From positions 1-64,000 of the forward strand of contig CAJXMH010000001.1 of assembly GCA_913056345.1 (NCBI GenBank): 64,000 nucleotides of DNA, written 5' to 3'. This DNA is from an uncultured Flavobacteriales bacterium (lineage in GTDB: Bacteria; Bacteroidota; Bacteroidia; Flavobacteriales_E; Vicingaceae). The translations under genes were made by a program, and so were the position numbers. This document shows positions 1 to 64,000 of this stretch, one piece after another (positions within the stretch are counted from its first letter, which is position 1; the number at the start of each line of letters is the position of its first letter). Below the pieces are notes generated by a model. That model was given only the letters and a program-made list of their open reading frames with translations. It did no database searches and was not told the DNA's origin.

Positions 1-42
1 GTCAGAACTCTGTTTTGTTTAATGAGGCACAACGGGAGTTCC
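1..42. other. Left flank outside the IS element
   Basis: These are the bases outside the inferred left end of the insertion sequence. No ORF or RNA gene is visible. A short inverted GGGA/TCCC pair lies at about 34-43. No direct repeat matching the bases just beyond the right end (1715 onward) is evident, so a target duplication could not be confirmed. Confidence 0.4.
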
Positions 43-52
43 CGCAAAAACC
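43..52 (+). repeat. IS left terminal inverted repeat
   Basis: CGCAAAAACC, exactly complementary to 1705-1714. It lies 11 bp beyond the transposase stop codon. The true terminal repeat may extend a few bases either way. Confidence 0.55.
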
Positions 53-63
53 ACTAAAGTAAA

Positions 64-1635
64 TTAAAACCACAACGATTGACGGCCATAGATGACATTT
101 GATGGCCTTGGATTGAGGAACTCCAAAAGCAGCTGACTCAGTTTTCTGGAAAAGAAAATGCTTGAGCGGGCGTTAAAATGCTTCCACTGGAGCTTTAAAA
201 TATGGCAAAGGGCTTTCAGCCTCTTTTGCAGCTCTTCTTTACCCAAAATTTGCAAGCTGCGCAGCAGGTTGTACACGCTAAAGCACAGGTATACCTCAGA
301 GAGTACATGTTGCTTTTTTCGCACCAACGTATGGGTAAAGCCCCACTGCCGCTTAAGGGTGCCAAACTGATGTTCGGTAATCTGCTGTCGCTGGCGGTAA
401 TAGTCGGGGTTGGCGTTTACGCGGGCGGCATTTTGCTCTAGCTCTTCCTGGTAGATACTCCTTTCTATAAAACGTCCGTTTTTATTTTCGGTGCACAGGT
501 GACGCACTGCGCAGCCTTTGCAGGCCTTGGTTTTATAGTGTTTTACACGGTGATTTCTTTTCTTGTAAACGGAGCCGTTGGTGTGTAGTATGGCCCCCGC
601 AGGGCAGGTATAGGTATCTTCTTTTGCCTTGTAGGCAAAGTCTTGCATGGGGTAAAGCCCGTTTTTTTGTGACGAGTGTTCTTTAGGTGAGGAGTAGGTG
701 GTAATGTTGTTAGCCGAGCAGCGCGCTATCTCAGCCCCTGTGGTATACCCCTTATCGGTAAGGGTTTTCATTTCATCTACTTGCAGCAGGTTCTTAGCCT
801 CCAAAGCCATATCTGCCAAAGCATGCGTATCATTCACATTACCGGTTTGTGCATTGGTAAATAACTTGTGCTTGGCATCGCAACCCGCTTGTATGTTGTA
901 GCCTACGTTCACCACGTTGCGGTGCAGCACCACGCCCCGGGCATCAGGGTCGGTAGTGGAGATTTGTGATTGCCCGGAGTCTTTCAGCTCTTTTTCTATG
1001 GCTTTGTATTCTTGTTTTTTAGAGTGCTGGTGGGCGATCTTCTTTTGAATTTCCTTTTGGTCTTCGGTGCCGTCTGCCTGATCTAGTTGCTGGTGGTAGT
1101 CGGCTATTTTACTATCTATATAGTCCAGGTGGCGGTCTATCTTCTTTTGGTTAAAGTTGTTTTTCAGACTGTTCTGGGCACGAATCTTAAAAGAGTCAAT
1201 GGCGATGGTTTGGCCTTCTATCAGCTTCCACTCTTTCAGCAGCAGCACAAAATGCTGAAAGGCTTTTTTGAAGGCTGTAGCATTGTTTTTACGGAAGTAC
1301 AGGATGGTGCGCGGGCTGGGCTTTAGCCCTTTCAAAAGCCACCACACTTCTACATTTACCAGGCAGGCCTGGTGCAACTTGTTTGAAGAGCGTAACCCGT
1401 GACGGTAGCCATACATGTAAAGCTTTAACAATACAGACGGGTGATAAGGCGGCCTGCCTTGAGACTCATGTTGGGCATGGGTAAAGCCCAATTTATCCAA
1501 GGGTAAGGCCTCAACAAAAAGATCTACTAACCGAGCGTAAGAGTCTTGGTGAACCATCTCTTCCAATGCTATCATGGAAATCTGGCCGCGGTCTATTTCT
1601 ATTTCTAAATGGTGCATAAGGCATCTATATATCAA
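64..1635 (-). CDS. IS1182-family DDE transposase
   Basis: Cuts and joins the element ends. The 523-residue protein has the N-terminal DUF772-like DNA-binding part (about residues 25-135) followed by a DDE catalytic core. The likely catalytic residues are D147 (AIDSFK), D294 (LTDKGY) and E421 (ITEHQFGTLKRQWGF). A cysteine cluster between the second D and the E (CPAG, CKGC, C381; about residues 344-381) is the zinc-ribbon-like insert typical of this family. Starts at M1, M7 or M21 are all possible; homologues usually have about 20 residues before the region aligned at M21, which favours M1 or M7. The frame is intact, so the gene could be functional. Confidence 0.9.
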   Translation of the reverse strand: MIYRCLMHHLEIEIDRGQISMIALEEMVHQDSYARLVDLFVEALPLDKLGFTHAQHESQGRPPYHPSVLLKLYMYGYRHGLRSSNKLHQACLVNVEVWWLLKGLKPSPRTILYFRKNNATAFKKAFQHFVLLLKEWKLIEGQTIAIDSFKIRAQNSLKNNFNQKKIDRHLDYIDSKIADYHQQLDQADGTEDQKEIQKKIAHQHSKKQEYKAIEKELKDSGQSQISTTDPDARGVVLHRNVVNVGYNIQAGCDAKHKLFTNAQTGNVNDTHALADMALEAKNLLQVDEMKTLTDKGYTTGAEIARCSANNITTYSSPKEHSSQKNGLYPMQDFAYKAKEDTYTCPAGAILHTNGSVYKKRNHRVKHYKTKACKGCAVRHLCTENKNGRFIERSIYQEELEQNAARVNANPDYYRQRQQITEHQFGTLKRQWGFTHTLVRKKQHVLSEVYLCFSVYNLLRSLQILGKEELQKRLKALCHILKLQWKHFNARSSIFFSRKLSQLLLEFLNPRPSNVIYGRQSLWF

Positions 1636-1704
1636 GCTATAAGATACCTACTTTCTAGCCCTGCTTACCGTTTTAAAACAATCGCTTTTCAACAATTGGT
1701 TGTG

Positions 1705-1714
1705 GGTTTTTGCG
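1705..1714 (-). repeat. IS right terminal inverted repeat
   Basis: GGTTTTTGCG, the exact complement of 43-52. It is on the transposase-start side, about 70 bp upstream of the annotated start codon, leaving room for the transposase promoter. Confidence 0.55.
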
Positions 1715-1716
1715 CA

Positions 1717-1910
1717 GTCTGACGGTTAGTATATGGCAAGTAGGGCAGTAGAAAGCGATAAACTTTCAAGTTTGCACTGAGCCAAAGCGTTGTATTTTGT
1801 TTTTAATTTATTCATTTTAAAAGCCAAATCAACGATTTGGCGGTGTTTGTAAATAGCCCTGAACTTTCGTTAACCACCGAACGCCCTATTTGCTATATAC
1901 AGTGTTAGGC
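1717..1910 (-). other. attC-like recombination site downstream of the cassette-type gene
   Basis: Read on the minus strand, the stop codon of the 1905-2690 gene is embedded in GCCTAAC (1904-1910), the consensus R'' box of integron attC sites. After a 3-nt spacer comes an arm, GTATATAGCAAATAGGGC (1883-1900). Its partner arm at 1729-1746 pairs at 16 of 18 positions, and the two exceptions are G/T wobble-type. Five nucleotides further lies GTCAGAC (1717-1723), one base off the GTTRRRY box. Between the arms is a second inverted repeat around a CGATTTGGC-type stem (about 1825-1845). The 194-bp length is larger than typical attC sites, so this is a candidate only. The IS end is 2 bp away. Confidence 0.5.
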
Positions 1911-2690
1911 ATTGGTTTTTCCTTTAAAAATATTATCCCAATCATCTGGTGTCAAATCAGTTTTTAACACCGATAGTTTTTGACCATTAACTTCTAATCT
2001 AGTTTCTCTTAATCTTAATGCTTCATTGTCCAACGCCATTAATTTGGATAAAACAAGACAGTCTTTGACTATTCTATATAGTTTCCAATGGTCATAAGTA
2101 AAAGTTTCTCCTGGCTTTATAACTTGTAGACCTTCTCTTAAGTCATACTCTAAATTGTCTTTTTTATTTTTTGGTTTCCATTTTCCATTGCTATGGATTG
2201 TATTTCTGAAACTATTTAATAAATCCAAAGAGTCCACCTTGTTAGAGTATCTATTTTTTAGTTTTTCGAAATAAGGCCCTTTGGTAATATTTTTTTCATA
2301 CACTTTTCTTGTGTATTCAAATATGCTAGAAAGCTTTACAATAGCATTAAAGGTAATATATGACCTTTGGTTATTGAGAGTGTTTCCTATCGTATTGTCA
2401 ATTTTCTTAAAATTCATGTAAGTACTTACTTCATATATACTTTTCAAGGAATAACACGAATAATAGATACTTTTTAGAGTATTGTCATAATAACCAAATT
2501 GATCAATTCTATAATCAATAATATGATTGTCTACTTTTAATTTCTCAACAACTTCAATTCTACATTGATTATTTAGAAGTATAAGATTTTCGATTAATTT
2601 CAGGCAGGTATCTATGTGCTGATTGATTTTAGCGAATTGTTTCCCTTCATGAAAATCACTCTTTGAAATATATATATTATTCTTTTCCAA
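1905..2690 (-). CDS. Unknown AT-rich protein in a cassette-like unit
   Basis: I do not recognise the family. The 261-residue product is soluble, mostly helical in appearance and rich in Asn, Lys and Ile; its gene is clearly more AT-rich than the core genes from 2941 on, which suggests transfer. FRNTIHSNGKW at about residues 161-171 resembles the R-N-x-x-H signature seen in HEPN-type domains (R162, H166), a fold common in toxins and abortive-infection RNases, but this is one short match. The start codon lies about 18 bp after a GTTAGGC box and the stop codon sits inside a GCCTAAC box, the spacing expected of an integron gene cassette. A defence or toxin role is possible but not shown. Confidence 0.7.
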   Translation of the reverse strand: MEKNNIYISKSDFHEGKQFAKINQHIDTCLKLIENLILLNNQCRIEVVEKLKVDNHIIDYRIDQFGYYDNTLKSIYYSCYSLKSIYEVSTYMNFKKIDNTIGNTLNNQRSYITFNAIVKLSSIFEYTRKVYEKNITKGPYFEKLKNRYSNKVDSLDLLNSFRNTIHSNGKWKPKNKKDNLEYDLREGLQVIKPGETFTYDHWKLYRIVKDCLVLSKLMALDNEALRLRETRLEVNGQKLSVLKTDLTPDDWDNIFKGKTNA

Positions 2691-2707
2691 TTTGATAAGT
2701 TACTTAT

Positions 2708-2756
2708 GCCTAACAAGTAAATATGTCGCATTAATGCAACATATTTACCTTATGGC
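2708..2756 (-). other. attC-like hairpin upstream of the cassette-type gene
   Basis: On the minus strand a 32-bp near-perfect inverted repeat (2717-2748, one mismatched pair, centre ATTAAT) is followed by TT and then GTTAGGC (2708-2714), a perfect GTTRRRY box. The distal side reads GCCATAA, a weak match to the partner box. At 49 bp it is shorter than usual attC sites. It could also be a plain terminator-like hairpin, but no T-run follows it. Confidence 0.4.
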
Positions 2757-2940
2757 TGTAGTTGGTTTAGTATTTAAAATATTGATAGTTAATATTTTAT
2801 GTTTTTTTTAAATCTTTGTCTTCCTCAAATAAAATAACTGATTATAAACGTTTATAAGCATTTGTAAACGTTTGTTGTCGGCTATCATGCGGCTTTTTCA
2901 TTGCATTGCAAATTACAAAAAATATTGATTAGCTATGAAG
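2757..2940. other. AT-rich intergenic with paired AAACGTTT palindromes
   Basis: No gene is visible. A perfect 16-bp palindrome, TTATAAACGTTTATAA (2842-2857), is followed by a second AAACGTTT (2866-2873) exactly 20 bp further on, about two helical turns. AAACGTTT centres are typical of LacI/PurR-type operators (family knowledge). The region lies between the stop codon of the TSUP gene and the start of the cassette-type gene, so any control would act on the latter. Confidence 0.35.
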
Positions 2941-3666
2941 CTAAAACAAACCCCTCCCCACCATCAGCAACCCACTCACCACCATTAAGGCAATTACGTA
3001 TTGGCGAAAGCGGGTGTCACTCACCTTCTTTAATTGGCGCTTGCCCACAATATTTCCAATGGTAGCTCCGGCTCCTATGGCAAGGCCGTAAAGCCACATT
3101 TCACCTTCTAAGGCTCCTAAAAAGGCATAGGAGCTAAGCTGTGCCAAACCGGCAATAAAAGAGTTTGCGGTTTTGGTGGCGATCATACGTTCTTTCACCA
3201 AGCCCATATTCAGGTAAAAAGGATTGAGGACAGCACCCGTTGCACCGAAAAGGGTAGAAATGAAGGTCACTGCAAAACCCAAAGGCATAAAGTAGCTAGC
3301 CTTCATGGGAAAGGAGCGCTTTTTCTTGCCAAAGCGAAATTGAAAAACGGTGGAAATCAAGAATAGGCCTAAAAGCATTTGCAGCCAAGCAGCCTGCAAT
3401 TGCACAAACACCCAACCGCCCACTACTGCTCCGGCAATTGCAAAAGGAACGTAGTATTTTACAATCTGCCAATCAATGTGTTGCCAAAATAAGACCAAAC
3501 GCGCCGGACGGCCGATCATATTGCCCAGGTTCACCACAGGAGCCACCACAGCAGGGGAGAGGTAAAAGCCCACCACCGGCAGTAAGATCAAAGCCCCACC
3601 TCCTCCGGCTAAGGTGCTGATCAGGTAGGCCACTATGCCGACCAAAAACAAAATGACATAGGTCAT
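2941..3666 (-). CDS. TSUP (TauE/SafE) family membrane permease
   Basis: Probable anion exporter of the TauE/SafE type in the inner membrane; substrates known in the family include sulfite and sulfoacetate, but the substrate here cannot be read from sequence. The 241-residue protein is almost entirely hydrophobic, with about eight segments. Glycine-rich turns in both halves, STLAGGGGALILLPVVGF near the start and LFGATGAVLNPF in the middle, reflect the internal two-fold repeat of the family. Its ATG overlaps the stop of the preceding gene (ATGA at 3663-3666), so translation is probably coupled. It is the last gene of the 8837-to-2941 operon. Confidence 0.85.
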   Translation of the reverse strand: MTYVILFLVGIVAYLISTLAGGGGALILLPVVGFYLSPAVVAPVVNLGNMIGRPARLVLFWQHIDWQIVKYYVPFAIAGAVVGGWVFVQLQAAWLQMLLGLFLISTVFQFRFGKKKRSFPMKASYFMPLGFAVTFISTLFGATGAVLNPFYLNMGLVKERMIATKTANSFIAGLAQLSSYAFLGALEGEMWLYGLAIGAGATIGNIVGKRQLKKVSDTRFRQYVIALMVVSGLLMVGRGLF

Positions 3667-4373
3667 TTTTCTGCTTGTTTCAACTGATTATCTACCCTTT
3701 GCTTAAAGGTAGAAATAGTATTCAAGGCATTTTGAAGTACTTGAACCATGGCACCCTTGTATGTCCTGCCAGATTTAAGCAGGTTCATAAAAGCGTCTTC
3801 CTTTTTCAGCTCATAAAAAACTTTACCCTGAAAGGACATCATGGGTGGAGGAGGATAATAAAAGGGTGCATTCAGATCCATATAAGGAAGTAATTGGTCT
3901 AAGACAAAACGTTTGTCAATGGAGCTCCACTCTTGCAAATGCCGATAGAGTTGATCGTGGATCACTAAGAAAGTTTCCAGTAAGCTATCTTGCTTATTCA
4001 GCACTATATTCGGATCATTGTTAAGCTTCAGGTAGGTGCTCTTATTTCCCTGAAAAACGTAATAAGAGGTCACCCGATCTATGTAAAAATTCAGGCTATC
4101 TTCATTGAATTCAGCATTGGGGTTGTTGAGCAGTGAATCATAGCCCCGCAGCATCCCCTCGTAAAGTTTGATGGAGGCTTCCAAATGAACGGAATCTCCC
4201 GCTAAGTCTTGATTGAGTTCTAGCAGTAGTTGGTATTTCTTTTCTTGCTCTCGATTGTTTTCTCTCCATTCATTTAGGAGAAAAGAAACCATGATACCAG
4301 CTATGATAATCACAAATTCTAGCAAGTAGCTAAAACTCCCTCGATTTCCGTTTCTTCTGCCTGCAAATCCCAT
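3663..4373 (-). CDS. DUF6090-like membrane-anchored protein
   Basis: Function unknown. The 236-residue protein begins with a short basic stretch, then one membrane segment (SYLLEFVIIIAGIMVSFLLN, about residues 15-34) followed by EWRENNREQEKK, the pattern I associate with the Bacteroidota DUF6090 family. The rest is a helical, charged domain expected on one face of the inner membrane. It sits 5 bp from the carboxylase gene upstream and overlaps the TSUP gene by 4 bp, so it is part of the same transcript. Confidence 0.75.
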   Translation of the reverse strand: MGFAGRRNGNRGSFSYLLEFVIIIAGIMVSFLLNEWRENNREQEKKYQLLLELNQDLAGDSVHLEASIKLYEGMLRGYDSLLNNPNAEFNEDSLNFYIDRVTSYYVFQGNKSTYLKLNNDPNIVLNKQDSLLETFLVIHDQLYRHLQEWSSIDKRFVLDQLLPYMDLNAPFYYPPPPMMSFQGKVFYELKKEDAFMNLLKSGRTYKGAMVQVLQNALNTISTFKQRVDNQLKQAEK

Positions 4374-4378
4374 CTTGC

Positions 4379-6019
4379 TTAGGTTTGTAAAACCCCCACA
4401 TTATATTTTTTCTCTAAAGGAGCATGATTGGCTGCTTCTATGCCCATGCTTATCCACGTTCGCGTATCTAAAGGATCGATCACATTGTCAACCCACAATC
4501 GGCTAGCGGCATAATAAGGGGAGGTTTGTGAATCGTACCGCTCGGTAATTTCTTTCAAGTGCTTTTCTTTGGCTTCCTCCGTGATTTCTTCGCCCTTGGC
4601 TTTTAGGGTAGCTACCTTGATTGAAAGCAAGGTTTTAGCTGCGGAGGCACCGCTCATCACCGCAATGTTTCCTGTCGGCCAAGCAGCAATTAGTCTTGGG
4701 TCATAAGCTTTACCGCACATGGCATAATTTCCGGCACCATAACTGTTGCCCGTTACAATGGTGAACTTGGGCACTACTGAGTTGGCCATGGCATTCACCA
4801 TTTTTGCCCCATCTTTAATAATTCCGCCGTGTTCTGATTTTGAACCCACCATAAAGCCGGTGACATCTTGCAAGAACACCAAAGGAATTTTCTTTTGGTT
4901 GCAGTTCATAATAAAACGAGCTGCCTTATCAGCGGAATCTGAATAGATTACGCCGCCGAATTGGGTTTCGCCATTTTTGGTGCGAACTAGCTTGCGTTGG
5001 TTGGCTACTATGCCTACCGACCAGCCATCAATACGGGCGTAAGCGCAAACCATAGTCTTGCCGAATTCGGCTTTGTATTCAGTAAACTCGCTGTCGTCAA
5101 CCAAGCATTTTATAATTTCTTTTACATCGTATTGCTTGCTCCTGTCATAAGGAATCTTGCTGTAAAGTTCTTTGGGGTCGGTTTTGGGCTTTAATGCTTT
5201 CTTGCGGTTAAAGCCAGCTTTATCTTGCTCACCGATCTTATCCATAATCTCTTTGATGGTGGTCAGGCAATCTTTATCGTTTTTGCTTTTGTAATCGGTT
5301 ACCCCTGAAATCTCACAGTGGGTGGTCGCTCCGCCAAGGGTTTCATTGTCTACTTGCTCACCGATAGCCGCTTTAACCAAATAAGAACCAGCCAAGAAAA
5401 TGGAACCGGTCTTTTCTACAATTAGGGCCTCATCGCTCATAATGGGCAGGTAAGCACCTCCGGCTACACAGCTTCCCATTACAGCTGCAATTTGGGTTAT
5501 GCCCATAGAAGACATCACCGCATTGTTGCGGAAAATGCGTCCAAAATGTTCTTTATCAGGGAAGATCTCATCTTGTAAAGGCAAGAATACGCCTGCACTG
5601 TCTACCAAGTAAATGATTGGCAGTCTGTTTTCAATGGAAATTTCCTGAGCACGGAGGTTTTTCTTTCCCGTAATAGGAAACCAAGCTCCTGCTTTTACGG
5701 TGGCATCATTCGCGACTACGATGCACAATTGACCTGAAACATAACCGATCTTGATCACTACGCCGCCTGAAGGGCATCCGCCGTATTCCTCATACATCCC
5801 TTCGCCTACAAATGAGCCGATCTCAATACTGTTGCTTTTATCGTCTAGCAAAAAGTCGATCCGTTCTCGAGCAGTTAACTTCCCTTTAGCATGTTGCTTT
5901 TCAATTTTAGCTTTACCACCACCCAAGTTTACTTTCTGCTGCTTATTCTTAAGCTCCGAGATCATCAAGCGGATGTTGTCGTCGTTTTTACTTTCTTCTA
6001 TGTTTATCTTTTTAGCCAT
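4379..6019 (-). CDS. Acyl-CoA carboxylase beta subunit (methylcrotonyl/propionyl-CoA type)
   Basis: Carboxyltransferase subunit that moves CO2 from biotin to an acyl-CoA. The 546-residue protein has the two crotonase-like halves of the family: the N-terminal acyl-CoA-binding half contains VDSAGVFLPLQDEIFPD and GSCVAGGAYLPIMSDE, and the C-terminal biotin-binding half contains QDVTGFMVGSKSEHGGIIKD and NSYGAGNYAMCGKAYDPR. The LPLQDEIFP...HFGRIF spacing is closest to methylcrotonyl-CoA carboxylase beta subunits of leucine breakdown, but substrate assignment from sequence is uncertain. No biotin carboxylase or carrier gene lies in this window. It starts 3 bp after the WbqC-like gene. Confidence 0.9.
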   Translation of the reverse strand: MAKKINIEESKNDDNIRLMISELKNKQQKVNLGGGKAKIEKQHAKGKLTARERIDFLLDDKSNSIEIGSFVGEGMYEEYGGCPSGGVVIKIGYVSGQLCIVVANDATVKAGAWFPITGKKNLRAQEISIENRLPIIYLVDSAGVFLPLQDEIFPDKEHFGRIFRNNAVMSSMGITQIAAVMGSCVAGGAYLPIMSDEALIVEKTGSIFLAGSYLVKAAIGEQVDNETLGGATTHCEISGVTDYKSKNDKDCLTTIKEIMDKIGEQDKAGFNRKKALKPKTDPKELYSKIPYDRSKQYDVKEIIKCLVDDSEFTEYKAEFGKTMVCAYARIDGWSVGIVANQRKLVRTKNGETQFGGVIYSDSADKAARFIMNCNQKKIPLVFLQDVTGFMVGSKSEHGGIIKDGAKMVNAMANSVVPKFTIVTGNSYGAGNYAMCGKAYDPRLIAAWPTGNIAVMSGASAAKTLLSIKVATLKAKGEEITEEAKEKHLKEITERYDSQTSPYYAASRLWVDNVIDPLDTRTWISMGIEAANHAPLEKKYNVGVLQT

Positions 6020-6022
6020 TTG

Positions 6023-6634
6023 CTAGAGGTTTATCTTCAGTTTTTTTAAATAGGTCACAGACTCCGGTCCTAAATTAAAGAGAAGATCAAGAATACTCAA
6101 ATTAGGAATAAAGCCATGTTTATCGCCAAATACTTGCAAATAAGGCGGAAAATCAAGCTTTTGTGTCAGTGCTTTATTTTTAGGACTGATCAGTTTGCGG
6201 TAGTCAGGTTCGCAAGTTTCATAAGATTCTGTCTCTTTTAGCTCGATTTTAAGTTCCAAAAGCTCACAGACCGTTTGTTCTAATTGGCGGTTCCATTCTA
6301 AGAGGTATTGGATCTCCTTTTGCTCAAAGAAGGGTCGAAAATCTTCTTCATAAAAATCAAAGTAGGGTGAAGCACGGTAAGCGGACTCAAAGCTTTTCCA
6401 GTGTAGTTTTTGCCAATTTTCAGCATAGCTTAGCTCCACTTCGTGCATGGGGGAGTGGTTACGCCATTTCACGGGAACCACTAGTTTTTGCTTGCCATTT
6501 GCTCCATAAATCTCACATCGATTACGGAAGCTTTGTTTTACAAAATGCTCCTGTGTTTCGAGCCAGTAACTTCCATTTTGGATCATCAGTGCTAACTGCA
6601 AAATACTCGGGAAGTAAGCAGTAGGTAAGATCAT
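6023..6634 (-). CDS. WbqC-like family protein
   Basis: Member of the WbqC-like family, often found in surface-polysaccharide loci; its biochemical role is not settled. The 203-residue protein opens with TAYFPSILQLALMIQ and contains the family's QSFRNRCEIYGANGKQKLVVPV and SPYFDFYEEDF stretches. It lies 2-3 bp from both neighbours, next to the heptose kinase, which fits an envelope-sugar context, and is expected in the cytoplasm as no signal or membrane segment is present. Confidence 0.8.
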   Translation of the reverse strand: MILPTAYFPSILQLALMIQNGSYWLETQEHFVKQSFRNRCEIYGANGKQKLVVPVKWRNHSPMHEVELSYAENWQKLHWKSFESAYRASPYFDFYEEDFRPFFEQKEIQYLLEWNRQLEQTVCELLELKIELKETESYETCEPDYRKLISPKNKALTQKLDFPPYLQVFGDKHGFIPNLSILDLLFNLGPESVTYLKKLKINL

Positions 6635-6636
6635 GC

Positions 6637-7638
6637 TTAAACCACCAACAACTTTTCTGCTTCTTCCTTCAAGTGAGCTTTATCGATCGGCACAACCCCT
6701 ACATTTTCGCAAACCAATCCGCCGGCAAGGTTAGCCAATTCGGCAATAAATTGAAGTGGCTGTTTTAATGCAAGGCAGAGCGTGGCAACGCTGATCACGG
6801 TATCTCCCGCACCTGAAACATCAGTAATGTCTCGATGATGCGCCGCAATGTGGTGCGCTTCTGATGAATCATGGGCATAAACTCCATTTTCAGACAAAGT
6901 AATCAAGGTTTTATCATGCTTTAAAAGCGCTTTTAATTTTACGATAGCTGCTTTTAATGCCTCAATGTCCTGCTTGTACAAGTCAATTTTGAGCCCTTCT
7001 TTTAATTCCTTTAAATTAGGCTTGAAAAGATCGACTTCATGAAAATCCAAAAAGTTTTGTTTTTTAGGGTCAACAGTGGTGGGAATACCTTTCGTTTTGG
7101 CCATTTTAACCACTGCTTTGATCACGGAAGGGGTAATCACTCCTTTATCGTAATCCTCAAAAATGATGGCATCAACTTTCTCTTGCTCAAGCAAGGATTC
7201 AATCCGTTTGAGAAAAGCCTCTTCTTCTGCTGCAGCAAGTGGATGGAGGTCTTCTGCATCTACCCGCAACATTTGTGCATTGTTACCAATAATACGGGTT
7301 TTTTTAGTCGTCTTGCGTTCAGTCGAAGGTAGAATGCCTGCAGTACTTTGTTCGTTTTTGTCCACTAAGGCTAAAAACTCTTGCCCTTCTTCATCATCGC
7401 CAATCACGGAGCAGAGCAGGGGAGTAGCCCCTAAAGCCTGAATGTTTAAGGCAACATTGGCAGCACCACCCATACGCGATTCTTTCTTGGTCACCGCTAC
7501 AATGGGCACAGGTGCTTCAGGAGAGATGCGGTCAACTTTTCCCCAATAGTAGGAATCGACCATCACATCACCGATGATCATCACTTTAAGCTTATTGAAG
7601 TCAGTAAAAAGTTGGTTTAATGAGGCTTGCGAGATCAT
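6637..7638 (-). CDS. rfaE1: D-glycero-beta-D-manno-heptose-7-phosphate kinase (PfkB family)
   Basis: Phosphorylates heptose 7-phosphate at C1 in the ADP-heptose route to LPS core. The 333-residue protein has the ribokinase signature pieces MGGAANVALNIQALG (about 56-70), IFEDYDKGV (about 159-167), VDPKKQNF and the GAGD anion hole with catalytic D279. The RfaE-specific start GDVMVDSYYWGKVDRISPE is present. There is no C-terminal nucleotidyltransferase domain, so the adenylyl step must be encoded elsewhere. It is 2 bp from both the aminotransferase and the WbqC-like gene. Confidence 0.88.
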   Translation of the reverse strand: MISQASLNQLFTDFNKLKVMIIGDVMVDSYYWGKVDRISPEAPVPIVAVTKKESRMGGAANVALNIQALGATPLLCSVIGDDEEGQEFLALVDKNEQSTAGILPSTERKTTKKTRIIGNNAQMLRVDAEDLHPLAAAEEEAFLKRIESLLEQEKVDAIIFEDYDKGVITPSVIKAVVKMAKTKGIPTTVDPKKQNFLDFHEVDLFKPNLKELKEGLKIDLYKQDIEALKAAIVKLKALLKHDKTLITLSENGVYAHDSSEAHHIAAHHRDITDVSGAGDTVISVATLCLALKQPLQFIAELANLAGGLVCENVGVVPIDKAHLKEEAEKLLVV

Positions 7639-7640
7639 GC

Positions 7641-8837
7641 TTACTGTAATTTTTCTACGGCCTTTTTAATGCGTTGCATGGCTTCAGTCAATTGTTCGTC
7701 AGAAGTGGCAAAAGAAATGCGAATGCAGTTTGGGCTTCCAAATGCTTCTCCGGTAACCATGGCAACTTGCGCTTCATCCAAAAGATAGAGGCAAAGGTCA
7801 CCTGCTGTATTGATCGATTTGCCCTCAGCTGTTTTCTTACCCAACAAGTCTGAAACATCTGGAAAAACATAAAAAGCACCCTCTGGGACATTTAGTTTGA
7901 ATCCTTCAACTTCTTTTAACAGACCTAATACGAGTTCTCTGCGACGAAGGAAAGCATCTCTCATTTCATGCGTTACAGAAGGATCAGCCTCCATGGCTGC
8001 AATTACCGCTCTTTGTGTAATGCTGCAGGTTCCACTGGTAAATTGTCCTTGAATTTTGGTGCAGGCTTTGGCAATCCACTCAGGAGCTCCAATGTAGCCT
8101 AATCGCCATCCTGTCATGGCAAAGCCTTTGGAGACACCGTTAATGGTAATCACTTGATCGTAAATTGCAGAGAACTGAGCCAAGCTTTCATGTTTCCCCA
8201 CAAAGTTGATGTGCTCGTAAATCTCGTCAGAGATCACATAAAAGTCCTTCTTCTGCTCGATCACTTTGGCTAAGCCTGCTAATTCCTCTTGGCTGTAGAT
8301 GCTGCCTGATGGGTTACAGGGACTGCTGTAGATCATCAGGCGTGTCTTATCTGTTATGGCTCCTTGTAATTGCTCTGGAGTGATCTTGAAATCATTTTCA
8401 ATACTACCTTCTATAAAGACCGGCACACCCTCAGCCATTTTTACAATTTCCAAATAACTCACCCAATAAGGGGAAGGTAGAATTACTTCATCACCAGGAT
8501 TGACCAGACTTAGCACCACATTGGCAATAGATTGCTTAGCCCCAGTAGAAGTTACGATTTGATTTGGCGTGTAATCAAGTCCGTTATCTCGTTTGAACTT
8601 TGTTGAAATGGCTTTCCTTAACTCTTGGTAGCCCGGAACAGGGGTATATTGGGTGTAGTTTTCATCGATAGCCTGCTTGGCTGCCTCCTTTACAAAATCA
8701 GGAGTATGGAAATCAGGTTCCCCTAAACTCAAGCTAATAATGTCCTTGCCTTCAGCTTGCAATTCACGGCTGCGTTGTGCCATGGCAATGGTAGCTGACT
8801 CCGAAAGGTTGTTGATACGATCTGAGACTTGACCCAT
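7641..8837 (-). CDS. PLP-dependent aminotransferase, aspartate aminotransferase type (class I/II)
   Basis: Transfers amino groups between aspartate (or another amino acid) and 2-oxoglutarate. In the 398 residues the PLP lysine is K237 in NGVSKGFAMTGWRLGY, with N175 in SSPCNPSG, D204 in SDEIYE and the substrate-carboxylate arginine in RISFATS near the C-terminus. Length and motifs match the type I-gamma (Thermus/Bacillus-like) aspartate aminotransferases. It is the first gene of a six-gene minus-strand operon with 2-5 bp spacings. A TAnnTTTG element lies 18-25 bp upstream of its start. Confidence 0.9.
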   Translation of the reverse strand: MGQVSDRINNLSESATIAMAQRSRELQAEGKDIISLSLGEPDFHTPDFVKEAAKQAIDENYTQYTPVPGYQELRKAISTKFKRDNGLDYTPNQIVTSTGAKQSIANVVLSLVNPGDEVILPSPYWVSYLEIVKMAEGVPVFIEGSIENDFKITPEQLQGAITDKTRLMIYSSPCNPSGSIYSQEELAGLAKVIEQKKDFYVISDEIYEHINFVGKHESLAQFSAIYDQVITINGVSKGFAMTGWRLGYIGAPEWIAKACTKIQGQFTSGTCSITQRAVIAAMEADPSVTHEMRDAFLRRRELVLGLLKEVEGFKLNVPEGAFYVFPDVSDLLGKKTAEGKSINTAGDLCLYLLDEAQVAMVTGEAFGSPNCIRISFATSDEQLTEAMQRIKKAVEKLQ

Positions 8838-8854
8838 AGTGAAAATTTAAGCGA

Positions 8855-8862
8855 CAAAGCTA
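8855..8862 (-). promoter_or_regulatory. Candidate -7 element for the aminotransferase operon
   Basis: On the minus strand this reads TAGCTTTG, an exact match to the Bacteroidota -7 consensus TAnnTTTG. No TTG is seen at the usual 19-21 bp further upstream, so the call rests on the -7 box and its position just ahead of a six-gene operon. Confidence 0.35.
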
Positions 8863-8969
8863 AAGAAATTTCAGCAAGAAGTGGGTCTGATTTAGCCTGC
8901 TTAAGCAGCAGAATAAGGCTTGCCATAAACACAATTAGTTCTAATTTTACGTTTCAACTATAGATTAGA

Positions 8970-9491
8970 ATGGAAGTAGCCTTAGAGATCCTTAAATACA
9001 TTTTACCTGCGGCCGTGGTTTTTGCCGGAGTTTATTTCATTATGCAAAACTTCATGGAAAATGAGCAGCGCAAGTTGGAGATTCGTTACCGAAGCAACAA
9101 CCAAAGCACGGTAATGCCAGTTCGCTTGCAGGCCTATGAGCGTGTTATCTTGTACTTGGAACGCATTAATCTCAGTAACCTCGTCATGCGGACCTATAAA
9201 AATGGGATGAGCGCAAGAGATTTGCAGTCTAAAATGCTCCAAGCTATACGCTCAGAGTATGAGCACAATATGGCGCAGCAGCTTTACATTTCGTCAAAGG
9301 CTTGGCGTATGGTTAAGTCGGCAAAAGAAGAAAATATCAAGGTGATCAATTCCTCTTACGAGCAATTGAATGATGATGCAAGTGGGGTGGAATTAAGTCA
9401 ATTTATTCTGGAGCTTGTCGGTAAAATTGATCAATTACCAAGCGATGTGGCCATTGAAGCTTTAAAGCGCGAGATTAACTATGCTTTCTAA
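8970..9491 (+). CDS. Conserved membrane-anchored protein of unknown function
   Basis: The 173-residue protein has one N-terminal membrane segment (EILKYILPAAVVFAGVYFIMQ, about residues 6-26) followed by a helical soluble domain containing PVRLQAYERVILYLERI and SEYEHNMAQQLYIS. I recognise it as a Bacteroidota-wide hypothetical (DUF7935-like) but know no function. Its stop overlaps the start of the VIT1/CCC1 transporter by 11 bp, so the two are probably co-translated. Confidence 0.78.
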   Translation: MEVALEILKYILPAAVVFAGVYFIMQNFMENEQRKLEIRYRSNNQSTVMPVRLQAYERVILYLERINLSNLVMRTYKNGMSARDLQSKMLQAIRSEYEHNMAQQLYISSKAWRMVKSAKEENIKVINSSYEQLNDDASGVELSQFILELVGKIDQLPSDVAIEALKREINYAF

Positions 9492-10233
9492 AAACCTAGA
9501 CAAACCACACAATGAAAATCGTTTGCACCAGCAAAAAGGCTGGATGGCTAAATGGCAAGATTACATTGGAGAGTTTGTTTACGGTGGGATTGATGGAAGC
9601 GTGACCACTTTTGCGGTAGTGGCAGGTTCTGCCGGTGCTAATCTGGATTCTTCGGTTATCATTATCCTTGGTTTCGCCAATCTGATCGCTGATGGTTTCG
9701 CCATGTCGGTGGGCAGTTACCTTTCTAACAAATCAGAAAAAGAGAATTACGAAAAACACGAACGCATTGAGTATTGGGAGGTAGATAACTTACCTGAGAA
9801 AGAAAAGGAAGAAATTCGGGAAATCTACCAAGCAAAAGGATTTGAAGGGGAGCTTTTAGAGCAAGTGGTTGAGGTGATCACAGCTGATAAAGATCGTTGG
9901 GTGGATGTGATGATGAAAGAGGAGCTGAACATGACTAAAGCCGATAAGTCACCCTTGGCTATGGGCGCCATGACTTTTGTTTCCTTTGTATTAGTGGGTC
10001 TGATTCCCCTTGTTTCCTATGTATGGGATTACTCATCAGATGAAGCTTCTCAATATTTATTCAAGATCAGTATCGTATTGACTTCATTGGCTTTTGTTGG
10101 CATTGGTTGGTTGAAGTCTTATGTGGCGGAGACCTCTCGTATTCGTTCTATTTCAGAAACCCTATTTTTAGGAGCAGCCGCTGCCATACTTTCTTACTTT
10201 GTAGGAAGCTTCTTAGAGCAGATGATTGCCTAG
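9481..10233 (+). CDS. VIT1/CCC1-family iron/manganese transporter
   Basis: Inner-membrane divalent-metal transporter (Fe2+/Mn2+ in characterised relatives). The 250-residue protein has the family start IGEFVYGGIDGSVTTFAVVAG, a second segment FANLIADGFAMSVGSYLSNKSE with the metal-path D and M residues, then a charged cytoplasmic region rich in Glu (about residues 85-150) corresponding to the metal-binding domain, and three C-terminal membrane segments. The start lies inside the preceding gene's 3' end, implying coupling. Confidence 0.88.
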   Translation: MLSKNLDKPHNENRLHQQKGWMAKWQDYIGEFVYGGIDGSVTTFAVVAGSAGANLDSSVIIILGFANLIADGFAMSVGSYLSNKSEKENYEKHERIEYWEVDNLPEKEKEEIREIYQAKGFEGELLEQVVEVITADKDRWVDVMMKEELNMTKADKSPLAMGAMTFVSFVLVGLIPLVSYVWDYSSDEASQYLFKISIVLTSLAFVGIGWLKSYVAETSRIRSISETLFLGAAAAILSYFVGSFLEQMIA

Positions 10234-10282
10234 CTTGTACTAGTGAAAATAGGATTAAAGAGAAAAGATAAAGGAAATTTCA

Positions 10283-10876
10283 TTATTCCTTGATCCAAGT
10301 AACCTTCTCTTCAATTTCACTCATTTGCTTTTTTTCCAAATCTGGTAAACCTTCCTTGGGAACACCAAGCTGCAAAAAGCCCATGCATTTATCTTCTTTT
10401 CCCAGACCTAAAAAGGACTTCATTTCATCTGTGTAAGCTAACTTTCCTGTACCCCAATAGCCGATGATGTTCAATGACTTTGTACTGAGCATAATATTCT
10501 GCACCGCACAAGCTACGGCATACTCTTCTTCTTGTATTGGTATGCGTTCTTTTTCATCTCGTTTCATTCCAACCGCTATGACATGAGAAATAATGCCCGC
10601 TTTCCGTTTAAATTTTTCAAGCTTCTCAGCTTTGAATTCTTCTTTAGGAGTCACTTGTTGGTAGATCTCACCCATGGCTTTAAAAAACTGATCTACTCCT
10701 TCTTCACTAAAAACGATAAAACGCCACGGTTCGGTGCGCTTATGAGAAGGAGCATAGTTGGCATTCTTCAATAACTTCCAAATGGCCTCATCGGGTATTT
10801 GAGCTCCGGGCTCCATTTGGGCAGGATATAAACTTTGTCTGCTTTGTATCAATTCACTTACTGCTTCTATGTCCAT
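10283..10876 (-). CDS. Nitroreductase-family flavoprotein
   Basis: FMN-dependent NAD(P)H oxidoreductase fold; substrate unknown. In 197 residues the family pieces are SRQSLYP near the N-terminus, APSHKRTEPWRFIVF (about 43-57) for FMN binding, VACAVQNIMLS (about 125-135) and GYWGTGK. Closest in layout to the YdjA/RutE-like single-domain group. It follows trmN6 by 12 bp as the last gene of the rpsP transcript and ends convergently with the CCC1-type gene. Confidence 0.85.
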   Translation of the reverse strand: MDIEAVSELIQSRQSLYPAQMEPGAQIPDEAIWKLLKNANYAPSHKRTEPWRFIVFSEEGVDQFFKAMGEIYQQVTPKEEFKAEKLEKFKRKAGIISHVIAVGMKRDEKERIPIQEEEYAVACAVQNIMLSTKSLNIIGYWGTGKLAYTDEMKSFLGLGKEDKCMGFLQLGVPKEGLPDLEKKQMSEIEEKVTWIKE

Positions 10877-10888
10877 TTTGTTTTTTGT

Positions 10889-11593
10889 TTAAAAGATCAA
10901 TAAATAGTCAGCTAAAAGCTTGGCATATTCATCGGTGTACTCATTTCGTTTTTTCTCAATGACCAAGCTTTCTTGCTTGCAACTTTCTTGCTTAAAGGTA
11001 AACTCAAAAAGTAAACGTTTTACAGGGGCCTGTTTGTTTCCTTTTACTTCCAATTTCCGTTTTGGGAACAAGCTGTTTTGCTCTCCCAAGTCAATTAAAG
11101 TTTCTTCTTGGTCTGCAGGTGAGATAAGGCAGAAACTACCATTCGGATTGAGTATTTGAGCAGCTTTATGGAATAAGATAGGGTAGGGTAAACTAATGTT
11201 TTGTCTTGCTTGTTCTCTTGCATTCCTTTTTTGTTTGGATCCAAAGTAAGGTGGATTGCAAACGATTAGGTCGTACTTTTCAGCCAATAAGAGCTTTAAA
11301 AAGTCGCCTTTGATCAATTCTATTCTCTTTGCCCATGGACTGTTTGCTATGTTTTCTTCTGCCTGTTTTGCTGCAGCAGAATCAATTTCTACAGCTGTGA
11401 ATTTTGCTTCAGACCGCTGTGCCAACATTAATGAAAGCAAGCCTGTGCCGCAGCCAATATCGAGAACCTTTTCGGCTTTATCACAATTACACCATGCTCC
11501 AAGTAGAACACCGTCTGTCCCAACTTTCATGGCTGTTTGGTCTTGCTGAATACTAAATTGCTTAAACTGAAAGGGTCGGTTTTTAGCTTTCAA
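10889..11593 (-). CDS. trmN6: tRNA1(Val) (adenine(37)-N6)-methyltransferase
   Basis: SAM-dependent N6-adenine methyltransferase of the YfiC/TrmN6 type. In 234 residues the sequence FKQFSIQQDQTAMKVGTDG (about 10-28) precedes the SAM-binding motif VLDIGCGTGLLSLML (43-57), and the N6-adenine catalytic motif NPPYF is at 113-117. These are diagnostic for the subgroup. It overlaps rimM by 11 bp, placing a tRNA modification gene inside an rRNA/ribosome maturation operon. Confidence 0.88.
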   Translation of the reverse strand: MKAKNRPFQFKQFSIQQDQTAMKVGTDGVLLGAWCNCDKAEKVLDIGCGTGLLSLMLAQRSEAKFTAVEIDSAAAKQAEENIANSPWAKRIELIKGDFLKLLLAEKYDLIVCNPPYFGSKQKRNAREQARQNISLPYPILFHKAAQILNPNGSFCLISPADQEETLIDLGEQNSLFPKRKLEVKGNKQAPVKRLLFEFTFKQESCKQESLVIEKKRNEYTDEYAKLLADYLLIF

Positions 11594-12122
11594 GGTAAAG
11601 ATCGATTAGACCTTCTGGGCAACGGACTTTCACTATTTTTTGCTCACGGTCAAGTCCATCAATGGTTTCGTCTGAAATGGGAATCAAGATCTCTTTTTCT
11701 CCTTGCATTACGGCCAGAACATTAGAGGTGGAATATTCTAATACTTTGCTTACAGCTCCGATCTTACCGTATTCAGCATCCTCTACCTCAAAACCAATGA
11801 TTTCATGAAAATAGAATTGATCTCCACTTAATTCAGGCAGCTCAGTTAAAGGTAAAAAAAGAGATTTGCCAACTAAGTTTTTGGACCCCGCCTGATCTTC
11901 TATTCCTTCCAGACTTATTCTAAGGGTTCCTTTTGGCTGCAGTTCAGTTTTGATCGGAAAGAAGGGAACCAAGTCCTCATCTTTGGGGTGAAGTTGCACC
12001 CAAACCGTATCCATTTTGCTATACGAAGAAGGGGAGTCAACATCTAATTTAAATGCTAACTCCCCTTTGGTACCGATTGCTTTCGCAATATATCCTAAGT
12101 AAAAACACGCCTCTACTTTCAT
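11583..12122 (-). CDS. rimM: Ribosome maturation factor RimM
   Basis: Assists assembly of the 30S head by binding S19. The 179-residue protein starts with the typical FYLGYIAKAIGTKGELAFKL and has the C-terminal PRC-barrel-like domain, with IGFEVEDAEYGKIGAV and EILIPISDETI, where most RimMs have the PAV/PWV signature. Length is normal. It follows rpsP by 12 bp; in many bacteria trmD and rplS come next, but here trmN6 does. Confidence 0.9.
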   Translation of the reverse strand: MKVEACFYLGYIAKAIGTKGELAFKLDVDSPSSYSKMDTVWVQLHPKDEDLVPFFPIKTELQPKGTLRISLEGIEDQAGSKNLVGKSLFLPLTELPELSGDQFYFHEIIGFEVEDAEYGKIGAVSKVLEYSTSNVLAVMQGEKEILIPISDETIDGLDREQKIVKVRCPEGLIDLYLES

Positions 12123-12134
12123 AGCGTGTGTTTA

Positions 12135-12827
12135 TTACCCTTCTTTCTTCTCTTCGTTCTCTTCTTTTTTGTCAGCGTCTTCACCTTTAGCAGCTTCTTT
12201 AACTGCTTCAGTAGCTTCTTCGGCTTTTTCTTTCACCTCTTCAACCACTTCTTTAGCTGCTTCTGTGGCCTTTTCAGCACCTTCTGCAACTGCTTCAGCG
12301 GCTTCTTCAGCACCATCCGCTGCGGCTTCAGTAGCTTCTTCTACTGCTTCTTCAGCATCACCAGCTAATTCAACAACCTTTGCAGCAATTGCATCGGCTT
12401 TTTTCTGATTGGCTTCCTTCTCAGCAGCAAGACGTTTCTTCTCTTCTTCTTCTTGAGCAGAAGTAAGTTTATCCAACTTAGCGTTGATCTTTTCTTCTTT
12501 GGCGTTCAACCAATCTTCAAAGCGCTTGTCTGCTTCTTCTTGAGAAAAAGCACCTTTTATTACTCCGCGATCTAGGTGACTTTTGTAAAGCACCCCTTTG
12601 TAAGAAAGTAAAGCTTTTGTAGTATCTGTGGGCTGAGCACCACTTTTAACCCAATATAAAGCGCGATCGAAATCGATGTCGATGGTTGCAGGATTAGTAT
12701 TTGGGTTGTAAATACCTAATTTTTCAATAAACTTCCCATCTCGTGGGGCACGACTGTCAGCGATCACTACATGGAAGTAAGCGTACTTCTTTTTACCATG
12801 TCTTTGCAATCTAATCTTTGTAGGCAT
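12135..12827 (-). CDS. rpsP: 30S ribosomal protein S16 with long acidic/alanine-rich tail
   Basis: The S16 core is residues 1-85 ([45 protein letters not shown]), which binds 16S rRNA in the small subunit. After it comes a 145-residue extension: a helical part with [14 protein letters not shown], then a low-complexity Ala/Glu/Lys repeat region (about 120-230). S16 is usually 80-90 residues; extended forms occur in Bacteroidota. The frame is open without interruption and the gene carries a strong promoter match upstream. Confidence 0.93.
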
Positions 12828-12861
12828 AAATAATTAATTAATAAATAAAAATTTGAGCGGG

Positions 12862-12892
12862 CAAAGGTAGGAGAATTATTTATTTCTAACAA
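12862..12892 (-). promoter_or_regulatory. Promoter of the rpsP-rimM-trmN6 operon
   Basis: On the minus strand TTG (12890-12892) is followed after 20 bp by TACCTTTG (12862-12869), an exact match to the Bacteroidota -33/-7 pattern TTG-N19-21-TAnnTTTG. The inferred start of transcription is near 12855, about 28 bp before the rpsP ATG. Confidence 0.6.
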
Positions 12893-12918
12893 CAACTAAG
12901 TTTGGTGATATAGAGTAC

Positions 12919-13119
12919 CTAAGGCTTGCTGTTTTGTTTTCGCTTGTAGGAGAATAAGATCAAGGCGAAAGCGATTAAAAATAAGAGAGAATAGGCAACT
13001 AATTCTCCTTTGCCGAAAGAAGAAAGTTGATCATAAAAACGAATATACCTTACTAGAAGTATGAGGCTGTAAATCATTAATCCGAAGCCTATAAATCTAG
13101 TAAGGTATTTAAGGAACAT
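12919..13119 (-). CDS. Small two-segment membrane protein
   Basis: Unknown function. The 66-residue product has two hydrophobic helices (about residues 9-24 and 40-60) separated by a short charged loop, and a basic tail ending KRKQNSKP. It lies 5 bp after the Bor-like lipoprotein gene on the same strand, which supports real translation. No conserved motif was recognised. Confidence 0.55.
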   Translation of the reverse strand: MFLKYLTRFIGFGLMIYSLILLVRYIRFYDQLSSFGKGELVAYSLLFLIAFALILFSYKRKQNSKP

Positions 13120-13124
13120 GCTTT

Positions 13125-13415
13125 CTATTTAGTAACAGTAGTAGTTGTTGGGGTATAGATCCCAAAGGTTATTCCATTTAGTAAGCCGTCAATAAATGAA
13201 TGTTTGATTTCAACTGTGTAGTCCTTTGCATCACCTGCCATTTCTTGAGGGTTTGCTACGCTAATTGGTGCCAATCCTGCTATTAAATAATGGTTTTTTT
13301 GAGATACTTTAATGCCTTTTTGTGCGCCTTGACCAATGTTAAAGGTATTTACATAACAAGAACTTAAACCGAGCACCATTACTGACACAAAGGCCACTTT
13401 TTTTAAATTTTTCAT
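13125..13415 (-). CDS. Bor-like lipoprotein
   Basis: The 96-residue protein begins with a lipoprotein signal (VMVLGLSSCYVNTF, lipobox LSSC, Cys20). The mature part resembles phage lambda Bor/Iss proteins: HYLIAGLAPISV, then KHSFIDGLLNGITFGIYTP, which matches the Bor C-terminal FVNGLLGFITLGIYTP pattern. Bor is an outer-membrane lipoprotein linked to serum resistance in E. coli; the role in Bacteroidota is unknown. Five bp separate it from the next small membrane protein gene. Confidence 0.75.
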   Translation of the reverse strand: MKNLKKVAFVSVMVLGLSSCYVNTFNIGQGAQKGIKVSQKNHYLIAGLAPISVANPQEMAGDAKDYTVEIKHSFIDGLLNGITFGIYTPTTTTVTK

Positions 13416-13580
13416 GTTTGATAATTAATTGAATCTACTCTTGAGGTTTTTCGATTTTCACCCCGCTTTTTTCAATGCAAAACGAAAACATTTTTTCACT
13501 GATAAAGAGAAGGAATTTATTTATTAGTTCAAAATGTTATATGCACTTAATCTTGATTTTTTACAAGCCCTCCAAAAGAG
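13416..13580. other. Intergenic region, no feature recognised
   Basis: An AT-rich stretch between the Bor-like gene start and the LptD stop. Both neighbours are on the minus strand, so it probably holds the Bor-like gene promoter, but no clear TAnnTTTG/TTG pair or terminator hairpin was found. Confidence 0.3.
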
Positions 13581-16205
13581 CTATTGAATCAAATCAAAGT
13601 AATCCCTTCTCCGATTCAGTTTAAGGTCTTGCAGTACAGGAGATTTTACATTCAAGGTAATCATGTAGCTCTGCCTTGGTCCATAAGGTACCCAATTGAT
13701 GGCCAGCTGCCAACAGTGAAGGTCACGGTTGATGTTCACAGAAGTGAAGGTAAAGTCTTCTCGTTCAAAGTCCCATCCTGAGTTAAATCCAACCTTCCAT
13801 TTTTCAGTCAAGCTAAGGTCTCCGCTAAAATTAAAGGTTTGAGTGGTAAAATCGTCGTAGAAGGGTTTGCTATAGCGAATGTTGTAAGTAAAGTTTAAAG
13901 ACCATGGAATATTAAAATCGACATATTGCTGTGGATTTGCATTGATGTGTTCCATTTCTTCTTCAGTGGCAAATTCGCTTTTTTTGTCCTTGCCTTGATT
14001 CTTTTTACCTCCTTGTAGTCTGAAGTTCAGGGCAAAAGAGGTGTTGGTTAAACGAAAGAGTTTGCCCGTTTGGTCTTGCCAACTCTCGTTTACTCTAGTT
14101 GGACGGTTGTTTACGCTATCTATGCCGTAAGGGTCTAACGTCCCATTAAATTGAAAAGTCAAAAATTGTCCTAAGCGGGTTCGGCCATTAAAGCTTACCG
14201 GGGCCCAATTCAAGGAGTCTGCGTTGAAGTCATAAGAGGAGCTAAAGCCTAAGTTTTCAAAGATGGTGATCTTTTTTACCCCCGTGGTATCTTTTTTAGA
14301 CTTTACTTTCATTTCCAAGTTATTCAAGAGGTTAAAGCCCATTCGGCCACTTCTGTTTCGTGATGGTGAGCCGTAAACAGTGCCGTTGAAGATGTTGTAG
14401 GTCTGCTCTTCTCCATTAGCATTGGTAAAAGTTCTCCTTCCACTCACTACTGCAGGTTGGTAATTAAAAGAAACCTGCGGGGTCATGACATGTCGTATCG
14501 CTTTAACAGGCCCTTTCTTTAATTGAAACATCCCATAGATCTTGGTGGTAAGTGCTGCATTGAAGTTAACATTACCTGCTCTTTCAAACCCTCTAACCGT
14601 ATCTCGCACTACCCGACCTTGCTCGTCATCAAACCTTTGGCGGTAAGTCTCTAGGGTCCAGTTATCTGAAAAATTGGCTGAAGGGTTGATGTTAAAGAAC
14701 TTTAGCAATTTAAAAGAAGTACTGATAGGAATGCTATGTCGCATGCCGTTTCTAAAGTCTTGGCTAAGGTTCCCAATCTGGTTCAGTGCTAAAAGTGTAT
14801 CATTGGTACTCAGTTGGTTAGTGGCAACTCCACTGTAGTTGAAACCAAGATTCTTGTAAATGCTTCTCCACCATTCATTACCTATCTTGCCAAATCGTTT
14901 AAAAGGGAATAGACGGGAAACATTGAAAGAGGCATCAGGTAGTATGACGTTAAAAGCACCGGTTTGAGTATTTTGGTTATGTCGGGCACTTAAGGTAAGG
15001 TTGTATGGTTTTGTTGGAAAGGCATTTGAATAGGTAATCGAAGATTGAAAAGTATTGGTTAGGTAGTCTTGCGTGAAACTATTCAAGTTATTGACGAAAT
15101 TATTTCGAGATCCAACATTCACATTCGCTGAAAATCTTCCGCCGGGTCTAGCTTTATTCGATTGCCTATGATTCCAACGGATAAAAAACTCATTGCTTTC
15201 AGTGAAATTTGGAAACTCTTGATAGCCGTTTCGGATGTTTGCATAAGAGATGTTTACGTTGCCATCGTATCCATACCGTTTATTATAGCGCGTACTTGCA
15301 TTGGCTCCCCAACTTCCCAAGGAATAGATATCAGCGGTAATACTAGCGTCAACGTAATCGTTTATTCCCCAATAAAAGCCTCCGTTACGTAAAAAGAACC
15401 CCAATGCCCTAGAGTCTCCATAGGTTGGTATAATAATACCTGATGAGCGTCCTTTTTTGTTAGGAAAAAAACCAAAAGGTAAGCCGAGGGGAGTGGGAAC
15501 ATCACCCACCTTTAAAACCGTAGGTCCTGTTACGATCTTATCCTTAGGGATTACCTTAAGTTTTGAGGTAGCTAAGGAAAAATGCGGTTCATCAAGGTTG
15601 CAGGTAGTGTAGAAGCCATTGCGGATATACATTACGTCTTCACCGGTTTTCTTCACTTGTTGGCCTTGAATGTAGCCATCTCCTTCTTGGGTTTTAACTT
15701 CGGTAATAATTCCTTTTTCTGTATCAAAATTATACCGCATCTCACCAGTCTCATATTCTTGCGGTCCTTCTTTAAAAACTGGTAAACCTTGCTTAACTCC
15801 ATTGCTGTCAGGCATACCATCAGCAAGTACAATGTTGTTTTTTAGGTCTAACTCTATATAAGCTGCATTGAGCTGAATGTCTTGGTAATTGACTTGTGCT
15901 GAACCATAGAGGTAAACTTTTTCTGAGCTCATGTCAAAACGCATGGAGTCCTCTGCAGTGTAATCAACCCTAGCTTCTATAGCATCTTTAGAAATTGTGG
16001 TATCAATTTTGGTTATACTAGAATCGGCAAGTTGAGTAGTGTCTTGAGCACTTTTGTTTAAGAGAGAATCACCAACAGAGAAAGAAGTAGAATCAATGGT
16101 GATGTTTGGCTTTTCGGAAAAGGATTTTTCTTGGGCCAAAAGAACTGAAATGCCGACCGTAGTTATTAACATCGACAGGATGAAAACCCGTGAAATAAAA
16201 GCCAT
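13581..16205 (-). CDS. lptD: LPS-assembly protein LptD-like outer-membrane protein
   Basis: Outer-membrane barrel that, with LptE, inserts LPS in the outer leaflet. The 874-residue protein has a signal peptide (about 1-24, ending VLLAQ), an N-terminal jellyroll-like region (MRFDMSSEKVYLYGSAQVNYQDIQ, about 90-115, OstA/LptA-like), then SDSRALGF...GGFYWGINDYVDA and a long barrel of alternating aromatic strands to the C-terminus. A PTPLGLPFGFFPNKKGRSSG stretch (about 238-257) matches the LptD signature around the plug/barrel junction. It is transcribed divergently from the amidase with 97 bp between start codons. Confidence 0.85.
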   Translation of the reverse strand: MAFISRVFILSMLITTVGISVLLAQEKSFSEKPNITIDSTSFSVGDSLLNKSAQDTTQLADSSITKIDTTISKDAIEARVDYTAEDSMRFDMSSEKVYLYGSAQVNYQDIQLNAAYIELDLKNNIVLADGMPDSNGVKQGLPVFKEGPQEYETGEMRYNFDTEKGIITEVKTQEGDGYIQGQQVKKTGEDVMYIRNGFYTTCNLDEPHFSLATSKLKVIPKDKIVTGPTVLKVGDVPTPLGLPFGFFPNKKGRSSGIIIPTYGDSRALGFFLRNGGFYWGINDYVDASITADIYSLGSWGANASTRYNKRYGYDGNVNISYANIRNGYQEFPNFTESNEFFIRWNHRQSNKARPGGRFSANVNVGSRNNFVNNLNSFTQDYLTNTFQSSITYSNAFPTKPYNLTLSARHNQNTQTGAFNVILPDASFNVSRLFPFKRFGKIGNEWWRSIYKNLGFNYSGVATNQLSTNDTLLALNQIGNLSQDFRNGMRHSIPISTSFKLLKFFNINPSANFSDNWTLETYRQRFDDEQGRVVRDTVRGFERAGNVNFNAALTTKIYGMFQLKKGPVKAIRHVMTPQVSFNYQPAVVSGRRTFTNANGEEQTYNIFNGTVYGSPSRNRSGRMGFNLLNNLEMKVKSKKDTTGVKKITIFENLGFSSSYDFNADSLNWAPVSFNGRTRLGQFLTFQFNGTLDPYGIDSVNNRPTRVNESWQDQTGKLFRLTNTSFALNFRLQGGKKNQGKDKKSEFATEEEMEHINANPQQYVDFNIPWSLNFTYNIRYSKPFYDDFTTQTFNFSGDLSLTEKWKVGFNSGWDFEREDFTFTSVNINRDLHCWQLAINWVPYGPRQSYMITLNVKSPVLQDLKLNRRRDYFDLIQ

Positions 16206-16302
16206 TGGCAGCGACCTTATAATGCTATTTTTGTATCAAACACCGTTCTTAGAATCGGCCACAAAGCTAACTATAAAAATTTGTTATCCTCAATTGTTTA
16301 AA

Positions 16303-17457
16303 ATGAAGTACAGCGCCATATTCCTTTTGTTTGCTTTGTTGTTTGGCAAGTTCACAAGCTTGCAAGCGCAGACGCAAGATGAGTTTTTTGGGAGTCTGAA
16401 TACGGTGGTGATCGATGCCGGACACGGAGGTAAAGATAAAGGCTGTTTGGGGGCGAGTAGTTTTGAAAAAGATATTGCTTTATCCATTGCTTTGAAGCTG
16501 GGCACTTACCTTGAGGAAAAATTTGAAAACCTTAATGTGATCTACACCAGAAAGACCGATGTTTTTCTTGAGCTTGATGAAAGGGCAAAAATTGCCAATC
16601 AAAATCAAGCCGATCTTTTTATCTGTATTCACGCTAATGCAGCTAGTCCCTCTGCTTTCGGTACTGAAACTTTTGTAATGGGTAATGCTAAAACAGATGC
16701 TAACCTCAAGGCAGCGCAGAGAGAGAATGCCGCAATCTTGTTAGAAGATAATTATGAGGAACGTTATGAGAACTTTGACCCCAATTCACCGGAGTCTTAC
16801 ATTGCGATGACCATCATGCAATCTGCTTTTCAAGGGCAGAGTATACATTTTGCTGAATTGGTTCAAGGGCAATTTAGAGAACGTGTTGGTAGAAGGGATC
16901 GAGGTGTGAAAATGGCTCCATTTTGGGTTTTGCATCAAACAACCATGCCTTCAGTCTTAATCGAAACAGGTTTCTTAACCAATAAAAATGAAGAGAAGTT
17001 TTTAATGTCTGAAATTGGCCAAGATTACATGGCTTCGGCTATCTATAGAGCTTTTAGACAGTACAAGGAAGAAATTGAAGCCAAATCACAAGCCTTTATT
17101 GAGGATGAGAAAGAGGAGGCTGTTGAGGAAGAGTCAGCAAGTTCGGCTCCGAATATAAATCGCAAGACCCAAAGAGTAAAAAAGGAAGGACTGGTATTTA
17201 AAGTTCAATTAGCTACTACTACCCAGAAGGTAGACCCTGACCCTAATAATTTTAAAGGGTTGCAAGGGGTGTCTTATTACGAGGCAGGAGGCTTGTATCG
17301 CTACACTTACGGAGAGGTGCCTAGCTGGTTAGATGCTTCTAAGCTTCAAGCAGAGGCAGTTGAACACGGTTTTAAGGATGCTTTTGTGATTGCTTTTTTT
17401 GAGGGTAAAAGAATAGCAGTTGGGGAAGCCGTTAAACTTTTAAAGCAAGAGAATTAG
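16303..17457 (+). CDS. N-acetylmuramoyl-L-alanine amidase (Amidase_3) with C-terminal SPOR-like region
   Basis: Zinc amidase cutting the peptide stem from peptidoglycan. The start at 16303 gives a clean signal peptide (IFLLFALLFGKFTSLQAQ); the reading frame extends upstream but over the lptD promoter. The catalytic domain has VVIDAGHGGKDKG with the zinc His, the second zinc ligand in DLFICIHANA, and the catalytic Glu in SVLIETGFLTN. An acidic linker then leads to a C-terminal region (KVQLATTTQKVDPDP ... DAFVIAFFEGKRI) that looks like a SPOR peptidoglycan-binding domain. It heads a run with the MCE gene 14 bp downstream. Confidence 0.88.
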   Translation: MKYSAIFLLFALLFGKFTSLQAQTQDEFFGSLNTVVIDAGHGGKDKGCLGASSFEKDIALSIALKLGTYLEEKFENLNVIYTRKTDVFLELDERAKIANQNQADLFICIHANAASPSAFGTETFVMGNAKTDANLKAAQRENAAILLEDNYEERYENFDPNSPESYIAMTIMQSAFQGQSIHFAELVQGQFRERVGRRDRGVKMAPFWVLHQTTMPSVLIETGFLTNKNEEKFLMSEIGQDYMASAIYRAFRQYKEEIEAKSQAFIEDEKEEAVEEESASSAPNINRKTQRVKKEGLVFKVQLATTTQKVDPDPNNFKGLQGVSYYEAGGLYRYTYGEVPSWLDASKLQAEAVEHGFKDAFVIAFFEGKRIAVGEAVKLLKQEN

Positions 17458-17471
17458 TTAATTTAGCGACA

Positions 17472-18455
17472 ATGAAAATTCGCAAGGAAGTAAAAATTGG
17501 TTTCATAGTTCTGCTCACGATCGGATTAGGAATTTGGGGAGCTCAATATTTAAAAGGAACCAATCTATTTGATGATAATCGAAGATTTTACGCGATCTAT
17601 GATCATGTTGATGGCTTGTCTGCTTCAAACCCAGTAGTGATAAATGGGTATAAAGTTGGGCAGGTAGAAAGCATTAATTTCTTGCAAGATTTTTCAGGTA
17701 AATTGATTGTGAAGTTCACGGTAACGGAGAAGAACTTTAGATTGCCTGTTGATACAAAAGCAAAGATTATTAGCTCTGATTTGTTAGGTTCTAAGTCGAT
17801 CGATCTAAATTTAGGAACTTCCGAAGAGGAGTTACAAAACCTAGATACCCTAGAGTCTTCGATTGAAGCCTCCTTAACAGAGGCCGTTAACCAGCAAATC
17901 GCTCCCTTAAAACGCAAGGCAGAAGAACTGATCAGTACGGTGGATTCAGCCATTATCGTGGTTCAGTCCATATTCAACAAACAGGCTAGAGGAGACATTG
18001 GAGCAAGTTTTACCAGCATTCGAAACTCTTTAGAAGCATTCGAGAAAACCATGAACCGAGTTGATGGTTTAGTAGAGCAAGAGCAAGAGCATATTGCAGC
18101 GATCTTTCAAAATGTTGAATCCATTACCAAGAACCTTTCCCGAAACAATGAGCGCCTTACCCAGTCATTGGAAAACATTGAAGCAATTACAGATTCTTTG
18201 GCGGGAGCTAACTTAAAGCAAACAGTGAACAATGCATCTTATGCTATGGAAGAGGTTGCGGAGGTGATGGAAAAGATAAACCAAGGACAAGGTTCGTTGG
18301 GGCAATTGATCAACAACGATACCTTGTATACAAATTTAGAGGCGGCAGCCAACGATCTTGATCAGCTGTTGCTTGACATGAGGTTGAATCCTGAGCGTTA
18401 TGTTCACTTTTCTATCTTTGGTAGGAAAAAGAAAGATCCGGCAAAAAAGGATTAG
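17472..18455 (+). CDS. MlaD/MCE-family protein
   Basis: Periplasmic, inner-membrane-anchored lipid-transport subunit of Mla-type systems. The 327-residue protein has one N-terminal membrane segment (VKIGFIVLLTIGLGIWGAQYL, about 5-25), then the MCE domain with the signature DGLSASNPVVINGYKVGQVESI (about 47-68) and FTVTEKNFRLPVDTKAKI. The C-terminal half is a long helical region, as in MCE proteins that form tunnels. The ABC permease and ATPase partners are not in this window. Confidence 0.88.
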   Translation: MKIRKEVKIGFIVLLTIGLGIWGAQYLKGTNLFDDNRRFYAIYDHVDGLSASNPVVINGYKVGQVESINFLQDFSGKLIVKFTVTEKNFRLPVDTKAKIISSDLLGSKSIDLNLGTSEEELQNLDTLESSIEASLTEAVNQQIAPLKRKAEELISTVDSAIIVVQSIFNKQARGDIGASFTSIRNSLEAFEKTMNRVDGLVEQEQEHIAAIFQNVESITKNLSRNNERLTQSLENIEAITDSLAGANLKQTVNNASYAMEEVAEVMEKINQGQGSLGQLINNDTLYTNLEAAANDLDQLLLDMRLNPERYVHFSIFGRKKKDPAKKD

Positions 18456-18475
18456 GCTTCAAAAACTGATAAACT

Positions 18476-19798
18476 ATGGGATTGGCAAACATCATTTTCA
18501 TTATAGCCTTAGCAGCAGCCATTTTTTGGTTTGCTAAGAACACTAAAACCATTAAACGAAACATCAATTTAGGTCGTGACATTGACTTAAGCGATCGTGC
18601 TCCTGAGCGTTGGAAGAAGATGAGCCTTATTGCACTTGGGCAATCAAAAATGGTTCGTAAGCCAATTTCAGGCATCATGCACTTGATGGTTTACGTTGGT
18701 TTTGTGATCATCAACATTGAAGTGCTTGAAATATTGATCGATGGAGTTTTTGGTACACACCGCATATTTGCTGATCCGCTAGGTCCGGTTTATGATGTTT
18801 TGATCGCTTCTTTTGAAATTCTTGCCTTTTTAGTGCTTTTCGCATGTGTGATCTTTTTGATTCGAAGAAATGTATTGAACATCAAGCGCTTTGGCTTTAG
18901 AGAGATGGTAGGTTGGCCTAAAACCGATGCCAATATTATATTAGTAGTTGAAGTTCTTTTGATGTTAGCCTTCCTAAGCATGAACGGTGCTGATTATGCT
19001 TTACAACAGAGAGGTGCAGAACATTACATTCAAGCAGGCTCTTATCCGATCAGTGGAATCTTTGCTGACTCTTTCGCTTCTCTTTCAACAAGTAGCTTAA
19101 TAGCTTTAGAAAGGGGAATGTGGTGGTTTCACATCATTGGAATACTCTTGTTCTTGAATTATTTACCTTACTCAAAGCACTTCCATATTATTTTATCTTT
19201 TCCCAATGTATTCTATTCCAAATTAGATCCTAAAGGAAAGTTTACGAATATGGAAGCTGTGACTAAAGAAGTTAAAATGATGTTTGATCCAGAGGCGGAT
19301 CCTTATGCCGCTCCGGTAGAGCCTGAAGGTCCGGTTGAGCGTTTTGGAGCTAAAGATGTAAAAGACCTAAATTGGAAACAATTAATGGATGCATACTCTT
19401 GCACAGAATGTGGACGATGCACCCAGCAATGTCCGGCAGCACAGACCGGCAAATTACTTTCGCCACGAAAGATCATGATGGATACCCGAGATCGACTTGA
19501 GGAAGTTGGTAAAAACATTGATAAACATGGCAAAGACCATGAGGATGGAAAGGCTCTATTAGGAGATTATATTCAGGAAGAAGAGTTATGGGCTTGCACC
19601 ACTTGCAATGCTTGTGTAGAAGCTTGTCCTGTAAGTATTGATCCACTCTCTATCATTATGGATATGAGAAGGTCTTTAATTATGGAAGAGTCGAAAGCCC
19701 CGCAAGAGTTAACGGCTATGTTAACCAATGTTGAAAATAATGGTGCACCTTGGCAATTTGCCCAAACAGACAGAGCGAATTGGGTAAATGAAGGCTAA
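18476..19798 (+). CDS. Membrane 4Fe-4S protein, heterodisulfide-reductase-like
   Basis: Probable quinone-linked electron-transfer subunit. The 440-residue protein has a membrane half (about residues 1-240, five to six segments, with HLMVYVGFVIINIEVLE and MWWFHIIGILLFLNYLPYSKHFH; conserved His suggest heme b) and a cytosolic ferredoxin half with two CxxCxxCxxxCP motifs, at about 309 (CTECGRCTQQCP) and 373 (CTTCNACVEACP). Together with the CCG-domain gene 49 bp downstream it resembles a split HdrD/GlcF-type reductase. The electron donor cannot be inferred. Confidence 0.85.
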   Translation: MGLANIIFIIALAAAIFWFAKNTKTIKRNINLGRDIDLSDRAPERWKKMSLIALGQSKMVRKPISGIMHLMVYVGFVIINIEVLEILIDGVFGTHRIFADPLGPVYDVLIASFEILAFLVLFACVIFLIRRNVLNIKRFGFREMVGWPKTDANIILVVEVLLMLAFLSMNGADYALQQRGAEHYIQAGSYPISGIFADSFASLSTSSLIALERGMWWFHIIGILLFLNYLPYSKHFHIILSFPNVFYSKLDPKGKFTNMEAVTKEVKMMFDPEADPYAAPVEPEGPVERFGAKDVKDLNWKQLMDAYSCTECGRCTQQCPAAQTGKLLSPRKIMMDTRDRLEEVGKNIDKHGKDHEDGKALLGDYIQEEELWACTTCNACVEACPVSIDPLSIIMDMRRSLIMEESKAPQELTAMLTNVENNGAPWQFAQTDRANWVNEG

Positions 19799-19847
19799 AA
19801 GCCAATTGCCAGAGTGTTATTACAATAAAGCATAAAATAAAAGTACT

Positions 19848-20645
19848 ATGAGTGAAGCAGCAGGAATTAAGGTCAATACTATGGCCGATCTTATGGCTAA
19901 AGGCGAAAAGCCTGAAGTGTTGTTTTGGGTTGGTTGTGCAGGTAGTTTTGATGATCGAGCCAAACGCACGACTAGGGCTTTTGTAAAGATATTGAATGAA
20001 GTGGGTACCAACTTCGCTATTTTGGGTACCGAAGAGAGTTGCACAGGTGATCCTGCTAAAAGAGCAGGAAATGAATTCCTATTCCAAATGCAGGCCATGA
20101 CCAATATTCAAGTTTTGAATGGTTATGAAGTGAAGAAAATCGTTACTACTTGTCCGCACTGCTTTAATACATTAAAAAACGAGTATCCTGCTTTGGGCGG
20201 AGAATATGAAGTGATGCATCACTCCCAATTTTTACAGAGCTTGATCAACGAAGGTAAATTGAAAGTAGAAGGAGGAAGCTTCAAAGGAAAGAAGATTACT
20301 TTCCATGATCCTTGCTACTTAGGTCGCGCTAATGAAGAATATGAGGCACCAAGGACTTTGATCGAGCAGATGGACGCGGACTTGGTTGAAATGAAACGCT
20401 GTCGCTCAAAAGGGCTTTGTTGTGGTGCAGGAGGAGCTCAAATGTTTAAAGAAGCCGAACCGGGAACCCATGAGGTTAACATGGAGCGCATGGAAGATGT
20501 TGAGGAAGCCAAACCTGATGTAGTGGCTGTAGGCTGTCCTTTTTGCATGACTATGATGACAGATGGCGTGAAAACCAAAGAAAAAGAAGATTCCATTAAA
20601 GTATACGACCTTGCTGAGCTGATTGCTGAGGGTAAAGGCCTCTAA
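19848..20645 (+). CDS. CCG-domain (cysteine-rich) Fe-S protein, heterodisulfide-reductase subunit-like
   Basis: Partner of the preceding membrane Fe-S protein. The 265 residues carry two CCG domains: the first with CTGDPAKRAGNE and TTCPHCFNTLKNEYP, the second with HDPCYLGRANEEYE, KGLCCGAGGAQMF and VGCPFCMTMM. Such domains bind non-cubane [4Fe-4S] clusters in heterodisulfide reductases and appear in GlpC, GlcF and LutA. Its stop codon overlaps that of the convergent YciI-like gene by 4 bp. Confidence 0.87.
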   Translation: MSEAAGIKVNTMADLMAKGEKPEVLFWVGCAGSFDDRAKRTTRAFVKILNEVGTNFAILGTEESCTGDPAKRAGNEFLFQMQAMTNIQVLNGYEVKKIVTTCPHCFNTLKNEYPALGGEYEVMHHSQFLQSLINEGKLKVEGGSFKGKKITFHDPCYLGRANEEYEAPRTLIEQMDADLVEMKRCRSKGLCCGAGGAQMFKEAEPGTHEVNMERMEDVEEAKPDVVAVGCPFCMTMMTDGVKTKEKEDSIKVYDLAELIAEGKGL

Positions 20646-21106
20646 ATACTGATCTTAGCGATGCTTTCATGGATTTCATTGACTTCCATCAAGGCAGCAG
20701 AACCGTACCATAATCTGAGGTCCATTACCAAGGATTCACTTTGAATAGCAGGATCAGTTTCAACCAAAGAAGCCGCCTCTTGCAAATTGTCGGTGTTAAA
20801 GATGTAAATACCGCGCAGGCTATCTCTTCCCATAAATGGTCCGGCAACCACTAGCATGCCCGCTTCAGCTAATCGATTAATATTATCTAAATGGCCGCGC
20901 TGAAGACGTGCCGCCGTGGCAGAGTCTTGTGGTCTTTTGGGTCCAACCTTTAGAAAGGCCATCACATAGGTTTTCATACCGTAATCATCCGCACCATAAC
21001 GTTCAGCTTTCTCTTCATCGTAAGTATTCACCTCAGCATTTTGAGAAATGTTTTCACAAGCGGATAAAACCAAGAGAGCAAAAGCGCTCAAAAATAAATT
21101 TTTCAT
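20642..21106 (-). CDS. YCII-domain lipoprotein
   Basis: The 154-residue protein has a lipoprotein signal (FALLVLSACENI, Cys17) and a YciI-like ferredoxin-fold domain from about residue 45 (TYVMAFLKVGPKRPQD, RGHLDNINRLAEAGMLVVAGPF with the conserved His, and LVETDPAIQSESLVMDLRLWYG). YciI-type domains are small dimeric proteins with uncertain chemistry; an exported lipid-anchored version would act at the envelope. Transcribed convergently with the Fe-S gene. Confidence 0.8.
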   Translation of the reverse strand: MKNLFLSAFALLVLSACENISQNAEVNTYDEEKAERYGADDYGMKTYVMAFLKVGPKRPQDSATAARLQRGHLDNINRLAEAGMLVVAGPFMGRDSLRGIYIFNTDNLQEAASLVETDPAIQSESLVMDLRLWYGSAALMEVNEIHESIAKISI

Positions 21107-21187
21107 GAAAGATCAAGAATTAGAATAAGATGTAAAAATAAGCCAATAGAGCCGCTCTCAATGCTTACTTTTGACAAAAGTCATTTT

Positions 21188-21667
21188 ATGAATTACCAGG
21201 AGTTAGCAGACCATAGCAGAGTGTGGATCTATCAATCATCACGCGCACTTAGCGATAAAGAAGTAAAAGAAATAAAAGAGTACGGTAGAAACTTTATTAA
21301 AAATTGGGCAGCTCATGGAAAAGAACTAAATGCTGCTTTTGAAGTTTTTTACAACCGCTTTATTGTCTTATTTGCCGATGAAAGTCAAGTTAAAGCCTCA
21401 GGTTGCTCCATTGATGCTTCAGTCCACTTTATCAAGGATATTCAAAATGCCTATCAACTAGACCTATTTGACCGTTTAAACATTACTTATAAGGTCAATG
21501 GAAAGATTGATGCATTAAGAATGAACGATTTTCAAACTGCTCTATCTAAAGGGCAGCTAACAGAACATACCATCGTTTTCAATAACCTAGTAGAAACAAA
21601 AGGGGCGTTTGATGCCGGCTGGGAAGTGCCAATTAAAGATAGTTGGCATGCGCGGATGTTGGCTTAG
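21188..21667 (+). CDS. Conserved Bacteroidota protein of unknown function
   Basis: The start at 21188 (MNYQELADHSRVWIYQSSR) is preferred over an upstream in-frame ATG at 21161 because homologues I recall begin here. The 160-residue product has SRVWIYQSSRALSD and FEVFYNRFIVLFADES and is soluble. Databases often label such proteins 'ABC transporter ATPase', but no Walker A, Walker B or signature motif is present, so that name should not be used. Confidence 0.72.
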   Translation: MNYQELADHSRVWIYQSSRALSDKEVKEIKEYGRNFIKNWAAHGKELNAAFEVFYNRFIVLFADESQVKASGCSIDASVHFIKDIQNAYQLDLFDRLNITYKVNGKIDALRMNDFQTALSKGQLTEHTIVFNNLVETKGAFDAGWEVPIKDSWHARMLA

Positions 21668-22009
21668 GTCTATGTCAAAAGCTGAAAGTCGAGAGCTTAA
21701 AGCATAAAGTTGAAGAGTAGAAAAGAAGAAAAGTGGAAGAGAGGAAAAGGGGAACAGTATTAGAGAAGAAAGCTTAGCGATAATTTGCGTGATCTGTGGG
21801 TTATAAATGCTAAAAGCTAAAAGCCTAAAGCGAAGAGCTACTAGCTTGTAGCTTAAATCACTTTTTGACTTTGAGAGCTTGGAGTCTTCTTTGTGTTCTT
21901 TGCGGTTAGAGTGGGAGTTAAAAAGTAGAAAAGTTAAAGAGAGGAAAAGGGGAACAGTTAAAAAGTAGTAAAGTGGAAATGCTTAATCGGGATAGTGACT
22001 TTCTAGTTT
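21668..22009. other. Repeat-rich noncoding region
   Basis: No gene. Purine-rich decayed repeats: a 22-bp direct repeat (core GAGGAAAAGGGGAACAGT) occurs at 21737-21758 and 21937-21958, exactly 200 bp apart. Around them are several GCTAAAAGC/AGAGCTTAAAGC-like motifs and CTTTGTGTTCTTTGCGGTTA-type pieces of the kind scattered between Bacteroidota genes. It looks like degraded intergenic repeats, not a CRISPR array. Confidence 0.45.
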
Positions 22010-22050
22010 TTAAATACGAACACCGATCACACAAACATCGTTTACACAAG
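22010..22050 (-). pseudogene. Remnant of a SpoIIE phosphatase C-terminus
   Basis: Translated on the minus strand this short stretch ends in DVCVIGVRI followed by a stop codon at 22010-22012, close to the DDVCVIGICI end of the phosphatase at 23886. Nothing else of the gene survives. A similar tail ends at 23723. Confidence 0.4.
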
Positions 22051-22091
22051 CATACGCTGAGCTTGTCTAAGTGCTCAGGGCAGGCTGACTC

Positions 22092-22264
22092 CTTTGCTTC
22101 ATAGTCTAACGCCTATAACATTTCGACTTCGCTCAATGTAAACTGCTCCATAGGAATTTGCTATATGCAAATCCCTATCACGCAAACATCATCAATCTGC
22201 TCAAGGCCTTTTTTCCATTCTTCAAAAGTTTTATCAATCTCTCTTCTTTGTGCTTCCATATCGA
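22092..22264 (-). repeat. 173-bp direct repeat, left copy
   Basis: Identical by eye to 23817-23989 (offset 1725 bp); weaker similarity continues on both sides, to about 22010 on the left and 22330 on the right. It covers the last coding bases of the phosphatase and about 70 bp of noncoding DNA after its stop. The ATPase gene 22388-23602 lies between the copies. Confidence 0.85.
22118..22139. repeat. Short palindromic element with complementary flanks
   Basis: On the minus strand the core TGAGCGAAGTCGAA is bordered by ACAT and ATGT, which are complementary. An identical copy lies at 23843-23864 inside the larger repeat, and a variant with GCAC/GTGC borders is at 24637-24658. Confidence 0.6.
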
Positions 22265-22349
22265 TCTCTTGAATGCTTAGGAGCAAGCGTTTAAAGTTTA
22301 ACGACTTGAACTTTCTTACCTTGTTCCACCAGTACCATACAACTCTCAA
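22161..22349 (-). pseudogene. Truncated SpoIIE phosphatase 3' end
   Basis: An open frame of 62 codons whose last 50 residues (from KFKSLNFKRLLLSIQE to the end) match the C-terminus of the full phosphatase at 23886-26045 with one substitution (I for L). The upstream catalytic domain is absent and the N-terminal dozen residues (MRVVWYWWNKVR) are unrelated, so this is a gene fragment left by duplication, not a functional protein. Confidence 0.75.
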
Positions 22350-22387
22350 ATTCTTTAATTAGAATCGATTTAAAAGATTAATTAAGA

Positions 22388-23602
22388 TCACTTGAGAATA
22401 TTAGATAACCAATTACTAGCCGATATTAAATGAATCACCTTGTTTCCTTTTACGATTTTGTCGTTTTGGTTTAAGGTAATAATATGCCCCTCCGTTTTGC
22501 TAAAAAAAGCTAAAGCTTTTTCTAGACCGTTGACTTCTCTGTTTAGATTGTCTGGGTTTATCTCGGTACATACTTGTAAAATATGTTTAATTTCTTTGCC
22601 TTCTTTTACAATAAAATCACACTCTCCTTGCTCCCTAAAGTAATAGATGTCTTTATACATTCTTCTCAATTCAAGAAAGATTGCATTTTCAAATAAGCGA
22701 CCCAGATCATCGGTAAAACTGAGGGAGTTTGCTTGTGCAAAACCGGTATCTATGGTATAAACCTTTTTAGGATTAATGGCAACACTTTTTAAAGACCAAC
22801 TAAACCGGGGAACTGAAAATAATAGGTATGCATCTTCTAACCACTGGACATAGTTTGCAACAGAATTGGCAGAACCAACACCAAAAGCTTTTTTTATGCT
22901 GTTTAGTGAGTACTCCTTGGCAGAGTTTGAAATTAGAAACAAGGCAATTTCAACCATTAAGTTCGCATTTCTTATGCCATACCTTACGATTATATCTCGA
23001 TAAATTATATCCTTAAACAGTTGTTGTAGATATTCTTTCTGTCTGTTTTTTAAATAATCTGGAAAACCTCCGTCGTTTAAGTATTTTTTAAATGAATTTG
23101 AATTATGTCCTACTTTTAAAAAACGACAATACTCTGAAAACGAGAAAGGAAATAATTCAATTTGAATGTTTCTACCTGTTAATTTTGTGCCTAACTCTTT
23201 ACTTAAAAGCGAGGCATTTGAGCCAGTAATGCATATTGTTTTATTTTGTTCATGAAGTTCTCTGATAAAAACCTCCCAATTAGCTACATTCTGAATTTCG
23301 TCGAAAAAATAAGAGTCAGTGTTTTCTCCGAAAATGGCATTTAATTTAGAAAAATCAGATAATTCAAACCCAAAAATTCTAGAGTCTTCAAAATTAAACC
23401 AAACCGATTTTTCTTCTTGCTTTGCGGCCAATTGGTTCATGAGCGTACTTTTCCCGCATCTTCTTATTCCTGTTATGATAAGTATGAGTTCGGAAGATAG
23501 TTGGGCCTTTTCGATTTGGTCACGTTCAAGTCCAAACTTTTTCTTTTTCCAATTCTTTTGTTGGACTTCATAGGATTTCTCTAACTCAGTTTTTAATACC
23601 AT
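22388..23602 (-). CDS. AAA ATPase with DUF4143 domain
   Basis: P-loop ATPase of the AAA_14/DUF4143 group, widespread in bacteria and archaea with no settled role. In 404 residues Walker A is GIRRCGKST (45-53), Walker B ends in FFDEIQNV (D101, E102), and ITGSNASLLSKELGT matches the sensor region. The C-terminal half (LGRLFENAIFLELRR, FREQGECDFIVKEGKE) is the DUF4143 domain, with a nuclease-like E...D-F-I/V-V pattern. The gene sits between two direct repeats and its AT content is higher than that of flanking genes, so it may be a later arrival. Start at 23602 is the first ATG. Confidence 0.85.
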   Translation of the reverse strand: MVLKTELEKSYEVQQKNWKKKKFGLERDQIEKAQLSSELILIITGIRRCGKSTLMNQLAAKQEEKSVWFNFEDSRIFGFELSDFSKLNAIFGENTDSYFFDEIQNVANWEVFIRELHEQNKTICITGSNASLLSKELGTKLTGRNIQIELFPFSFSEYCRFLKVGHNSNSFKKYLNDGGFPDYLKNRQKEYLQQLFKDIIYRDIIVRYGIRNANLMVEIALFLISNSAKEYSLNSIKKAFGVGSANSVANYVQWLEDAYLLFSVPRFSWSLKSVAINPKKVYTIDTGFAQANSLSFTDDLGRLFENAIFLELRRMYKDIYYFREQGECDFIVKEGKEIKHILQVCTEINPDNLNREVNGLEKALAFFSKTEGHIITLNQNDKIVKGNKVIHLISASNWLSNILK

Positions 23603-23722
23603 AAACCAAAAGTATTTTATATATTACTAAAATACAAATATGTATACTACTAAAATATACTAATGCGTATTAATAAAATTCAAAATCGGGTTTGTTTAGT
23701 CAAAGTATAGAAATTGTATTTC

Positions 23723-23752
23723 CTAAATATGCACCCCAATCACGCCATTACT
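23723..23752 (-). pseudogene. Second remnant of a SpoIIE phosphatase C-terminus
   Basis: On the minus strand it reads NGVIGVHI then stop (23723-23725), matching the tail pattern of the phosphatase. It occupies the position in the right repeat that 22010-22050 occupies in the left one, extending the duplicated unit to about 320 bp. Confidence 0.35.
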
Positions 23753-23816
23753 TCGGCTAATGCTTGCATTGAGCCTTAGCCAAAATACTCAGTACAGGCT
23801 AAAAACTCAGGTTTAA

Positions 23817-23989
23817 CTTTGCTTCATAGTCTAACGCCTATAACATTTCGACTTCGCTCAATGTAAACTGCTCCATAGGAATTTGCTATATGCAAATCCC
23901 TATCACGCAAACATCATCAATCTGCTCAAGGCCTTTTTTCCATTCTTCAAAAGTTTTATCAATCTCTCTTCTTTGTGCTTCCATATCGA
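23817..23989 (-). repeat. 173-bp direct repeat, right copy
   Basis: Identical by eye to 22092-22264. It includes the last 35 codons of the full phosphatase gene and its downstream noncoding sequence, with the palindromic element at 23843-23864. Confidence 0.85.
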
Positions 23990-26045
23990 GCTCTTGAATG
24001 CTTAACAACAAGCGTTTAAAGTTTAAAGATTTGAACTTCTTGCCTTTCTCCCCGCCAAACTGATCCACAAAACCATCAGAGAAAAGATAGAGGGTGTCAC
24101 CTTGTTCAAGCTCAAAAGTATGGGTGGTATAAGGCTTGGTCGTTTCGTATTTACCAATTGGTTGTTTGTCCGCTTTGATCTCCGCTAATTGATAGGCTCC
24201 ATTTTCTGAATCACTAATGCGACTCCCCGCAGGGAGTGTAGCTTCATCAAACTTTCCTTTTCTAATCAGCCAGAGCGGGTTGTGGGCACCGGCGTATTTT
24301 AAAAGGGGCTTCTCGGCTCCCTGTCCGTCCGGTAGGCGGGCGCTCGAAGTCCCTTTTAAATTTAGTGAACAAAGCGCGATGTCCATTCCATCTTGCACTT
24401 CTTCTTCTGATTTTTCAAATTCCTTGATCACCAGCTCTCGGGTTTTATCTAAGATCTCACCCGGTTCTGTCAAGCCAAATTCTTTCACCGAACGGTTCAG
24501 CGCATTATTACACACAACCGAAACCATAGCGCCCGGCACTCCATGTCCGGTACAATCGGCTGCCGCAAAATAGATCACATCGGCTTCTCGACTCCCTGTC
24601 CGTCCGGCAGGCGGGCGCTCGAAGTCCGATGTAATTGCACTGAGCGGAGTCGAAGTGCCTGTGCTGAGCGAAGCCGAAGTGAACCAGTAAAAATCCCCGG
24701 CCACCACATCTTTGGGTTTGTAGAGAATGAAGGACTGTTTTAAGTAAGTTTTCACGAGTTTAAGAGAGGGGAGTATTGCACCCTGAATTCTTTTCGCGTA
24801 AACAATTGAACTTTGAATTTCTTGATGCTGAAGCTGAAGCGTGCTATGAGAATCCTCTAATTCCTCTTTCTGATATTGGATCTGTTCTGTTTTAAGGCTG
24901 ATCTCTTGCTTCTGTCTTCGCGTGATCCTTAATCGTTGCACAACAAAAACAGCGAAAGTCAATACCAGAAATGAGCCAGCAAAAATTGCATAATTAATAA
25001 GCTTTTGTTCACGTTTCTCTTGTTCTCGAACTAGTTCCTTAATTCTCTTTTCTTTGTTGACTTTGTATTTTAGTAAGGATTTTGAAGCTTCTTGATAGAC
25101 TTTTTTACTTGCAATGCTGTCTTCTAGTTTGTAGCGCCGTTTAAGGTAATCTAGGGCTTTTTCATACTCACCTTCTATTTCTTTGAGTTTAGAAAGCTCT
25201 TCATAGATCAAGACAACATTATCCAATGCCTTGGATTCTTTAGCAAACTTTACAGCTTCTTTTAGGTAAAGTTCAGCTTCTCTTTCTTTTCCAAGTTTCA
25301 ATTTAATCTCTGCTAATTGGCGGTAGGTTTCACCCAATCTTTTTTTGTCGTTCAACTTTAGGTATTCACCTAGGGCATTAATGCAATATTCAATCGCTTT
25401 TTGATAGGCTCCTTTCTTGTAATAGGTTCCTCCAATTAAAAGATAAGAATCGGCTTTGCTTCTAGGATTATTCGTTTTACTTCTTTCTACAAGTGCTCTC
25501 TGGTGATAGAATAAAGCTGAGTCTAGTTGGTTATTTTCTCGATAGAGATTAGCAATATAGGTGTAGATAAATCCGAGTCTTTCTGAACTCTCTAACTCTT
25601 TTTGAATGCTCAAAGCTTTAAAATAAAACTCTTTAGCTGTTTCGAATTCTCCAAGTGTGGTGTTTACATAACCTATGTATTGGTAAGCTAATGCCTGATT
25701 ACTTGAGTCTCGCTCACTTTCTGCCAATTCAAGAGCACTGATTGCTCTTTTCATGGCTGTTTCGTAATCACTATTGTAAATGGCAACATAGGCTAATTGG
25801 TTATAACTTTTCGCTTGCCCGCTCAACCAATCTGATTCTTTACTTTTTGCAAGTGCCTGCTCAGCGTAGTTTTGCGCGCTATTCAGTGAACCCTTAAGTT
25901 GGTATTCTTTAGATAATGCTATAAATAGGTTTACTTTTTGTACATCGGTTTCGGGATTAACTTTTAGAAGCGAATCTAATCTAGGCCTTGAATGTGCACT
26001 TAATCCTAAAAGGAAAAGTATGATAAGCGATACTGCCCTATTCAT
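23886..26045 (-). CDS. TPR - membrane - SpoIIE (PP2C) phosphatase with in-frame palindromic inserts
   Basis: Sensor-type serine phosphatase, probably controlling a partner-switch or c-type output. The start at 26045 overlaps the upstream stop (ATGA) and gives a signal-like N-terminus (AVSLIILFLLGLSAHS). Then come six or more TPR repeats (about 30-330), one membrane segment (AIFAGSFLVLTFAVFVVQRL, about 350), a coiled coil and the SpoIIE domain with VVAGDFYWF, AADCTGHGVPGAMVS, YAGAHNPLWLI and LYLFSDGFVDQFGG, so metal-binding aspartates are kept. Three to four insertions in loops (SDFERPPAGRTGSREAD, GTSSARLPDGQGAEKP, ATLPAGSRISDSEN and the STGTSTPLSAI stretch) come from palindromic repeats and keep the frame. 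Confidence 0.85.
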   Translation of the reverse strand: MNRAVSLIILFLLGLSAHSRPRLDSLLKVNPETDVQKVNLFIALSKEYQLKGSLNSAQNYAEQALAKSKESDWLSGQAKSYNQLAYVAIYNSDYETAMKRAISALELAESERDSSNQALAYQYIGYVNTTLGEFETAKEFYFKALSIQKELESSERLGFIYTYIANLYRENNQLDSALFYHQRALVERSKTNNPRSKADSYLLIGGTYYKKGAYQKAIEYCINALGEYLKLNDKKRLGETYRQLAEIKLKLGKEREAELYLKEAVKFAKESKALDNVVLIYEELSKLKEIEGEYEKALDYLKRRYKLEDSIASKKVYQEASKSLLKYKVNKEKRIKELVREQEKREQKLINYAIFAGSFLVLTFAVFVVQRLRITRRQKQEISLKTEQIQYQKEELEDSHSTLQLQHQEIQSSIVYAKRIQGAILPSLKLVKTYLKQSFILYKPKDVVAGDFYWFTSASLSTGTSTPLSAITSDFERPPAGRTGSREADVIYFAAADCTGHGVPGAMVSVVCNNALNRSVKEFGLTEPGEILDKTRELVIKEFEKSEEEVQDGMDIALCSLNLKGTSSARLPDGQGAEKPLLKYAGAHNPLWLIRKGKFDEATLPAGSRISDSENGAYQLAEIKADKQPIGKYETTKPYTTHTFELEQGDTLYLFSDGFVDQFGGEKGKKFKSLNFKRLLLSIQELDMEAQRREIDKTFEEWKKGLEQIDDVCVIGICI
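24218..24241. repeat. Palindrome inside the phosphatase gene (LPAGSRISD insert)
   Basis: GACTCCCCGCAGGGAGT forms a hairpin with arms ACTCCC/GGGAGT. It encodes the LPAGSRISD stretch in the loop after KGKFDEA, a place where related SpoIIE domains have a shorter loop (family knowledge). The ACTCCCTG half is shared with the 46-bp elements. Confidence 0.45.
24307..24352. repeat. 46-bp in-frame repeat element, copy 2
   Basis: Matches 24582-24627 at 44 of 46 positions. It is bordered by AAAAGGG on one side and CCCTTTT on the other, complementary sequences that are different from those of copy 1. It encodes GTSSARLPDGQGAEK in the phosphatase without breaking the frame. Confidence 0.75.
24582..24627. 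repeat. 46-bp in-frame repeat element, copy 1
   Basis: Matches 24307-24352 at 44 of 46 positions. It is bordered by ACATCGG (24577-24583) and CCGATGT (24626-24632), complementary to each other. It encodes SDFERPPAGRTGSREAD just before VIYFAAADCTGHG, next to the catalytic metal site of the phosphatase. Confidence 0.75.
24637..24681. repeat. Two adjacent short palindromic elements inside the phosphatase gene
   Basis: 24637-24658 is the core TGAGCGGAGTCGAA with complementary borders GCAC/GTGC. 24661-24681 is a second, slightly diverged copy with core TGAGCGAAGCCGAA. Together they encode the SASLSTGTSTPLSAI stretch upstream of the 46-bp element. The core is the one found outside genes at 22118-22139. 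Confidence 0.6.
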
Positions 26046-26725
26046 ATCCACCCTTTCACCCAATAATAACTGATGGCAAAGTACTCACGGAGCACTTTGA
26101 TCTCATACTGCAAATAGCTCCAAAGGTTATAACGCAAAGAAAGGTTTCTTACTCTCGTCTCTTCTTTGTCAGTCTTGTCTTTTAATTCCTCTTCATCACT
26201 CGGCTTCTCAAAAGTTGGTAAACTGCCAATTTCTTTAAAACCTACTTTTTCAAAGCTGCGTATAGCGCGGTAAAGGTGTTCTGGAGAACTTACGATCAGG
26301 AGCTTTTTCTCTGCCTCAAAAAGTTTTCGAACTTCAAGAGCTTGAGAGCGGGTATTGAAACCATTTGGTTCATAAATGATCCGATTGCGGTCAATTCCTT
26401 TTAGCGCTAGCTCATCGCCCATAAGTTCTAATTGCTCTATGCTACCATCTTTATTTCTAGGTAGGGCAATTACCACCTTTGCATTCGGGTTTTCTATAGC
26501 TGCTTCTGAGCCATAATACAACCTTAACAATCCATTTGGAGAAGGCATACCATCACCACCCATCACCACGATCACATCTGCTTTTCCATCTAATTGTTGG
26601 TGATTTAAAGAAAGGGCATGATAAGCGAAGTAGGGAACATCAGTAAAAGCCAGGAGGATTAAAGCACTGGCTATAATGCCAATCGTAATAAATAAGTGCT
26701 TTAAAACTTTTAGGATCAGTCCCAT
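26042..26725 (-). CDS. YdcF-like (DUF218) membrane protein
   Basis: DUF218 proteins are membrane-linked Rossmann-like proteins with suspected envelope roles. The 227-residue protein has an N-terminal membrane segment (LFITIGIIASALILLAFTD, about 10-28), then ADVIVVMGGDGMPSPNGLLRL, ALKGIDRNRIIYEPNGFNTRSQALEV and LIVSSPEHLYRAIRSFEKVGF, the family's conserved blocks. It overlaps the phosphatase start by 4 bp (ATGA), so the pair is probably co-translated. Confidence 0.85.
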   Translation of the reverse strand: MGLILKVLKHLFITIGIIASALILLAFTDVPYFAYHALSLNHQQLDGKADVIVVMGGDGMPSPNGLLRLYYGSEAAIENPNAKVVIALPRNKDGSIEQLELMGDELALKGIDRNRIIYEPNGFNTRSQALEVRKLFEAEKKLLIVSSPEHLYRAIRSFEKVGFKEIGSLPTFEKPSDEEELKDKTDKEETRVRNLSLRYNLWSYLQYEIKVLREYFAISYYWVKGWI

Positions 26726-26782
26726 GGTTTAGTGGTAGACGCTAAAGGTAAGCAGATGGTTTAGTTGCAACAAGCAGTTGCT

Positions 26783-27439
26783 TTAGCGATTTTCTTTTCG
26801 TTTAAAGTCGCCTCTTTTCCACGCCTCAATAAACCTAGCCCAAGCGATGGGGTTAAGAAGGTTACTTAAGTTATTCATCCTTGATTGCCCGGCATAATAC
26901 AATTGGTTGCTTCTTTGCTGCATTTGCCACTTAAAGTTCATGCTGGCTGTCATGGGCATATTCTCTGCCCGTTCTTGAAGCAGCTCAGGGGAAAGGTTTT
27001 TTCGGGCAATCTCTAGGTCGTCGTCGGGTATATTTAGTGCTAAAAAGGCTTCTTTGAACTGGTCGGGAGTTGGCCAAGGAAAAATGTCAACTGTCTCTAG
27101 ATTGACTGTATCTCGAAACATGGTGTGGATCAAAGAATAGCGATTTCCAGTTAGGGTATCGGGAACGTAAAATTCATTCTTTTTAAAACCAAGAGAAGAA
27201 AACTCTAAGGTGTCACCCTTTTTTGCTACAAAAGAGAAGTAGCCATAATAATCAGTGGTCGTACCTCGATTTGAATTTTTGATCATAACAGTGGCAAAAG
27301 GCACAGGAGAAAGACTATCGGCAGTTACCGCAACACCCGAGAATTGGATCAGGTCTTGATCGCGATCTGATTTTGATTCTTGCCCCATCACTAAAAGATG
27401 AAAGACAAAGAGAATCAGTAAACTAAATATTTTATTCAT
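26783..27439 (-). CDS. Carboxypeptidase-regulatory-like domain protein
   Basis: Exported protein of unknown role. In 218 residues a signal peptide (about 1-19) precedes a CarboxypepD_reg-like beta-sandwich: FSGVAVTADSLSPVPFATVMIKNSNRGTTTDYYG-type sequence (about 33-66) followed by FSFVAKKGDTLEFSSLGFKK. This is the domain found at the N-terminus of many TonB-dependent receptors, here without a receptor. The C-terminal 90 residues have no recognised motif. It lies 45 bp downstream of the M23 gene on the same strand. Confidence 0.78.
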   Translation of the reverse strand: MNKIFSLLILFVFHLLVMGQESKSDRDQDLIQFSGVAVTADSLSPVPFATVMIKNSNRGTTTDYYGYFSFVAKKGDTLEFSSLGFKKNEFYVPDTLTGNRYSLIHTMFRDTVNLETVDIFPWPTPDQFKEAFLALNIPDDDLEIARKNLSPELLQERAENMPMTASMNFKWQMQQRSNQLYYAGQSRMNNLSNLLNPIAWARFIEAWKRGDFKRKENR

Positions 27440-27484
27440 GTCTCAAATTTAAGTTTTCAAAAAGAGATTATTCTTTAAAGCTTG

Positions 27485-29206
27485 TTAACGGTAAAAGTTT
27501 GCCTTATAGGTTTTACGATTTCCAACTCCGTCTTTTACAACTAACTTAAATTCATGCTCTCCAGCTTCAACTCTATCATCGAAGTAATGAACCAAGATAT
27601 CATTTTTAGCATCATACTCCATTAAGATCCATTTCCCATCAACTTCTGCTCGGTAAGAATCTACCCCCGATAAACGGTCGTTTATTTTTACACTGATCGA
27701 CCATTTGTTCTTCATGTTTGCACCCGGATAAATGTTGATGGGTCTAATGCTAGGTGGAACAGTATCCAAAACCACTGTATAACCTCCAAAACTTCTTGTC
27801 TTAACTGATATGTTATCACCCTGCCATGTTCCTCCTTCCGGATAAAGCGACCTCCCATCTACCGTGCTCGCGATTAAGGCTTGCTTTTTCTGAGCATCAT
27901 TTAAATTGGGCACTTTAATGGAAACATTCATGTAGGAGTGAAGCGGGGTGTAATGATTATGCAACCAATAAATTGGGGTGATGGTATTCTTTTTAGCGGC
28001 TTCTTTCCGGTATTGAAAGTACAAATCCTCATACAAGATTCCTCTCGGGAGGCTCACCAAGAGATCATCTGTTATGAAGGTGTTTTTTTGTTTGTGATCA
28101 AAAAATTTAACAGTTGGAGTTTTCAACTGAGCTGTATTTTGTCTAAGTGGTATCCCTTCCGCTTTTACTTGAAAAGAAAGGGTAGAAGTGTTTCCTTCAA
28201 AATCGCTTATTTCATATTTGATTTGATGTTCTTTTTGATCATTGAAAACGACTTTCCCCTCCTTTTTAAGTGTGGGATAGCAGCGTAGCCTATTGCCCGG
28301 TAAAACAAAGTTTCTTTGCACCCTTCTTCGCTTTCTTATGTAAGTCTTGTAATCAATGTAAGCGTTGATGTACCTACCTTCGTGGAAGGCAAATTCATCC
28401 ATTTGTTTCTCAAACACCACTTCATCGTCAACCGTCATTTTCATATTGTAAATGCCATAGCGGTTTCCAGTTCCATTCATGCGGTCTACCGTTTCAATTC
28501 CAAATCCGAACTGGCCTTTTAATAGAATAGGACTAGTCGTGCTTCTGTAATATTTTCCATTTTTTCCATACACCGTATAGCGTTTAGAATTATTACTTCC
28601 ATTTATGCTAGAAGTATCATTTAAGGGATAAATGGTAAAAGCATAGAGGTCAGGGGCAAGCCGATCTTCTATTTCGTAACCAAAATAAAGTGGATTAATG
28701 GGATGTTCTGTTTTGCTATCACGAATTTCAAAATGCAAATGCGGACCAGCAGAGCCACCGCTGTTTCCTGAATAAGCGATTATTTCTCCTTTTTTAACTT
28801 GTAAGCTAAATGGTTGCGGAAAGATCTGCAAGGCAAACTGTTCTTTGCGGTATTGTTCTTTTTTTACGAGCGCTTCAATCTTATCGCTGTATTTTTTTAA
28901 ATGTCCATATACCGAAGTGTAACCATTGGGATGGGTAACATAAATGGCTTTTCCATAGCCATAGGGTGATACTTTAATTCGACTCACATAGCCATCAGCT
29001 ATAGCCAGAATCTTTTTGCCTTGCACTCCTTCAGTTTTGATATCCAAGCCTGCATGAAAGTGATTGGAACGCAACTCACCAAAGTTTCCCGATAAGTAAA
29101 GCGGAATGTCTAGGGGAGAGCGAAAGTAGTTCTGTGGATAGTCTTGAGCTAGTGCTTTTGCAGCCGAAAAAGTTATAATAAAGCAAAAAAGAAAAATACG
29201 CATCAT
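27485..29206 (-). CDS. M23-family peptidoglycan endopeptidase
   Basis: Zinc metallopeptidase of the LytM/lysostaphin fold, expected in the periplasm. The 573-residue protein has a signal peptide (about 1-21, ending AKALAQ), then the M23 domain with the zinc ligands in NHFHAGLDIKT (H and D, about 48-54) and the H-x-H in GPHLHFEIRD (about 155-164), so it is likely active. The rest (about 190-573) is beta-rich and resembles other Bacteroidota M23 proteins with Ig-like tails. A TACCTTTG box lies at 29235-29242 upstream. Confidence 0.88.
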   Translation of the reverse strand: MMRIFLFCFIITFSAAKALAQDYPQNYFRSPLDIPLYLSGNFGELRSNHFHAGLDIKTEGVQGKKILAIADGYVSRIKVSPYGYGKAIYVTHPNGYTSVYGHLKKYSDKIEALVKKEQYRKEQFALQIFPQPFSLQVKKGEIIAYSGNSGGSAGPHLHFEIRDSKTEHPINPLYFGYEIEDRLAPDLYAFTIYPLNDTSSINGSNNSKRYTVYGKNGKYYRSTTSPILLKGQFGFGIETVDRMNGTGNRYGIYNMKMTVDDEVVFEKQMDEFAFHEGRYINAYIDYKTYIRKRRRVQRNFVLPGNRLRCYPTLKKEGKVVFNDQKEHQIKYEISDFEGNTSTLSFQVKAEGIPLRQNTAQLKTPTVKFFDHKQKNTFITDDLLVSLPRGILYEDLYFQYRKEAAKKNTITPIYWLHNHYTPLHSYMNVSIKVPNLNDAQKKQALIASTVDGRSLYPEGGTWQGDNISVKTRSFGGYTVVLDTVPPSIRPINIYPGANMKNKWSISVKINDRLSGVDSYRAEVDGKWILMEYDAKNDILVHYFDDRVEAGEHEFKLVVKDGVGNRKTYKANFYR

Positions 29207-29282
29207 CTCCCCAAAGCAATTCTTGTTCCAAAGGCAAAGGTAGCTGAAGCGATTGACTTAAGTTGATTTGTCTTGCTGCTTA

Positions 29283-29312
29283 TTTGAAGGCTAATTTTTT
29301 TAATTAGCTTTG
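29283..29312 (+). promoter_or_regulatory. Promoter of the coiled-coil/zapA genes
   Basis: TTTG (29283-29286) and, 18 bp later, TAGCTTTG (29305-29312), an exact TAnnTTTG match. Transcription would begin near 29319, about 20 bp before the ATG at 29339. Confidence 0.55.
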
Positions 29313-29338
29313 CAAGGATTGTATAGTGAAACAACTTT

Positions 29339-29623
29339 ATGAGTAGCTTTAAAACCTTGGCTGAACAGTTAAATACTAACGTAAGAAAGTTAGTTCAGCG
29401 GCAGATAGAGCTGCGTAAAGCGGTTGAACAAAAAGACGATCAACTACAAAAGCTAGAGCAAGAACGCGATGAACTTCGCCAAAAGCTAGAGCAAGTTGAA
29501 GAAAAGAATAAGATTTTACGGATTGCGGCCAAAACAGAAGGCAGTGATCAACGTGAGATCAAGTTGAAGATCAATGAAATTGTGCGGGAGGTAGATAAGT
29601 GTATCGCTCAACTAAATCAGTAA
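29339..29623 (+). CDS. Small coiled-coil protein next to zapA
   Basis: Unknown function. The 94-residue product is an almost unbroken coiled coil (about residues 18-65, QKDDQLQKLEQERDELRQKL) followed by REIKLKINEIVREVDKCIAQL, a second amphipathic helix. It precedes zapA by 7 bp. In gammaproteobacteria ZapA works with the coiled-coil ZapB; a comparable partner role here is inference from size, shape and adjacency only. Confidence 0.72.
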   Translation: MSSFKTLAEQLNTNVRKLVQRQIELRKAVEQKDDQLQKLEQERDELRQKLEQVEEKNKILRIAAKTEGSDQREIKLKINEIVREVDKCIAQLNQ

Positions 29624-29630
29624 TTACTCC

Positions 29631-29915
29631 GTGAAGGATTTATCAATAAAAGTGACCATTGCAGGCCGAGTTTATCCACTTTCAGTAAAAGAGAGTGAAG
29701 AAGAAAACATTCGGAAAGCTGCTATTGAGATCAACGATATGATCAAGGAGTATGAACAAAATTATGCGGTAAAAGACCGGCAAGACTTGCTAGCCATGTG
29801 CGCTTTGCAGTTTGCCACACGAAAATTAGACTTAGAGCAAAATGCTACTTTAGAAGATTCAGCTTCAGAAGAAAAATTAAAAGCTTTAAGCACCTTCGTG
29901 GAACAGCACTTATAG
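29631..29915 (+). CDS. zapA: Cell division protein ZapA
   Basis: FtsZ-ring associated protein that crosslinks FtsZ filaments. The 94-residue protein starts with the ZapA domain, IKVTIAGRVYPLSVKESEEE (about 4-23), then IRKAAIEINDMIKEYEQ and DLLAMCALQFATRKL, the helix that forms the dimeric/tetrameric coiled coil. Length is typical. The GTG at 29631 (written as Met) follows the coiled-coil gene closely, and a 6S-like RNA gene follows, an arrangement also seen in other phyla. Confidence 0.87.
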   Translation: MKDLSIKVTIAGRVYPLSVKESEEENIRKAAIEINDMIKEYEQNYAVKDRQDLLAMCALQFATRKLDLEQNATLEDSASEEKLKALSTFVEQHL

Positions 29916-29959
29916 CGTTCTTTAAGTAAAAAAGTTGCAAATGCAGCTATAACAATATT

Positions 29960-30175
29960 GCCCGTGCATGTTTGTTATGTTTGGTAAACTCAACACTATT
30001 AACGTAGTGAGTTTTACTTAGCGTTGTGAAAAACAGGCCTTACTTATCCACTCATTGAGTGGTGATTTTTTCGAATTTTCGAAAAGACGTTGGAAGTTTG
30101 CCACATCCGGGAGAACTCAGATCCTTTTATTTAAGGAGTTTACTCAAACCAACAGGCTTGTACGGGTTTTTTTAT
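29960..30175 (+). ncRNA. ssrS: 6S RNA (ssrS-like, 6S-Flavo type)
   Basis: A 280-bp gap between zapA and rny folds as one long rod. CCCGTGCA at 29961 pairs with TGTACGGG ending at 30166, and GTTTGGTAAACTC (about 29979-29992) pairs with GAGTTTACTCAAAC (about 30137-30150). A T-run (30167-30173) follows directly, so the closing stem doubles as a terminator. The location next to zapA and the closed rod with an open centre are hallmarks of 6S RNA, which binds RNA polymerase holoenzyme in stationary phase. The exact 5' end is not determined. Confidence 0.75.
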
Positions 30176-30196
30176 TCATTTATTATAAGATAGAAA

Positions 30197-31738
30197 ATGG
30201 ACATGATAGGAATAATTATAGGAGGAGTAGTAGGAGTACTTGTAGGCTCAGGAGTGCTTTTTCTTTTGAATAAAACCAAGCTTAAAAACCAGTCTGATGC
30301 TATAATTGATGAGGCAAAAGCTGAAGCAGAGGTGATCAAGAAGGACAAGATTCTTCAAGCAAAAGAAAAGTTTTTACAGCTTAAAGAAGAGCATGAAAAA
30401 ACCATCTCTAAGCGTGAACGCAAGATGAGTGATGCTGAAAACCGGATCAAAAGTAAAGAGACCTCTCTGAATAAAAAGTTGCAAGAGGTCAATAAGAAAG
30501 ACAAGGACCTGCGTTCGAAACAGGGCAACCTAGACCGAAAACTTGAGGCAGTTGAAATGCAGCAAGCAGAACTAGAGAAAAATCTGCGTAAACAGGTAGA
30601 AATGCTTGAAAAAGCAGCAGGCTCATCTGCTGAGGAGGCAAAAGCCCAGTTGGTTGAAGTACTGAAGGAAGAGGCCAAAACAGAAGCTATGGCCTTAGCA
30701 AAAGACACCATTGAAGAAGCGAAGATCAATGCCAATAGAGAAGCGAAAAAAGTAGTTATTCAGTCTATTCAGCGTGTGGCAACAGAGCAAGCAATTGAAA
30801 ACTCTGTTTCTGTCTTTAACATTGATTCGGACGATATGAAAGGTCGGATCATTGGTAGAGAAGGAAGAAACATTAGAGCCTTAGAAGGAGCTACAGGAGT
30901 TGAGATTATTGTAGATGATACACCAGAGGCTATTATTCTTTCTTGCTTTGATCCGGTGCGCAGGGAAACAGCTCGCTTAGCCTTACACCAATTAGTGTCT
31001 GATGGCAGAATTCACCCTGCTCGAATTGAAGAGGTTGTGCGTAAAACCCAAAAGCAATTAGAAGACGAGATTATTGATACTGGTAAAAAGACTTGTATCG
31101 ACCTGGGGATTCACGGTTTGCATCCTGAGTTGATCCGCATGGTGGGAAGAATGAAGTACCGTTCATCTTATGGGCAAAATCTTTTACAGCACTCTCGAGA
31201 AGTAGCCAATTTATGTGCCACCATGGCTGCAGAACTTGGTTTGAACGTAAAAATGGCCAAAAGAGCAGGTCTGTTGCATGACATTGGAAAAGTGCCCGAT
31301 GATGAGCCAGAATTACCTCACGCTATTTTGGGTATGAAGCTTGCCGAAAAATTCAAAGAGAAAGCTGAGGTGTGCAACGCTATTGGAGCACACCACGATG
31401 AAATTGAAATGAATACCCTCATTTCTCCTATTGTTCAGGTTTGTGATGCTGTTTCAGGTGCACGTCCAGGTGCAAGAAGAGAAATCGTAGAGTCTTACAT
31501 TAACCGCATCAAAGAATTGGAAAGCCTAGGCATGTCACACGCAGGCGTAGAAAAAGCTTATGCCATTCAAGCGGGAAGAGAGCTTAGGGTAATCGTCCAG
31601 TCAGAAAAGATCAGCGATATAGAAGCAGATAAGATCTCACTTGATATCGCGCAGAAGATCCAAGCTGATATGACTTATCCTGGTCAAGTAAAAGTGACGG
31701 TGATCAGAGAGAGAAGAGCAGTTAATTACGCGAAGTAA
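30197..31738 (+). CDS. rny: Ribonuclease Y
   Basis: Membrane-anchored endoribonuclease that starts mRNA decay. The 513-residue protein has an N-terminal membrane helix ([19 protein letters not shown], about 5-23), a long coiled coil (about 30-200), a KH domain with [22 protein letters not shown] (about 214-236) and the HD domain with the catalytic HD pair H361-D362 in [11 protein letters not shown] and [10 protein letters not shown]. Length and order match the family. An intrinsic terminator follows at 31761. Confidence 0.93.
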
Positions 31739-31760
31739 CCCATATAGAACATTGATATAA

Positions 31761-31788
31761 AAAGGGAGGCAAATTGCCTCCCTTTTTC
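31761..31788 (+). terminator. Intrinsic terminator after rny
   Basis: AAAGGGAGGCAA / TTGCCTCCCTTTTT: a stem of ten or more perfectly paired bases followed by a T-run, 23 bp after the rny stop codon. Confidence 0.85.
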
Positions 31789-31861
31789 GTTTGTGTAACT
31801 TTTGTTACCGCGCCTTCTATTTTCAGTATCTATCTTGTTGGTTCAAAATTAATCTATTACA

Positions 31862-33154
31862 ATGAAAAAGGTACTAATCATAGGAGGCGGTACAGCAGGA
31901 ATTATGACTGCAGCCCAGCTACTAAAAGAAGGATCATTTGAAGTATCAATCATAGAACCCTCAGAATCGCACTACTACCAGCCCGCTTGGACTTTGGTTG
32001 GAGCTAATACCTACGATTTCGAAAAAACCAGAAAGGCCATGTCGGAAGTCATTCCGGCAAAAGCCAATTGGATCAAAGATTATGCAGAGGAAATACAAGC
32101 GGAACAAAATCAAGTAAAGTGCCGGTCAGGTAAAACCTATGGCTATGATTATTTAGTAGTCGCACCTGGAATAAAAATTGATACCACTCTGATCAAGGGT
32201 TTAACTGAATCCATCGATAAAGGCGTGGTCTGCAGTAATTATACCGACCCAAAACACACCTGGGAAGTATTAAAGAATTTTAGAGGAGGCACAGCTTTAT
32301 TTACCCAGGCCGCTACCCCCATAAAATGTGGAGGGGCACCTCAAAAGATCATGTATTTGGCCGATGATCACTTTGAAAAAGTTGGGATTAAAGAAAAAAC
32401 TGATGTGGTTTTTGCCACTCCCGGAAGTGTAATCTTTGGCGTAAAACCCATTGCTAAAACCTTAATGGAGGTCATTGAACGGAAGCAAATCAATGTTCGC
32501 TATCACCATAAATTAGTAGAAGTTGATGCAGAAAAGCAAATAGCATGGTATGAAGTCACGAAAGAGCCCGGGGACTGCGTTGTGATCGAAGACCGAAAAG
32601 GTGACATGGTGGACGAAAGCATCAATTACAATTATGAAGGAAAAAATGTAAAAGTTAGTCAAGAGAGTGGTCGGTATGGAATCCATTTTGACATGTTGCA
32701 CTTAGCTCCGCCTCAGACTGCTCCTGATTTGGTTAAAAATTCGCCTTTGGCTAATGAGGCAGGTTGGTTAAATGTAGACATTGCTACTATGCAACATAAA
32801 GAATATGCCAATGTGTTTGGTTTAGGTGATGCTGCAGCTTTACCTACCGCTAAAACCGGAGCTGCAATTCGCAAGCAGGTGCCTGTAGTGGTTGAAAACA
32901 TCATACGACTTGCCAAAACTGACACCATCACTGATATGAAATACAACGGCTACAGCTCTTGTCCTTTGGTTACAGGCTATGGCAAAATGGTTTTGGCTGA
33001 ATTCGATTACCAATCTAATTTTACACCTGATCCCAAGCTAAAGCGGATGTTGGTTTTCAATTCAGATAAAGAACATTGGAGGTTGTGGATGCTAAAAAAA
33101 TATATGCTTCCGTATTTGTATTGGAACAAAATGATGAAAGGGGAGCGGGTCTAA
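31862..33154 (+). CDS. Sulfide:quinone oxidoreductase, type II-like
   Basis: FAD enzyme that oxidises sulfide and reduces quinone at the inner membrane. The 430-residue protein has the FAD-binding GGGTAGIMTA (8-17), and two cysteines in the settings known from mitochondrial-type SQOR: C156 in TPIKCGGAPQK and C367 in YSSCPLVTGYGKM. FGLGDAAALPTAKTGAAIRKQ is the second FAD-contact block. These two cysteines form the redox bridge in characterised type II enzymes. No persulfide dioxygenase or rhodanese gene is nearby. Confidence 0.85.
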   Translation: MKKVLIIGGGTAGIMTAAQLLKEGSFEVSIIEPSESHYYQPAWTLVGANTYDFEKTRKAMSEVIPAKANWIKDYAEEIQAEQNQVKCRSGKTYGYDYLVVAPGIKIDTTLIKGLTESIDKGVVCSNYTDPKHTWEVLKNFRGGTALFTQAATPIKCGGAPQKIMYLADDHFEKVGIKEKTDVVFATPGSVIFGVKPIAKTLMEVIERKQINVRYHHKLVEVDAEKQIAWYEVTKEPGDCVVIEDRKGDMVDESINYNYEGKNVKVSQESGRYGIHFDMLHLAPPQTAPDLVKNSPLANEAGWLNVDIATMQHKEYANVFGLGDAAALPTAKTGAAIRKQVPVVVENIIRLAKTDTITDMKYNGYSSCPLVTGYGKMVLAEFDYQSNFTPDPKLKRMLVFNSDKEHWRLWMLKKYMLPYLYWNKMMKGERV

Positions 33155-33161
33155 GTCTTGT

Positions 33162-34106
33162 TTAGCCTTTAAGATTTTTCAATACTTCTAGACTTTTCGA
33201 ACCTTTTTTAATAAGCCTCCTAACTGGCTGAAGTTCCCCGCCAAAACCTCTTAAATACTTTTCGATTGAAGGTATCGAACTACCCTCAAAATTGAAATAC
33301 TCAAGTCCTCGGCTTTTTGCATCTTGAATCGCTTGCCACATCAGCAAGCTCATGGCTCCTGAGTTTTTGTGAGCTTGCATAGATCCACCTACTAAATAAT
33401 AAGCAGTGGTAGCGTCATAAACGATTGCTATTGCGCTGTGAAGTTGCTCCTTTTCATAGGCCAAGTAAAGCTTTCCACATTCATGCTTTTCAAAGTAATG
33501 AATAATTCTTTCAAGATACTTTTCAGCTAGTGGGTAGGGTTGATGCTGTTGCTCAAAAGTTGAACGCATAGCAGTTTCAAGTGCTTCGCTCTTAAAAGCT
33601 ATTTCTAGTCTTAGACATTTTTCAGCTTTCTTAATTTGTCGTCGTACATTTTCCCTTAAGTTTTTCCACAAAAAGGCTTCATCGCTTTTTAAATTCAATA
33701 AGTAGGTGTATTTCACCCGCTCTTCAAAAGCATTCCATTGAAAGGCCAAACCGTTTTCAAATCGCATTGGAAAACTCAGATCTATTTCAGCCACTTTTGG
33801 AAGTTGCTTCATCAAAGCTTCATATTGCTTATGCTCATAGCTGATCTTACTGCAGGTTTTTTGACCTTCAGGATAAACTAAGAAAGGACCTGCATAAGGT
33901 GTTAAAGGAGCTTGCGCTATCATTTTCCACGGACCTTTTTTTCTTAGATAATAAGGCCATATTGCTTGAATTTCTCCGCCTTTTTCGAGCACGGCAACCT
34001 CCCATGAATCCTGAACCACTTCATTCCACCAATTGAAATGCATGCTAAAACCTAACTTTTCAGCCTGATGCTCTGAGAATTTCTTGAAATGTTCTTTGTT
34101 TGTCAA
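33162..34106 (-). CDS. FemAB/GNAT-like acyltransferase
   Basis: The 314 residues form a tandem-GNAT-like protein of the FemAB or BioF2-like 'GNAT family' type. AFLWKNLRENVRRQIKKAEK (about 146-165) and LAYEKEQLHSAIAIVYDATTAYYLVGGSMQ (split by helices, about 228-257) followed by GLEYFNFEGSSIPSIEKYLRGFGGE are the conserved blocks. Relatives transfer amino acids to peptidoglycan precursors or act on unknown substrates, so the target is open. It converges with the SQR gene. Confidence 0.75.
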   Translation of the reverse strand: MTNKEHFKKFSEHQAEKLGFSMHFNWWNEVVQDSWEVAVLEKGGEIQAIWPYYLRKKGPWKMIAQAPLTPYAGPFLVYPEGQKTCSKISYEHKQYEALMKQLPKVAEIDLSFPMRFENGLAFQWNAFEERVKYTYLLNLKSDEAFLWKNLRENVRRQIKKAEKCLRLEIAFKSEALETAMRSTFEQQHQPYPLAEKYLERIIHYFEKHECGKLYLAYEKEQLHSAIAIVYDATTAYYLVGGSMQAHKNSGAMSLLMWQAIQDAKSRGLEYFNFEGSSIPSIEKYLRGFGGELQPVRRLIKKGSKSLEVLKNLKG

Positions 34107-34219
34107 AATGGTAATTTGCCCTTAAGGCAAAGGTTCTGATAAATATTCAAACTTTTTAATCTGTCTGATAGATTACTGCTATCCTTTAATTTCTTCTTTT
34201 CTTTGCAAAAAAAACCGCT

Positions 34220-34684
34220 ATGTGGCAAAGAATTCAAACCCTCTTTTTAGGTGTAGCTATTATAACCAATTTAGTGCTCCATCTGGTCAATTTCGCTGTA
34301 GTGAAAAGCAATCAACTGACTTATGAATTTAGTCTTTGGGGACTTCTAAATACAGAAACTGGTGAAATGATCTATTCTTCTTATCCGCTTTTAGGTTTAA
34401 ATATGGTTTCAACTTTATTGAGCTTAGTGATCATCTTCATGTTTCAAAAGCGACAATTACAAATCAAATTGGCGAAGCTTAACTTGTCAATTCAAGCAGC
34501 CTTTGTAGCGGCAATCTTTTTCTTGCTTGATTTTGCTTTAGAAGATATAGGGCTTCAAAATGCAGAAGTTGAGTATGCAATTGCAACACTCATAAGCGTG
34601 CTACCCTTACTTTTCATTTACCTAGCAATTCGCAACATCAAAAAGGATGAAGCTTTAGTTAGGGCAGCTGATCGCATTCGCTAA
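34220..34684 (+). CDS. DUF4293-like four-helix membrane protein
   Basis: Unknown function. The 154-residue product opens with MWQRIQTLFLGVAIITNLV, the typical start of the Bacteroidota DUF4293 family, and has four hydrophobic helices (about 7-25, 52-72, 90-108, 116-134) with a short basic tail. It ends convergently with the phosphodiesterase gene, sharing 4 bp. Confidence 0.8.
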   Translation: MWQRIQTLFLGVAIITNLVLHLVNFAVVKSNQLTYEFSLWGLLNTETGEMIYSSYPLLGLNMVSTLLSLVIIFMFQKRQLQIKLAKLNLSIQAAFVAAIFFLLDFALEDIGLQNAEVEYAIATLISVLPLLFIYLAIRNIKKDEALVRAADRIR

Positions 34685-35178
34685 GCCCTTTTTTCCAATT
34701 CGATTACTTCTAGGTTTTGCACTTGAGCATTTTCTAGCTCAAAACGCATAAGGGTTAAAACTTGATGAAAACCTACTTTCCCTGCTGCACCTGGGTTGAG
34801 GTGCAAGAGTTTCAGTTTAGGGTCAGGTACAGCTTTTAAAATATGGGAATGACCACAAATGAAAAGAGCCGGTTTTTTGGCTATTAGCTCTGCGTAAATC
34901 GATTTTGGAAAGCGGCCAGGATATCCACCTATATGGGTCATCCAAATTGAAACACCTTCTAAATTAAACCACAAGTTTTTGGGGTACTGTTTCCGAACTT
35001 CTGTCCCGTCTATGTTTCCGTAAACTGCCCTTAAAGGCTTAAATTCAGCAAGTCTTTCGGCCAAGTCGATCTGGCCAATATCTCCTGCATGCCAAATTTC
35101 ATCACATTCCTTAAAATGATGAAAAACCCTTGGATGTAGGTAGCTGTGCGTGTCAGAAATAAGGCCAATTTTTTTCAT
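34681..35178 (-). CDS. YfcE/MJ0936-type metallophosphoesterase
   Basis: Dinuclear-metal phosphodiesterase. The start at 35178 (MKKIGLISDTHSY) is preferred to the longer frame because the metal motif must be near the N-terminus. In 165 residues the ligands are D9 and H11 in SDTHS, D in WHAGDIGQ, N in AVYGNIDG, H in THIGGYPG and the GHSH pair near residue 117. The substrate is unknown. It is divergent from aroB, with 57 bp between starts. Confidence 0.87.
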   Translation of the reverse strand: MKKIGLISDTHSYLHPRVFHHFKECDEIWHAGDIGQIDLAERLAEFKPLRAVYGNIDGTEVRKQYPKNLWFNLEGVSIWMTHIGGYPGRFPKSIYAELIAKKPALFICGHSHILKAVPDPKLKLLHLNPGAAGKVGFHQVLTLMRFELENAQVQNLEVIELEKRA

Positions 35179-35235
35179 ACAACGAAGGTAAGGACTCGTA
35201 AGCAATTGCCTACATCTTTGCTTAGCTTTGAATAC

Positions 35236-36291
35236 ATGAAATTCCTTCACTTTTGTCAGGATCAAAATAGTTTGAAAGAGCAATTGGGCGTTTTAGTTGA
35301 TCAATTGAATTTCAGTCAGTTGTTCGTGCTTTGTGATGAAAATACTAAAGAGCATTGTTTGCCAAGTCTTTTAAATGCTATGACATCACTTGGACAAGCT
35401 CCGAAGGTATTTTGTATGAAAGCAGGAGAGTCAAACAAGAACTTGGAAACAGTTGAAGAACTGTGGAGCTTTTTCAGTGAAAATTACGCCGATCGTAAAA
35501 GTGTTTTGCTAAACCTAGGTGGAGGAGTAGTTACTGATCTTGGTGGTTTTGCTGCAGCAACTTATAAAAGGGGAATTCAATTTGTTCACTTGCCAACAAC
35601 TTTGTTAGCAATGGTTGATGCAGCAATAGGAGGGAAATGTGGCATCAACTTTCACAGCTTTAAAAACCAAATTGGCACCTTCCAACATCCAAAAGAAATC
35701 CTGCTTTACACTCCTTTTTTACACTCATTAGCTGAAGCAGAATGGCAGAGTGGTAAAGCTGAAATGATTAAGCATGCGCTGATTGCTGATCTTGCAATGT
35801 GGAACCGAATAAAGCATTTCCGCTTCGAAGAGCACGAAAAATGGAGCAGTCTGATCAAGAATTCAGCTCGTATTAAAATAAAAGTTGTTGATGCAGACCC
35901 TTTGGAAAAAGGCTATAGAAAAGTGCTTAACTATGGGCACACCATAGGACATGCGGTAGAGAGTATTTTTATGAAGAAGGAAAAGCCCCTAAGTCATGGT
36001 TATGCCATTGCTATTGGTATGCAGATAGAGGCCTATTTGGCTCATCTTGTATGTGGTTTATCCATGTCTTCGGTGCAGGAAATCCATCAATACTTGACTT
36101 CACACTACCCGAAAGTTAACATAGAAGCAGCTGATCGAGCTGATTTACTTAACTTCTTAAAACAGGATAAAAAAAATGAAGCAGGTCTTGTTAAAATGAG
36201 CTTGCTGAAAGAGATCGGAAAGCCAAATTTTGACCAAACTGTGAGCTTTGAGCAAGCCGAACAAGCTATAGAATGGTATTTAGAAAAGTAA
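35236..36291 (+). CDS. aroB: 3-dehydroquinate synthase
   Basis: Second step of the shikimate pathway (DAHP to 3-dehydroquinate), NAD and Zn dependent. The start at 35236 (MKFLHFCQDQNS) is taken because the upstream extension overlaps the divergent gene. The 351-residue protein has GGGVVTDLGGFAAATYKRG and LPTTLLAMVDAAIGGKCGINF for NAD and substrate, KAEMIKHALI, and the metal-ligand blocks NYGHTIGHAVE and LSHGYAIAIGM. aroA begins 3 bp after its stop, so both shikimate genes are co-transcribed. Confidence 0.93.
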   Translation: MKFLHFCQDQNSLKEQLGVLVDQLNFSQLFVLCDENTKEHCLPSLLNAMTSLGQAPKVFCMKAGESNKNLETVEELWSFFSENYADRKSVLLNLGGGVVTDLGGFAAATYKRGIQFVHLPTTLLAMVDAAIGGKCGINFHSFKNQIGTFQHPKEILLYTPFLHSLAEAEWQSGKAEMIKHALIADLAMWNRIKHFRFEEHEKWSSLIKNSARIKIKVVDADPLEKGYRKVLNYGHTIGHAVESIFMKKEKPLSHGYAIAIGMQIEAYLAHLVCGLSMSSVQEIHQYLTSHYPKVNIEAADRADLLNFLKQDKKNEAGLVKMSLLKEIGKPNFDQTVSFEQAEQAIEWYLEK

Positions 36292-36294
36292 AAC

Positions 36295-37536
36295 ATGCGT
36301 AGCATAAAGTTTGAATTCCGGAAGTTTTCAGAAGTAGAAATTGAGTTGCCGCTTTCTAAAAGCATTTCAAACCGCTTACAAATTCTTCAGTCGCTGTGGC
36401 CTGGTCAATTGTCGATTAAAACGCTATCTTCAGCTGAAGACAGCTTGATCTTAGAACGTAATTTGAATAGTAATGTTAAGAAGATCGACTGCGGAATGGC
36501 CGGAACTGCCTACCGTTTCTTAACTGCCTTTTTTGCCATAAAAAAGGGAAGTCAGATAATACTCAATGGTGCGGAGCGTATGCGTGAAAGGCCGATTGGT
36601 ATATTAGTAGAAGCATTAAGAGCCTTAGGTGCAGATATTTCTTATCTGGGTAAAGAAGGCTATCCACCATTGCTTATATGTGGTAAAGAATTAAGAGGAG
36701 GATCAGTTGAGATTGATTCAAGCGTTAGCAGTCAGTTTATTACTGCCTTGTTGTTGATTGCGGGTAAATTTCAAAATGGACTCACTTTAAAACTTAAGGG
36801 AGAAGAAAGTTCTGCGCCCTATACCGACATGACTATTTACCTATTGCAAGAAATGGGGCTTACTGTTAAAAGAGTGGAAGAGCGTGCGATTCAATTTGCA
36901 CCATTAACTGCACCGCCTAAAGCCAAAACTTTAAGCGTTGAGGCTGACTGGTCGTCTGCTGCTTTTTTCTATCAGTTGCTTTTGTTTCACCCAACCTTAA
37001 AAAAGCTGCAACTGAATGGCTTGCAAGTAAACAGCATTCAAGGTGATGTCAAAGTGGCTCAATATTTTAAGCATTTTGGTATTGAAACCCAAGAAAATCA
37101 AAGGGGGGTGAGAGTTACCCAAGAGCACAGTTCTATTCAAAAAGAGTTAAACTTTGACCTCAGTCATGAACCCGATCTAGCTCCCTCATTAATGCTCAGC
37201 GCTGCTTTTTTTAGCAAGAAGTCCACTTTTACAGGCATCAAGAGTTTACGCATCAAAGAGTCAGACCGTATTGCTGCCTTAAAGAATGAATTGGCAAAGC
37301 TTGGGATACTTCTAACTAATGTTTCTGATGATGAAGTTCAGATAGAAAGGAAAGAGCAAGAGAAACCTAAATTAGAGCTAGCTTTTAATAGCTATCAAGA
37401 CCATAGGATTGCTATGGCTTTGGCACCTGTAGCCTATTTATTTAATGCAATAGAGCTGGATGACCCTACTGTGGTTTCAAAAAGTTTTCCTGATTATTGG
37501 CAGCAAGCTGCAAAATGTGGTTTAGTACTCAACTAG
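36295..37536 (+). CDS. aroA: 3-phosphoshikimate 1-carboxyvinyltransferase (EPSP synthase)
   Basis: Sixth step of the shikimate pathway, joining PEP to shikimate 3-phosphate. In 413 residues the substrate motif is LPLSKSISNRLQIL (about 19-32, with K and S-N-R), followed by CGMAGTAYRFLTAFF (PEP loop), RERPIG, SSQFITALLL, IKESDRIAAL and YQDHRIAMALAP. The C-GMAGTAYRF variant of the usual N-x-GTA/T-R stretch is shared by Bacteroidota enzymes. The stop overlaps a convergent small membrane gene by 4 bp. Confidence 0.93.
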   Translation: MRSIKFEFRKFSEVEIELPLSKSISNRLQILQSLWPGQLSIKTLSSAEDSLILERNLNSNVKKIDCGMAGTAYRFLTAFFAIKKGSQIILNGAERMRERPIGILVEALRALGADISYLGKEGYPPLLICGKELRGGSVEIDSSVSSQFITALLLIAGKFQNGLTLKLKGEESSAPYTDMTIYLLQEMGLTVKRVEERAIQFAPLTAPPKAKTLSVEADWSSAAFFYQLLLFHPTLKKLQLNGLQVNSIQGDVKVAQYFKHFGIETQENQRGVRVTQEHSSIQKELNFDLSHEPDLAPSLMLSAAFFSKKSTFTGIKSLRIKESDRIAALKNELAKLGILLTNVSDDEVQIERKEQEKPKLELAFNSYQDHRIAMALAPVAYLFNAIELDDPTVVSKSFPDYWQQAAKCGLVLN

Positions 37537-37904
37537 CCCATTCGCTTTTTAAGCTTTCTTTTATAGCGTTTGTAAACAATCAAACCATACAGCTGACGAA
37601 AGGTAGCAATTAAGTAAGCTAGAAATAAGCCTGACCACAAAACTGTAAGTACCACATAATTTTGATTCAAATAGTTGTAGCCCACCACGGCCGATAGGGT
37701 GGCATTAAAAAAATTCAAGAGTAAAGTAACTGTTGCAATTCTTCTTGGAGCCTGTTGAAAAGCAACCAAGTTGAGCAGGCCTGAAAAGATCATTACAGCG
37801 CCTAAAAACTGATCACCACGAATGAAGAATTCAAAGGAAAAGCCAATGAATACAATCATGTTAAAGAGGTAGTGCGACTTATGTGTTGGATACTTCTTTT
37901 TCAC
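37533..37904 (-). CDS. Small multi-pass membrane protein
   Basis: Unknown function. The 123-residue product has about four hydrophobic helices (NMIVFIGFSFEFFI, AVMIFSGLLNLVAF, TVTLLLNFFNATLSAVVGY, VLTVLWSGLFLAYLIATF) and a strongly basic tail. It starts 3 bp after the barrel protein gene on the same strand, so it is likely the last gene of that transcript. Confidence 0.65.
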   Translation of the reverse strand: MKKKYPTHKSHYLFNMIVFIGFSFEFFIRGDQFLGAVMIFSGLLNLVAFQQAPRRIATVTLLLNFFNATLSAVVGYNYLNQNYVVLTVLWSGLFLAYLIATFRQLYGLIVYKRYKRKLKKRMG

Positions 37905-37907
37905 AAT

Positions 37908-40010
37908 TTAAAATTTTACCCTAAGTTGAGCTTTTACTTCAGATCTTACATTACCTTCAATCTCATCCCTACCAGTTCCAATGCTGTTTCGGTCGGTAAA
38001 GTAGGTTTGAGCATACCTTAACCATAGGTCAACGCCTCTGGTTAAGTGATATTTCACAACCGTATAAAAGCGAGTTCCTCTCCCATTGTAGGCAGGGATT
38101 GAGAAGGCATAAAGAACATCATTCTCATAAGCGTAAATTCTGCTATTGTAAGAATCTGTGTCAAATATAGCGTATCTAATCGAGAAGGAAAGGGGAGAAC
38201 TTAGCTGTTTGTAACTAATATCTTGATAAATCAGAAATCCATTTTCAGCCGATGTTTGTCCCAGGGTGTAATTTGAGACTTCTATTCTACTTTTAATTTT
38301 AATACTTTCAGTGATTTGATAGGCAAAATGCAGCCTGTAGCTTGTCAAGCTTTCATCAACTACTTGGTCAATTCCTTCCGTTTCGAGGCGGTCATTCCTG
38401 CCTCTTTTTCTTTGCCTAAACCTAAAGTAGGCTTGCATTCTTCTTGAAGGTCGATAGGTTAATTGTGAATTAATGCGGTGCCCATTTGAGGGTGCATCTG
38501 TTTGAAATCGCAGCCAATCAAAGACGAATCGATCAGCAAAAGCAGAGAGGGTAAGGTCCTTGTTTAGACGAGAGTTGAAACCAATAAAAAATCCTTCTTC
38601 GTTAGTGTTAATGGTTGATTCACCAATAGCATTACTCTGAATTGGCCTAAAATCCTTTTCAAACCTGCGGTGTTGCAAGGCCAAAGAAAACCGAGGATCC
38701 ATCACGATCAAAGCTCCATTAGTAAATGCCGTTCCTCCGTCAACGCTTTTCGAGATCTCACCAAAAAAGTTAACGTTTTTGTAGAGGTAATTGTAATCAA
38801 TACCAAGGTTGGTGTTTTCATTATCTAGTAAGCTAAACTTATTGTAAGTACGTTGCCTCGGAGCAAAATTTGCGTCAATTTGATTGTGCACTGCCGTCAG
38901 CCCAATGTTAAAATTTCGCTTTACGTAAGCGAGGTGTGCACCCAAAAACTCATTTCGTACGTTATTTTTATCTCGAAGCTCTGATGGAGTTCGGTGAAAG
39001 CCATCTTGTGTGAGTGAAGAAATAGTGACTTCATCGCTAATACTACTTGTATCAGCAGTATTGGTAACAGTGCCATCCACCTTGGTATTTGAATAGAAAA
39101 CGGTTAACTCTAGGTCGTTTGATGCTAACGTAATTCCACCTCCTCTCAAAAATAAGTCTTCTTGCACTGAAGTATACTGCCTTAATCCTTGCGCATTTCG
39201 TTTGAGCGTAAAAATGTCAGGTGACCTGCCAAAGGCCAAACCAGACCAGAAGGTTAAACCTTGTCCAAATTGTGCTTGAAAATCTCCTAAGGCTATTTGC
39301 TTGACCTTACCAAGTCCCTGAGCAAAAAAATGAGCGGAGTAAAAGTCGAAACCATTGGGCTGACTCCCCTGAAAAAATTCTTCTCCTGCATCTTTTTCAG
39401 CAGTAAATCCAAGGCTCAATTTATTTGAATAGTTGAAACGGAATCTAGTAAAGAGTTTATCGGGGCTACCTAAATAGCGTCTATTTGGATTTTCTTCTAA
39501 CTCCTCCTCAGAGATGGGAGAAAAGCCCTCTTGTTCTTCTAAGATTCTGGTATAGCGCAAGAACAATTGGCTAGTACCTTCTGAAAGCATGTTTTTTAAA
39601 CTAATTTGAGGCTGATCCAGATCTCTGTTTACTGCCACAAAAGGTCTGATCATAAGTAAGCTTTCTATATCAAAACCCTGAATGCTTTGTAGTTCTTCAA
39701 AAGCAATTAACTTACCGTGCTGTTCAATATGCTTGAAAAGGTTGTTGATCTGTATATCGTTCATTAAGCCAAGGTCTTCAAGCTCTAGGCGGTCGGCTCG
39801 ATTTAGGTTAATGGGGTTTTGGTAGTAAAATTCCAATTGCTCAAAAAGCGTGGTGAAGTCACCATCTCCTCCTTCGTTTACATCCAATAAAAAGTCTACC
39901 CGGTCTTCTATGATGCGGTCCTTTTCATCTTCAAGTTCTTGAGAACTTATGCTCATCGAAAAGAATAGAGCTGCAAGCACACAATAGTATTTGAACAAAT
40001 CAAATTTCAT
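37908..40010 (-). CDS. Helix-hairpin-helix / outer-membrane beta-barrel fusion
   Basis: The 700-residue protein has a signal peptide (about 1-23), then a ComEA-like helix-hairpin-helix region (PINLNRADRLELEDLGLMND and FEELQSIQGFD, about 65-130), a DNA-binding fold normally found in competence proteins. From about residue 145 to the end it is a chain of alternating amphipathic strands (LFTRFRFNYSNKLSLGFTAE, TRGVDLWLRYAQTYF) ending in a hydrophobic/basic strand, as in outer-membrane barrels. Role unknown. Its ATG overlaps the upstream stop by 1 nt (TAATG). Confidence 0.75.
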   Translation of the reverse strand: MKFDLFKYYCVLAALFFSMSISSQELEDEKDRIIEDRVDFLLDVNEGGDGDFTTLFEQLEFYYQNPINLNRADRLELEDLGLMNDIQINNLFKHIEQHGKLIAFEELQSIQGFDIESLLMIRPFVAVNRDLDQPQISLKNMLSEGTSQLFLRYTRILEEQEGFSPISEEELEENPNRRYLGSPDKLFTRFRFNYSNKLSLGFTAEKDAGEEFFQGSQPNGFDFYSAHFFAQGLGKVKQIALGDFQAQFGQGLTFWSGLAFGRSPDIFTLKRNAQGLRQYTSVQEDLFLRGGGITLASNDLELTVFYSNTKVDGTVTNTADTSSISDEVTISSLTQDGFHRTPSELRDKNNVRNEFLGAHLAYVKRNFNIGLTAVHNQIDANFAPRQRTYNKFSLLDNENTNLGIDYNYLYKNVNFFGEISKSVDGGTAFTNGALIVMDPRFSLALQHRRFEKDFRPIQSNAIGESTINTNEEGFFIGFNSRLNKDLTLSAFADRFVFDWLRFQTDAPSNGHRINSQLTYRPSRRMQAYFRFRQRKRGRNDRLETEGIDQVVDESLTSYRLHFAYQITESIKIKSRIEVSNYTLGQTSAENGFLIYQDISYKQLSSPLSFSIRYAIFDTDSYNSRIYAYENDVLYAFSIPAYNGRGTRFYTVVKYHLTRGVDLWLRYAQTYFTDRNSIGTGRDEIEGNVRSEVKAQLRVKF

Positions 40011-40822
40011 TACTTAGGCGTGAATGAGAGGGAAATTTGAGGAGTAAAACCGAGTGTGGAGTGAAAGCCTGAAGCAAAGTCTAGTTGAAAATCTTTGTAG
40101 TTGAGTCCAAAGCCAAAGGTGCTTAAGGCAGGGTCACTAGCGTAACCAATTCTAAAGTGAATTATTTCAAGTGCTTTGTATTCTAACCCAACTTTGGCTA
40201 TGGGCGAATAATCGATGTCTTTTACTACTTCTGAAAGAAGGTTGACCTTGCTTGAGATTTCATAACTAAGACCCATTTTAATTAGGGTAGGGTAGCGCTC
40301 ATCTTGAAAAGTAGAAAGCTTGGCTTGATTTGGATTAACCACCACCGCTGCTAAATTGAGTTCATCGGTTACTTTGGCAAGTATACCAACTGTACCACTC
40401 AAGGCACTATTGCTTCCATAGCCTTCCCCAATTTGGGTTGAGAGGTAGTTTAGTTGCACCCCAACTGAAAAGGTTTTGCTCAGTCTTTGACCATAGGAAA
40501 TGCCAATTTTATTTTCATTGTAGAGGGAATAACCAAATTGCCCAATACTCATACCAAAAGCACCAGATGAAACTGGATAGGCAAAAACAGCCGTGCGGTA
40601 GGATAGCTCGTTCAGCAAAAAAGGACTTTCATAGGAGAGTCCGCCACCCCAACTTTCAATAAAACCAAGACCTGCAGGATTATTCTCAGCACTCCAGAAG
40701 TCGTGGTGCAAAATTGAGATATTTCCTAAGGCATTGGCCCGCGCACCTGTGGAAACATCATCTCTCCCTGCAAAAGATGCCAAGCTAAAAAGCAGTAGCG
40801 GAATGATTATTAGAGGCTTCAT
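40010..40822 (-). CDS. PorV/PorQ-like outer-membrane beta-barrel protein
   Basis: The start at 40822 gives a signal peptide (IIIPLLLFSLASFAG). The mature part (about 250 residues) begins GARANALGNISILHHDFWSAENNPAGLGF, the pattern of PorV/PorQ and FadL-like UPF0164 barrels, then continues as paired strands to FTPQISLSFTPK. PorV and PorQ belong to type IX secretion, but this family also has unrelated members, so a link is only possible. Coupled to the HHH/barrel gene by a TAATG junction. Confidence 0.75.
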   Translation of the reverse strand: MKPLIIIPLLLFSLASFAGRDDVSTGARANALGNISILHHDFWSAENNPAGLGFIESWGGGLSYESPFLLNELSYRTAVFAYPVSSGAFGMSIGQFGYSLYNENKIGISYGQRLSKTFSVGVQLNYLSTQIGEGYGSNSALSGTVGILAKVTDELNLAAVVVNPNQAKLSTFQDERYPTLIKMGLSYEISSKVNLLSEVVKDIDYSPIAKVGLEYKALEIIHFRIGYASDPALSTFGFGLNYKDFQLDFASGFHSTLGFTPQISLSFTPK

Positions 40823-40923
40823 ACTGTTCAAAACCGAAAAGTAAACAACTTTAATTGATAAAACTGCCACCAGAAATTAAGCTTCTGTTAACCATAAGTT
40901 TTATTCTCACTTATATTTGTTGG

Positions 40924-41469
40924 ATGATATTACTTTCAAAATTGATTTTTTGGTTGAGTGGTTGGAAGATCGTAGGCGAAAAACCTGAAGGTCTGCAAAA
41001 GTTTGTAATTATAGCTGCTCCACATACAAGTAATTGGGATTTTGTATATGCCAGAGCTGCTTTTTACATGATGAAAATCCCTCTTAAATACACCATAAAA
41101 AAGGAACTTTTCTTTTTTCCTTTAGGTTGGGTTTTGGACAAAATGGGTGGAATTCCGATCAACCGCAGTAAGAAGAAGGGAAATATGGTTGCCCAGATGG
41201 CTCAAAACTTTAAAAAGCGAGATCATTTGGCACTAATGATTACTCCAGAAGGAACGAGGTCTTATGCAAAAGAATGGAAGAAAGGGTTTTATTACATTGC
41301 TCAAGAAGCAGCTGTCCCAATTTTGCTCGGATATCTTGATTACAAAAAAAAGGAAGCAGGCATAGGCCCTTGCGTTTACCCTAGCGGAAATTATGAAGCC
41401 GACCTTGAAAAAATCCAAGCTTTTTACCGCACCATTACCGCAAAATACCCCGAAAAAGGAGTGAAGTAG
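40924..41469 (+). CDS. Lysophospholipid/glycerol-3-phosphate acyltransferase (PlsC family)
   Basis: Acylates a lysolipid or related acceptor at the inner membrane. The start at 40924 (MILLSKLIFWLSGWKIVGE) fits homologues; an in-frame ATG at 40855 would leave 32 bp to the divergent gene and adds another hydrophobic helix, so it cannot be excluded. The catalytic HX4D is APHTSNWDFVYARAAF (about residues 32-47), and the second block is GGIPINRSKKKGN with TPEGTRS. Length is normal for the small PlsC-like group. Confidence 0.83.
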   Translation: MILLSKLIFWLSGWKIVGEKPEGLQKFVIIAAPHTSNWDFVYARAAFYMMKIPLKYTIKKELFFFPLGWVLDKMGGIPINRSKKKGNMVAQMAQNFKKRDHLALMITPEGTRSYAKEWKKGFYYIAQEAAVPILLGYLDYKKKEAGIGPCVYPSGNYEADLEKIQAFYRTITAKYPEKGVK

Positions 41470-41515
41470 GACTTTTAATGAAATCTTAATTAGAGGATTT
41501 TAGTAATTGTCCGAT

Positions 41516-42211
41516 TCAACTTGCTTTAACAGCTAGTTTAAAACCTACACCGTGGATATTGATCAATTGAATCGAGTCGTCCTCTCTTAAGTATTTACGA
41601 AGCCTTGATATAAAGACATCCATACTTCTGCCATTGAAATAGTCATCGCTACCCCAAATGCTTTTAAGTGCAAGTTCTCTTGGCATCACTTCGTTAAGGT
41701 TTAAACAGAGCAAGCGGAGTAAATCAGCTTCTTTTTTGGTCAACCTTTTTTGCTTACCATCATGATCAAGGTATTGGTTAACGTAATCAAATTGAAATAG
41801 GCCTATTTGAAATTCCTTCTGATCTGCTTTTATGGCCTTTGGTTCCCGATTTAATATATTTTCAATACGTGCTTCTAGTTCTTTAAACTCAAATGGTTTA
41901 GTCAAATAGTCTCGTCCAAGTTTAAGGCCCCTAACTTTATCTTCAAGCATTGATTTTGCGGTTAGGAAAAGGAAAGGCAATTCGGGTTTGTGTTTTACGA
42001 TCTCTTCTGCTACATCAAAGCCACTCATTTTAGGCAGCATAATATCTAGAATGGCAAATTGAAAGCTTTCATTAAGGGCTTTTTTGAGTCCTTCTTTTCC
42101 ATTCGTGGCCCATTCAACTTGGTATTTGAGACCTTCTAAGTTGTCTTTAATCACAAAGCCAAGATTTAAATCATCTTCAACCAAGAGTATTTTAAGTTTA
42201 TGCTCCATCAA
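41516..42211 (-). CDS. OmpR-family response regulator
   Basis: DNA-binding regulator phosphorylated by the upstream-encoded kinase. In 231 residues the receiver has the acidic pair in LLVEDDLNLG, phospho-acceptor D56 in FAILDIMLPKMSG, T in FLFLTAKSM and K in LTKPFEFKEL. The C-terminal winged helix spans about 135-228 (RLTKKEADLLRLLCLN, GRSMDVFISRLRKYL, IHGVGFKL). The target regulon is not evident. It overlaps the kinase gene by 4 bp. Confidence 0.92.
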   Translation of the reverse strand: MMEHKLKILLVEDDLNLGFVIKDNLEGLKYQVEWATNGKEGLKKALNESFQFAILDIMLPKMSGFDVAEEIVKHKPELPFLFLTAKSMLEDKVRGLKLGRDYLTKPFEFKELEARIENILNREPKAIKADQKEFQIGLFQFDYVNQYLDHDGKQKRLTKKEADLLRLLCLNLNEVMPRELALKSIWGSDDYFNGRSMDVFISRLRKYLREDDSIQLINIHGVGFKLAVKAS

Positions 42212-43485
42212 GATTTACTTTTAGGGAAATAGATTCTGAAAGTAGAACCGCTTTTGGGTTCACTTTTCAATTGAATTTTACCGCCGTGTTTTTTCACCAT
42301 TTTGAGCACATAGTTTAAGCCGATACCAAAGCCTTTAACATCATGTTGATCACCTTTAGGAACACGGTAGAATTTTTCAAATACGTGCTTTTGCTCTTCT
42401 CGACTCATTCCTATCCCATTATCGCGCACCCTTAAACGAATGCCGTTTTTATGGTTTTCAGTCGAGATCTCAACTCGAGGTTGCCTTTCACAATACTTTA
42501 TGGCGTTATCTACTAAATTGAATAGGATATTAGTCAAGTGCGTAGGATCTCCCTTTATAACCGGGTTGTTTGCTTTTAGGTCTGTAATCACTTCACCTTC
42601 GTTTGCATCTAGGATTAAACGAAAGCCTGTAACGGTCTTATTTACAATGTCATGTAAATTCACTTCCTCAACGTTCAATTCTACCCTTTTTTCATCTAAA
42701 CTTGCCATCTGTAACACCTTGTCTACTTGCTTTTTTAGGCGCTCGCTTTCTTCTTTAATGATGTTGGCGTAGTTTTTTAAGCGCTCGGGGTCTTGGCTTA
42801 TATTGGGGTTGCTTAAGACTTCAGTGGAAAGGGCAATGGTAGAGATTGGCGTTTTGAGTTCGTGCGTCATATTGTTTATGAAGTCAGCTCTTACTTCAGA
42901 AAGTCGCTTTTGCTTTACGATGACCCAAATCGTGTAACTAAAGAACGCTACTACAAGTAGCAAGAAAATTGTAGAACCAATCCAGATTCCCATATCATCT
43001 ACTAAATAAAGGTCTTTTTGTGGGAAGTATACCCCAAAATAATGTGATGCTTTGTTCCAACGTTCACGATTTGAGGTCTGCCTAACCACATTTTTAGCTT
43101 CTTTTTCTAAGTTGACCACATTGCCAAACACAATGCTGTCTGTAAAGCAATCATATAAAATAAACTCAAAGGGCAAAGTCAGGTTTCTTGCTTGAAACTC
43201 TTGACTCAGCATGTTTTCGAGTAAATAAGGGTGTAGGGTATCGTTAGTAGAAGCAAGAAAGTAGTTGGAACTAATTTGTTTTACAGGTTCGTAAAGGGCT
43301 GAAGAGTCTTGGTTCAGTTGTTGGACTTCCCTTACTACATTGCTCAATGCTACGTGGACCCTTTCATTAAACTGTTTTTCTTCTAGATTGTAGGCCTTGT
43401 TGACCCAAAAAAGTTGGAAGCTAAAAACACCAATTACCGTAATTGCGGCAAAAAGTATTACAAGGCGAAGGTATTTTCTTTTCAT
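42208..43485 (-). CDS. Membrane sensor histidine kinase
   Basis: Paired with the OmpR-type regulator. The 425-residue protein has two membrane helices (about 6-27 and 167-190) around a periplasmic sensor of about 140 residues without a recognised fold, then a HisKA domain with phospho-accepting H208 in NNMTHELKTPIS, and an HATPase with the N box LVDNAIKYCE, G1 RDNGIGMS, F KFYRVPKGD and G2 GFGIGLNYV. All catalytic boxes are intact. Confidence 0.93.
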   Translation of the reverse strand: MKRKYLRLVILFAAITVIGVFSFQLFWVNKAYNLEEKQFNERVHVALSNVVREVQQLNQDSSALYEPVKQISSNYFLASTNDTLHPYLLENMLSQEFQARNLTLPFEFILYDCFTDSIVFGNVVNLEKEAKNVVRQTSNRERWNKASHYFGVYFPQKDLYLVDDMGIWIGSTIFLLLVVAFFSYTIWVIVKQKRLSEVRADFINNMTHELKTPISTIALSTEVLSNPNISQDPERLKNYANIIKEESERLKKQVDKVLQMASLDEKRVELNVEEVNLHDIVNKTVTGFRLILDANEGEVITDLKANNPVIKGDPTHLTNILFNLVDNAIKYCERQPRVEISTENHKNGIRLRVRDNGIGMSREEQKHVFEKFYRVPKGDQHDVKGFGIGLNYVLKMVKKHGGKIQLKSEPKSGSTFRIYFPKSKS

Positions 43486-43561
43486 TATTCGCTAAATTAG
43501 AACAGAATTAGGCTCCTTAAAAGCAGATTAACGGAAAATTAACAAAAGCATTGAAAGTCAG

Positions 43562-43789
43562 ATGAATTTCCCCCAATATAGGCGTTACACTAATCGGCGA
43601 AGCTGTTTTAAAATACTCAACGAAATGGAGTTTGTTGAAAGACGAAAAGAACCCAAAGGGATGCAGGATTATCAGTTTGTGGCCAAAACACTGCCAGATC
43701 GAAATCTTATACAGGATATGCTCTATCAACCTGAACCACATTGGGAAATAATAAATGAACTTGAGTGGCTAGATTTTAGAAAAGTATAG
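43562..43789 (+). CDS. Small conserved Bacteroidota protein
   Basis: Unknown function. The 75-residue product (starting MNFPQYRRYTNRR) resembles a family of about 75-residue proteins I recall from Flavobacteria that share a FPQYRKY start and an ILPDRNFIQDML block, here TLPDRNLIQDML. It is soluble and lies divergent from the kinase gene. Confidence 0.6.
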   Translation: MNFPQYRRYTNRRSCFKILNEMEFVERRKEPKGMQDYQFVAKTLPDRNLIQDMLYQPEPHWEIINELEWLDFRKV

Positions 43790-43870
43790 ATTGGTATTCT
43801 TGGTTTAAGGCCTCTTTTTGAACATCTGCTGATGCATACCGTTTTATTAAATGAATCAAATCATTTACCA

Positions 43871-44233
43871 ATGGACTACTTAATTATTGCCCTTAAACTC
43901 ATAGTAGGAATCAGCATTTTAAATGTTTGGCTACTTCGCTTTTCGAATAGTTCACCTTTTAGGGGTGGAGATGCAGAAAACATGAAAGAGGAATTCGAAG
44001 CTTATAATTTACCTGAAAACTTCATGTTTCTTATTGGTGTATCTAAAGTCTCTTTAGCGATTGGTCTGATAGCATCAATTTGGTTTGCTGAATTAGAATT
44101 TTACTGTGCGTTGGGTATCGCAGCTTTAATGCTAGGTGCAGTGGGAATGCATGTAAAAATCAAGGACCCGCTTAAAAAGTCTTTCCCTGCCTTCACTTTC
44201 TTAGTCTTGTCTTTAGCAATTGCTTTTCTCTAA
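43871..44233 (+). CDS. DoxX-like membrane protein
   Basis: The start at 43871 (MDYLIIALKLIVGISILN) removes a weak N-terminal extension present when 43832 is used. The 120-residue protein has four helices and a DoxX-like layout (SILNVWLLRFSNSSPFRGG, FMFLIGVSKVSLAIGLIA, MHVKIKDPLKKSFPAF). It converges with a second DoxX-like gene, 4 bp overlapping, and both share the K-I-K-D-x-(L/F)-K-(K/E) loop, so they look like ancient paralogues. Substrate unknown. Confidence 0.7.
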   Translation: MDYLIIALKLIVGISILNVWLLRFSNSSPFRGGDAENMKEEFEAYNLPENFMFLIGVSKVSLAIGLIASIWFAELEFYCALGIAALMLGAVGMHVKIKDPLKKSFPAFTFLVLSLAIAFL

Positions 44234-44583
44234 AACTTTACTGCTTGCAACCCTAAAGCAATTCCAAGGTTGATCAGCATGAAAAGGAAAGATGGAAAAG
44301 TTTCTTTGAAAGAATCTTTAATCTTTAATCGTGTGATAAAACCCAAGAGCATTAGAAGAGACAGACCTGATGCGGCTAATACGCCGATGAGAGGAAAATA
44401 AAGTCCTAGTAGAAGTCCCGTAGCTCCTAAAAGTTGCAGTATACCTGTTAGTGTTCGGTAAGGAGCCAATCCAAAACGTTTAAACTCTGATTTTAAAAAG
44501 TCAGAGTAAAGACAATTAAAGCCATAGAAATAAAAGGCTAAGGCACAAAATACGACACTTATTTGCAAGCTAATCAAAAGCAT
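44230..44583 (-). CDS. DoxX-like membrane protein
   Basis: The start at 44583 (MLLISLQISVVFCALAFYFYG) gives 117 residues; the longer frame reaches into the M49 peptidase promoter. Four helices with GILQLLGATGLLLGLYFP and TRLKIKDSFKETFPSFLF. Similar in size and loop sequence to the convergent neighbour. Related DoxX proteins are thought to touch redox or quinone biology, but nothing in this sequence shows it. Confidence 0.72.
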   Translation of the reverse strand: MLLISLQISVVFCALAFYFYGFNCLYSDFLKSEFKRFGLAPYRTLTGILQLLGATGLLLGLYFPLIGVLAASGLSLLMLLGFITRLKIKDSFKETFPSFLFMLINLGIALGLQAVKF

Positions 44584-44612
44584 ATTCCTATAACAAAATA
44601 TCTTTCTCGAAG

Positions 44613-44643
44613 TTGTGCCGATTGCCTGAATAATATATCTTCG
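44613..44643 (+). promoter_or_regulatory. Candidate promoter of the M49 peptidase gene
   Basis: TTG (44613-44615), 20 bp, then TATCTTCG (44636-44643), one base off TAnnTTTG. It lies about 23 bp before the ATG at 44666 and downstream of the divergent DoxX-like start. Confidence 0.35.
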
Positions 44644-44665
44644 TAATTCACTATTTATTTTACCT

Positions 44666-46756
44666 ATGAAATTTAAGCATTGGAGTGCTTTAGCACTTTT
44701 ATCATTCGGTTTATTTGCTTGCCAATCAAATGGAGCAAAGGAAGAAAAATCATCTGAAACCATCATAGAAAAAAAGGAGTTTGATGAAAATGATGATTTT
44801 CAATATACCGCCGAGCGTTTCGCAGACCTAAAGCTCATTCGTTACCAAGTACCTGGTTTTGATGAATTATCAGTTCAAAAAAAGGAATTGCTCTACTATC
44901 TATATCAGGCAGCCTTAAGTGGGAGAGATATTATGTATGATCAAAACTATCGTCATAATTTACAATTGAGAAAATTATTTGAGGCGATTGTCAGCAAGGA
45001 AGATAAACTAAATGATGATGCTGAGTTTGGTAAGTTTTTAGTTTATGTTAAACGCTTTTGGTTTAGTAACGGCATTCATCATCATTATTCCAACAATAAA
45101 TTTGAGCCCGAATTTTCACAAGAGTTTTTTTCTAGGGCAGTTGATGTATTAAAAGAAGATGAATTACCACTAAAGCCCGGACAAACAAAAGCAGATATGC
45201 TCACTGAGCTTACTGAAGTGATTTTTAATCCTGAAATAGATCCTAAAAAGGTCTCATTAGATGCTGATCGCGACCTTGTTAAAGCTTCGGCTATTAATTT
45301 TTACGGTCCTGAAGTAACACAAGCAGAAGTAGAGACTTATTACGAAGGATTAGATAAAGTGGATAATGAGGCTCCCGAGTACGGATTAAATACACAGTTA
45401 GTAAAACAAGATGGGAAAATAGTAGCCAATACATGGAAAGTGGGTGGAATGTACACCGAAGCTATTGAAGAAATGGTTAATTGGTTAGAAAAAGCAGCTG
45501 TTGTTGCCGAAAATGAGCAGCAAGCACTCACTTTAAATCGTTTAATCAAGTATTACCAAAGTGGAAATGTTGAAGATTGGGATGAGTACAACATTGCTTG
45601 GGTTAATGATACCAATTCTCGTACGGATGTGGTAAACGGTTTTATTGAAGTTTATAATGATCCGCTGGGTTATAAGGGTTCTTTTGAGTCAGTGGTTTCT
45701 TTTAAAGATATGGAGGCTACCGAACGAATAGAAGCGGTAAGTAAAGAGGCGCAATGGTTCGAAGACAATTCTCCCATTATGGATGAACATAAAAAGGAGA
45801 ATGTCAAAGGAATCACAGGAAAGGTAATTACTGTAGTGGTTGAGTCTGGAGATGCTTCGCCCTCCACGCCAATCGGTATCAATTTGCCCAATAATGGTTG
45901 GATTAGAGAGCAACATGGATCTAAAAGTGTGAGTTTAGGCAATATTGTGCATGCTTATGAAATGTCATCAAAAGAGGGAAAGAGCTCGTTAACCGAATTT
46001 GCCTATGATGAGGCAGAAGTTGAAAGAGCTAAAAAGTATGGCAGCATTGCAGATCTTTTACATACCGATCTGCACGAAGTAATTGGACACGCATCAGGAA
46101 AGGTTAATCCTGGAATCGGAACGCCAAAAGAAACCCTAAAAAATTATGCTTCAACCCTTGAGGAGGGTAGAGCAGACCTCGTTGCTCTTTACTTTCTTTA
46201 TGATCAAAAGTTAGTAGAAATGGGCTTGATTCCTTCTTTAGAAGCAGGTAAGGTAGCCTATGACGATTACATTAAAAATGGCTTAATGCTTCAGTTAAGA
46301 AGATTGGAGAAGGGTGAACAGATAGAAGAGGCTCATATGCGAAACCGTCAAATGATTGCCAAATGGGTTTATGAGAAGGCTGCATTGGATAGCGCAATTG
46401 TGAAAATGATAAAAGATGATAAGACCTATTTTGTGATTCAAGACTATGATAAAGTAAGAAACCTATTTGGTGAATTGTTGAAAGAGCTACAACGAATTAA
46501 ATCTGAGGGCGATTACGCAGCTGGGAGGGCATTGGTTGAAGCTTATGCAGTAGAAGTAGACGCTGAGCTTCATCAAGAGGTTCTAGATCGTTATGCTGCT
46601 TTAAACACTGCTCCATATGGAGGTTTTATAAATCCTGTATTGGAGGCAGTAACAGAAAATGGCAAAATAGTGGATGTAAAGGTTGAATATCCTAAAGATT
46701 TTAAGGAACAAATGCTTTACTATGGTGAGAAGTATTCACTCCTGCCTTTAAAGTAA
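44666..46756 (+). CDS. M49-family dipeptidyl peptidase III-like lipoprotein
   Basis: Zinc exopeptidase removing dipeptides from peptide N-termini. The 696-residue protein has a lipoprotein signal (ALLSFGLFACQSNG, Cys19), a rarely exported form of this otherwise often cytosolic enzyme. The zinc motif is HEVIGH (470-475, the family's HELLGH), followed by the second ligand in LEEGRADLVALYF (E499/E500). GINLPNNGWIREQHGSKSV matches the substrate-binding region. Length fits the bacterial branch of the family. Confidence 0.87.
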   Translation: MKFKHWSALALLSFGLFACQSNGAKEEKSSETIIEKKEFDENDDFQYTAERFADLKLIRYQVPGFDELSVQKKELLYYLYQAALSGRDIMYDQNYRHNLQLRKLFEAIVSKEDKLNDDAEFGKFLVYVKRFWFSNGIHHHYSNNKFEPEFSQEFFSRAVDVLKEDELPLKPGQTKADMLTELTEVIFNPEIDPKKVSLDADRDLVKASAINFYGPEVTQAEVETYYEGLDKVDNEAPEYGLNTQLVKQDGKIVANTWKVGGMYTEAIEEMVNWLEKAAVVAENEQQALTLNRLIKYYQSGNVEDWDEYNIAWVNDTNSRTDVVNGFIEVYNDPLGYKGSFESVVSFKDMEATERIEAVSKEAQWFEDNSPIMDEHKKENVKGITGKVITVVVESGDASPSTPIGINLPNNGWIREQHGSKSVSLGNIVHAYEMSSKEGKSSLTEFAYDEAEVERAKKYGSIADLLHTDLHEVIGHASGKVNPGIGTPKETLKNYASTLEEGRADLVALYFLYDQKLVEMGLIPSLEAGKVAYDDYIKNGLMLQLRRLEKGEQIEEAHMRNRQMIAKWVYEKAALDSAIVKMIKDDKTYFVIQDYDKVRNLFGELLKELQRIKSEGDYAAGRALVEAYAVEVDAELHQEVLDRYAALNTAPYGGFINPVLEAVTENGKIVDVKVEYPKDFKEQMLYYGEKYSLLPLK

Positions 46757-46805
46757 TAAAGTGCCTCACTTTTTGAACAAGCCTTAAGGCAATTAGTCTT
46801 GGGGC

Positions 46806-47855
46806 TTAATTTTTCATAAAAGGCTTGGAGTAGCTCACACCTGATCTTGACCTTAATTCAAGCAGGTAACTTCCTTTAGGTAAATTCATCAGATCGATTT
46901 TGGTATTTTGATCTTCGATTATTCCTGACTGAATCAATTTTCCCTGCTGATCGAATATGCGAAACTCATTTCCAGAGAAATCCTGTTTCGAAAATTCAAC
47001 CTTAAGGTAATCGAGCGCGGGATTAGGGTAGAGCAGGAATTTGGGCACTTTCTTTTCCTGAATTGAGCTAATAATACCTAAGCACCAATTCGTGGCCTCA
47101 AGGATATGCCGCTGAAAAAGAGTGTCTGAAGTAAAGTTGCTACTCAAGTGTCCCATTGAAGTGTAGAATACTTTACCCCCAAAAACATTTTGCTTGTACC
47201 AAGAAACAGCCCTGGCTGAATCATAAGAGTTTACTTGCCCATTAGGGCCAACCGTTTCTTCAACATTCAAAACAATTCGAATAGTAGAATCTAAATAACC
47301 GTTTTCCCAATAATAGTATTCTTCTGCTTTACTCCAGGGGTTCGGTAAGTGATTTGTACTTTGATGAGGAATAAATTTAGAGATATCATAAACCGGAGTG
47401 CCTCTTACATGATTAGGAGCTCGCTGAACGCTACCACCTAAAGTTTCAGCATAGAAGTCCCAAACTCCGGTTGAAGAGCCGTTTGCTGAGGTATGCCGAT
47501 AAGTATCAGTTGCTGCATGAATGCCAAGTAGGTTTCCTCCATTTTGTATGTATTGTTCAAAGTTTGATCGTTGGGTGCTATCAAGGATGGCATTTCCTGA
47601 AGTATTGCTGAATACAATCAGGTCATATGTTTGCAGATTGCTTAAGTTATTGAATTCTGATCCATCAAGATCATGAATAACGGTTAAGTTTCTACTATTA
47701 GGTAACTGAAATTGCTGAAACATACTAAAGGATTGATTCCGTGTTTGATGATCGAAACCTGATGTTTCTGAGTAATGCAGAATTTTTATTGTATTCTGTG
47801 CACTAACTGATGTACTCAAAAAAAGCAACAGAATAAGAGTGGTGATACGATTCAT
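46806..47855 (-). CDS. ThuA-domain protein with T9SS sorting domain
   Basis: Secreted protein of 349 residues. After a signal peptide (about 1-19) the ThuA-like glutamine-amidotransferase fold spans about 20-265 (KILHYSETSGFDHQT, DLIVFSNTSGNAILD, GGNLLGIHAATDTYRH, GGKVFYTSMGH). The C-terminal 75 residues (LLYPNPALDYLKVEF, FRIFDQQGKLIQSG, NLPKGSYLLELRS) form a type A T9SS sorting domain, so it leaves the cell or is surface-attached. ThuA proteins act in sugar metabolism, often on trehalose-related compounds, substrate unknown here. Confidence 0.88.
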   Translation of the reverse strand: MNRITTLILLLFLSTSVSAQNTIKILHYSETSGFDHQTRNQSFSMFQQFQLPNSRNLTVIHDLDGSEFNNLSNLQTYDLIVFSNTSGNAILDSTQRSNFEQYIQNGGNLLGIHAATDTYRHTSANGSSTGVWDFYAETLGGSVQRAPNHVRGTPVYDISKFIPHQSTNHLPNPWSKAEEYYYWENGYLDSTIRIVLNVEETVGPNGQVNSYDSARAVSWYKQNVFGGKVFYTSMGHLSSNFTSDTLFQRHILEATNWCLGIISSIQEKKVPKFLLYPNPALDYLKVEFSKQDFSGNEFRIFDQQGKLIQSGIIEDQNTKIDLMNLPKGSYLLELRSRSGVSYSKPFMKN

Positions 47856-47947
47856 AGACTTGAAGTTGAGACCTGCTTGTATAAAATAAACAATTGTTAT
47901 TCAATTTCTACAAATTCTAGCGATTTAATTGATTCTCAAATTATGCA

Positions 47948-49159
47948 ATGTTATTTGCTCAAGGGATTACTTATGGTCAACTTTACTCTTCTGAATCAAT
48001 CAATTTGAGGTATCTATCTTGTTTACTTTTTTGTTTCTTCACCTGCATAAGTACTATTCATGCACAAAAGCTTATTGATGATATCACAGATTTTTTTGAA
48101 TTTGAGTTACACAGCAAGGAAAGAGATTCTACGCATTACACTACTAAGCTTGTAATAGCGCCAGTAGTTTCCTACGAACCTTCTACAAGTTTGGGTTTTG
48201 GAGGTGGAACGAAGCTTTTATTTAAACCTAAAAAAGCTGGTAAGGAAACCCGGACCTCTAATATTCCAATTTCAGCTAGGTACACACTTCGCAACCAATT
48301 TATATTAACCTCCGACTATGATATTTTCTTTCCTCAAGAAAAGTACTTGCTCAAGGGCAGAACGCGTTTTTCTGGTTATCCAATCAGCTATTTTGGAATT
48401 GGAAATCAGAGTTTGACTGAATTTAAAAGAGAGGTTAGTTTTAACCAATTATCCATCGAGCCTTTATTGCTTAAACGGATAATTCCTAACTTTTTTCTTG
48501 GTGGAGGTTTTAGACTTTTACACACAGGCGGGGCAAAATTACAAGAGGGCGAAGAGGTGATGGGTTCTAAGCAAGCATTGTTGGATTCATTGAACAATTT
48601 TTCCCTTGGAGTGGAATTAGCCGCTGTGTTAGACAGCAGGGATAACATTTTGAACGCAACCGATGGGACCTTATTTGAATTTACGCATGGGATTTATGAT
48701 GCATTTTTAGGAAGTGAACGAAATTATATGCTCTCAAAAGCTGACTTTAGAAAGTACTTTAAGGTAAATCCTGAAAAATTGGATGTTCTGGCCTTTCAGC
48801 TTTTCACAAGACTCTCATGGGGAGAAAGTCCTGTATTAGACTTGCCAAACCTTGGTGGACAAGCATTATTAAGAGGCTATCAGGAGGGACGTTTCCGAGA
48901 TCAATTTGCTTATTTCACACAAGTAGAATATCGCTGGCAAACCTTTAGAAGGATTGGATTTGTTTTCTTTGGAGGTACGGGAAGTGTGGCCTCTCAAAAT
49001 GAAACACTTCAACTCAAAGACCTTAAATACTCCCTTGGTTCAGGCATTCGTCTTAAGATCGTGGAAAGCGAAAACTTGAATATTCGATTCGATTACGCCC
49101 TCGGATTTGGCAATGAAAACGCCAATAATTTCTACTTGGGCATTGCGGAAGCTTTTTAA
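47948..49159 (+). CDS. BamA/TamA-like outer-membrane surface antigen
   Basis: Outer-membrane 16-strand-type barrel without visible POTRA domains. The only ATG is at 47948, but the signal peptide (RYLSCLLFCFFTCISTIHAQ) begins at residue 21, so a TTG at 48005 may be the true start. The mature 360 residues match the family's barrel with APVVSYEPSTSLGFGGGTKLLF, LDSRDNILNATDGTLFEF and the C-terminal LGGQALLRGYQEGRFRD, corresponding to the conserved RGY motif of BamA lids. Function beyond the barrel is unknown. Confidence 0.82.
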   Translation: MLFAQGITYGQLYSSESINLRYLSCLLFCFFTCISTIHAQKLIDDITDFFEFELHSKERDSTHYTTKLVIAPVVSYEPSTSLGFGGGTKLLFKPKKAGKETRTSNIPISARYTLRNQFILTSDYDIFFPQEKYLLKGRTRFSGYPISYFGIGNQSLTEFKREVSFNQLSIEPLLLKRIIPNFFLGGGFRLLHTGGAKLQEGEEVMGSKQALLDSLNNFSLGVELAAVLDSRDNILNATDGTLFEFTHGIYDAFLGSERNYMLSKADFRKYFKVNPEKLDVLAFQLFTRLSWGESPVLDLPNLGGQALLRGYQEGRFRDQFAYFTQVEYRWQTFRRIGFVFFGGTGSVASQNETLQLKDLKYSLGSGIRLKIVESENLNIRFDYALGFGNENANNFYLGIAEAF

Positions 49160-49313
49160 AGTCAAAATACGTTCTCTTCTTTTCCTCTTTTTAATCTTGA
49201 AATAGTTACTTCCAATTCATTATTTTAGACTTTCGAGAAAATAGGTTTTGATGGATAAGGTCATATAAGCCTATTTTATAAAGCAAATAGAATTAATTAA
49301 ACCCGAGTAAAAA

Positions 49314-51209
49314 ATGGATCTTCGCATCAAATCGTACCAAGAATACCAAGAAAAATATCAAAAAAGCACAGAGGATCCTGAGGGATTTTGGGATGATATA
49401 GCCAAGCAGTTTGTATGGCAAAAACCCTACGATAAAGTTTGTGAATGGGAGTTTGAAACACCTGATGTAAAGTGGTTCTTAAACGGTCAGCTTAACATTA
49501 CCGAAAACTGTTTGGACCGACACTTAGAAAGAAGAGGGAACAAACTAGCCTTGATCTGGGAGCCCAACGACCCGAAAGAAGCATTTGTGCGTTACACTTA
49601 TCGTGAACTTCACGATAAAGTATGTGCTTTTGCAAATGGTTTAAAGAATAAAGGCATTAAAAAAGGAGATCGGGTAGTAATCTACATGCCCATGATTCCC
49701 GAATTAACCATAGCCGTTTTAGCTTGTGCTAGAATTGGGGCGGTTCATTCAGTGGTTTTTGCAGGCTTTAGCGCCAATGCAATGGCCGATAGGATTAACG
49801 ACGCTCAAGCAAAAATGGTAATTACTGCTGATGGTCTTAACAGAGGAACCAAGCAAGTGCCCTTAAAGCGCGTCGTTAATGAAGCCTTAAGAGCTTGTGA
49901 ATCCGTAGAAACAGTAGTTGTTTACAATTGCATCAACTGGTCGCCTGAAATGATAGAAGGCCGTGATTTTTGGTGGAACGATGTAATTAGTGGAATGAGC
50001 ACCGTTTGTCCTGCTGAACCTATGAAATCTGAAGATATGCTCTTTATACTCTATACCTCAGGATCAACTGGAAAACCAAAAGGAGTAGTGCATACCTGTG
50101 GTGGATACATGGTTTATGCTGCATATTCTTTCCAAAATGTATTTCAATATACTGAAAGTGATGTTTACTGGTGTACGGCTGATATTGGCTGGATCACCGG
50201 TCATACTTATATCGTATATGGGCCAATGCTTTCCGGGGCTACTACTATGATGTTTGAAGGTGTGCCTACCTACCCGGACGCTGGGCGTTTTTGGCAAGTT
50301 TGTGATAAGCATGGGGTAAACCTTTTCTACACCGCACCAACTGCCATTAGAGCATTAATGGGACATGGAGATGATCATGTGTTAAGTTATAGCCTTGACT
50401 CATTAAAAGTTTTAGGAACGGTAGGGGAGCCCATTAATGAAGAAGCGTGGAATTGGTACAGAGTCCATGTAGGCAAAGAACGCTGTCCAATAGTTGATAC
50501 TTGGTGGCAAACTGAAACGGGGGGAATCATGATCTCCGGACTTGGTGACCTAAGTCCTCAAAAGGCAGCTCATGCAGGCTATCCTCTTCCGGGAATTCAG
50601 CCCGTGCTATTGGATCAAGATGGAAAAGAGATTAACGAAAATGGAGTAGAAGGTTATTTATGTATTAAACACCCTTGGCCATCTATATTACGCACAACTT
50701 ATGGTGATCATGAGCGCTGCAAGAATACCTATTTCTCACATTATGAAGGCTACTATTTTACAGGTGATGGAGCCAAGCGAGATGAAAATGGAATGTATCG
50801 GATCATTGGTAGGGTTGATGATGTGATCAACGTTAGTGGACACCGATTTGGAACAGCCGAAATTGAAGACGCCATCAACCACAATAAAATGGTGGTAGAG
50901 TCTGCCGTAGTTGGCTACCCTCATGATGTAAAAGGACAAGGTATATACGCCTACATTGTATGTGAAAACTTGCCGAAAGATGTTGAACTCGCTAAAGGTG
51001 AAATAATCGAGACGGTAGTTGAGCGTATTGGCAAGATCGCTAAACCAGAGAAAATACAGTTCGTAAGTGGCTTACCTAAAACGCGTTCAGGAAAAATAAT
51101 GCGTCGCATATTACGTAAGGTCGCTGAAGGTGAGCCAGATAAATTAGGTGATACCTCTACCTTGCTAGACCCGGAAGTAGTAGAAGAAATAGTTGAAGGC
51201 GCGCTTTAA
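49314..51209 (+). CDS. acs: Acetyl-CoA synthetase
   Basis: Activates acetate to acetyl-CoA via acetyl-AMP. In 631 residues the AMP-binding motif LYTSGSTGKPKGVVH (about 245-259), DTWWQTETGGIMI, YYFTGDGAKRDENGMYRIIGRVDDVINVSGHRFGTAEIE (split by the hinge) and the C-terminal catalytic lysine in TRSGKIMRR (K593, often acetylated in homologues) are all present. The order of blocks is that of the AMP-forming type. Upstream about 150 bp without a gene probably hold the promoter. Confidence 0.95.
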   Translation: MDLRIKSYQEYQEKYQKSTEDPEGFWDDIAKQFVWQKPYDKVCEWEFETPDVKWFLNGQLNITENCLDRHLERRGNKLALIWEPNDPKEAFVRYTYRELHDKVCAFANGLKNKGIKKGDRVVIYMPMIPELTIAVLACARIGAVHSVVFAGFSANAMADRINDAQAKMVITADGLNRGTKQVPLKRVVNEALRACESVETVVVYNCINWSPEMIEGRDFWWNDVISGMSTVCPAEPMKSEDMLFILYTSGSTGKPKGVVHTCGGYMVYAAYSFQNVFQYTESDVYWCTADIGWITGHTYIVYGPMLSGATTMMFEGVPTYPDAGRFWQVCDKHGVNLFYTAPTAIRALMGHGDDHVLSYSLDSLKVLGTVGEPINEEAWNWYRVHVGKERCPIVDTWWQTETGGIMISGLGDLSPQKAAHAGYPLPGIQPVLLDQDGKEINENGVEGYLCIKHPWPSILRTTYGDHERCKNTYFSHYEGYYFTGDGAKRDENGMYRIIGRVDDVINVSGHRFGTAEIEDAINHNKMVVESAVVGYPHDVKGQGIYAYIVCENLPKDVELAKGEIIETVVERIGKIAKPEKIQFVSGLPKTRSGKIMRRILRKVAEGEPDKLGDTSTLLDPEVVEEIVEGAL

Positions 51210-51216
51210 AAAGCTG

Positions 51217-52086
51217 TTAAACTGGAATTGGAATATAGGTATCATCGCCAGGAACTTTAGGAAACTTTTTACTTTCCCAATCTCTCTTGGCTTCCTGTAA
51301 GCGCTCTTTTGAGCTTGAAGCAAAATTCCACAGCAAGTAGCGTTCTTCAGGAAAGGGCTCGCCTCCAAATAGCAATAGCTTACTGCCTTTCGGAACTTGG
51401 ATGCGACATGCAGTTTCACTTTTGCTGATCAACATCTGACCTGCGCTCACTTTTTCACCTTGATCCACTAGGTGACCTTCTACAATTACAAAAGCAATTT
51501 CCCCTTTAAGGTGGTCACGTAGATTCAATTCACCATCGGCCTTTGCTTCAACATCTACCATAAACATTGGAGAGTAGCCTTTTAAAGGAGACTGTTTGCC
51601 AAAGCCCTTTCCCGCTACTAGTCTAAAACGAAACCCTTCTTCCTCCCACTCAGGCAGTTCCTTGGCAGCATAATAATCAAAACGAGCTTTCATTTCTTCC
51701 TTTTCCTTTGGAAGGGCAAGCCAAATTTGATAGCCATGCATTATTTGACTTTCGAGTTTTCTTCTTTGCTGAGGTGTTCTTTCAGTGTGAGTAACTCCAC
51801 TCCCAGATGTCATAAACCCAGCATCGCCGGCTTTGACAACTTCAACTGCTCCTGTGCTGTCTTTATGTTCAATTTGGCCCTCGTACAAATAGGTGAGGGT
51901 GCATAAACCAATGTGTGGGTGCTGGTCAACATCCATAAAGTGACCTTCTTTCAACTCTACAGGTCCCATGTGATCAATAAATACGAAAGGACCTACACTT
52001 CTTTTTTTTCGAAAAGGTAAAAGCCTACCTACTAAAAAGCGCCCGATATCTCTCTGACGCTCATCAACGACCATTTTATTATTCAT
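51217..52086 (-). CDS. Pirin-family cupin
   Basis: Bicupin of the pirin family; some members have quercetinase activity or act as regulators. In 289 residues the N-terminal cupin has VGPFVFIDHMGPVE, the metal His pair in DQHPHIGLCTLTYLYEG and SGSGVTHTER, and the C-terminal cupin ends in LLLFGGEPFPEERYLLWNFASSS. Metal ligands are kept in the first cupin only, as usual. Convergent with acs. Confidence 0.88.
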   Translation of the reverse strand: MNNKMVVDERQRDIGRFLVGRLLPFRKKRSVGPFVFIDHMGPVELKEGHFMDVDQHPHIGLCTLTYLYEGQIEHKDSTGAVEVVKAGDAGFMTSGSGVTHTERTPQQRRKLESQIMHGYQIWLALPKEKEEMKARFDYYAAKELPEWEEEGFRFRLVAGKGFGKQSPLKGYSPMFMVDVEAKADGELNLRDHLKGEIAFVIVEGHLVDQGEKVSAGQMLISKSETACRIQVPKGSKLLLFGGEPFPEERYLLWNFASSSKERLQEAKRDWESKKFPKVPGDDTYIPIPV

Positions 52087-52114
52087 AATCTAAAGGTAGT
52101 CTAAAATTTAGGCC

Positions 52115-52144
52115 AAAAAAAACCTCGAAGTGGAAACTCCGAGG
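52115..52144 (-). terminator. Intrinsic terminator after rplS
   Basis: On the minus strand CCTCGGAGTTTCCACTTCGAGG forms a stem and is followed by eight T residues, 24 bp after the rplS stop. Confidence 0.8.
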
Positions 52145-52168
52145 CCTTTGTAATTATCAAATGAACTT

Positions 52169-52534
52169 TTATTTTTTGTCCGTCTTAACAAAAAGCTTTT
52201 CTTTAATTCTCGCTGCTTTACCAGTTCTTTTTCTCATGTAGAAAATTCTAGCTCTTCTAACAGATCCACTTTTATTTACTTTAATGCTTTCAATAAAAGG
52301 AGAACTCATGGGGAAAACTCTTTCAACTCCCATACCACCAGATACTTTTCGTACTGTAAAGGTTTCGCTAACGCCACTTCCTCTTCTTTGGATAACAGTG
52401 CCTTGAAACACCTGTACTCTTTCTTTGTTTCCTTCTCTAATTGTGTAAGAAACTGAAACGGTGTCACCTGCTTTGAAATCAGGAAGTTCGTTGGTTTCTA
52501 CTAAGTCTTGTTCTACGAATTTTATAGCGTCCAT
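52169..52534 (-). CDS. rplS: 50S ribosomal protein L19
   Basis: Large-subunit protein at the 30S/50S interface. The 121-residue protein has the standard FKAGDTVSVSYTIREGNKER, VQVFQGTVIQRRGSG and FTVRKVSGGMGVERVFPM blocks and an end FYMRKRTGKAARIKEK. It has its own promoter and terminator, and trmD lies 68 bp upstream. rpsP and rimM, which often precede it, are 40 kb away here. Confidence 0.95.
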   Translation of the reverse strand: MDAIKFVEQDLVETNELPDFKAGDTVSVSYTIREGNKERVQVFQGTVIQRRGSGVSETFTVRKVSGGMGVERVFPMSSPFIESIKVNKSGSVRRARIFYMRKRTGKAARIKEKLFVKTDKK

Positions 52535-52568
52535 GGCTTGAAGTATATAAGTCTCAAAAATTGGAACA

Positions 52569-52598
52569 CAAAAGTAGACTTTTAAATTAAATCAACAA
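52569..52598 (-). promoter_or_regulatory. Promoter of rplS
   Basis: On the minus strand TTG (52596-52598), 19 bp, then TACTTTTG (52569-52576), an exact TAnnTTTG. It lies between trmD and rplS, so rplS can be transcribed on its own. Confidence 0.55.
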
Positions 52599-52602
52599 GC
52601 AC

Positions 52603-53289
52603 TTATTCTGAATAATTTTTCATTGAATTAGGCCTTCTTTCTTGCGTTCGAGCTATGCTTTTTTCATGCCGCCATTCTTCAATTTTCTTTAGGTTTCCAG
52701 AACGCAGTATTTCAGGAACATGCCACCCATTATAGTTAGCAGGTCTGGTGTACACCGGCGGGGCTAACAGGCCATCTTGAAAGGAATCAGAAAGAGCAGA
52801 GGTTTCATCGTTTAATACCCCCGGCAGCAACCGGATAATGCTATCGGCTAAAACAGCTGCTGCTAATTCACCTCCTGAAAGAACATAATCTCCGATTGAA
52901 ATTTCTTTGGTGATCAAATGTTGTCGCACTCGCTCGTCTACTCCTTTGTAATGTCCACAAAGCATGATTAAATTGCCTTTCAATGAAAGTTGATTACTGA
53001 TCTTTTGGTTAAGTAATTCACCATCAGGGGTTAAGTAGATTACTTCATCATAGCTTCTTTTTGCTTTTAACGCCCCAATGCACCGGTCGATCGGCTCTAT
53101 GTTCATCACCATTCCTGCCCCTCCTCCGAATGCGTAATCATCAACAGACTTTTGCTTGTCTAAACTGAAGTCTCTTAAGTTGTGAAGCACAACTTCTACC
53201 AACCCTTTTTGCTGAGCCCTTTTCAAAATAGAATCTGAAAAAGGACTCTCCAACAATTGGGGAAGAACCGAAATAATGTCAATCCGCAT
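52603..53289 (-). CDS. trmD: tRNA (guanine(37)-N1)-methyltransferase
   Basis: SPOUT-fold enzyme making m1G37 in tRNAs. The 228 residues have [20 protein letters not shown], the catalytic-region [13 protein letters not shown] (about 51-63, Asp at the start), [15 protein letters not shown] and [12 protein letters not shown], the SAM knot. Length is standard. A TAATTTTG box lies at 53304-53311 just upstream. Confidence 0.94.
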
Positions 53290-53379
53290 GCTTCAATTTT
53301 TAGCAAAATTAATGCTTTTATGCTCTTCCGCTTGTGATATGCTTTTTGGGCTGCTTATTTTTACAATTCTCAGTCTATC

Positions 53380-54429
53380 ATGAAAAAAAAGAAGAAAAGA
53401 AAAATCCAAGTTGGTCTTATTTTATTCCTCTTGGGCTTTTCTGTTGCCTTGTTGTTTGTTTACCGCTATTACCAAAAGATTTACCAGCCCGCTGTTCAAT
53501 TAGAGCAAGCTGAAGGTTATTATTACATTCATTCTAATTGGGATTTTAAAACCTTGGTGCAAGATCTTTATCAAAAGAAAATCATAGTTGATACCGCTTC
53601 TTTTATTTGGGTAGCAAAGCAGAAGTCTTTTTCTAAACCTAAAGCTGGGCGGTATCAGATAAACGATGGAATGAGCAACAACCAATTGGTTAATTTATTC
53701 CGGTCAGGCAAACAGCTTCCGGTTAAGCTTAGCTTTAATAGTTTAAGAAGTAAGCAAGCGCTAGCCTCTCGTGTAGCAGAACAAATAGAGGCTGATTCTG
53801 CTCAGTTGATGCAGTTGCTAGAAGACCCTGAAACAGCTTCTAAATATGGTTTTACCAAGAGAACTTTCATTTGCATGTTTCTACCCAATACTTATGAGTT
53901 TTATTGGGATACCCAAGCAGCTGATTTTATAGCAAGAATGGCCAAAGAGTACAAGCGTTTTTGGAATCAAGAACGGATATCAAAGGCAAAGGCGCTTAAC
54001 TTATCGCAATCTGAAGTGAGTATTTTAGCTTCTATCGTTCAAGCGGAACAAATGGCTCATCCTGATGAGCGGCCAAAGGTTGCGGGATTGTACATTAATC
54101 GTTTAAGGCGTGGTATGCGCTTGCAATCAGATCCAACCTTGATTTATGCTTTAGGTGATTTTAGCATTAAAAGGGTGTTAAACCGACATAAAGCAGTAGA
54201 TTCTCCATACAACACGTATAAATATACAGGCCTCCCTCCAGGTCCCATTTACCTACCAGATCGATCTTCTATTGAGGCTGTGCTTAACTACCAAAAGCAC
54301 GACTATTTATACATGTGCGCCAAAGCAGATTTCTCTTCTTACCACAACTTTAGCAAATCTTTAAGGCAACATAACATTTACGCCAGACAGTATCAGCGAG
54401 AGCTGAATAGACGCAAGATAATGCGCTAA
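53380..54429 (+). CDS. mltG: Endolytic transglycosylase MltG
   Basis: Membrane-bound lytic transglycosylase that ends nascent glycan strands. The 349-residue protein has one membrane segment (GLILFLLGFSVALLFVYRYY, about 8-27), a LysM-like/YceG N-terminal domain, and the catalytic E223 in SIVQAEQMAHPDER followed by VAGLYINRLRRGMRLQSDPT and NTYKYTGLPPGPI, the diagnostic YceG blocks. Expected at division or elongation sites in the periplasm. Confidence 0.92.
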   Translation: MKKKKKRKIQVGLILFLLGFSVALLFVYRYYQKIYQPAVQLEQAEGYYYIHSNWDFKTLVQDLYQKKIIVDTASFIWVAKQKSFSKPKAGRYQINDGMSNNQLVNLFRSGKQLPVKLSFNSLRSKQALASRVAEQIEADSAQLMQLLEDPETASKYGFTKRTFICMFLPNTYEFYWDTQAADFIARMAKEYKRFWNQERISKAKALNLSQSEVSILASIVQAEQMAHPDERPKVAGLYINRLRRGMRLQSDPTLIYALGDFSIKRVLNRHKAVDSPYNTYKYTGLPPGPIYLPDRSSIEAVLNYQKHDYLYMCAKADFSSYHNFSKSLRQHNIYARQYQRELNRRKIMR

Positions 54430-54435
54430 TTTTAA

Positions 54436-54443
54436 TACATTTG
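54436..54443 (+). promoter_or_regulatory. Candidate -7 element of the phosphohexomutase gene
   Basis: TACATTTG, an exact TAnnTTTG match, ending 24 bp before the ATG at 54468. No TTG at the expected distance upstream, so only the -7 part is supported. Confidence 0.33.
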
Positions 54444-54467
54444 CCCCCCTAAAAAAGAAATTAGAAA

Positions 54468-55877
54468 ATGTCGAAAATTAAGTTTGGAACAGACGGATGG
54501 CGTGCCATCATTGCTGAGGAATATACGGTAGAAAATGTAGCCAGGGTTTCCATTGGAACCGCGAATTGGTTAAAAGCTAACTTTGAAGAACCTTCAGTGG
54601 TAATTGGCCACGATTGTCGTTTTGCGGGAGAGCTTTTTGCTGAAACTGCTGCTAAAGTATTTGCCGATAGTGGCATAAAAGTATATCTAGCAAAGGGGTT
54701 TGTTACCACTCCTATGGTTTCTCTAGGAACTTTAGAAAAGAAGGCTTCATTGGGAGTAGTTATTACAGCTTCCCATAACCCGCCATCTTACAATGGTTAT
54801 AAGCTAAAAGGTAGTTTTGGTGGACCTTTACTTCCCGCTCAAGTGCAGGAGGTAGAAGACTTGATTCCTGACGTTAATACCATAGACCTAGATGCTATTG
54901 ATCTTAGCGCTTTTGAAGCAAAGGGAACAGTAGCAGATCTTGACCTTGAAACAATGTATGTTAAGCATGTTGAGCAAAGCTTTGACATGGAAGCAATTCG
55001 TAACTCTAATATGAATTTTGCTTTTGATGCGATGTTCGGAGCAGGGCAAAATGTGATGCGTCGCCTGTTTCCTGATCTGACTTTTTTACATTGCGATTAC
55101 AATCCTGGTTTTGAGGGGCAAGCTCCTGAGCCTATTCATCGAAATTTAGGGGAGTTCTCAGAAATGATCAGACTTTCAGAAGGGGAGATTGATTGTGGTT
55201 TAGCCGTTGATGGCGATGCTGATCGAATTGGATTATACAATAGCAAAGGTGAGTTCGTAGACTCCCATCACATTATTTTGCTACTCATCAAATACCTAGT
55301 AGAAGAGAAAAAGATGGGAGGTAAAGTAGTGCTTGCTTTCTCTGTTTCGCCAAAAGCAAAGAAAATGTGCGAACTACTTGGATTAGATATTGAGGTTGTA
55401 AAAATTGGCTTCAAGCACATTGCTGGTCACATGGTTAACGAAGATGTGCTATTGGGTGGAGAAGAATCAGGAGGAATAGCCATTAAAGGCCATATACCTG
55501 AGCGCGATGGAATTTGGATGGGCTTAACCATTTGGGAATACATGGTAAAATCAGGTAAGACGTTGGAGCAGCTTATTGATGGAGTTTATGAAATGGTAGG
55601 TAGCTTTAAATTTGAGCGAATCGACTTGCATTTGCAGGAAGCTGATAAGCTAAGAATCATGCAAAACTGTGCTGATGACAAATACAAATCATTCGGCGGC
55701 TACAAAGTAAATTCTGTTGACAAGATAGACGGCTATAAGTACTATTTTGACAATGATGAATGGGTCATGATCAGACCTTCAGGAACTGAGCCTGTTTTGC
55801 GCACTTATGCTGAATCAAATGATACTGAGGGTGCCTTTAAAATTCTAAAAGAGGTACACGAAACCATAAAAAAGTAA
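54468..55877 (+). CDS. Phosphoglucomutase/phosphomannomutase family enzyme
   Basis: Moves phosphate between C1 and C6 (or C4/C5 in glucosamine) of hexoses. In 469 residues the phosphoserine is S102 in ITASHNPPSYNGYK, the metal loop is DGDADRIGLYN (D248), the sugar-binding loop is GGEESGGIAIKGHIPERDG and the phosphate-binding loop RPSGTEPVLRTYAES. All four domains are complete. Glucose, mannose or GlcN specificity cannot be told from these motifs. Confidence 0.9.
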   Translation: MSKIKFGTDGWRAIIAEEYTVENVARVSIGTANWLKANFEEPSVVIGHDCRFAGELFAETAAKVFADSGIKVYLAKGFVTTPMVSLGTLEKKASLGVVITASHNPPSYNGYKLKGSFGGPLLPAQVQEVEDLIPDVNTIDLDAIDLSAFEAKGTVADLDLETMYVKHVEQSFDMEAIRNSNMNFAFDAMFGAGQNVMRRLFPDLTFLHCDYNPGFEGQAPEPIHRNLGEFSEMIRLSEGEIDCGLAVDGDADRIGLYNSKGEFVDSHHIILLLIKYLVEEKKMGGKVVLAFSVSPKAKKMCELLGLDIEVVKIGFKHIAGHMVNEDVLLGGEESGGIAIKGHIPERDGIWMGLTIWEYMVKSGKTLEQLIDGVYEMVGSFKFERIDLHLQEADKLRIMQNCADDKYKSFGGYKVNSVDKIDGYKYYFDNDEWVMIRPSGTEPVLRTYAESNDTEGAFKILKEVHETIKK

Positions 55878-55892
55878 AACGTTACAGTTGCA

Positions 55893-55925
55893 AAGCCCCT
55901 TGAAAGTAAATCAAGGGGCTTTTTT
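55893..55925 (+). terminator. Intrinsic terminator after the phosphohexomutase gene
   Basis: AAGCCCCTTGA / TCAAGGGGCTT with an 8-base loop and then a T-run, 15 bp after the stop codon. Confidence 0.85.
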
Positions 55926-55930
55926 ATGCC

Positions 55931-56377
55931 CTAAAGTTTGTGGTATATCTTGGAAATAATCTTCCAGCCCTCTTCGTAGCGGTATAAAGAAATGTAATCT
56001 AGATAGGTTTGGGTTTTGCCTTCATAGTATCTAACCTTGGCTACTGCTACGTCTCCGCTTACATCAATAAAATCAAACTCCAAAGAGACTTGATTGCCCT
56101 CTTTTCTTGGTAGTTTGCCGCTTGCTAAACTCTTTTTCTTATACTCTTTCCAGCGCTCTAAACTTAGCAGGTCTAGTTTTTCGCTGTTACCCCTACTGAT
56201 CATGCTAAAGTCGGGGTGAAAACCGCGGTCGATCTTATCCATGTTTCCCTCATTTTGCAGTCCCTCAGCATAGGCTAGTTGAATCAATTCTGAAATTGCT
56301 TTTTGATCAGTATTGTATTCCTGAGAGAAAGAAGGAGTCAGGTAGAGACTTAATAAAACGAAGATAGCGTATTTCAT
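55931..56377 (-). CDS. Exported NTF2-like (SnoaL/lumazine-binding type) protein
   Basis: Unknown function. The start at 56377 (MKYAIFVLLSLYLTPSFSQ) places the signal peptide at the N-terminus; the longer frame includes the upstream terminator. The mature part is an NTF2-like cone fold: DQKAISELIQLAYAEGLQNEG, HPDFSMISR, and the strands VAKVRYYEGKTQTYLDYISLYRYEEGWKI. Such domains serve as scaffolds or enzymes; nothing shows which. Confidence 0.75.
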   Translation of the reverse strand: MKYAIFVLLSLYLTPSFSQEYNTDQKAISELIQLAYAEGLQNEGNMDKIDRGFHPDFSMISRGNSEKLDLLSLERWKEYKKKSLASGKLPRKEGNQVSLEFDFIDVSGDVAVAKVRYYEGKTQTYLDYISLYRYEEGWKIISKIYHKL

Positions 56378-56390
56378 GACTTTTTTAAAT

Positions 56391-56421
56391 AAAAAAACCC
56401 ACAAGCATCTTGTGGGTTTCG
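56391..56421 (-). terminator. Intrinsic terminator, minus strand
   Basis: AAACCCACAAG / CTTGTGGGTTT stem; on the minus strand it is followed by a T-run. It ends transcription of the acidic lipoprotein gene at 56439. Confidence 0.8.
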
Positions 56422-56438
56422 TTGTTTGTAATCCAGCT

Positions 56439-57035
56439 TTAGTTGGCAGATTTGAATAGATCTAAATATTCTCTTACTTCAGCCTGAAGTTCTTCTGCGT
56501 CAAGGTTTTTAATGTTGTATTCTGATTCGTCTTCTTCTGAAACTTCTTTGATCATTTCTCCATTACTGAAGTAATAAAGTTTATCAATTTTTTCCTTTTC
56601 TTTACCTCGCTCACCTTCTCCATTATCCTCAATCACAGCTAAAATTAATTGCTCATCAGCCAAGTAGAATTCTTCGGTTCTTTTGCTGATGTCCGCATAG
56701 GGATAAGTCTTGATTCTAACAACTGCTCCGTTTTCATCAGTGTAGTAATCTATTTTACTCCACTTTTGCTTAACCTTTGCTCTAAGGCTATCGGTTTTCA
56801 ATACAGTTGCTTCTCCGAGGTTTTCTTCTATAGCGCTTCTTGTTTCGTCTATTTCAGAAACAAGCGATTCAATTGTTTCTTCAGATAAAGTTTCATCTGT
56901 ATTAGTTTCTTTAGCTTCAACTTCTGTCGATTTTTCAGTTGTTGTTTCTGCTTCTTTTACTTCTTTATTTTCTACTTGACCTTGGCAGGCAAAAAGAAAT
57001 GAGGCAGCAATGATGCCTATGCTTAATTTGTTCAT
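56439..57035 (-). CDS. Acidic lipoprotein of unknown function
   Basis: The 198-residue protein has a lipobox (SFLFACQGQ, Cys17), then an acidic Glu/Thr-rich linker (about 20-60) and a soluble domain with VKQKWSKIDYYTDENGAVVRI and KIDKLYYFSNGEMIKE. No family recognised. Likely outer-membrane anchored and exposed to the periplasm. Confidence 0.7.
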   Translation of the reverse strand: MNKLSIGIIAASFLFACQGQVENKEVKEAETTTEKSTEVEAKETNTDETLSEETIESLVSEIDETRSAIEENLGEATVLKTDSLRAKVKQKWSKIDYYTDENGAVVRIKTYPYADISKRTEEFYLADEQLILAVIEDNGEGERGKEKEKIDKLYYFSNGEMIKEVSEEDESEYNIKNLDAEELQAEVREYLDLFKSAN

Positions 57036-57123
57036 TTTAATTACTCAATTATTGATTAATGAAGTTACAAATTTAAGGAAGCAATCAATCCCTTGATTGG
57101 GTTTTCAAAAAAATCATTTTGAC

Positions 57124-57567
57124 TTATGTTTTTAATAACCCCTTTACCTTGATCCAAAAGAGCACCGAAGCAGGATTATCAGATTTAGCTAAGAAGGGAA
57201 ACTCGTTAATCTTTTCAGTAAGCAAGGCCTCACTTTCAATGAAGTTTTCTATTTGGTCTTCTTGGAAAAATGCCATTTTCCAATTTTTAAATACCCGTTC
57301 TTCAGCTTCAAATCTCCCTAAGGTGGTGACATTATAGTGTCGCTCATCCTTTTTTATTTTTTGGTATAAGGCTTCTAAATTGGCCTCTTCACCTTCTAAA
57401 AATTGAATGTAGCGTTGATTGTGATAGATCAAGCAACCGCTAATGCCTAAAGGGCCATTGTTTCTTTCTGACTGTTGCAGAATAGTTTCTACCTCTTCTT
57501 TTGTAGCGGGTGAAGTAGCTCTTGAGCGATAGATTAGTTGGTGCAGCATAGAAAAATTGGCCGTCAT
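57124..57567 (-). CDS. BLUF-domain blue-light sensor
   Basis: FAD-binding photoreceptor. The 147-residue protein is a BLUF domain with a short C-terminal extension and no output domain. The flavin-contact Tyr lies in LHQLIYRSRAT, and the key Gln is in YHNQRYIQFLEG, after NNGPLGISGCLIY with the Asn. The start may be MTANF at 57567 or the inner Met (57549) next to LHQLIYRS. A stand-alone BLUF protein must signal through an unknown partner. Confidence 0.87.
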   Translation of the reverse strand: MTANFSMLHQLIYRSRATSPATKEEVETILQQSERNNGPLGISGCLIYHNQRYIQFLEGEEANLEALYQKIKKDERHYNVTTLGRFEAEERVFKNWKMAFFQEDQIENFIESEALLTEKINEFPFLAKSDNPASVLFWIKVKGLLKT

Positions 57568-57731
57568 GGTTTGTACGCCCCTAAATTACCATCTTTATGT
57601 AAATATTGCATAAACACCGAAATATCTTATGATTCCTTGCTTGCTTTGTATCCAATTAAGCTATTGCCGAACATTAAACTTTACTAAGAGTTGCATCTTT
57701 ACTTTTACACATGAAAAATTTAGGCTAGTAA

Positions 57732-59867
57732 ATGCGCTTTTTTGATGAACAGTCAGCAGAAGATCTGGAGTTTCCTAAGATTAGGAATTGGCTACAGGCA
57801 AAGGCTCAAACAGCTAGTATTCAGGATAAATTCAAGCAACTACAAACTTATCGTGACCATAAGCAAGCGGAACGAAGTTTGGTTTTGACCCACGAATTAC
57901 AGCAAATTCGAAATCAAGGCTTGCGCTTTCCAAGGCTAGAGTTGAAAGAAGTCAAAAAAGAGATTCGTCTACTAGAGATTAGCGGTTCGGTCTTGGAGGT
58001 AGATAGTTTTATTAACTTGTTGGATACAAGTCGTTTAGTCAACGATCTTTTTGCCTTTTTCAAGGCAGAAGAACCATCCTTTTACGAGCTGAAGTCGCTT
58101 CTTCAAGATGCCTACCCCACAAAGACTATAGAAAAACTAATGGAACGTATTTTCGATAGTCGTTTCAAAATAAAGGACGATGCTTCTGAGGATTTATTAC
58201 AGATCAGACAATCCATTAGCACCAAACGCAGACAAATTAATCGAAACTTCAATAAAGTGTTGAAATCAGCACAGGCAAAGGGCTATGTTGGAGATATAAA
58301 AGAAAACATAATCGATAACCGCAGAGTGTTGACGGTACTGTCTTCTTATAAAAGAATGGTAGATGGGGGAGTACTTGGTGCTTCTAAAACCGGTTCCCTA
58401 ACTTATATTGAGCCTAAAGCTAATCAGTCCCTGAATTTAGAGCTCGATCAGTTAGTAGATGATGAGCGAAAGGAAGTTCGAAAGATATTAGCGGAGTTGA
58501 CCGATCAGATTCGAGCAGATTTGCACTTGATCAAGGCTTATCAGCAAATCGTGCTTGCTTTAGATGAATTGAATGCTAAATTTAAATTAGCCCAAAAACT
58601 GGGAGCTATCAAACCGAAGTTGAACTTTTCAGATCAGCACTTTTACTTGAAGGATGCCTATCATCCGATTTTAATGCAAAAGAATAAAGCAGCCAAACAA
58701 AAGACCATTCCACAGACTTTTGGATTAGATGCTGCTAAACGCATTTTGGTCATATCGGGGCCAAATGCAGGAGGTAAATCTATAACCCTTAAAACTATGG
58801 GACTCTTGCAGCTGATGGTTCAAGCGGGTTTAGCTGTGCCAGTTTCAACTGAAAGTAAGTTTGCTTTTTTTGATTATATCTTATCTGATATAGGAGATAA
58901 TCAGTCTATTGAAAATCAGCTGAGTACCTATAGTTATCGTTTGCAAAGGATGAAGTTTTTTTTAAGCAAAATGGGCCCCAAGTCACTCTTGCTGTTAGAT
59001 GAGTTTGGCACAGGCTCTGATCCTGATCTTGGCGGAGCTTTAGCTGAGGTGTTTTTTGAAAAGCTATACGCTTCGCAGTCTTTTGGGGTATTAACGACCC
59101 ATTATTCCAATATCAAATTAAAAGCGGCACAATTAGCAGAAGCAGAGAATGCGAATATGCTTTTCAATCGCAAGACATTAAAGCCAGAATACCAATTGAT
59201 GGTAGGTCAGCCGGGTTCTTCTTTTACTTTCGAAGTAGCACAAATGAATGGGATTCCCAAAGAAATGCTGCAAGAGGCGAGGCAAAAAGTTGACAGTCAA
59301 AAAGTGAAGTTTGATAAATTAATCTCTGATCTGCAAAGAGAAAAGTCTGTGCTTCAAAAACTAAAACGCGATAGCTATGATGCTAAGGTTGAAATGGAGC
59401 AACAAAAAGAGACTTATGAAGCGAAGAGTGAGCATTTTGAAGAACGCTTAGAACGACAACAAAAACGCATTGAGCGAAATGATAAATACCTAAGTCACGG
59501 TCAGAAGATGCTGCAGTTCATTCAGCAAATGCCCAAGAGTAAAAGCAAGCAAAAAGACCATTGGCAGCTCATCAAGAAATATGTGACCATTGAAAAGGCT
59601 AAGCTGGATGAGGCCATCAGAAAAGCACAAGCAGAACAACGCAAGCAGGAAGCAAAACAGAAAGCCGCCCAACAGAAGAAGAAAAAGAAAAAAGCGAATC
59701 CACAAAAACAGAAAGTGAAACCTAAACCAATAACAGTTGGGCAAAAGGCTAAATTGAAGAACAGCAAACAAGTAGGAGAGGTGATTCAGATTGACGGAAA
59801 TCAAGCCACGGTGCTATTTGGAGTGATGAAAGCTAAAGTAAAATTGAGCGAATTAAAAGGAGTATAA
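57732..59867 (+). CDS. MutS2-like ATPase, no Smr domain
   Basis: Relative of MutS2 (RqcU-type), which binds stalled/collided ribosomes or branched DNA in other bacteria. In 711 residues the clamp/lever part is about 1-325, the P-loop is ISGPNAGGKSITLKTMG (about 340-356) and Walker B SLLLLDEFGTGSDPDLGGAL with D423-E424; THYSNIKLKA follows. The C-terminus is a long charged coiled coil and a Lys-rich stretch ending in a KOW-like strand pair (GEVIQIDGNQATVLFG). The usual C-terminal Smr nuclease domain is absent. Confidence 0.87.
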   Translation: MRFFDEQSAEDLEFPKIRNWLQAKAQTASIQDKFKQLQTYRDHKQAERSLVLTHELQQIRNQGLRFPRLELKEVKKEIRLLEISGSVLEVDSFINLLDTSRLVNDLFAFFKAEEPSFYELKSLLQDAYPTKTIEKLMERIFDSRFKIKDDASEDLLQIRQSISTKRRQINRNFNKVLKSAQAKGYVGDIKENIIDNRRVLTVLSSYKRMVDGGVLGASKTGSLTYIEPKANQSLNLELDQLVDDERKEVRKILAELTDQIRADLHLIKAYQQIVLALDELNAKFKLAQKLGAIKPKLNFSDQHFYLKDAYHPILMQKNKAAKQKTIPQTFGLDAAKRILVISGPNAGGKSITLKTMGLLQLMVQAGLAVPVSTESKFAFFDYILSDIGDNQSIENQLSTYSYRLQRMKFFLSKMGPKSLLLLDEFGTGSDPDLGGALAEVFFEKLYASQSFGVLTTHYSNIKLKAAQLAEAENANMLFNRKTLKPEYQLMVGQPGSSFTFEVAQMNGIPKEMLQEARQKVDSQKVKFDKLISDLQREKSVLQKLKRDSYDAKVEMEQQKETYEAKSEHFEERLERQQKRIERNDKYLSHGQKMLQFIQQMPKSKSKQKDHWQLIKKYVTIEKAKLDEAIRKAQAEQRKQEAKQKAAQQKKKKKKANPQKQKVKPKPITVGQKAKLKNSKQVGEVIQIDGNQATVLFGVMKAKVKLSELKGV

Positions 59868-59907
59868 ATACACTAGAACTTTTCTGTTTGTCGACTGTCT
59901 ACTGATT

Positions 59908-60321
59908 ATGAACCAAACATTTCCGAACTGGATGAGCAGTGTTTTAAAAGCTGCTGCGATCTACAACATTCTCTGGGGCGCTTGGGTAGTGCTCTTTCCT
60001 CAAACCTTTTTTTCGTGGACGGGTATGGAGCCACTCACACATCCCACCGTATGGCAAGGCACAGGCATGATTGTGGGCGTTTATGGCTTAGGATATTGGT
60101 GGGCATCTTTTGATCCGTTAAGGCATTGGCCTATCATTGCAGTGGGTTTTCTAGGAAAGATCTTTGGTCCCATTGGGTTTGTATTCAATCATTTTATTTT
60201 AGGAGAAGTTCCTTTTCAATTTAGCTACACCATGATCACGAATGACCTGATCTGGTGGATTCCATTTTATTTAATCTTACTGCATGTTCACCGAACTACG
60301 CGCTGGAGACTCCGATCCTAA
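59908..60321 (+). CDS. Small four-helix membrane protein
   Basis: Unknown function. The 137-residue product has four helices (about 10-28, 45-66, 75-95, 105-125) and a basic end. Relatives I recall are sometimes labelled alkyl hydroperoxide reductase in databases, which the sequence does not support (no catalytic Cys). Its last 38 bp overlap the next gene in another frame. Confidence 0.6.
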   Translation: MNQTFPNWMSSVLKAAAIYNILWGAWVVLFPQTFFSWTGMEPLTHPTVWQGTGMIVGVYGLGYWWASFDPLRHWPIIAVGFLGKIFGPIGFVFNHFILGEVPFQFSYTMITNDLIWWIPFYLILLHVHRTTRWRLRS

Positions 60322-60697
60322 AAAGTGGGGATTTTATGCATTAATGGTGTTTTATGCCTTTGCGGGTTTAAATCACTTTCTGATGCCTGATTTCTACTTA
60401 GGCTTAATCCCAGATTACTTTGATTCTAAACCAACTTACAACGCTTTAGCAGGGGTTGGAGAGATCTTAGTAGCGATTGGATTATATTATCCGCTTAGCA
60501 GAAAAGCGGGAGTTTATGGTATTCTTTTTTTACTGCTGGCCTTTATACCTGCTCACATTGACTTTATTCGAGTGGGTGCTTGTGTGACCGATAGTTTGTG
60601 TGTGCCTGAATGGGTAGCTTGGGTTAGGTTGATCCTAATTCATCCGTTCTTAATTTGGTGGGCATGGATCTATCGAAATTACCGCATAAAAGATTAA
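60284..60697 (+). CDS. DoxX-like membrane protein
   Basis: The 137 residues have four helices and the DoxX-like FYAFAGLNHFLMPDFYLGLIPDY stretch near the N-terminus, followed by GEILVAIGLYYPLSRKAGVYG. It overlaps the preceding gene by 38 bp and the next gene begins 1 bp after it, so the three form one transcript. Confidence 0.72.
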   Translation: MFTELRAGDSDPKKWGFYALMVFYAFAGLNHFLMPDFYLGLIPDYFDSKPTYNALAGVGEILVAIGLYYPLSRKAGVYGILFLLLAFIPAHIDFIRVGACVTDSLCVPEWVAWVRLILIHPFLIWWAWIYRNYRIKD

Positions 60698-60698
60698 G

Positions 60699-61127
60699 AT
60701 GGTTGACCTTTGTATTCGTCTTTTCGTTGATACTGCCTTGTTAATGCTTATCTGGATGACACAATTGATTGTTTATCCTTCTTTTACTTATTTGAAATCC
60801 GATGCAGTAAGCAAGTGGCATCCTTTGTACACCAAACGCATATCAGTTTTGGTTGCGCCACTTATGCTCTTTCAGCTTTTTTATGTGGCCTTTCAGCTCT
60901 TTGTTGCACCCTCTTATTACCAAGCTGGTAGCCTGTTCATAGTAGTGCTTACTTTCTTGATCACTTTTGTAAAGGCGGTGCCGAAACACGCAGCGGTTGA
61001 GACTAATCCCAATCAAGCTAAAAGTATTTTTCAGCAATTAGTAGCCATCAATTGGCAAAGAACCTTTTTGTACTCCGCACTTTTTGTGTGGACAGTTTTT
61101 GAGTTATACCTAAAACTAACTTCCTAA
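60699..61127 (+). CDS. Small membrane protein
   Basis: Unknown function. The 142-residue product has four hydrophobic helices. The first contains WMTQLIVYPSFTYL, and the block around WHPLYTKRISVLVAPLMLFQ resembles a family of small Bacteroidota membrane proteins sharing a Q-x-x-x-Y-P-x-F motif. Last of the three-gene run. Confidence 0.65.
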   Translation: MVDLCIRLFVDTALLMLIWMTQLIVYPSFTYLKSDAVSKWHPLYTKRISVLVAPLMLFQLFYVAFQLFVAPSYYQAGSLFIVVLTFLITFVKAVPKHAAVETNPNQAKSIFQQLVAINWQRTFLYSALFVWTVFELYLKLTS

Positions 61128-61157
61128 GGCTTTGCTTATCTTTTCAACCTTTAAGAC

Positions 61158-63581
61158 ATGAATATGCACATGAGAACGATTAGCACTTTAATCCTAGCTC
61201 TATTGGTGAGTTTTTCTGCTCAAGCCCAACTATTTGGCAAGAAAAAGAAGGAGACAGAAAAAGAAAAACAAGAAAAAGGGAATTATTACGATTTAGTAGG
61301 AGGCGCCAAAGTAAAAAGCGATTCTGGGGTTTTTCTCCTGCACCAAAAAGAAGAGGATTATTTTTTTGAAATCCCTTTAAGTCTGCTAAACCGTGACTTT
61401 TTATGGGTTAGCAGGATCGCTAAAATTCCCAATGGTTTTGGAGGAGGTTATATCAATGCGGGTTCAAAAACCAATGAACAACTTGTACAGTGGTCTAAAT
61501 CCGGTAAAAAGGTATTGCTGCGGTCTTTTTCTTACCAAAGCGTTGCAAATGATACGTTGCCCATTTTCCAGTCGGTGGCCGATAACAACTATGCTCCTAT
61601 CATTGCAGCTTTCAAAATAGAAGATTATAATCCTGACTCTACCGCTTTGCTGATTAAGGTAAATGAGCTCTTTTTAAAGGATGTAAAAGCGATTAGTGGT
61701 TTGTCATCTGGAATTCGTAAGGCATACAAAGTGAGTAAACTCGATCAAGACCGAAGTTTTATTAGCCGTTTTCAAACTTTCCCTGAGAATGTGGAAGTGA
61801 GACAGGATTTGACTTATTCAGCTTCCAAGCCTCCATCAGCTAGTCGTACAGGAACCATCTCCATGCAATTGAGTCAATCCATGTATTTATTGCCTGAAAA
61901 ACCCATGCAAGCAAGAGCTTTTGATCAAAGGGTAGGTTGGTTTACCATCAGTCAGATCGACTACGGTTCTGAGGCACTCAAGGCAGACCAAAAGCGTTAC
62001 ATTAGAAGATGGAGACTAGAGCCTAAAGATCCTGAGGCTTATGCAAGGGGTGAGTTAGTGGAACCTAAAAAGCCAATCATTTATTATTTAGATCCTGCTA
62101 CTCCTGAGCGCTGGAGACCTTATTTCAAGCAAGGAATTGAAGATTGGCAAGTGGCTTTTGAAGCAGCAGGCTTTAAGAATGCTATTCTGGCTAAAGAGGC
62201 ACCTAGCCCTGAAGAAGATCCTGATTGGAGTCCCGAAGATGCTCGTTTTTCAACTGTGCGTTATGTAGCAACTACCACGCGGAATGCCATGGGACCTAGT
62301 GTGAGCGATCCTCGTTCGGGTGAAATTATTGAAAGTGATATTGTGTGGTATCACAACCATTTGCGCTCATACCGTAACCGCTATCTTCTAGAAACAGGGG
62401 CGGCAAACCCTAAAGCGAGAACTTTAGAAACTCCAGAAGAAGAGATTGGAGAAATGATGCGCATGGTTATTGCCCATGAAATCGGACATGCGCTTGGTTT
62501 ACCCCATAACATGAAAGCCAGCTATGCCTATCCAACAGATTCGCTTCGTTCAGCTCGCTTTACCCAAAAATGGGGGCTAGCTTCAACTTTAATGGATTAT
62601 ACTCGATACAATTATGTGGCTCAGCCTGGTGATTCAGGAGTAAGGTGGGTGCGCATGTTAGGCCCTTATGACCTTTACGCTATTAATTGGGGTTACCGTT
62701 ATTTTCCTCAGCTAAATTCTGCAGAAGCTGAAAAGCCAGTCTTGGATAGCATGATCAGGGCAAAAGCAGGCGATCCGGTCTATTTATTTGGCGGAAGAAA
62801 CAGTTTTGACCCAAGCTCCCAAACTGAATCTGTTGGGGATGATCCTGTAAAGGCAAGTAGCTATGGCATGAAAAACTTGAAGGTCGTGGCTGAGAACCTT
62901 GCTGAATGGACGGCAAGTCCGGGAGAAGGTTATGCAGACTTGGAGGAATTGTTTGGGGAGTTGTTAGGAGTTTGGAGAAGGTATTCTGGACATGTGATCA
63001 CCAATATTGGCGGAGTTTATGAGGAGCTCAAAACTACAGAAGATGATGGCTTTGTATACCAACATATTGCCAAGGAAGAGCAGGAGAGGAGCATGGAATT
63101 TTTGAATGAAAGCGTGTTTAATTCACCCAAATGGTTAATGCAAGAGGCTATTTTAGCCAACATTGCTCCTTACAAAACCATTGAAAAGATTAGCAAAACA
63201 CAAGAGCGGCTTTTGAGGCAGCTTTTATCTGAGAACAGAATGCAGCGTATGCTTGAGAATGAGGTAATAAACCAAGACCAAGCGTATAGTTTGCAAGAAA
63301 TGCTAGCAGATCTGAGAAAAGGACTGTGGTCGGAAGTTTATCGATCGCAACCCATTGACCATTTTAGAAGAGCCTTACAAAATGCTCATGTAGCCCGCTT
63401 AGCAGAATGGACAGAGGAAGAGACCGTTGAGCCAAACGAATACCGTTCGCATGCTAGGGCAGAATTGAAAGCGATTGAACGTCTGGCAAGCCAAAAGGCT
63501 CGGACTTATCCAGATGGCGCAGAGCGTTATCATTTAGAGGCTATAGCAGCTTCTGCCAACAAAGCATTGAAATCGGACTAA
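61158..63581 (+). CDS. Large secreted zinc metalloprotease (DUF5117/DUF5118 type)
   Basis: The 807-residue protein has a signal peptide (ISTLILALLVSFSAQAQ), DUF5118 and DUF5117 regions (about 30-360) and then the zinc-binding HEIGHALGLPHN (H440, E441, H444), the extended HExxHxxGxxH pattern of metzincin-like proteases, and MDYTRYNYVAQPGD further on. This is a common exported Bacteroidota protease of unknown target. It starts 30 bp after the small membrane genes. Confidence 0.88.
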   Translation: MNMHMRTISTLILALLVSFSAQAQLFGKKKKETEKEKQEKGNYYDLVGGAKVKSDSGVFLLHQKEEDYFFEIPLSLLNRDFLWVSRIAKIPNGFGGGYINAGSKTNEQLVQWSKSGKKVLLRSFSYQSVANDTLPIFQSVADNNYAPIIAAFKIEDYNPDSTALLIKVNELFLKDVKAISGLSSGIRKAYKVSKLDQDRSFISRFQTFPENVEVRQDLTYSASKPPSASRTGTISMQLSQSMYLLPEKPMQARAFDQRVGWFTISQIDYGSEALKADQKRYIRRWRLEPKDPEAYARGELVEPKKPIIYYLDPATPERWRPYFKQGIEDWQVAFEAAGFKNAILAKEAPSPEEDPDWSPEDARFSTVRYVATTTRNAMGPSVSDPRSGEIIESDIVWYHNHLRSYRNRYLLETGAANPKARTLETPEEEIGEMMRMVIAHEIGHALGLPHNMKASYAYPTDSLRSARFTQKWGLASTLMDYTRYNYVAQPGDSGVRWVRMLGPYDLYAINWGYRYFPQLNSAEAEKPVLDSMIRAKAGDPVYLFGGRNSFDPSSQTESVGDDPVKASSYGMKNLKVVAENLAEWTASPGEGYADLEELFGELLGVWRRYSGHVITNIGGVYEELKTTEDDGFVYQHIAKEEQERSMEFLNESVFNSPKWLMQEAILANIAPYKTIEKISKTQERLLRQLLSENRMQRMLENEVINQDQAYSLQEMLADLRKGLWSEVYRSQPIDHFRRALQNAHVARLAEWTEEETVEPNEYRSHARAELKAIERLASQKARTYPDGAERYHLEAIAASANKALKSD

Positions 63582-63584
63582 AGC

Positions 63585-64000
63585 CTATGTGGCTTTGATT
63601 AGGTATTGATAAGGTAGTAGGTCCAGAAGGACTTCCTCTATTTCAAAGCCTGCAGCTTGAAGTTCTTGAACAACAATTTCCCTGCTGATTTTATGGTCTA
63701 CTGAAGGTCCCATGGGAAGTTCCTTTTTGAAGAAGTCAATCACCACTAGCTCACCATTTTTATTCAAACCATCTTTTACCTTTTTGAAATAGGCGATACG
63801 ATCTTCGATGTGGTGGTAGGTATTGACGATCAAAACGAGATCAACTTCTCCTGCATCTAGGGCAGGAGAGTCGTAGGGTATTTTCCTGCACTCAATGACA
63901 TCCAGTTTTTCGTCTTCAATGCGTTTTTCAATGTGATCAAGAAACTCTTGGTTTACATCAGCAGCAATGACTTGAGCACCCTTGGCGGCTAATTTCACAG
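63585..64000 (-). CDS. Class I SAM-dependent methyltransferase, partial
   Basis: Runs off the right edge of the window: the visible part (about 138 residues) begins inside the SAM-binding fold at KLAAKGAQVIAADVNQEFL, and the first GxGxG strand lies outside. VLIVNTYHHIEDRIAYF matches motif II/III of the Methyltransf_11 group. Substrate unknown. Confidence 0.8.
   Translation of the reverse strand, partial: VKLAAKGAQVIAADVNQEFLDHIEKRIEDEKLDVIECRKIPYDSPALDAGEVDLVLIVNTYHHIEDRIAYFKKVKDGLNKNGELVVIDFFKKELPMGPSVDHKISREIVVQELQAAGFEIEEVLLDLLPYQYLIKAT

Follow-up and report, generated by a model that had tools for sequence, protein, structure and literature searches.

The phosphatase gene and its two in-frame inserts

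The window, i.e., the whole 64-kb stretch of DNA that was analysed, contains a single open frame on the minus strand (23886-26063) that holds both copies of a 46-bp composite element, each in frame. The encoded 725-aa protein matched the Pfam profiles TPR_12 and SpoIIE (PF07228, E 1.5e-15). The two copies are identical at 44 of 46 positions and spaced by 275 bp, and their 33-bp core occurs twice in the window as compared to 0 occurrences in 100 shuffles. Within the phosphatase, copy 1 lies between CSLNLK and LLKYAGAHNP and copy 2 between DFYWF and VIYFAAADCTGHG; in an alignment with 23 relatives, copy 2 was located after DFYW and copy 1 before YAGA, in two loops that both vary in length. Coordinates and alignment agree in these respects with the initial annotation, which had likened the copies to protein-coding palindromes, and in-frame palindromic insertion into loops is evident from the ORF and the alignment. 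The principal features are as follows:

23886-26063, minus strand: host gene for a 725-aa protein that has TPR repeats and whose C-terminal phosphatase domain is SpoIIE-type (PP2C-like) (ORF list; Pfam TPR_12 and SpoIIE)
24307-24352, plus strand: copy 1 of the 46-bp composite, situated in the loop flanked by CSLNLK and LLKYAGA (repeat comparison, alignment)
24298-24307, plus strand: flank arm of copy 1, TTTAAAAGGG, the A/T part of which is native Leu-Leu-Lys on the coding strand (native by NLKTNLLK of paralog L020)
24351-24360, plus strand: flank arm on the other side of copy 1, CCCTTTTAAA, with an A/T part that is native Leu-Lys on the coding strand (comparison with L020)
24582-24627, plus strand: copy 2 of the 46-bp composite, situated in the loop flanked by DFYWF and VIYFAAADCTG (repeat comparison, alignment)
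24577-24583, plus strand: flank arm of copy 2, ACATCGG; the coding strand, GATGTGATC, encodes Asp-Val-Ile and is native-like (alignment)
24626-24632, plus strand: flank arm on the other side of copy 2, CCGATGT, which separates the element from the adjoining repeats (flank comparison)

The flanks TTTAAAAGGG/CCCTTTTAAA of copy 1 are complementary over 10 bp and those of copy 2, ACATCGG/CCGATGT, over 7 bp. Of random flank pairs with equal register freedom, 0.09% attained 7 bp and 0.005% attained 10 bp, which bears out the initial claim of complementarity within each copy. When folded with their flanks, copies 1 and 2 form stems of 15 and 11 bp, respectively, with the element on top, and the z-scores of -3.15 and -2.31 correspond to a short imperfect palindrome capable of forming a hairpin. 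The GG and CC ends are also present in a third copy and hence probably belong to the element. Among the other composite copies, flank pairing extends over just 3 bp in two and is absent from one further copy. A direct target-site duplication, as in MITEs, was found at neither window copy, the flanks being inverted repeats.

Unrelated palindromic in-frame inserts recur in loop 1 of the SpoIIE-type phosphatases of this family (L005, L012, L018, L021, L027, L215, L226, L227, and L228), some of which resemble CGTCATTGCGA repeats. Loop 2 of L013 contains a 15-bp inverted pair in coding sequence, AACTTTCGGAAAGTT/AACTTTCCGAAAGTT, that involves no repeat element and is possibly a plain local inverted duplication.

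Nested hairpins and a tip family with copy-specific stems

The 46-mer is composed of an outer REP-like hairpin, with the tip TCGACTYCGCTC and the stem CTTC/GAAG, and of an inner hairpin in this tip that follows the pattern CTGYCCG…AGGCGGG. The outer element is also present without an insert in the same genome (L145/L326, CTTCTCGACTCCGCTCGAAG), adjoining filled versions; in contig C29, the unfilled outer hairpin reads CTTC-TCGACTCCGCTC-GAAG and lies beside filled versions, CTTCTCGACT..CTGCCCGAAAAGCAGGCGGG..CGCTCGAAG. This side-by-side occurrence in C29 indicates that the tip of one hairpin harbours the other. The sequence AAAAGG/CCTTTT, which is part of the copy 1 stem, also surrounds two of the C29 outer elements. 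Two more members of this tip family adjoin copy 2, and others lie at and beyond the 3' end of the gene:

24321-24340, plus strand: inner hairpin of copy 1, CTGTCCGTCCGGTAGGCGGG, nested in the outer tip (unfilled outer element known in the same genome)
24596-24615, plus strand: inner hairpin of copy 2, CTGTCCGTCCGGCAGGCGGG, nested in the outer tip (unfilled outer element known in the same genome)
24640-24655, minus strand: CTTCGACTCCGCTCAG, a repeat of the tip family that lies in frame next to copy 2 and has the flanks GCA/TGC (repeat search)
24664-24679, minus strand: CTTCGGCTTCGCTCAG, another repeat of the tip family that lies in frame next to copy 2 (repeat search)
23846-23861, plus strand: tip-family repeat 3' of the stop codon, with the stem CATT..AATG (alignment with paralog C44)
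22121-22136, plus strand: the same tip-family repeat, within the partially duplicated (97%) 3' end of the gene (repeat search, alignment)

This partial duplication concerns a 231-bp stretch (22092-22322 versus 23817-24046, 97% identity) that comprises the phosphatase 3' end and the tip repeat; the two duplicates are some 1.7 kb apart, with the neighbouring ATPase gene in between.

The composite was detected in 2 of 395 genomes. Using a 41-base pattern with up to 2 mismatches, 3 copies were identified in this genome, which also has further variants, and 1 in the relative G004, whereas none was found in the remaining genomes of the class that were searched; the sole match in a scan of genome contigs was to the Flavobacteriales MAG UBA5081. 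The outer tip, CTTCGACTYCGCTCAG, in contrast, had exact matches in 23 of the 46 genomes of the order, as compared to 0 for a reversed control pattern, so that many dispersed copies, as in REP elements, exist for the tip family and not for the 46-bp composite. On their 3' side, most tip copies outside the window conserve a TGACA tail (TGTC on the other strand) that the window composite lacks, whereas the most frequent base per position indicates little conservation on the 5' side. The Rfam search gave no match, and a literature search with the tip and related sequences retrieved no relevant paper. In L103 and L106, tip-family repeats lie in frame in the linker that precedes C-terminal sorting-type domains (ASTSLS before VYPNP).

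By structure and dispersal, these elements are REP-like. They resemble the CGTC/TGTC-tagged super-family of REP elements (Di Nocera et al. 2013, PMC3733652) in being short dispersed palindromes that are mainly intergenic, sometimes in frame or inside larger palindromes, and in the TGACA tail that follows the hairpin in most relatives outside the window. The families of that super-family are defined by stems of 8-9 bp and loops of 4-5 bases (PMC3733652), whereas here a 12-base tip is conserved and the stem is variable; the window composite furthermore is without the tag and accommodates another hairpin inside its tip. REPs inside palindromes and REPs in frame within genes have already been described (PMC3733652), and the present elements are therefore not a new category. 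An association with RAYTs holds for GTAG REPs only, CGTC REPs having no dedicated transposase (PMC3733652). In the present genome, no RAYT gene (Y1 transposase) flanked by copies was found: its one Y1_Tnp match covers part of the profile and corresponds to a 168-aa frame, with no tip copies within the 3.2-kb locus. The search for Y1-type matches in this genome thus identified no dedicated mobiliser for the elements.

The initial annotation had asked whether flank complementarity is general, which is the case. In the 77 copies found with the 16-mer, the two positions just beyond it were complementary in 86% and 84%, as compared to 32% and 39% after swapping flanks between copies. In the 87 copies that match the 12-base tip exactly, the anchored stem score averaged 6.19 versus 2.54 with swapped partners, and the top score in 2,000 permutations was 3.12; the search pattern partly fixes the first two stem pairs, the outer pairs being free of pattern selection, and copies from one genome are not independent. 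The conserved part is consequently the tip, plus the tail in most copies outside the window, whereas the stem varies from copy to copy and yet pairs, in many cases extending into the adjacent sequence. At the matching site in the 3' ends of paralogous phosphatase genes, the stem is CATT..AATG in the window and CCCT..AGGG in paralog C44, i.e., two pairs have changed, each on both sides. Several intergenic copies sit in long terminator-like stems (L133, with AAAAAAGCCTAAAAGT/ACTTTAGGCTTTTTT, L088, and L120). Some stem types recur, namely, ACCC/GGGT in many copies of genus g13 and, in this genome, AAAAGG/CCTTTT in three places and AACGG/CCGTT in two, and many copies have outer arms unique to their locus.

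Native and newly copied arms

The initial annotation had considered the flank on one side as native and the other as apparently newly inverted, which for copy 1 is contradicted by the paralog L020. This uninterrupted protein reads CAL-NLKTNLLK-WSGA, with no repeat and the same residues on both sides of the site, as compared to CSL-NLK-[insert]-PLLK-YAGA in the window phosphatase; further paralogs have NTQTNQLL and NTKTNQLQ. It is just the kind of homolog that had been named beforehand as speaking against the proposal. From NLK-TN-LLK it follows that Leu-Lys and Leu-Leu-Lys, and therefore the A/T part of the palindrome on both arms, are native. Synonymous coding draws of these residues gave a stem of at least 7 bp in 0.7% and of at least 5 bp in 8% of cases; the former value leaves a tendency to be explained, for which new copying does not account. 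As regards copy 2, its GATGT arm resembles native coding sequence, with Asp-Val-Ile preceding Tyr-Phe-Ala, and its ACATC arm is located within other inserted DNA, between the element and the two further repeats.

The proposed new inverted flank is thus not supported for copy 1; the foldback idea has a real example elsewhere. In the loop of copy 2, paralog L021 has native CTATTGTTTTCTTT (codons of AIVFF) to the right of an inserted palindrome that is unrelated to the window element, and its left arm is a 14-bp inverted copy of this sequence with no counterpart in the uninterrupted paralogs read. The loop is ATA AAG AAA ACA ATA GGA CAT CCC CCT TCG GGG GAG TTA GGG GGA GCT ATT GTT TTC TTT GCA GCC GCA GAC, the right arm being the native strand running into the conserved Asp. 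Among 58 enlarged loop-1 regions, L021 was the only one in which the native-flank match exceeded the swapped control, and new inverted copying is the exception, not the rule. A match in L004, TTTTTATTG/CAATAAAAA, was rejected as an inverted copy, as it fell within the swapped control. To examine the element of L021, copies of another element family, CCCCCTTCGGGGGATTTAGGGGG, were gathered; the intergenic ones share flanks and are uninformative on native arms.

Another case is a nitrilase of G061, in which a tip-family copy has replaced about 11 native bases. Its left arm, TAAAG, is native, and the right arm, CTTTA, absent from the nine orthologs read that have no palindromic insert, is possibly a new inverted copy of 5 bp; by inspection, the native site is surrounded by a weak inverted repeat. 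The same genome also encodes an iPGM with an 18-bp tip-family insert, as judged against 12 relatives, in which no inverted copying is visible. Three species of one genus (G060, G031, and G061) carry three different palindromic in-frame inserts in one carbon-nitrogen hydrolase loop (L171, L173, and L170, respectively). Two genomes of genus g3 were also compared for palindromic insertions; just 46 kb could be aligned, at 85% identity, and nothing informative was found.

Possible origins of the complementary stems

Concerted stem change, terminator-like settings, and the recurring AAAAGG/CCTTTT are three facts that favour three different routes. The reading that we prefer, with a probability of about 0.4, is that REP-type hairpins are tolerated in loops and that their stems are kept or made complementary by template switching during replication. 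Accordingly worded as a sequence of events, a REP-like hairpin with a second hairpin nested in its tip would have entered permissive loops of the phosphatase, where the insertions would have survived because the reading frame was kept. Template switching within the hairpin at replication, in the form of quasipalindrome correction and occasional foldback copying, would then perfect imperfect flanks, alter both stem arms together, and sometimes write a new inverted copy of a flank; in copy 1, the native Leu-Lys and Leu-Leu-Lys codons would have supplied most of the flank match. This reading is supported by the pairing of own partners in the 87 copies, the two-sided stem change at a shared site, L021, and the G061 nitrilase. 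We give it preference since no other reading accounts at once for the concerted stem changes and for the L021 copy; moreover, the process is already described: template switching that perfects imperfect inverted repeats is known in E. coli and yeast, as outlined in PMC7202029, PMC3820800, and PMC8604942. The restriction of inverted copying to L021 among the 58 loops counts against it, and the tips inside ordinary terminator hairpins fit insertion without copying; some of the outer stem may also travel with the element, given the recurrence of AAAAGG/CCTTTT. Its margin over the two main rivals is small. Unrelated palindromes in phosphatase loop 1 and in the nitrilase loop of different species indicate that loop tolerance is general.

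Several known systems share parts of this picture. In quasipalindrome template-switch mutation, as summarized in PMC7202029 and PMC3820800, the arms of inverted repeats, coding sequence included, are likewise matched by copying one from the other, and a yeast protein example is outlined in PMC8604942; the process normally acts on existing imperfect inverted repeats, whereas here it would act on a dispersed inserted hairpin. The coding palindromes of Nematomorpha mitochondria, for which template switching was proposed, also have locus-specific paired arms in protein genes but are mitochondrial, much longer, and share no conserved tip or element (PMC6649704). Rickettsia palindromic elements (Ogata et al. 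2000, 2002, as cited in PMC6649704) are likewise palindromic repeats that lie in frame in protein genes and are apparently tolerated. The present elements differ in being shorter and in their Flavobacteriales host. To our knowledge, copy-specific stem extension is not a described feature of the Rickettsia elements.

An unlikely but serious alternative is that the element inserts preferentially at the tip of existing foldable sequences, such as a terminator or a chance inverted repeat within a gene, so that both arms are native; single-stranded DNA and a Y1-type transposase, for example, may be the vehicle. The A/T arms of copy 1, both encoding native residues, the intergenic copies inside terminator-like stems such as that of L133, the REP families reported within palindromes (PMC3733652), and the weak inverted repeat around the native nitrilase site are all consistent with such entry. 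It is at odds with the left arm of L021 and the nitrilase CTTTA arm, both missing in all uninterrupted relatives read, with the stem of an existing shared copy that changed on both sides after duplication, and with the lone Y1-type match, which has no flanking copies. Scarcely better or worse placed, and equally below even odds, is the movement of the whole hairpin, only the tip being constrained in sequence and the stems drifting by compensatory mutation. The recurring stem types, the TGACA tail that marks a defined element, and the compensated change at the shared site point in this direction, whereas the many copies with locus-unique outer arms, and the arms of copy 1, copy 2, and L021 that extend into native codons, argue against it.

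We regard as improbable that hairpin movement is coupled to self-primed foldback synthesis, each insertion writing its locus-specific stem. The 3' end of the inserted hairpin would pair with the 5' stem and copy the neighbouring host flank; L021 and the nitrilase copy would be its direct products, and a polarity would be expected in the orientation of the tip, with a native 5' flank and a new 3' flank. This polarity appeared consistent in three cases; it was no longer counted as evidence after both flanks of copy 1 had turned out to be native. It is very improbable that the two window sites are coincidental, with the GG/CC ends having met native or inserted bases that pair by chance, given that a single gene has two of them and that 87 tip-family copies share this property, even though synonymous coding alone can give the copy 1 stem at the rates stated above, copy 2 has just 5 bp past GG/CC, and of other composite copies two pair over 3 bp and one not at all.

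The combination of a conserved tip with locus-specific stems forms a natural record of small palindromes entering genes and of replication reshaping inverted repeats. Many copies reside in conserved proteins for which uninterrupted relatives exist, and ordinary comparative genomics can therefore separate the routes, namely, entry at hairpins, inverted copying of a flank, and compensatory drift. Such elements furthermore represent a simple source of new residues for variable loops in bacterial proteins.
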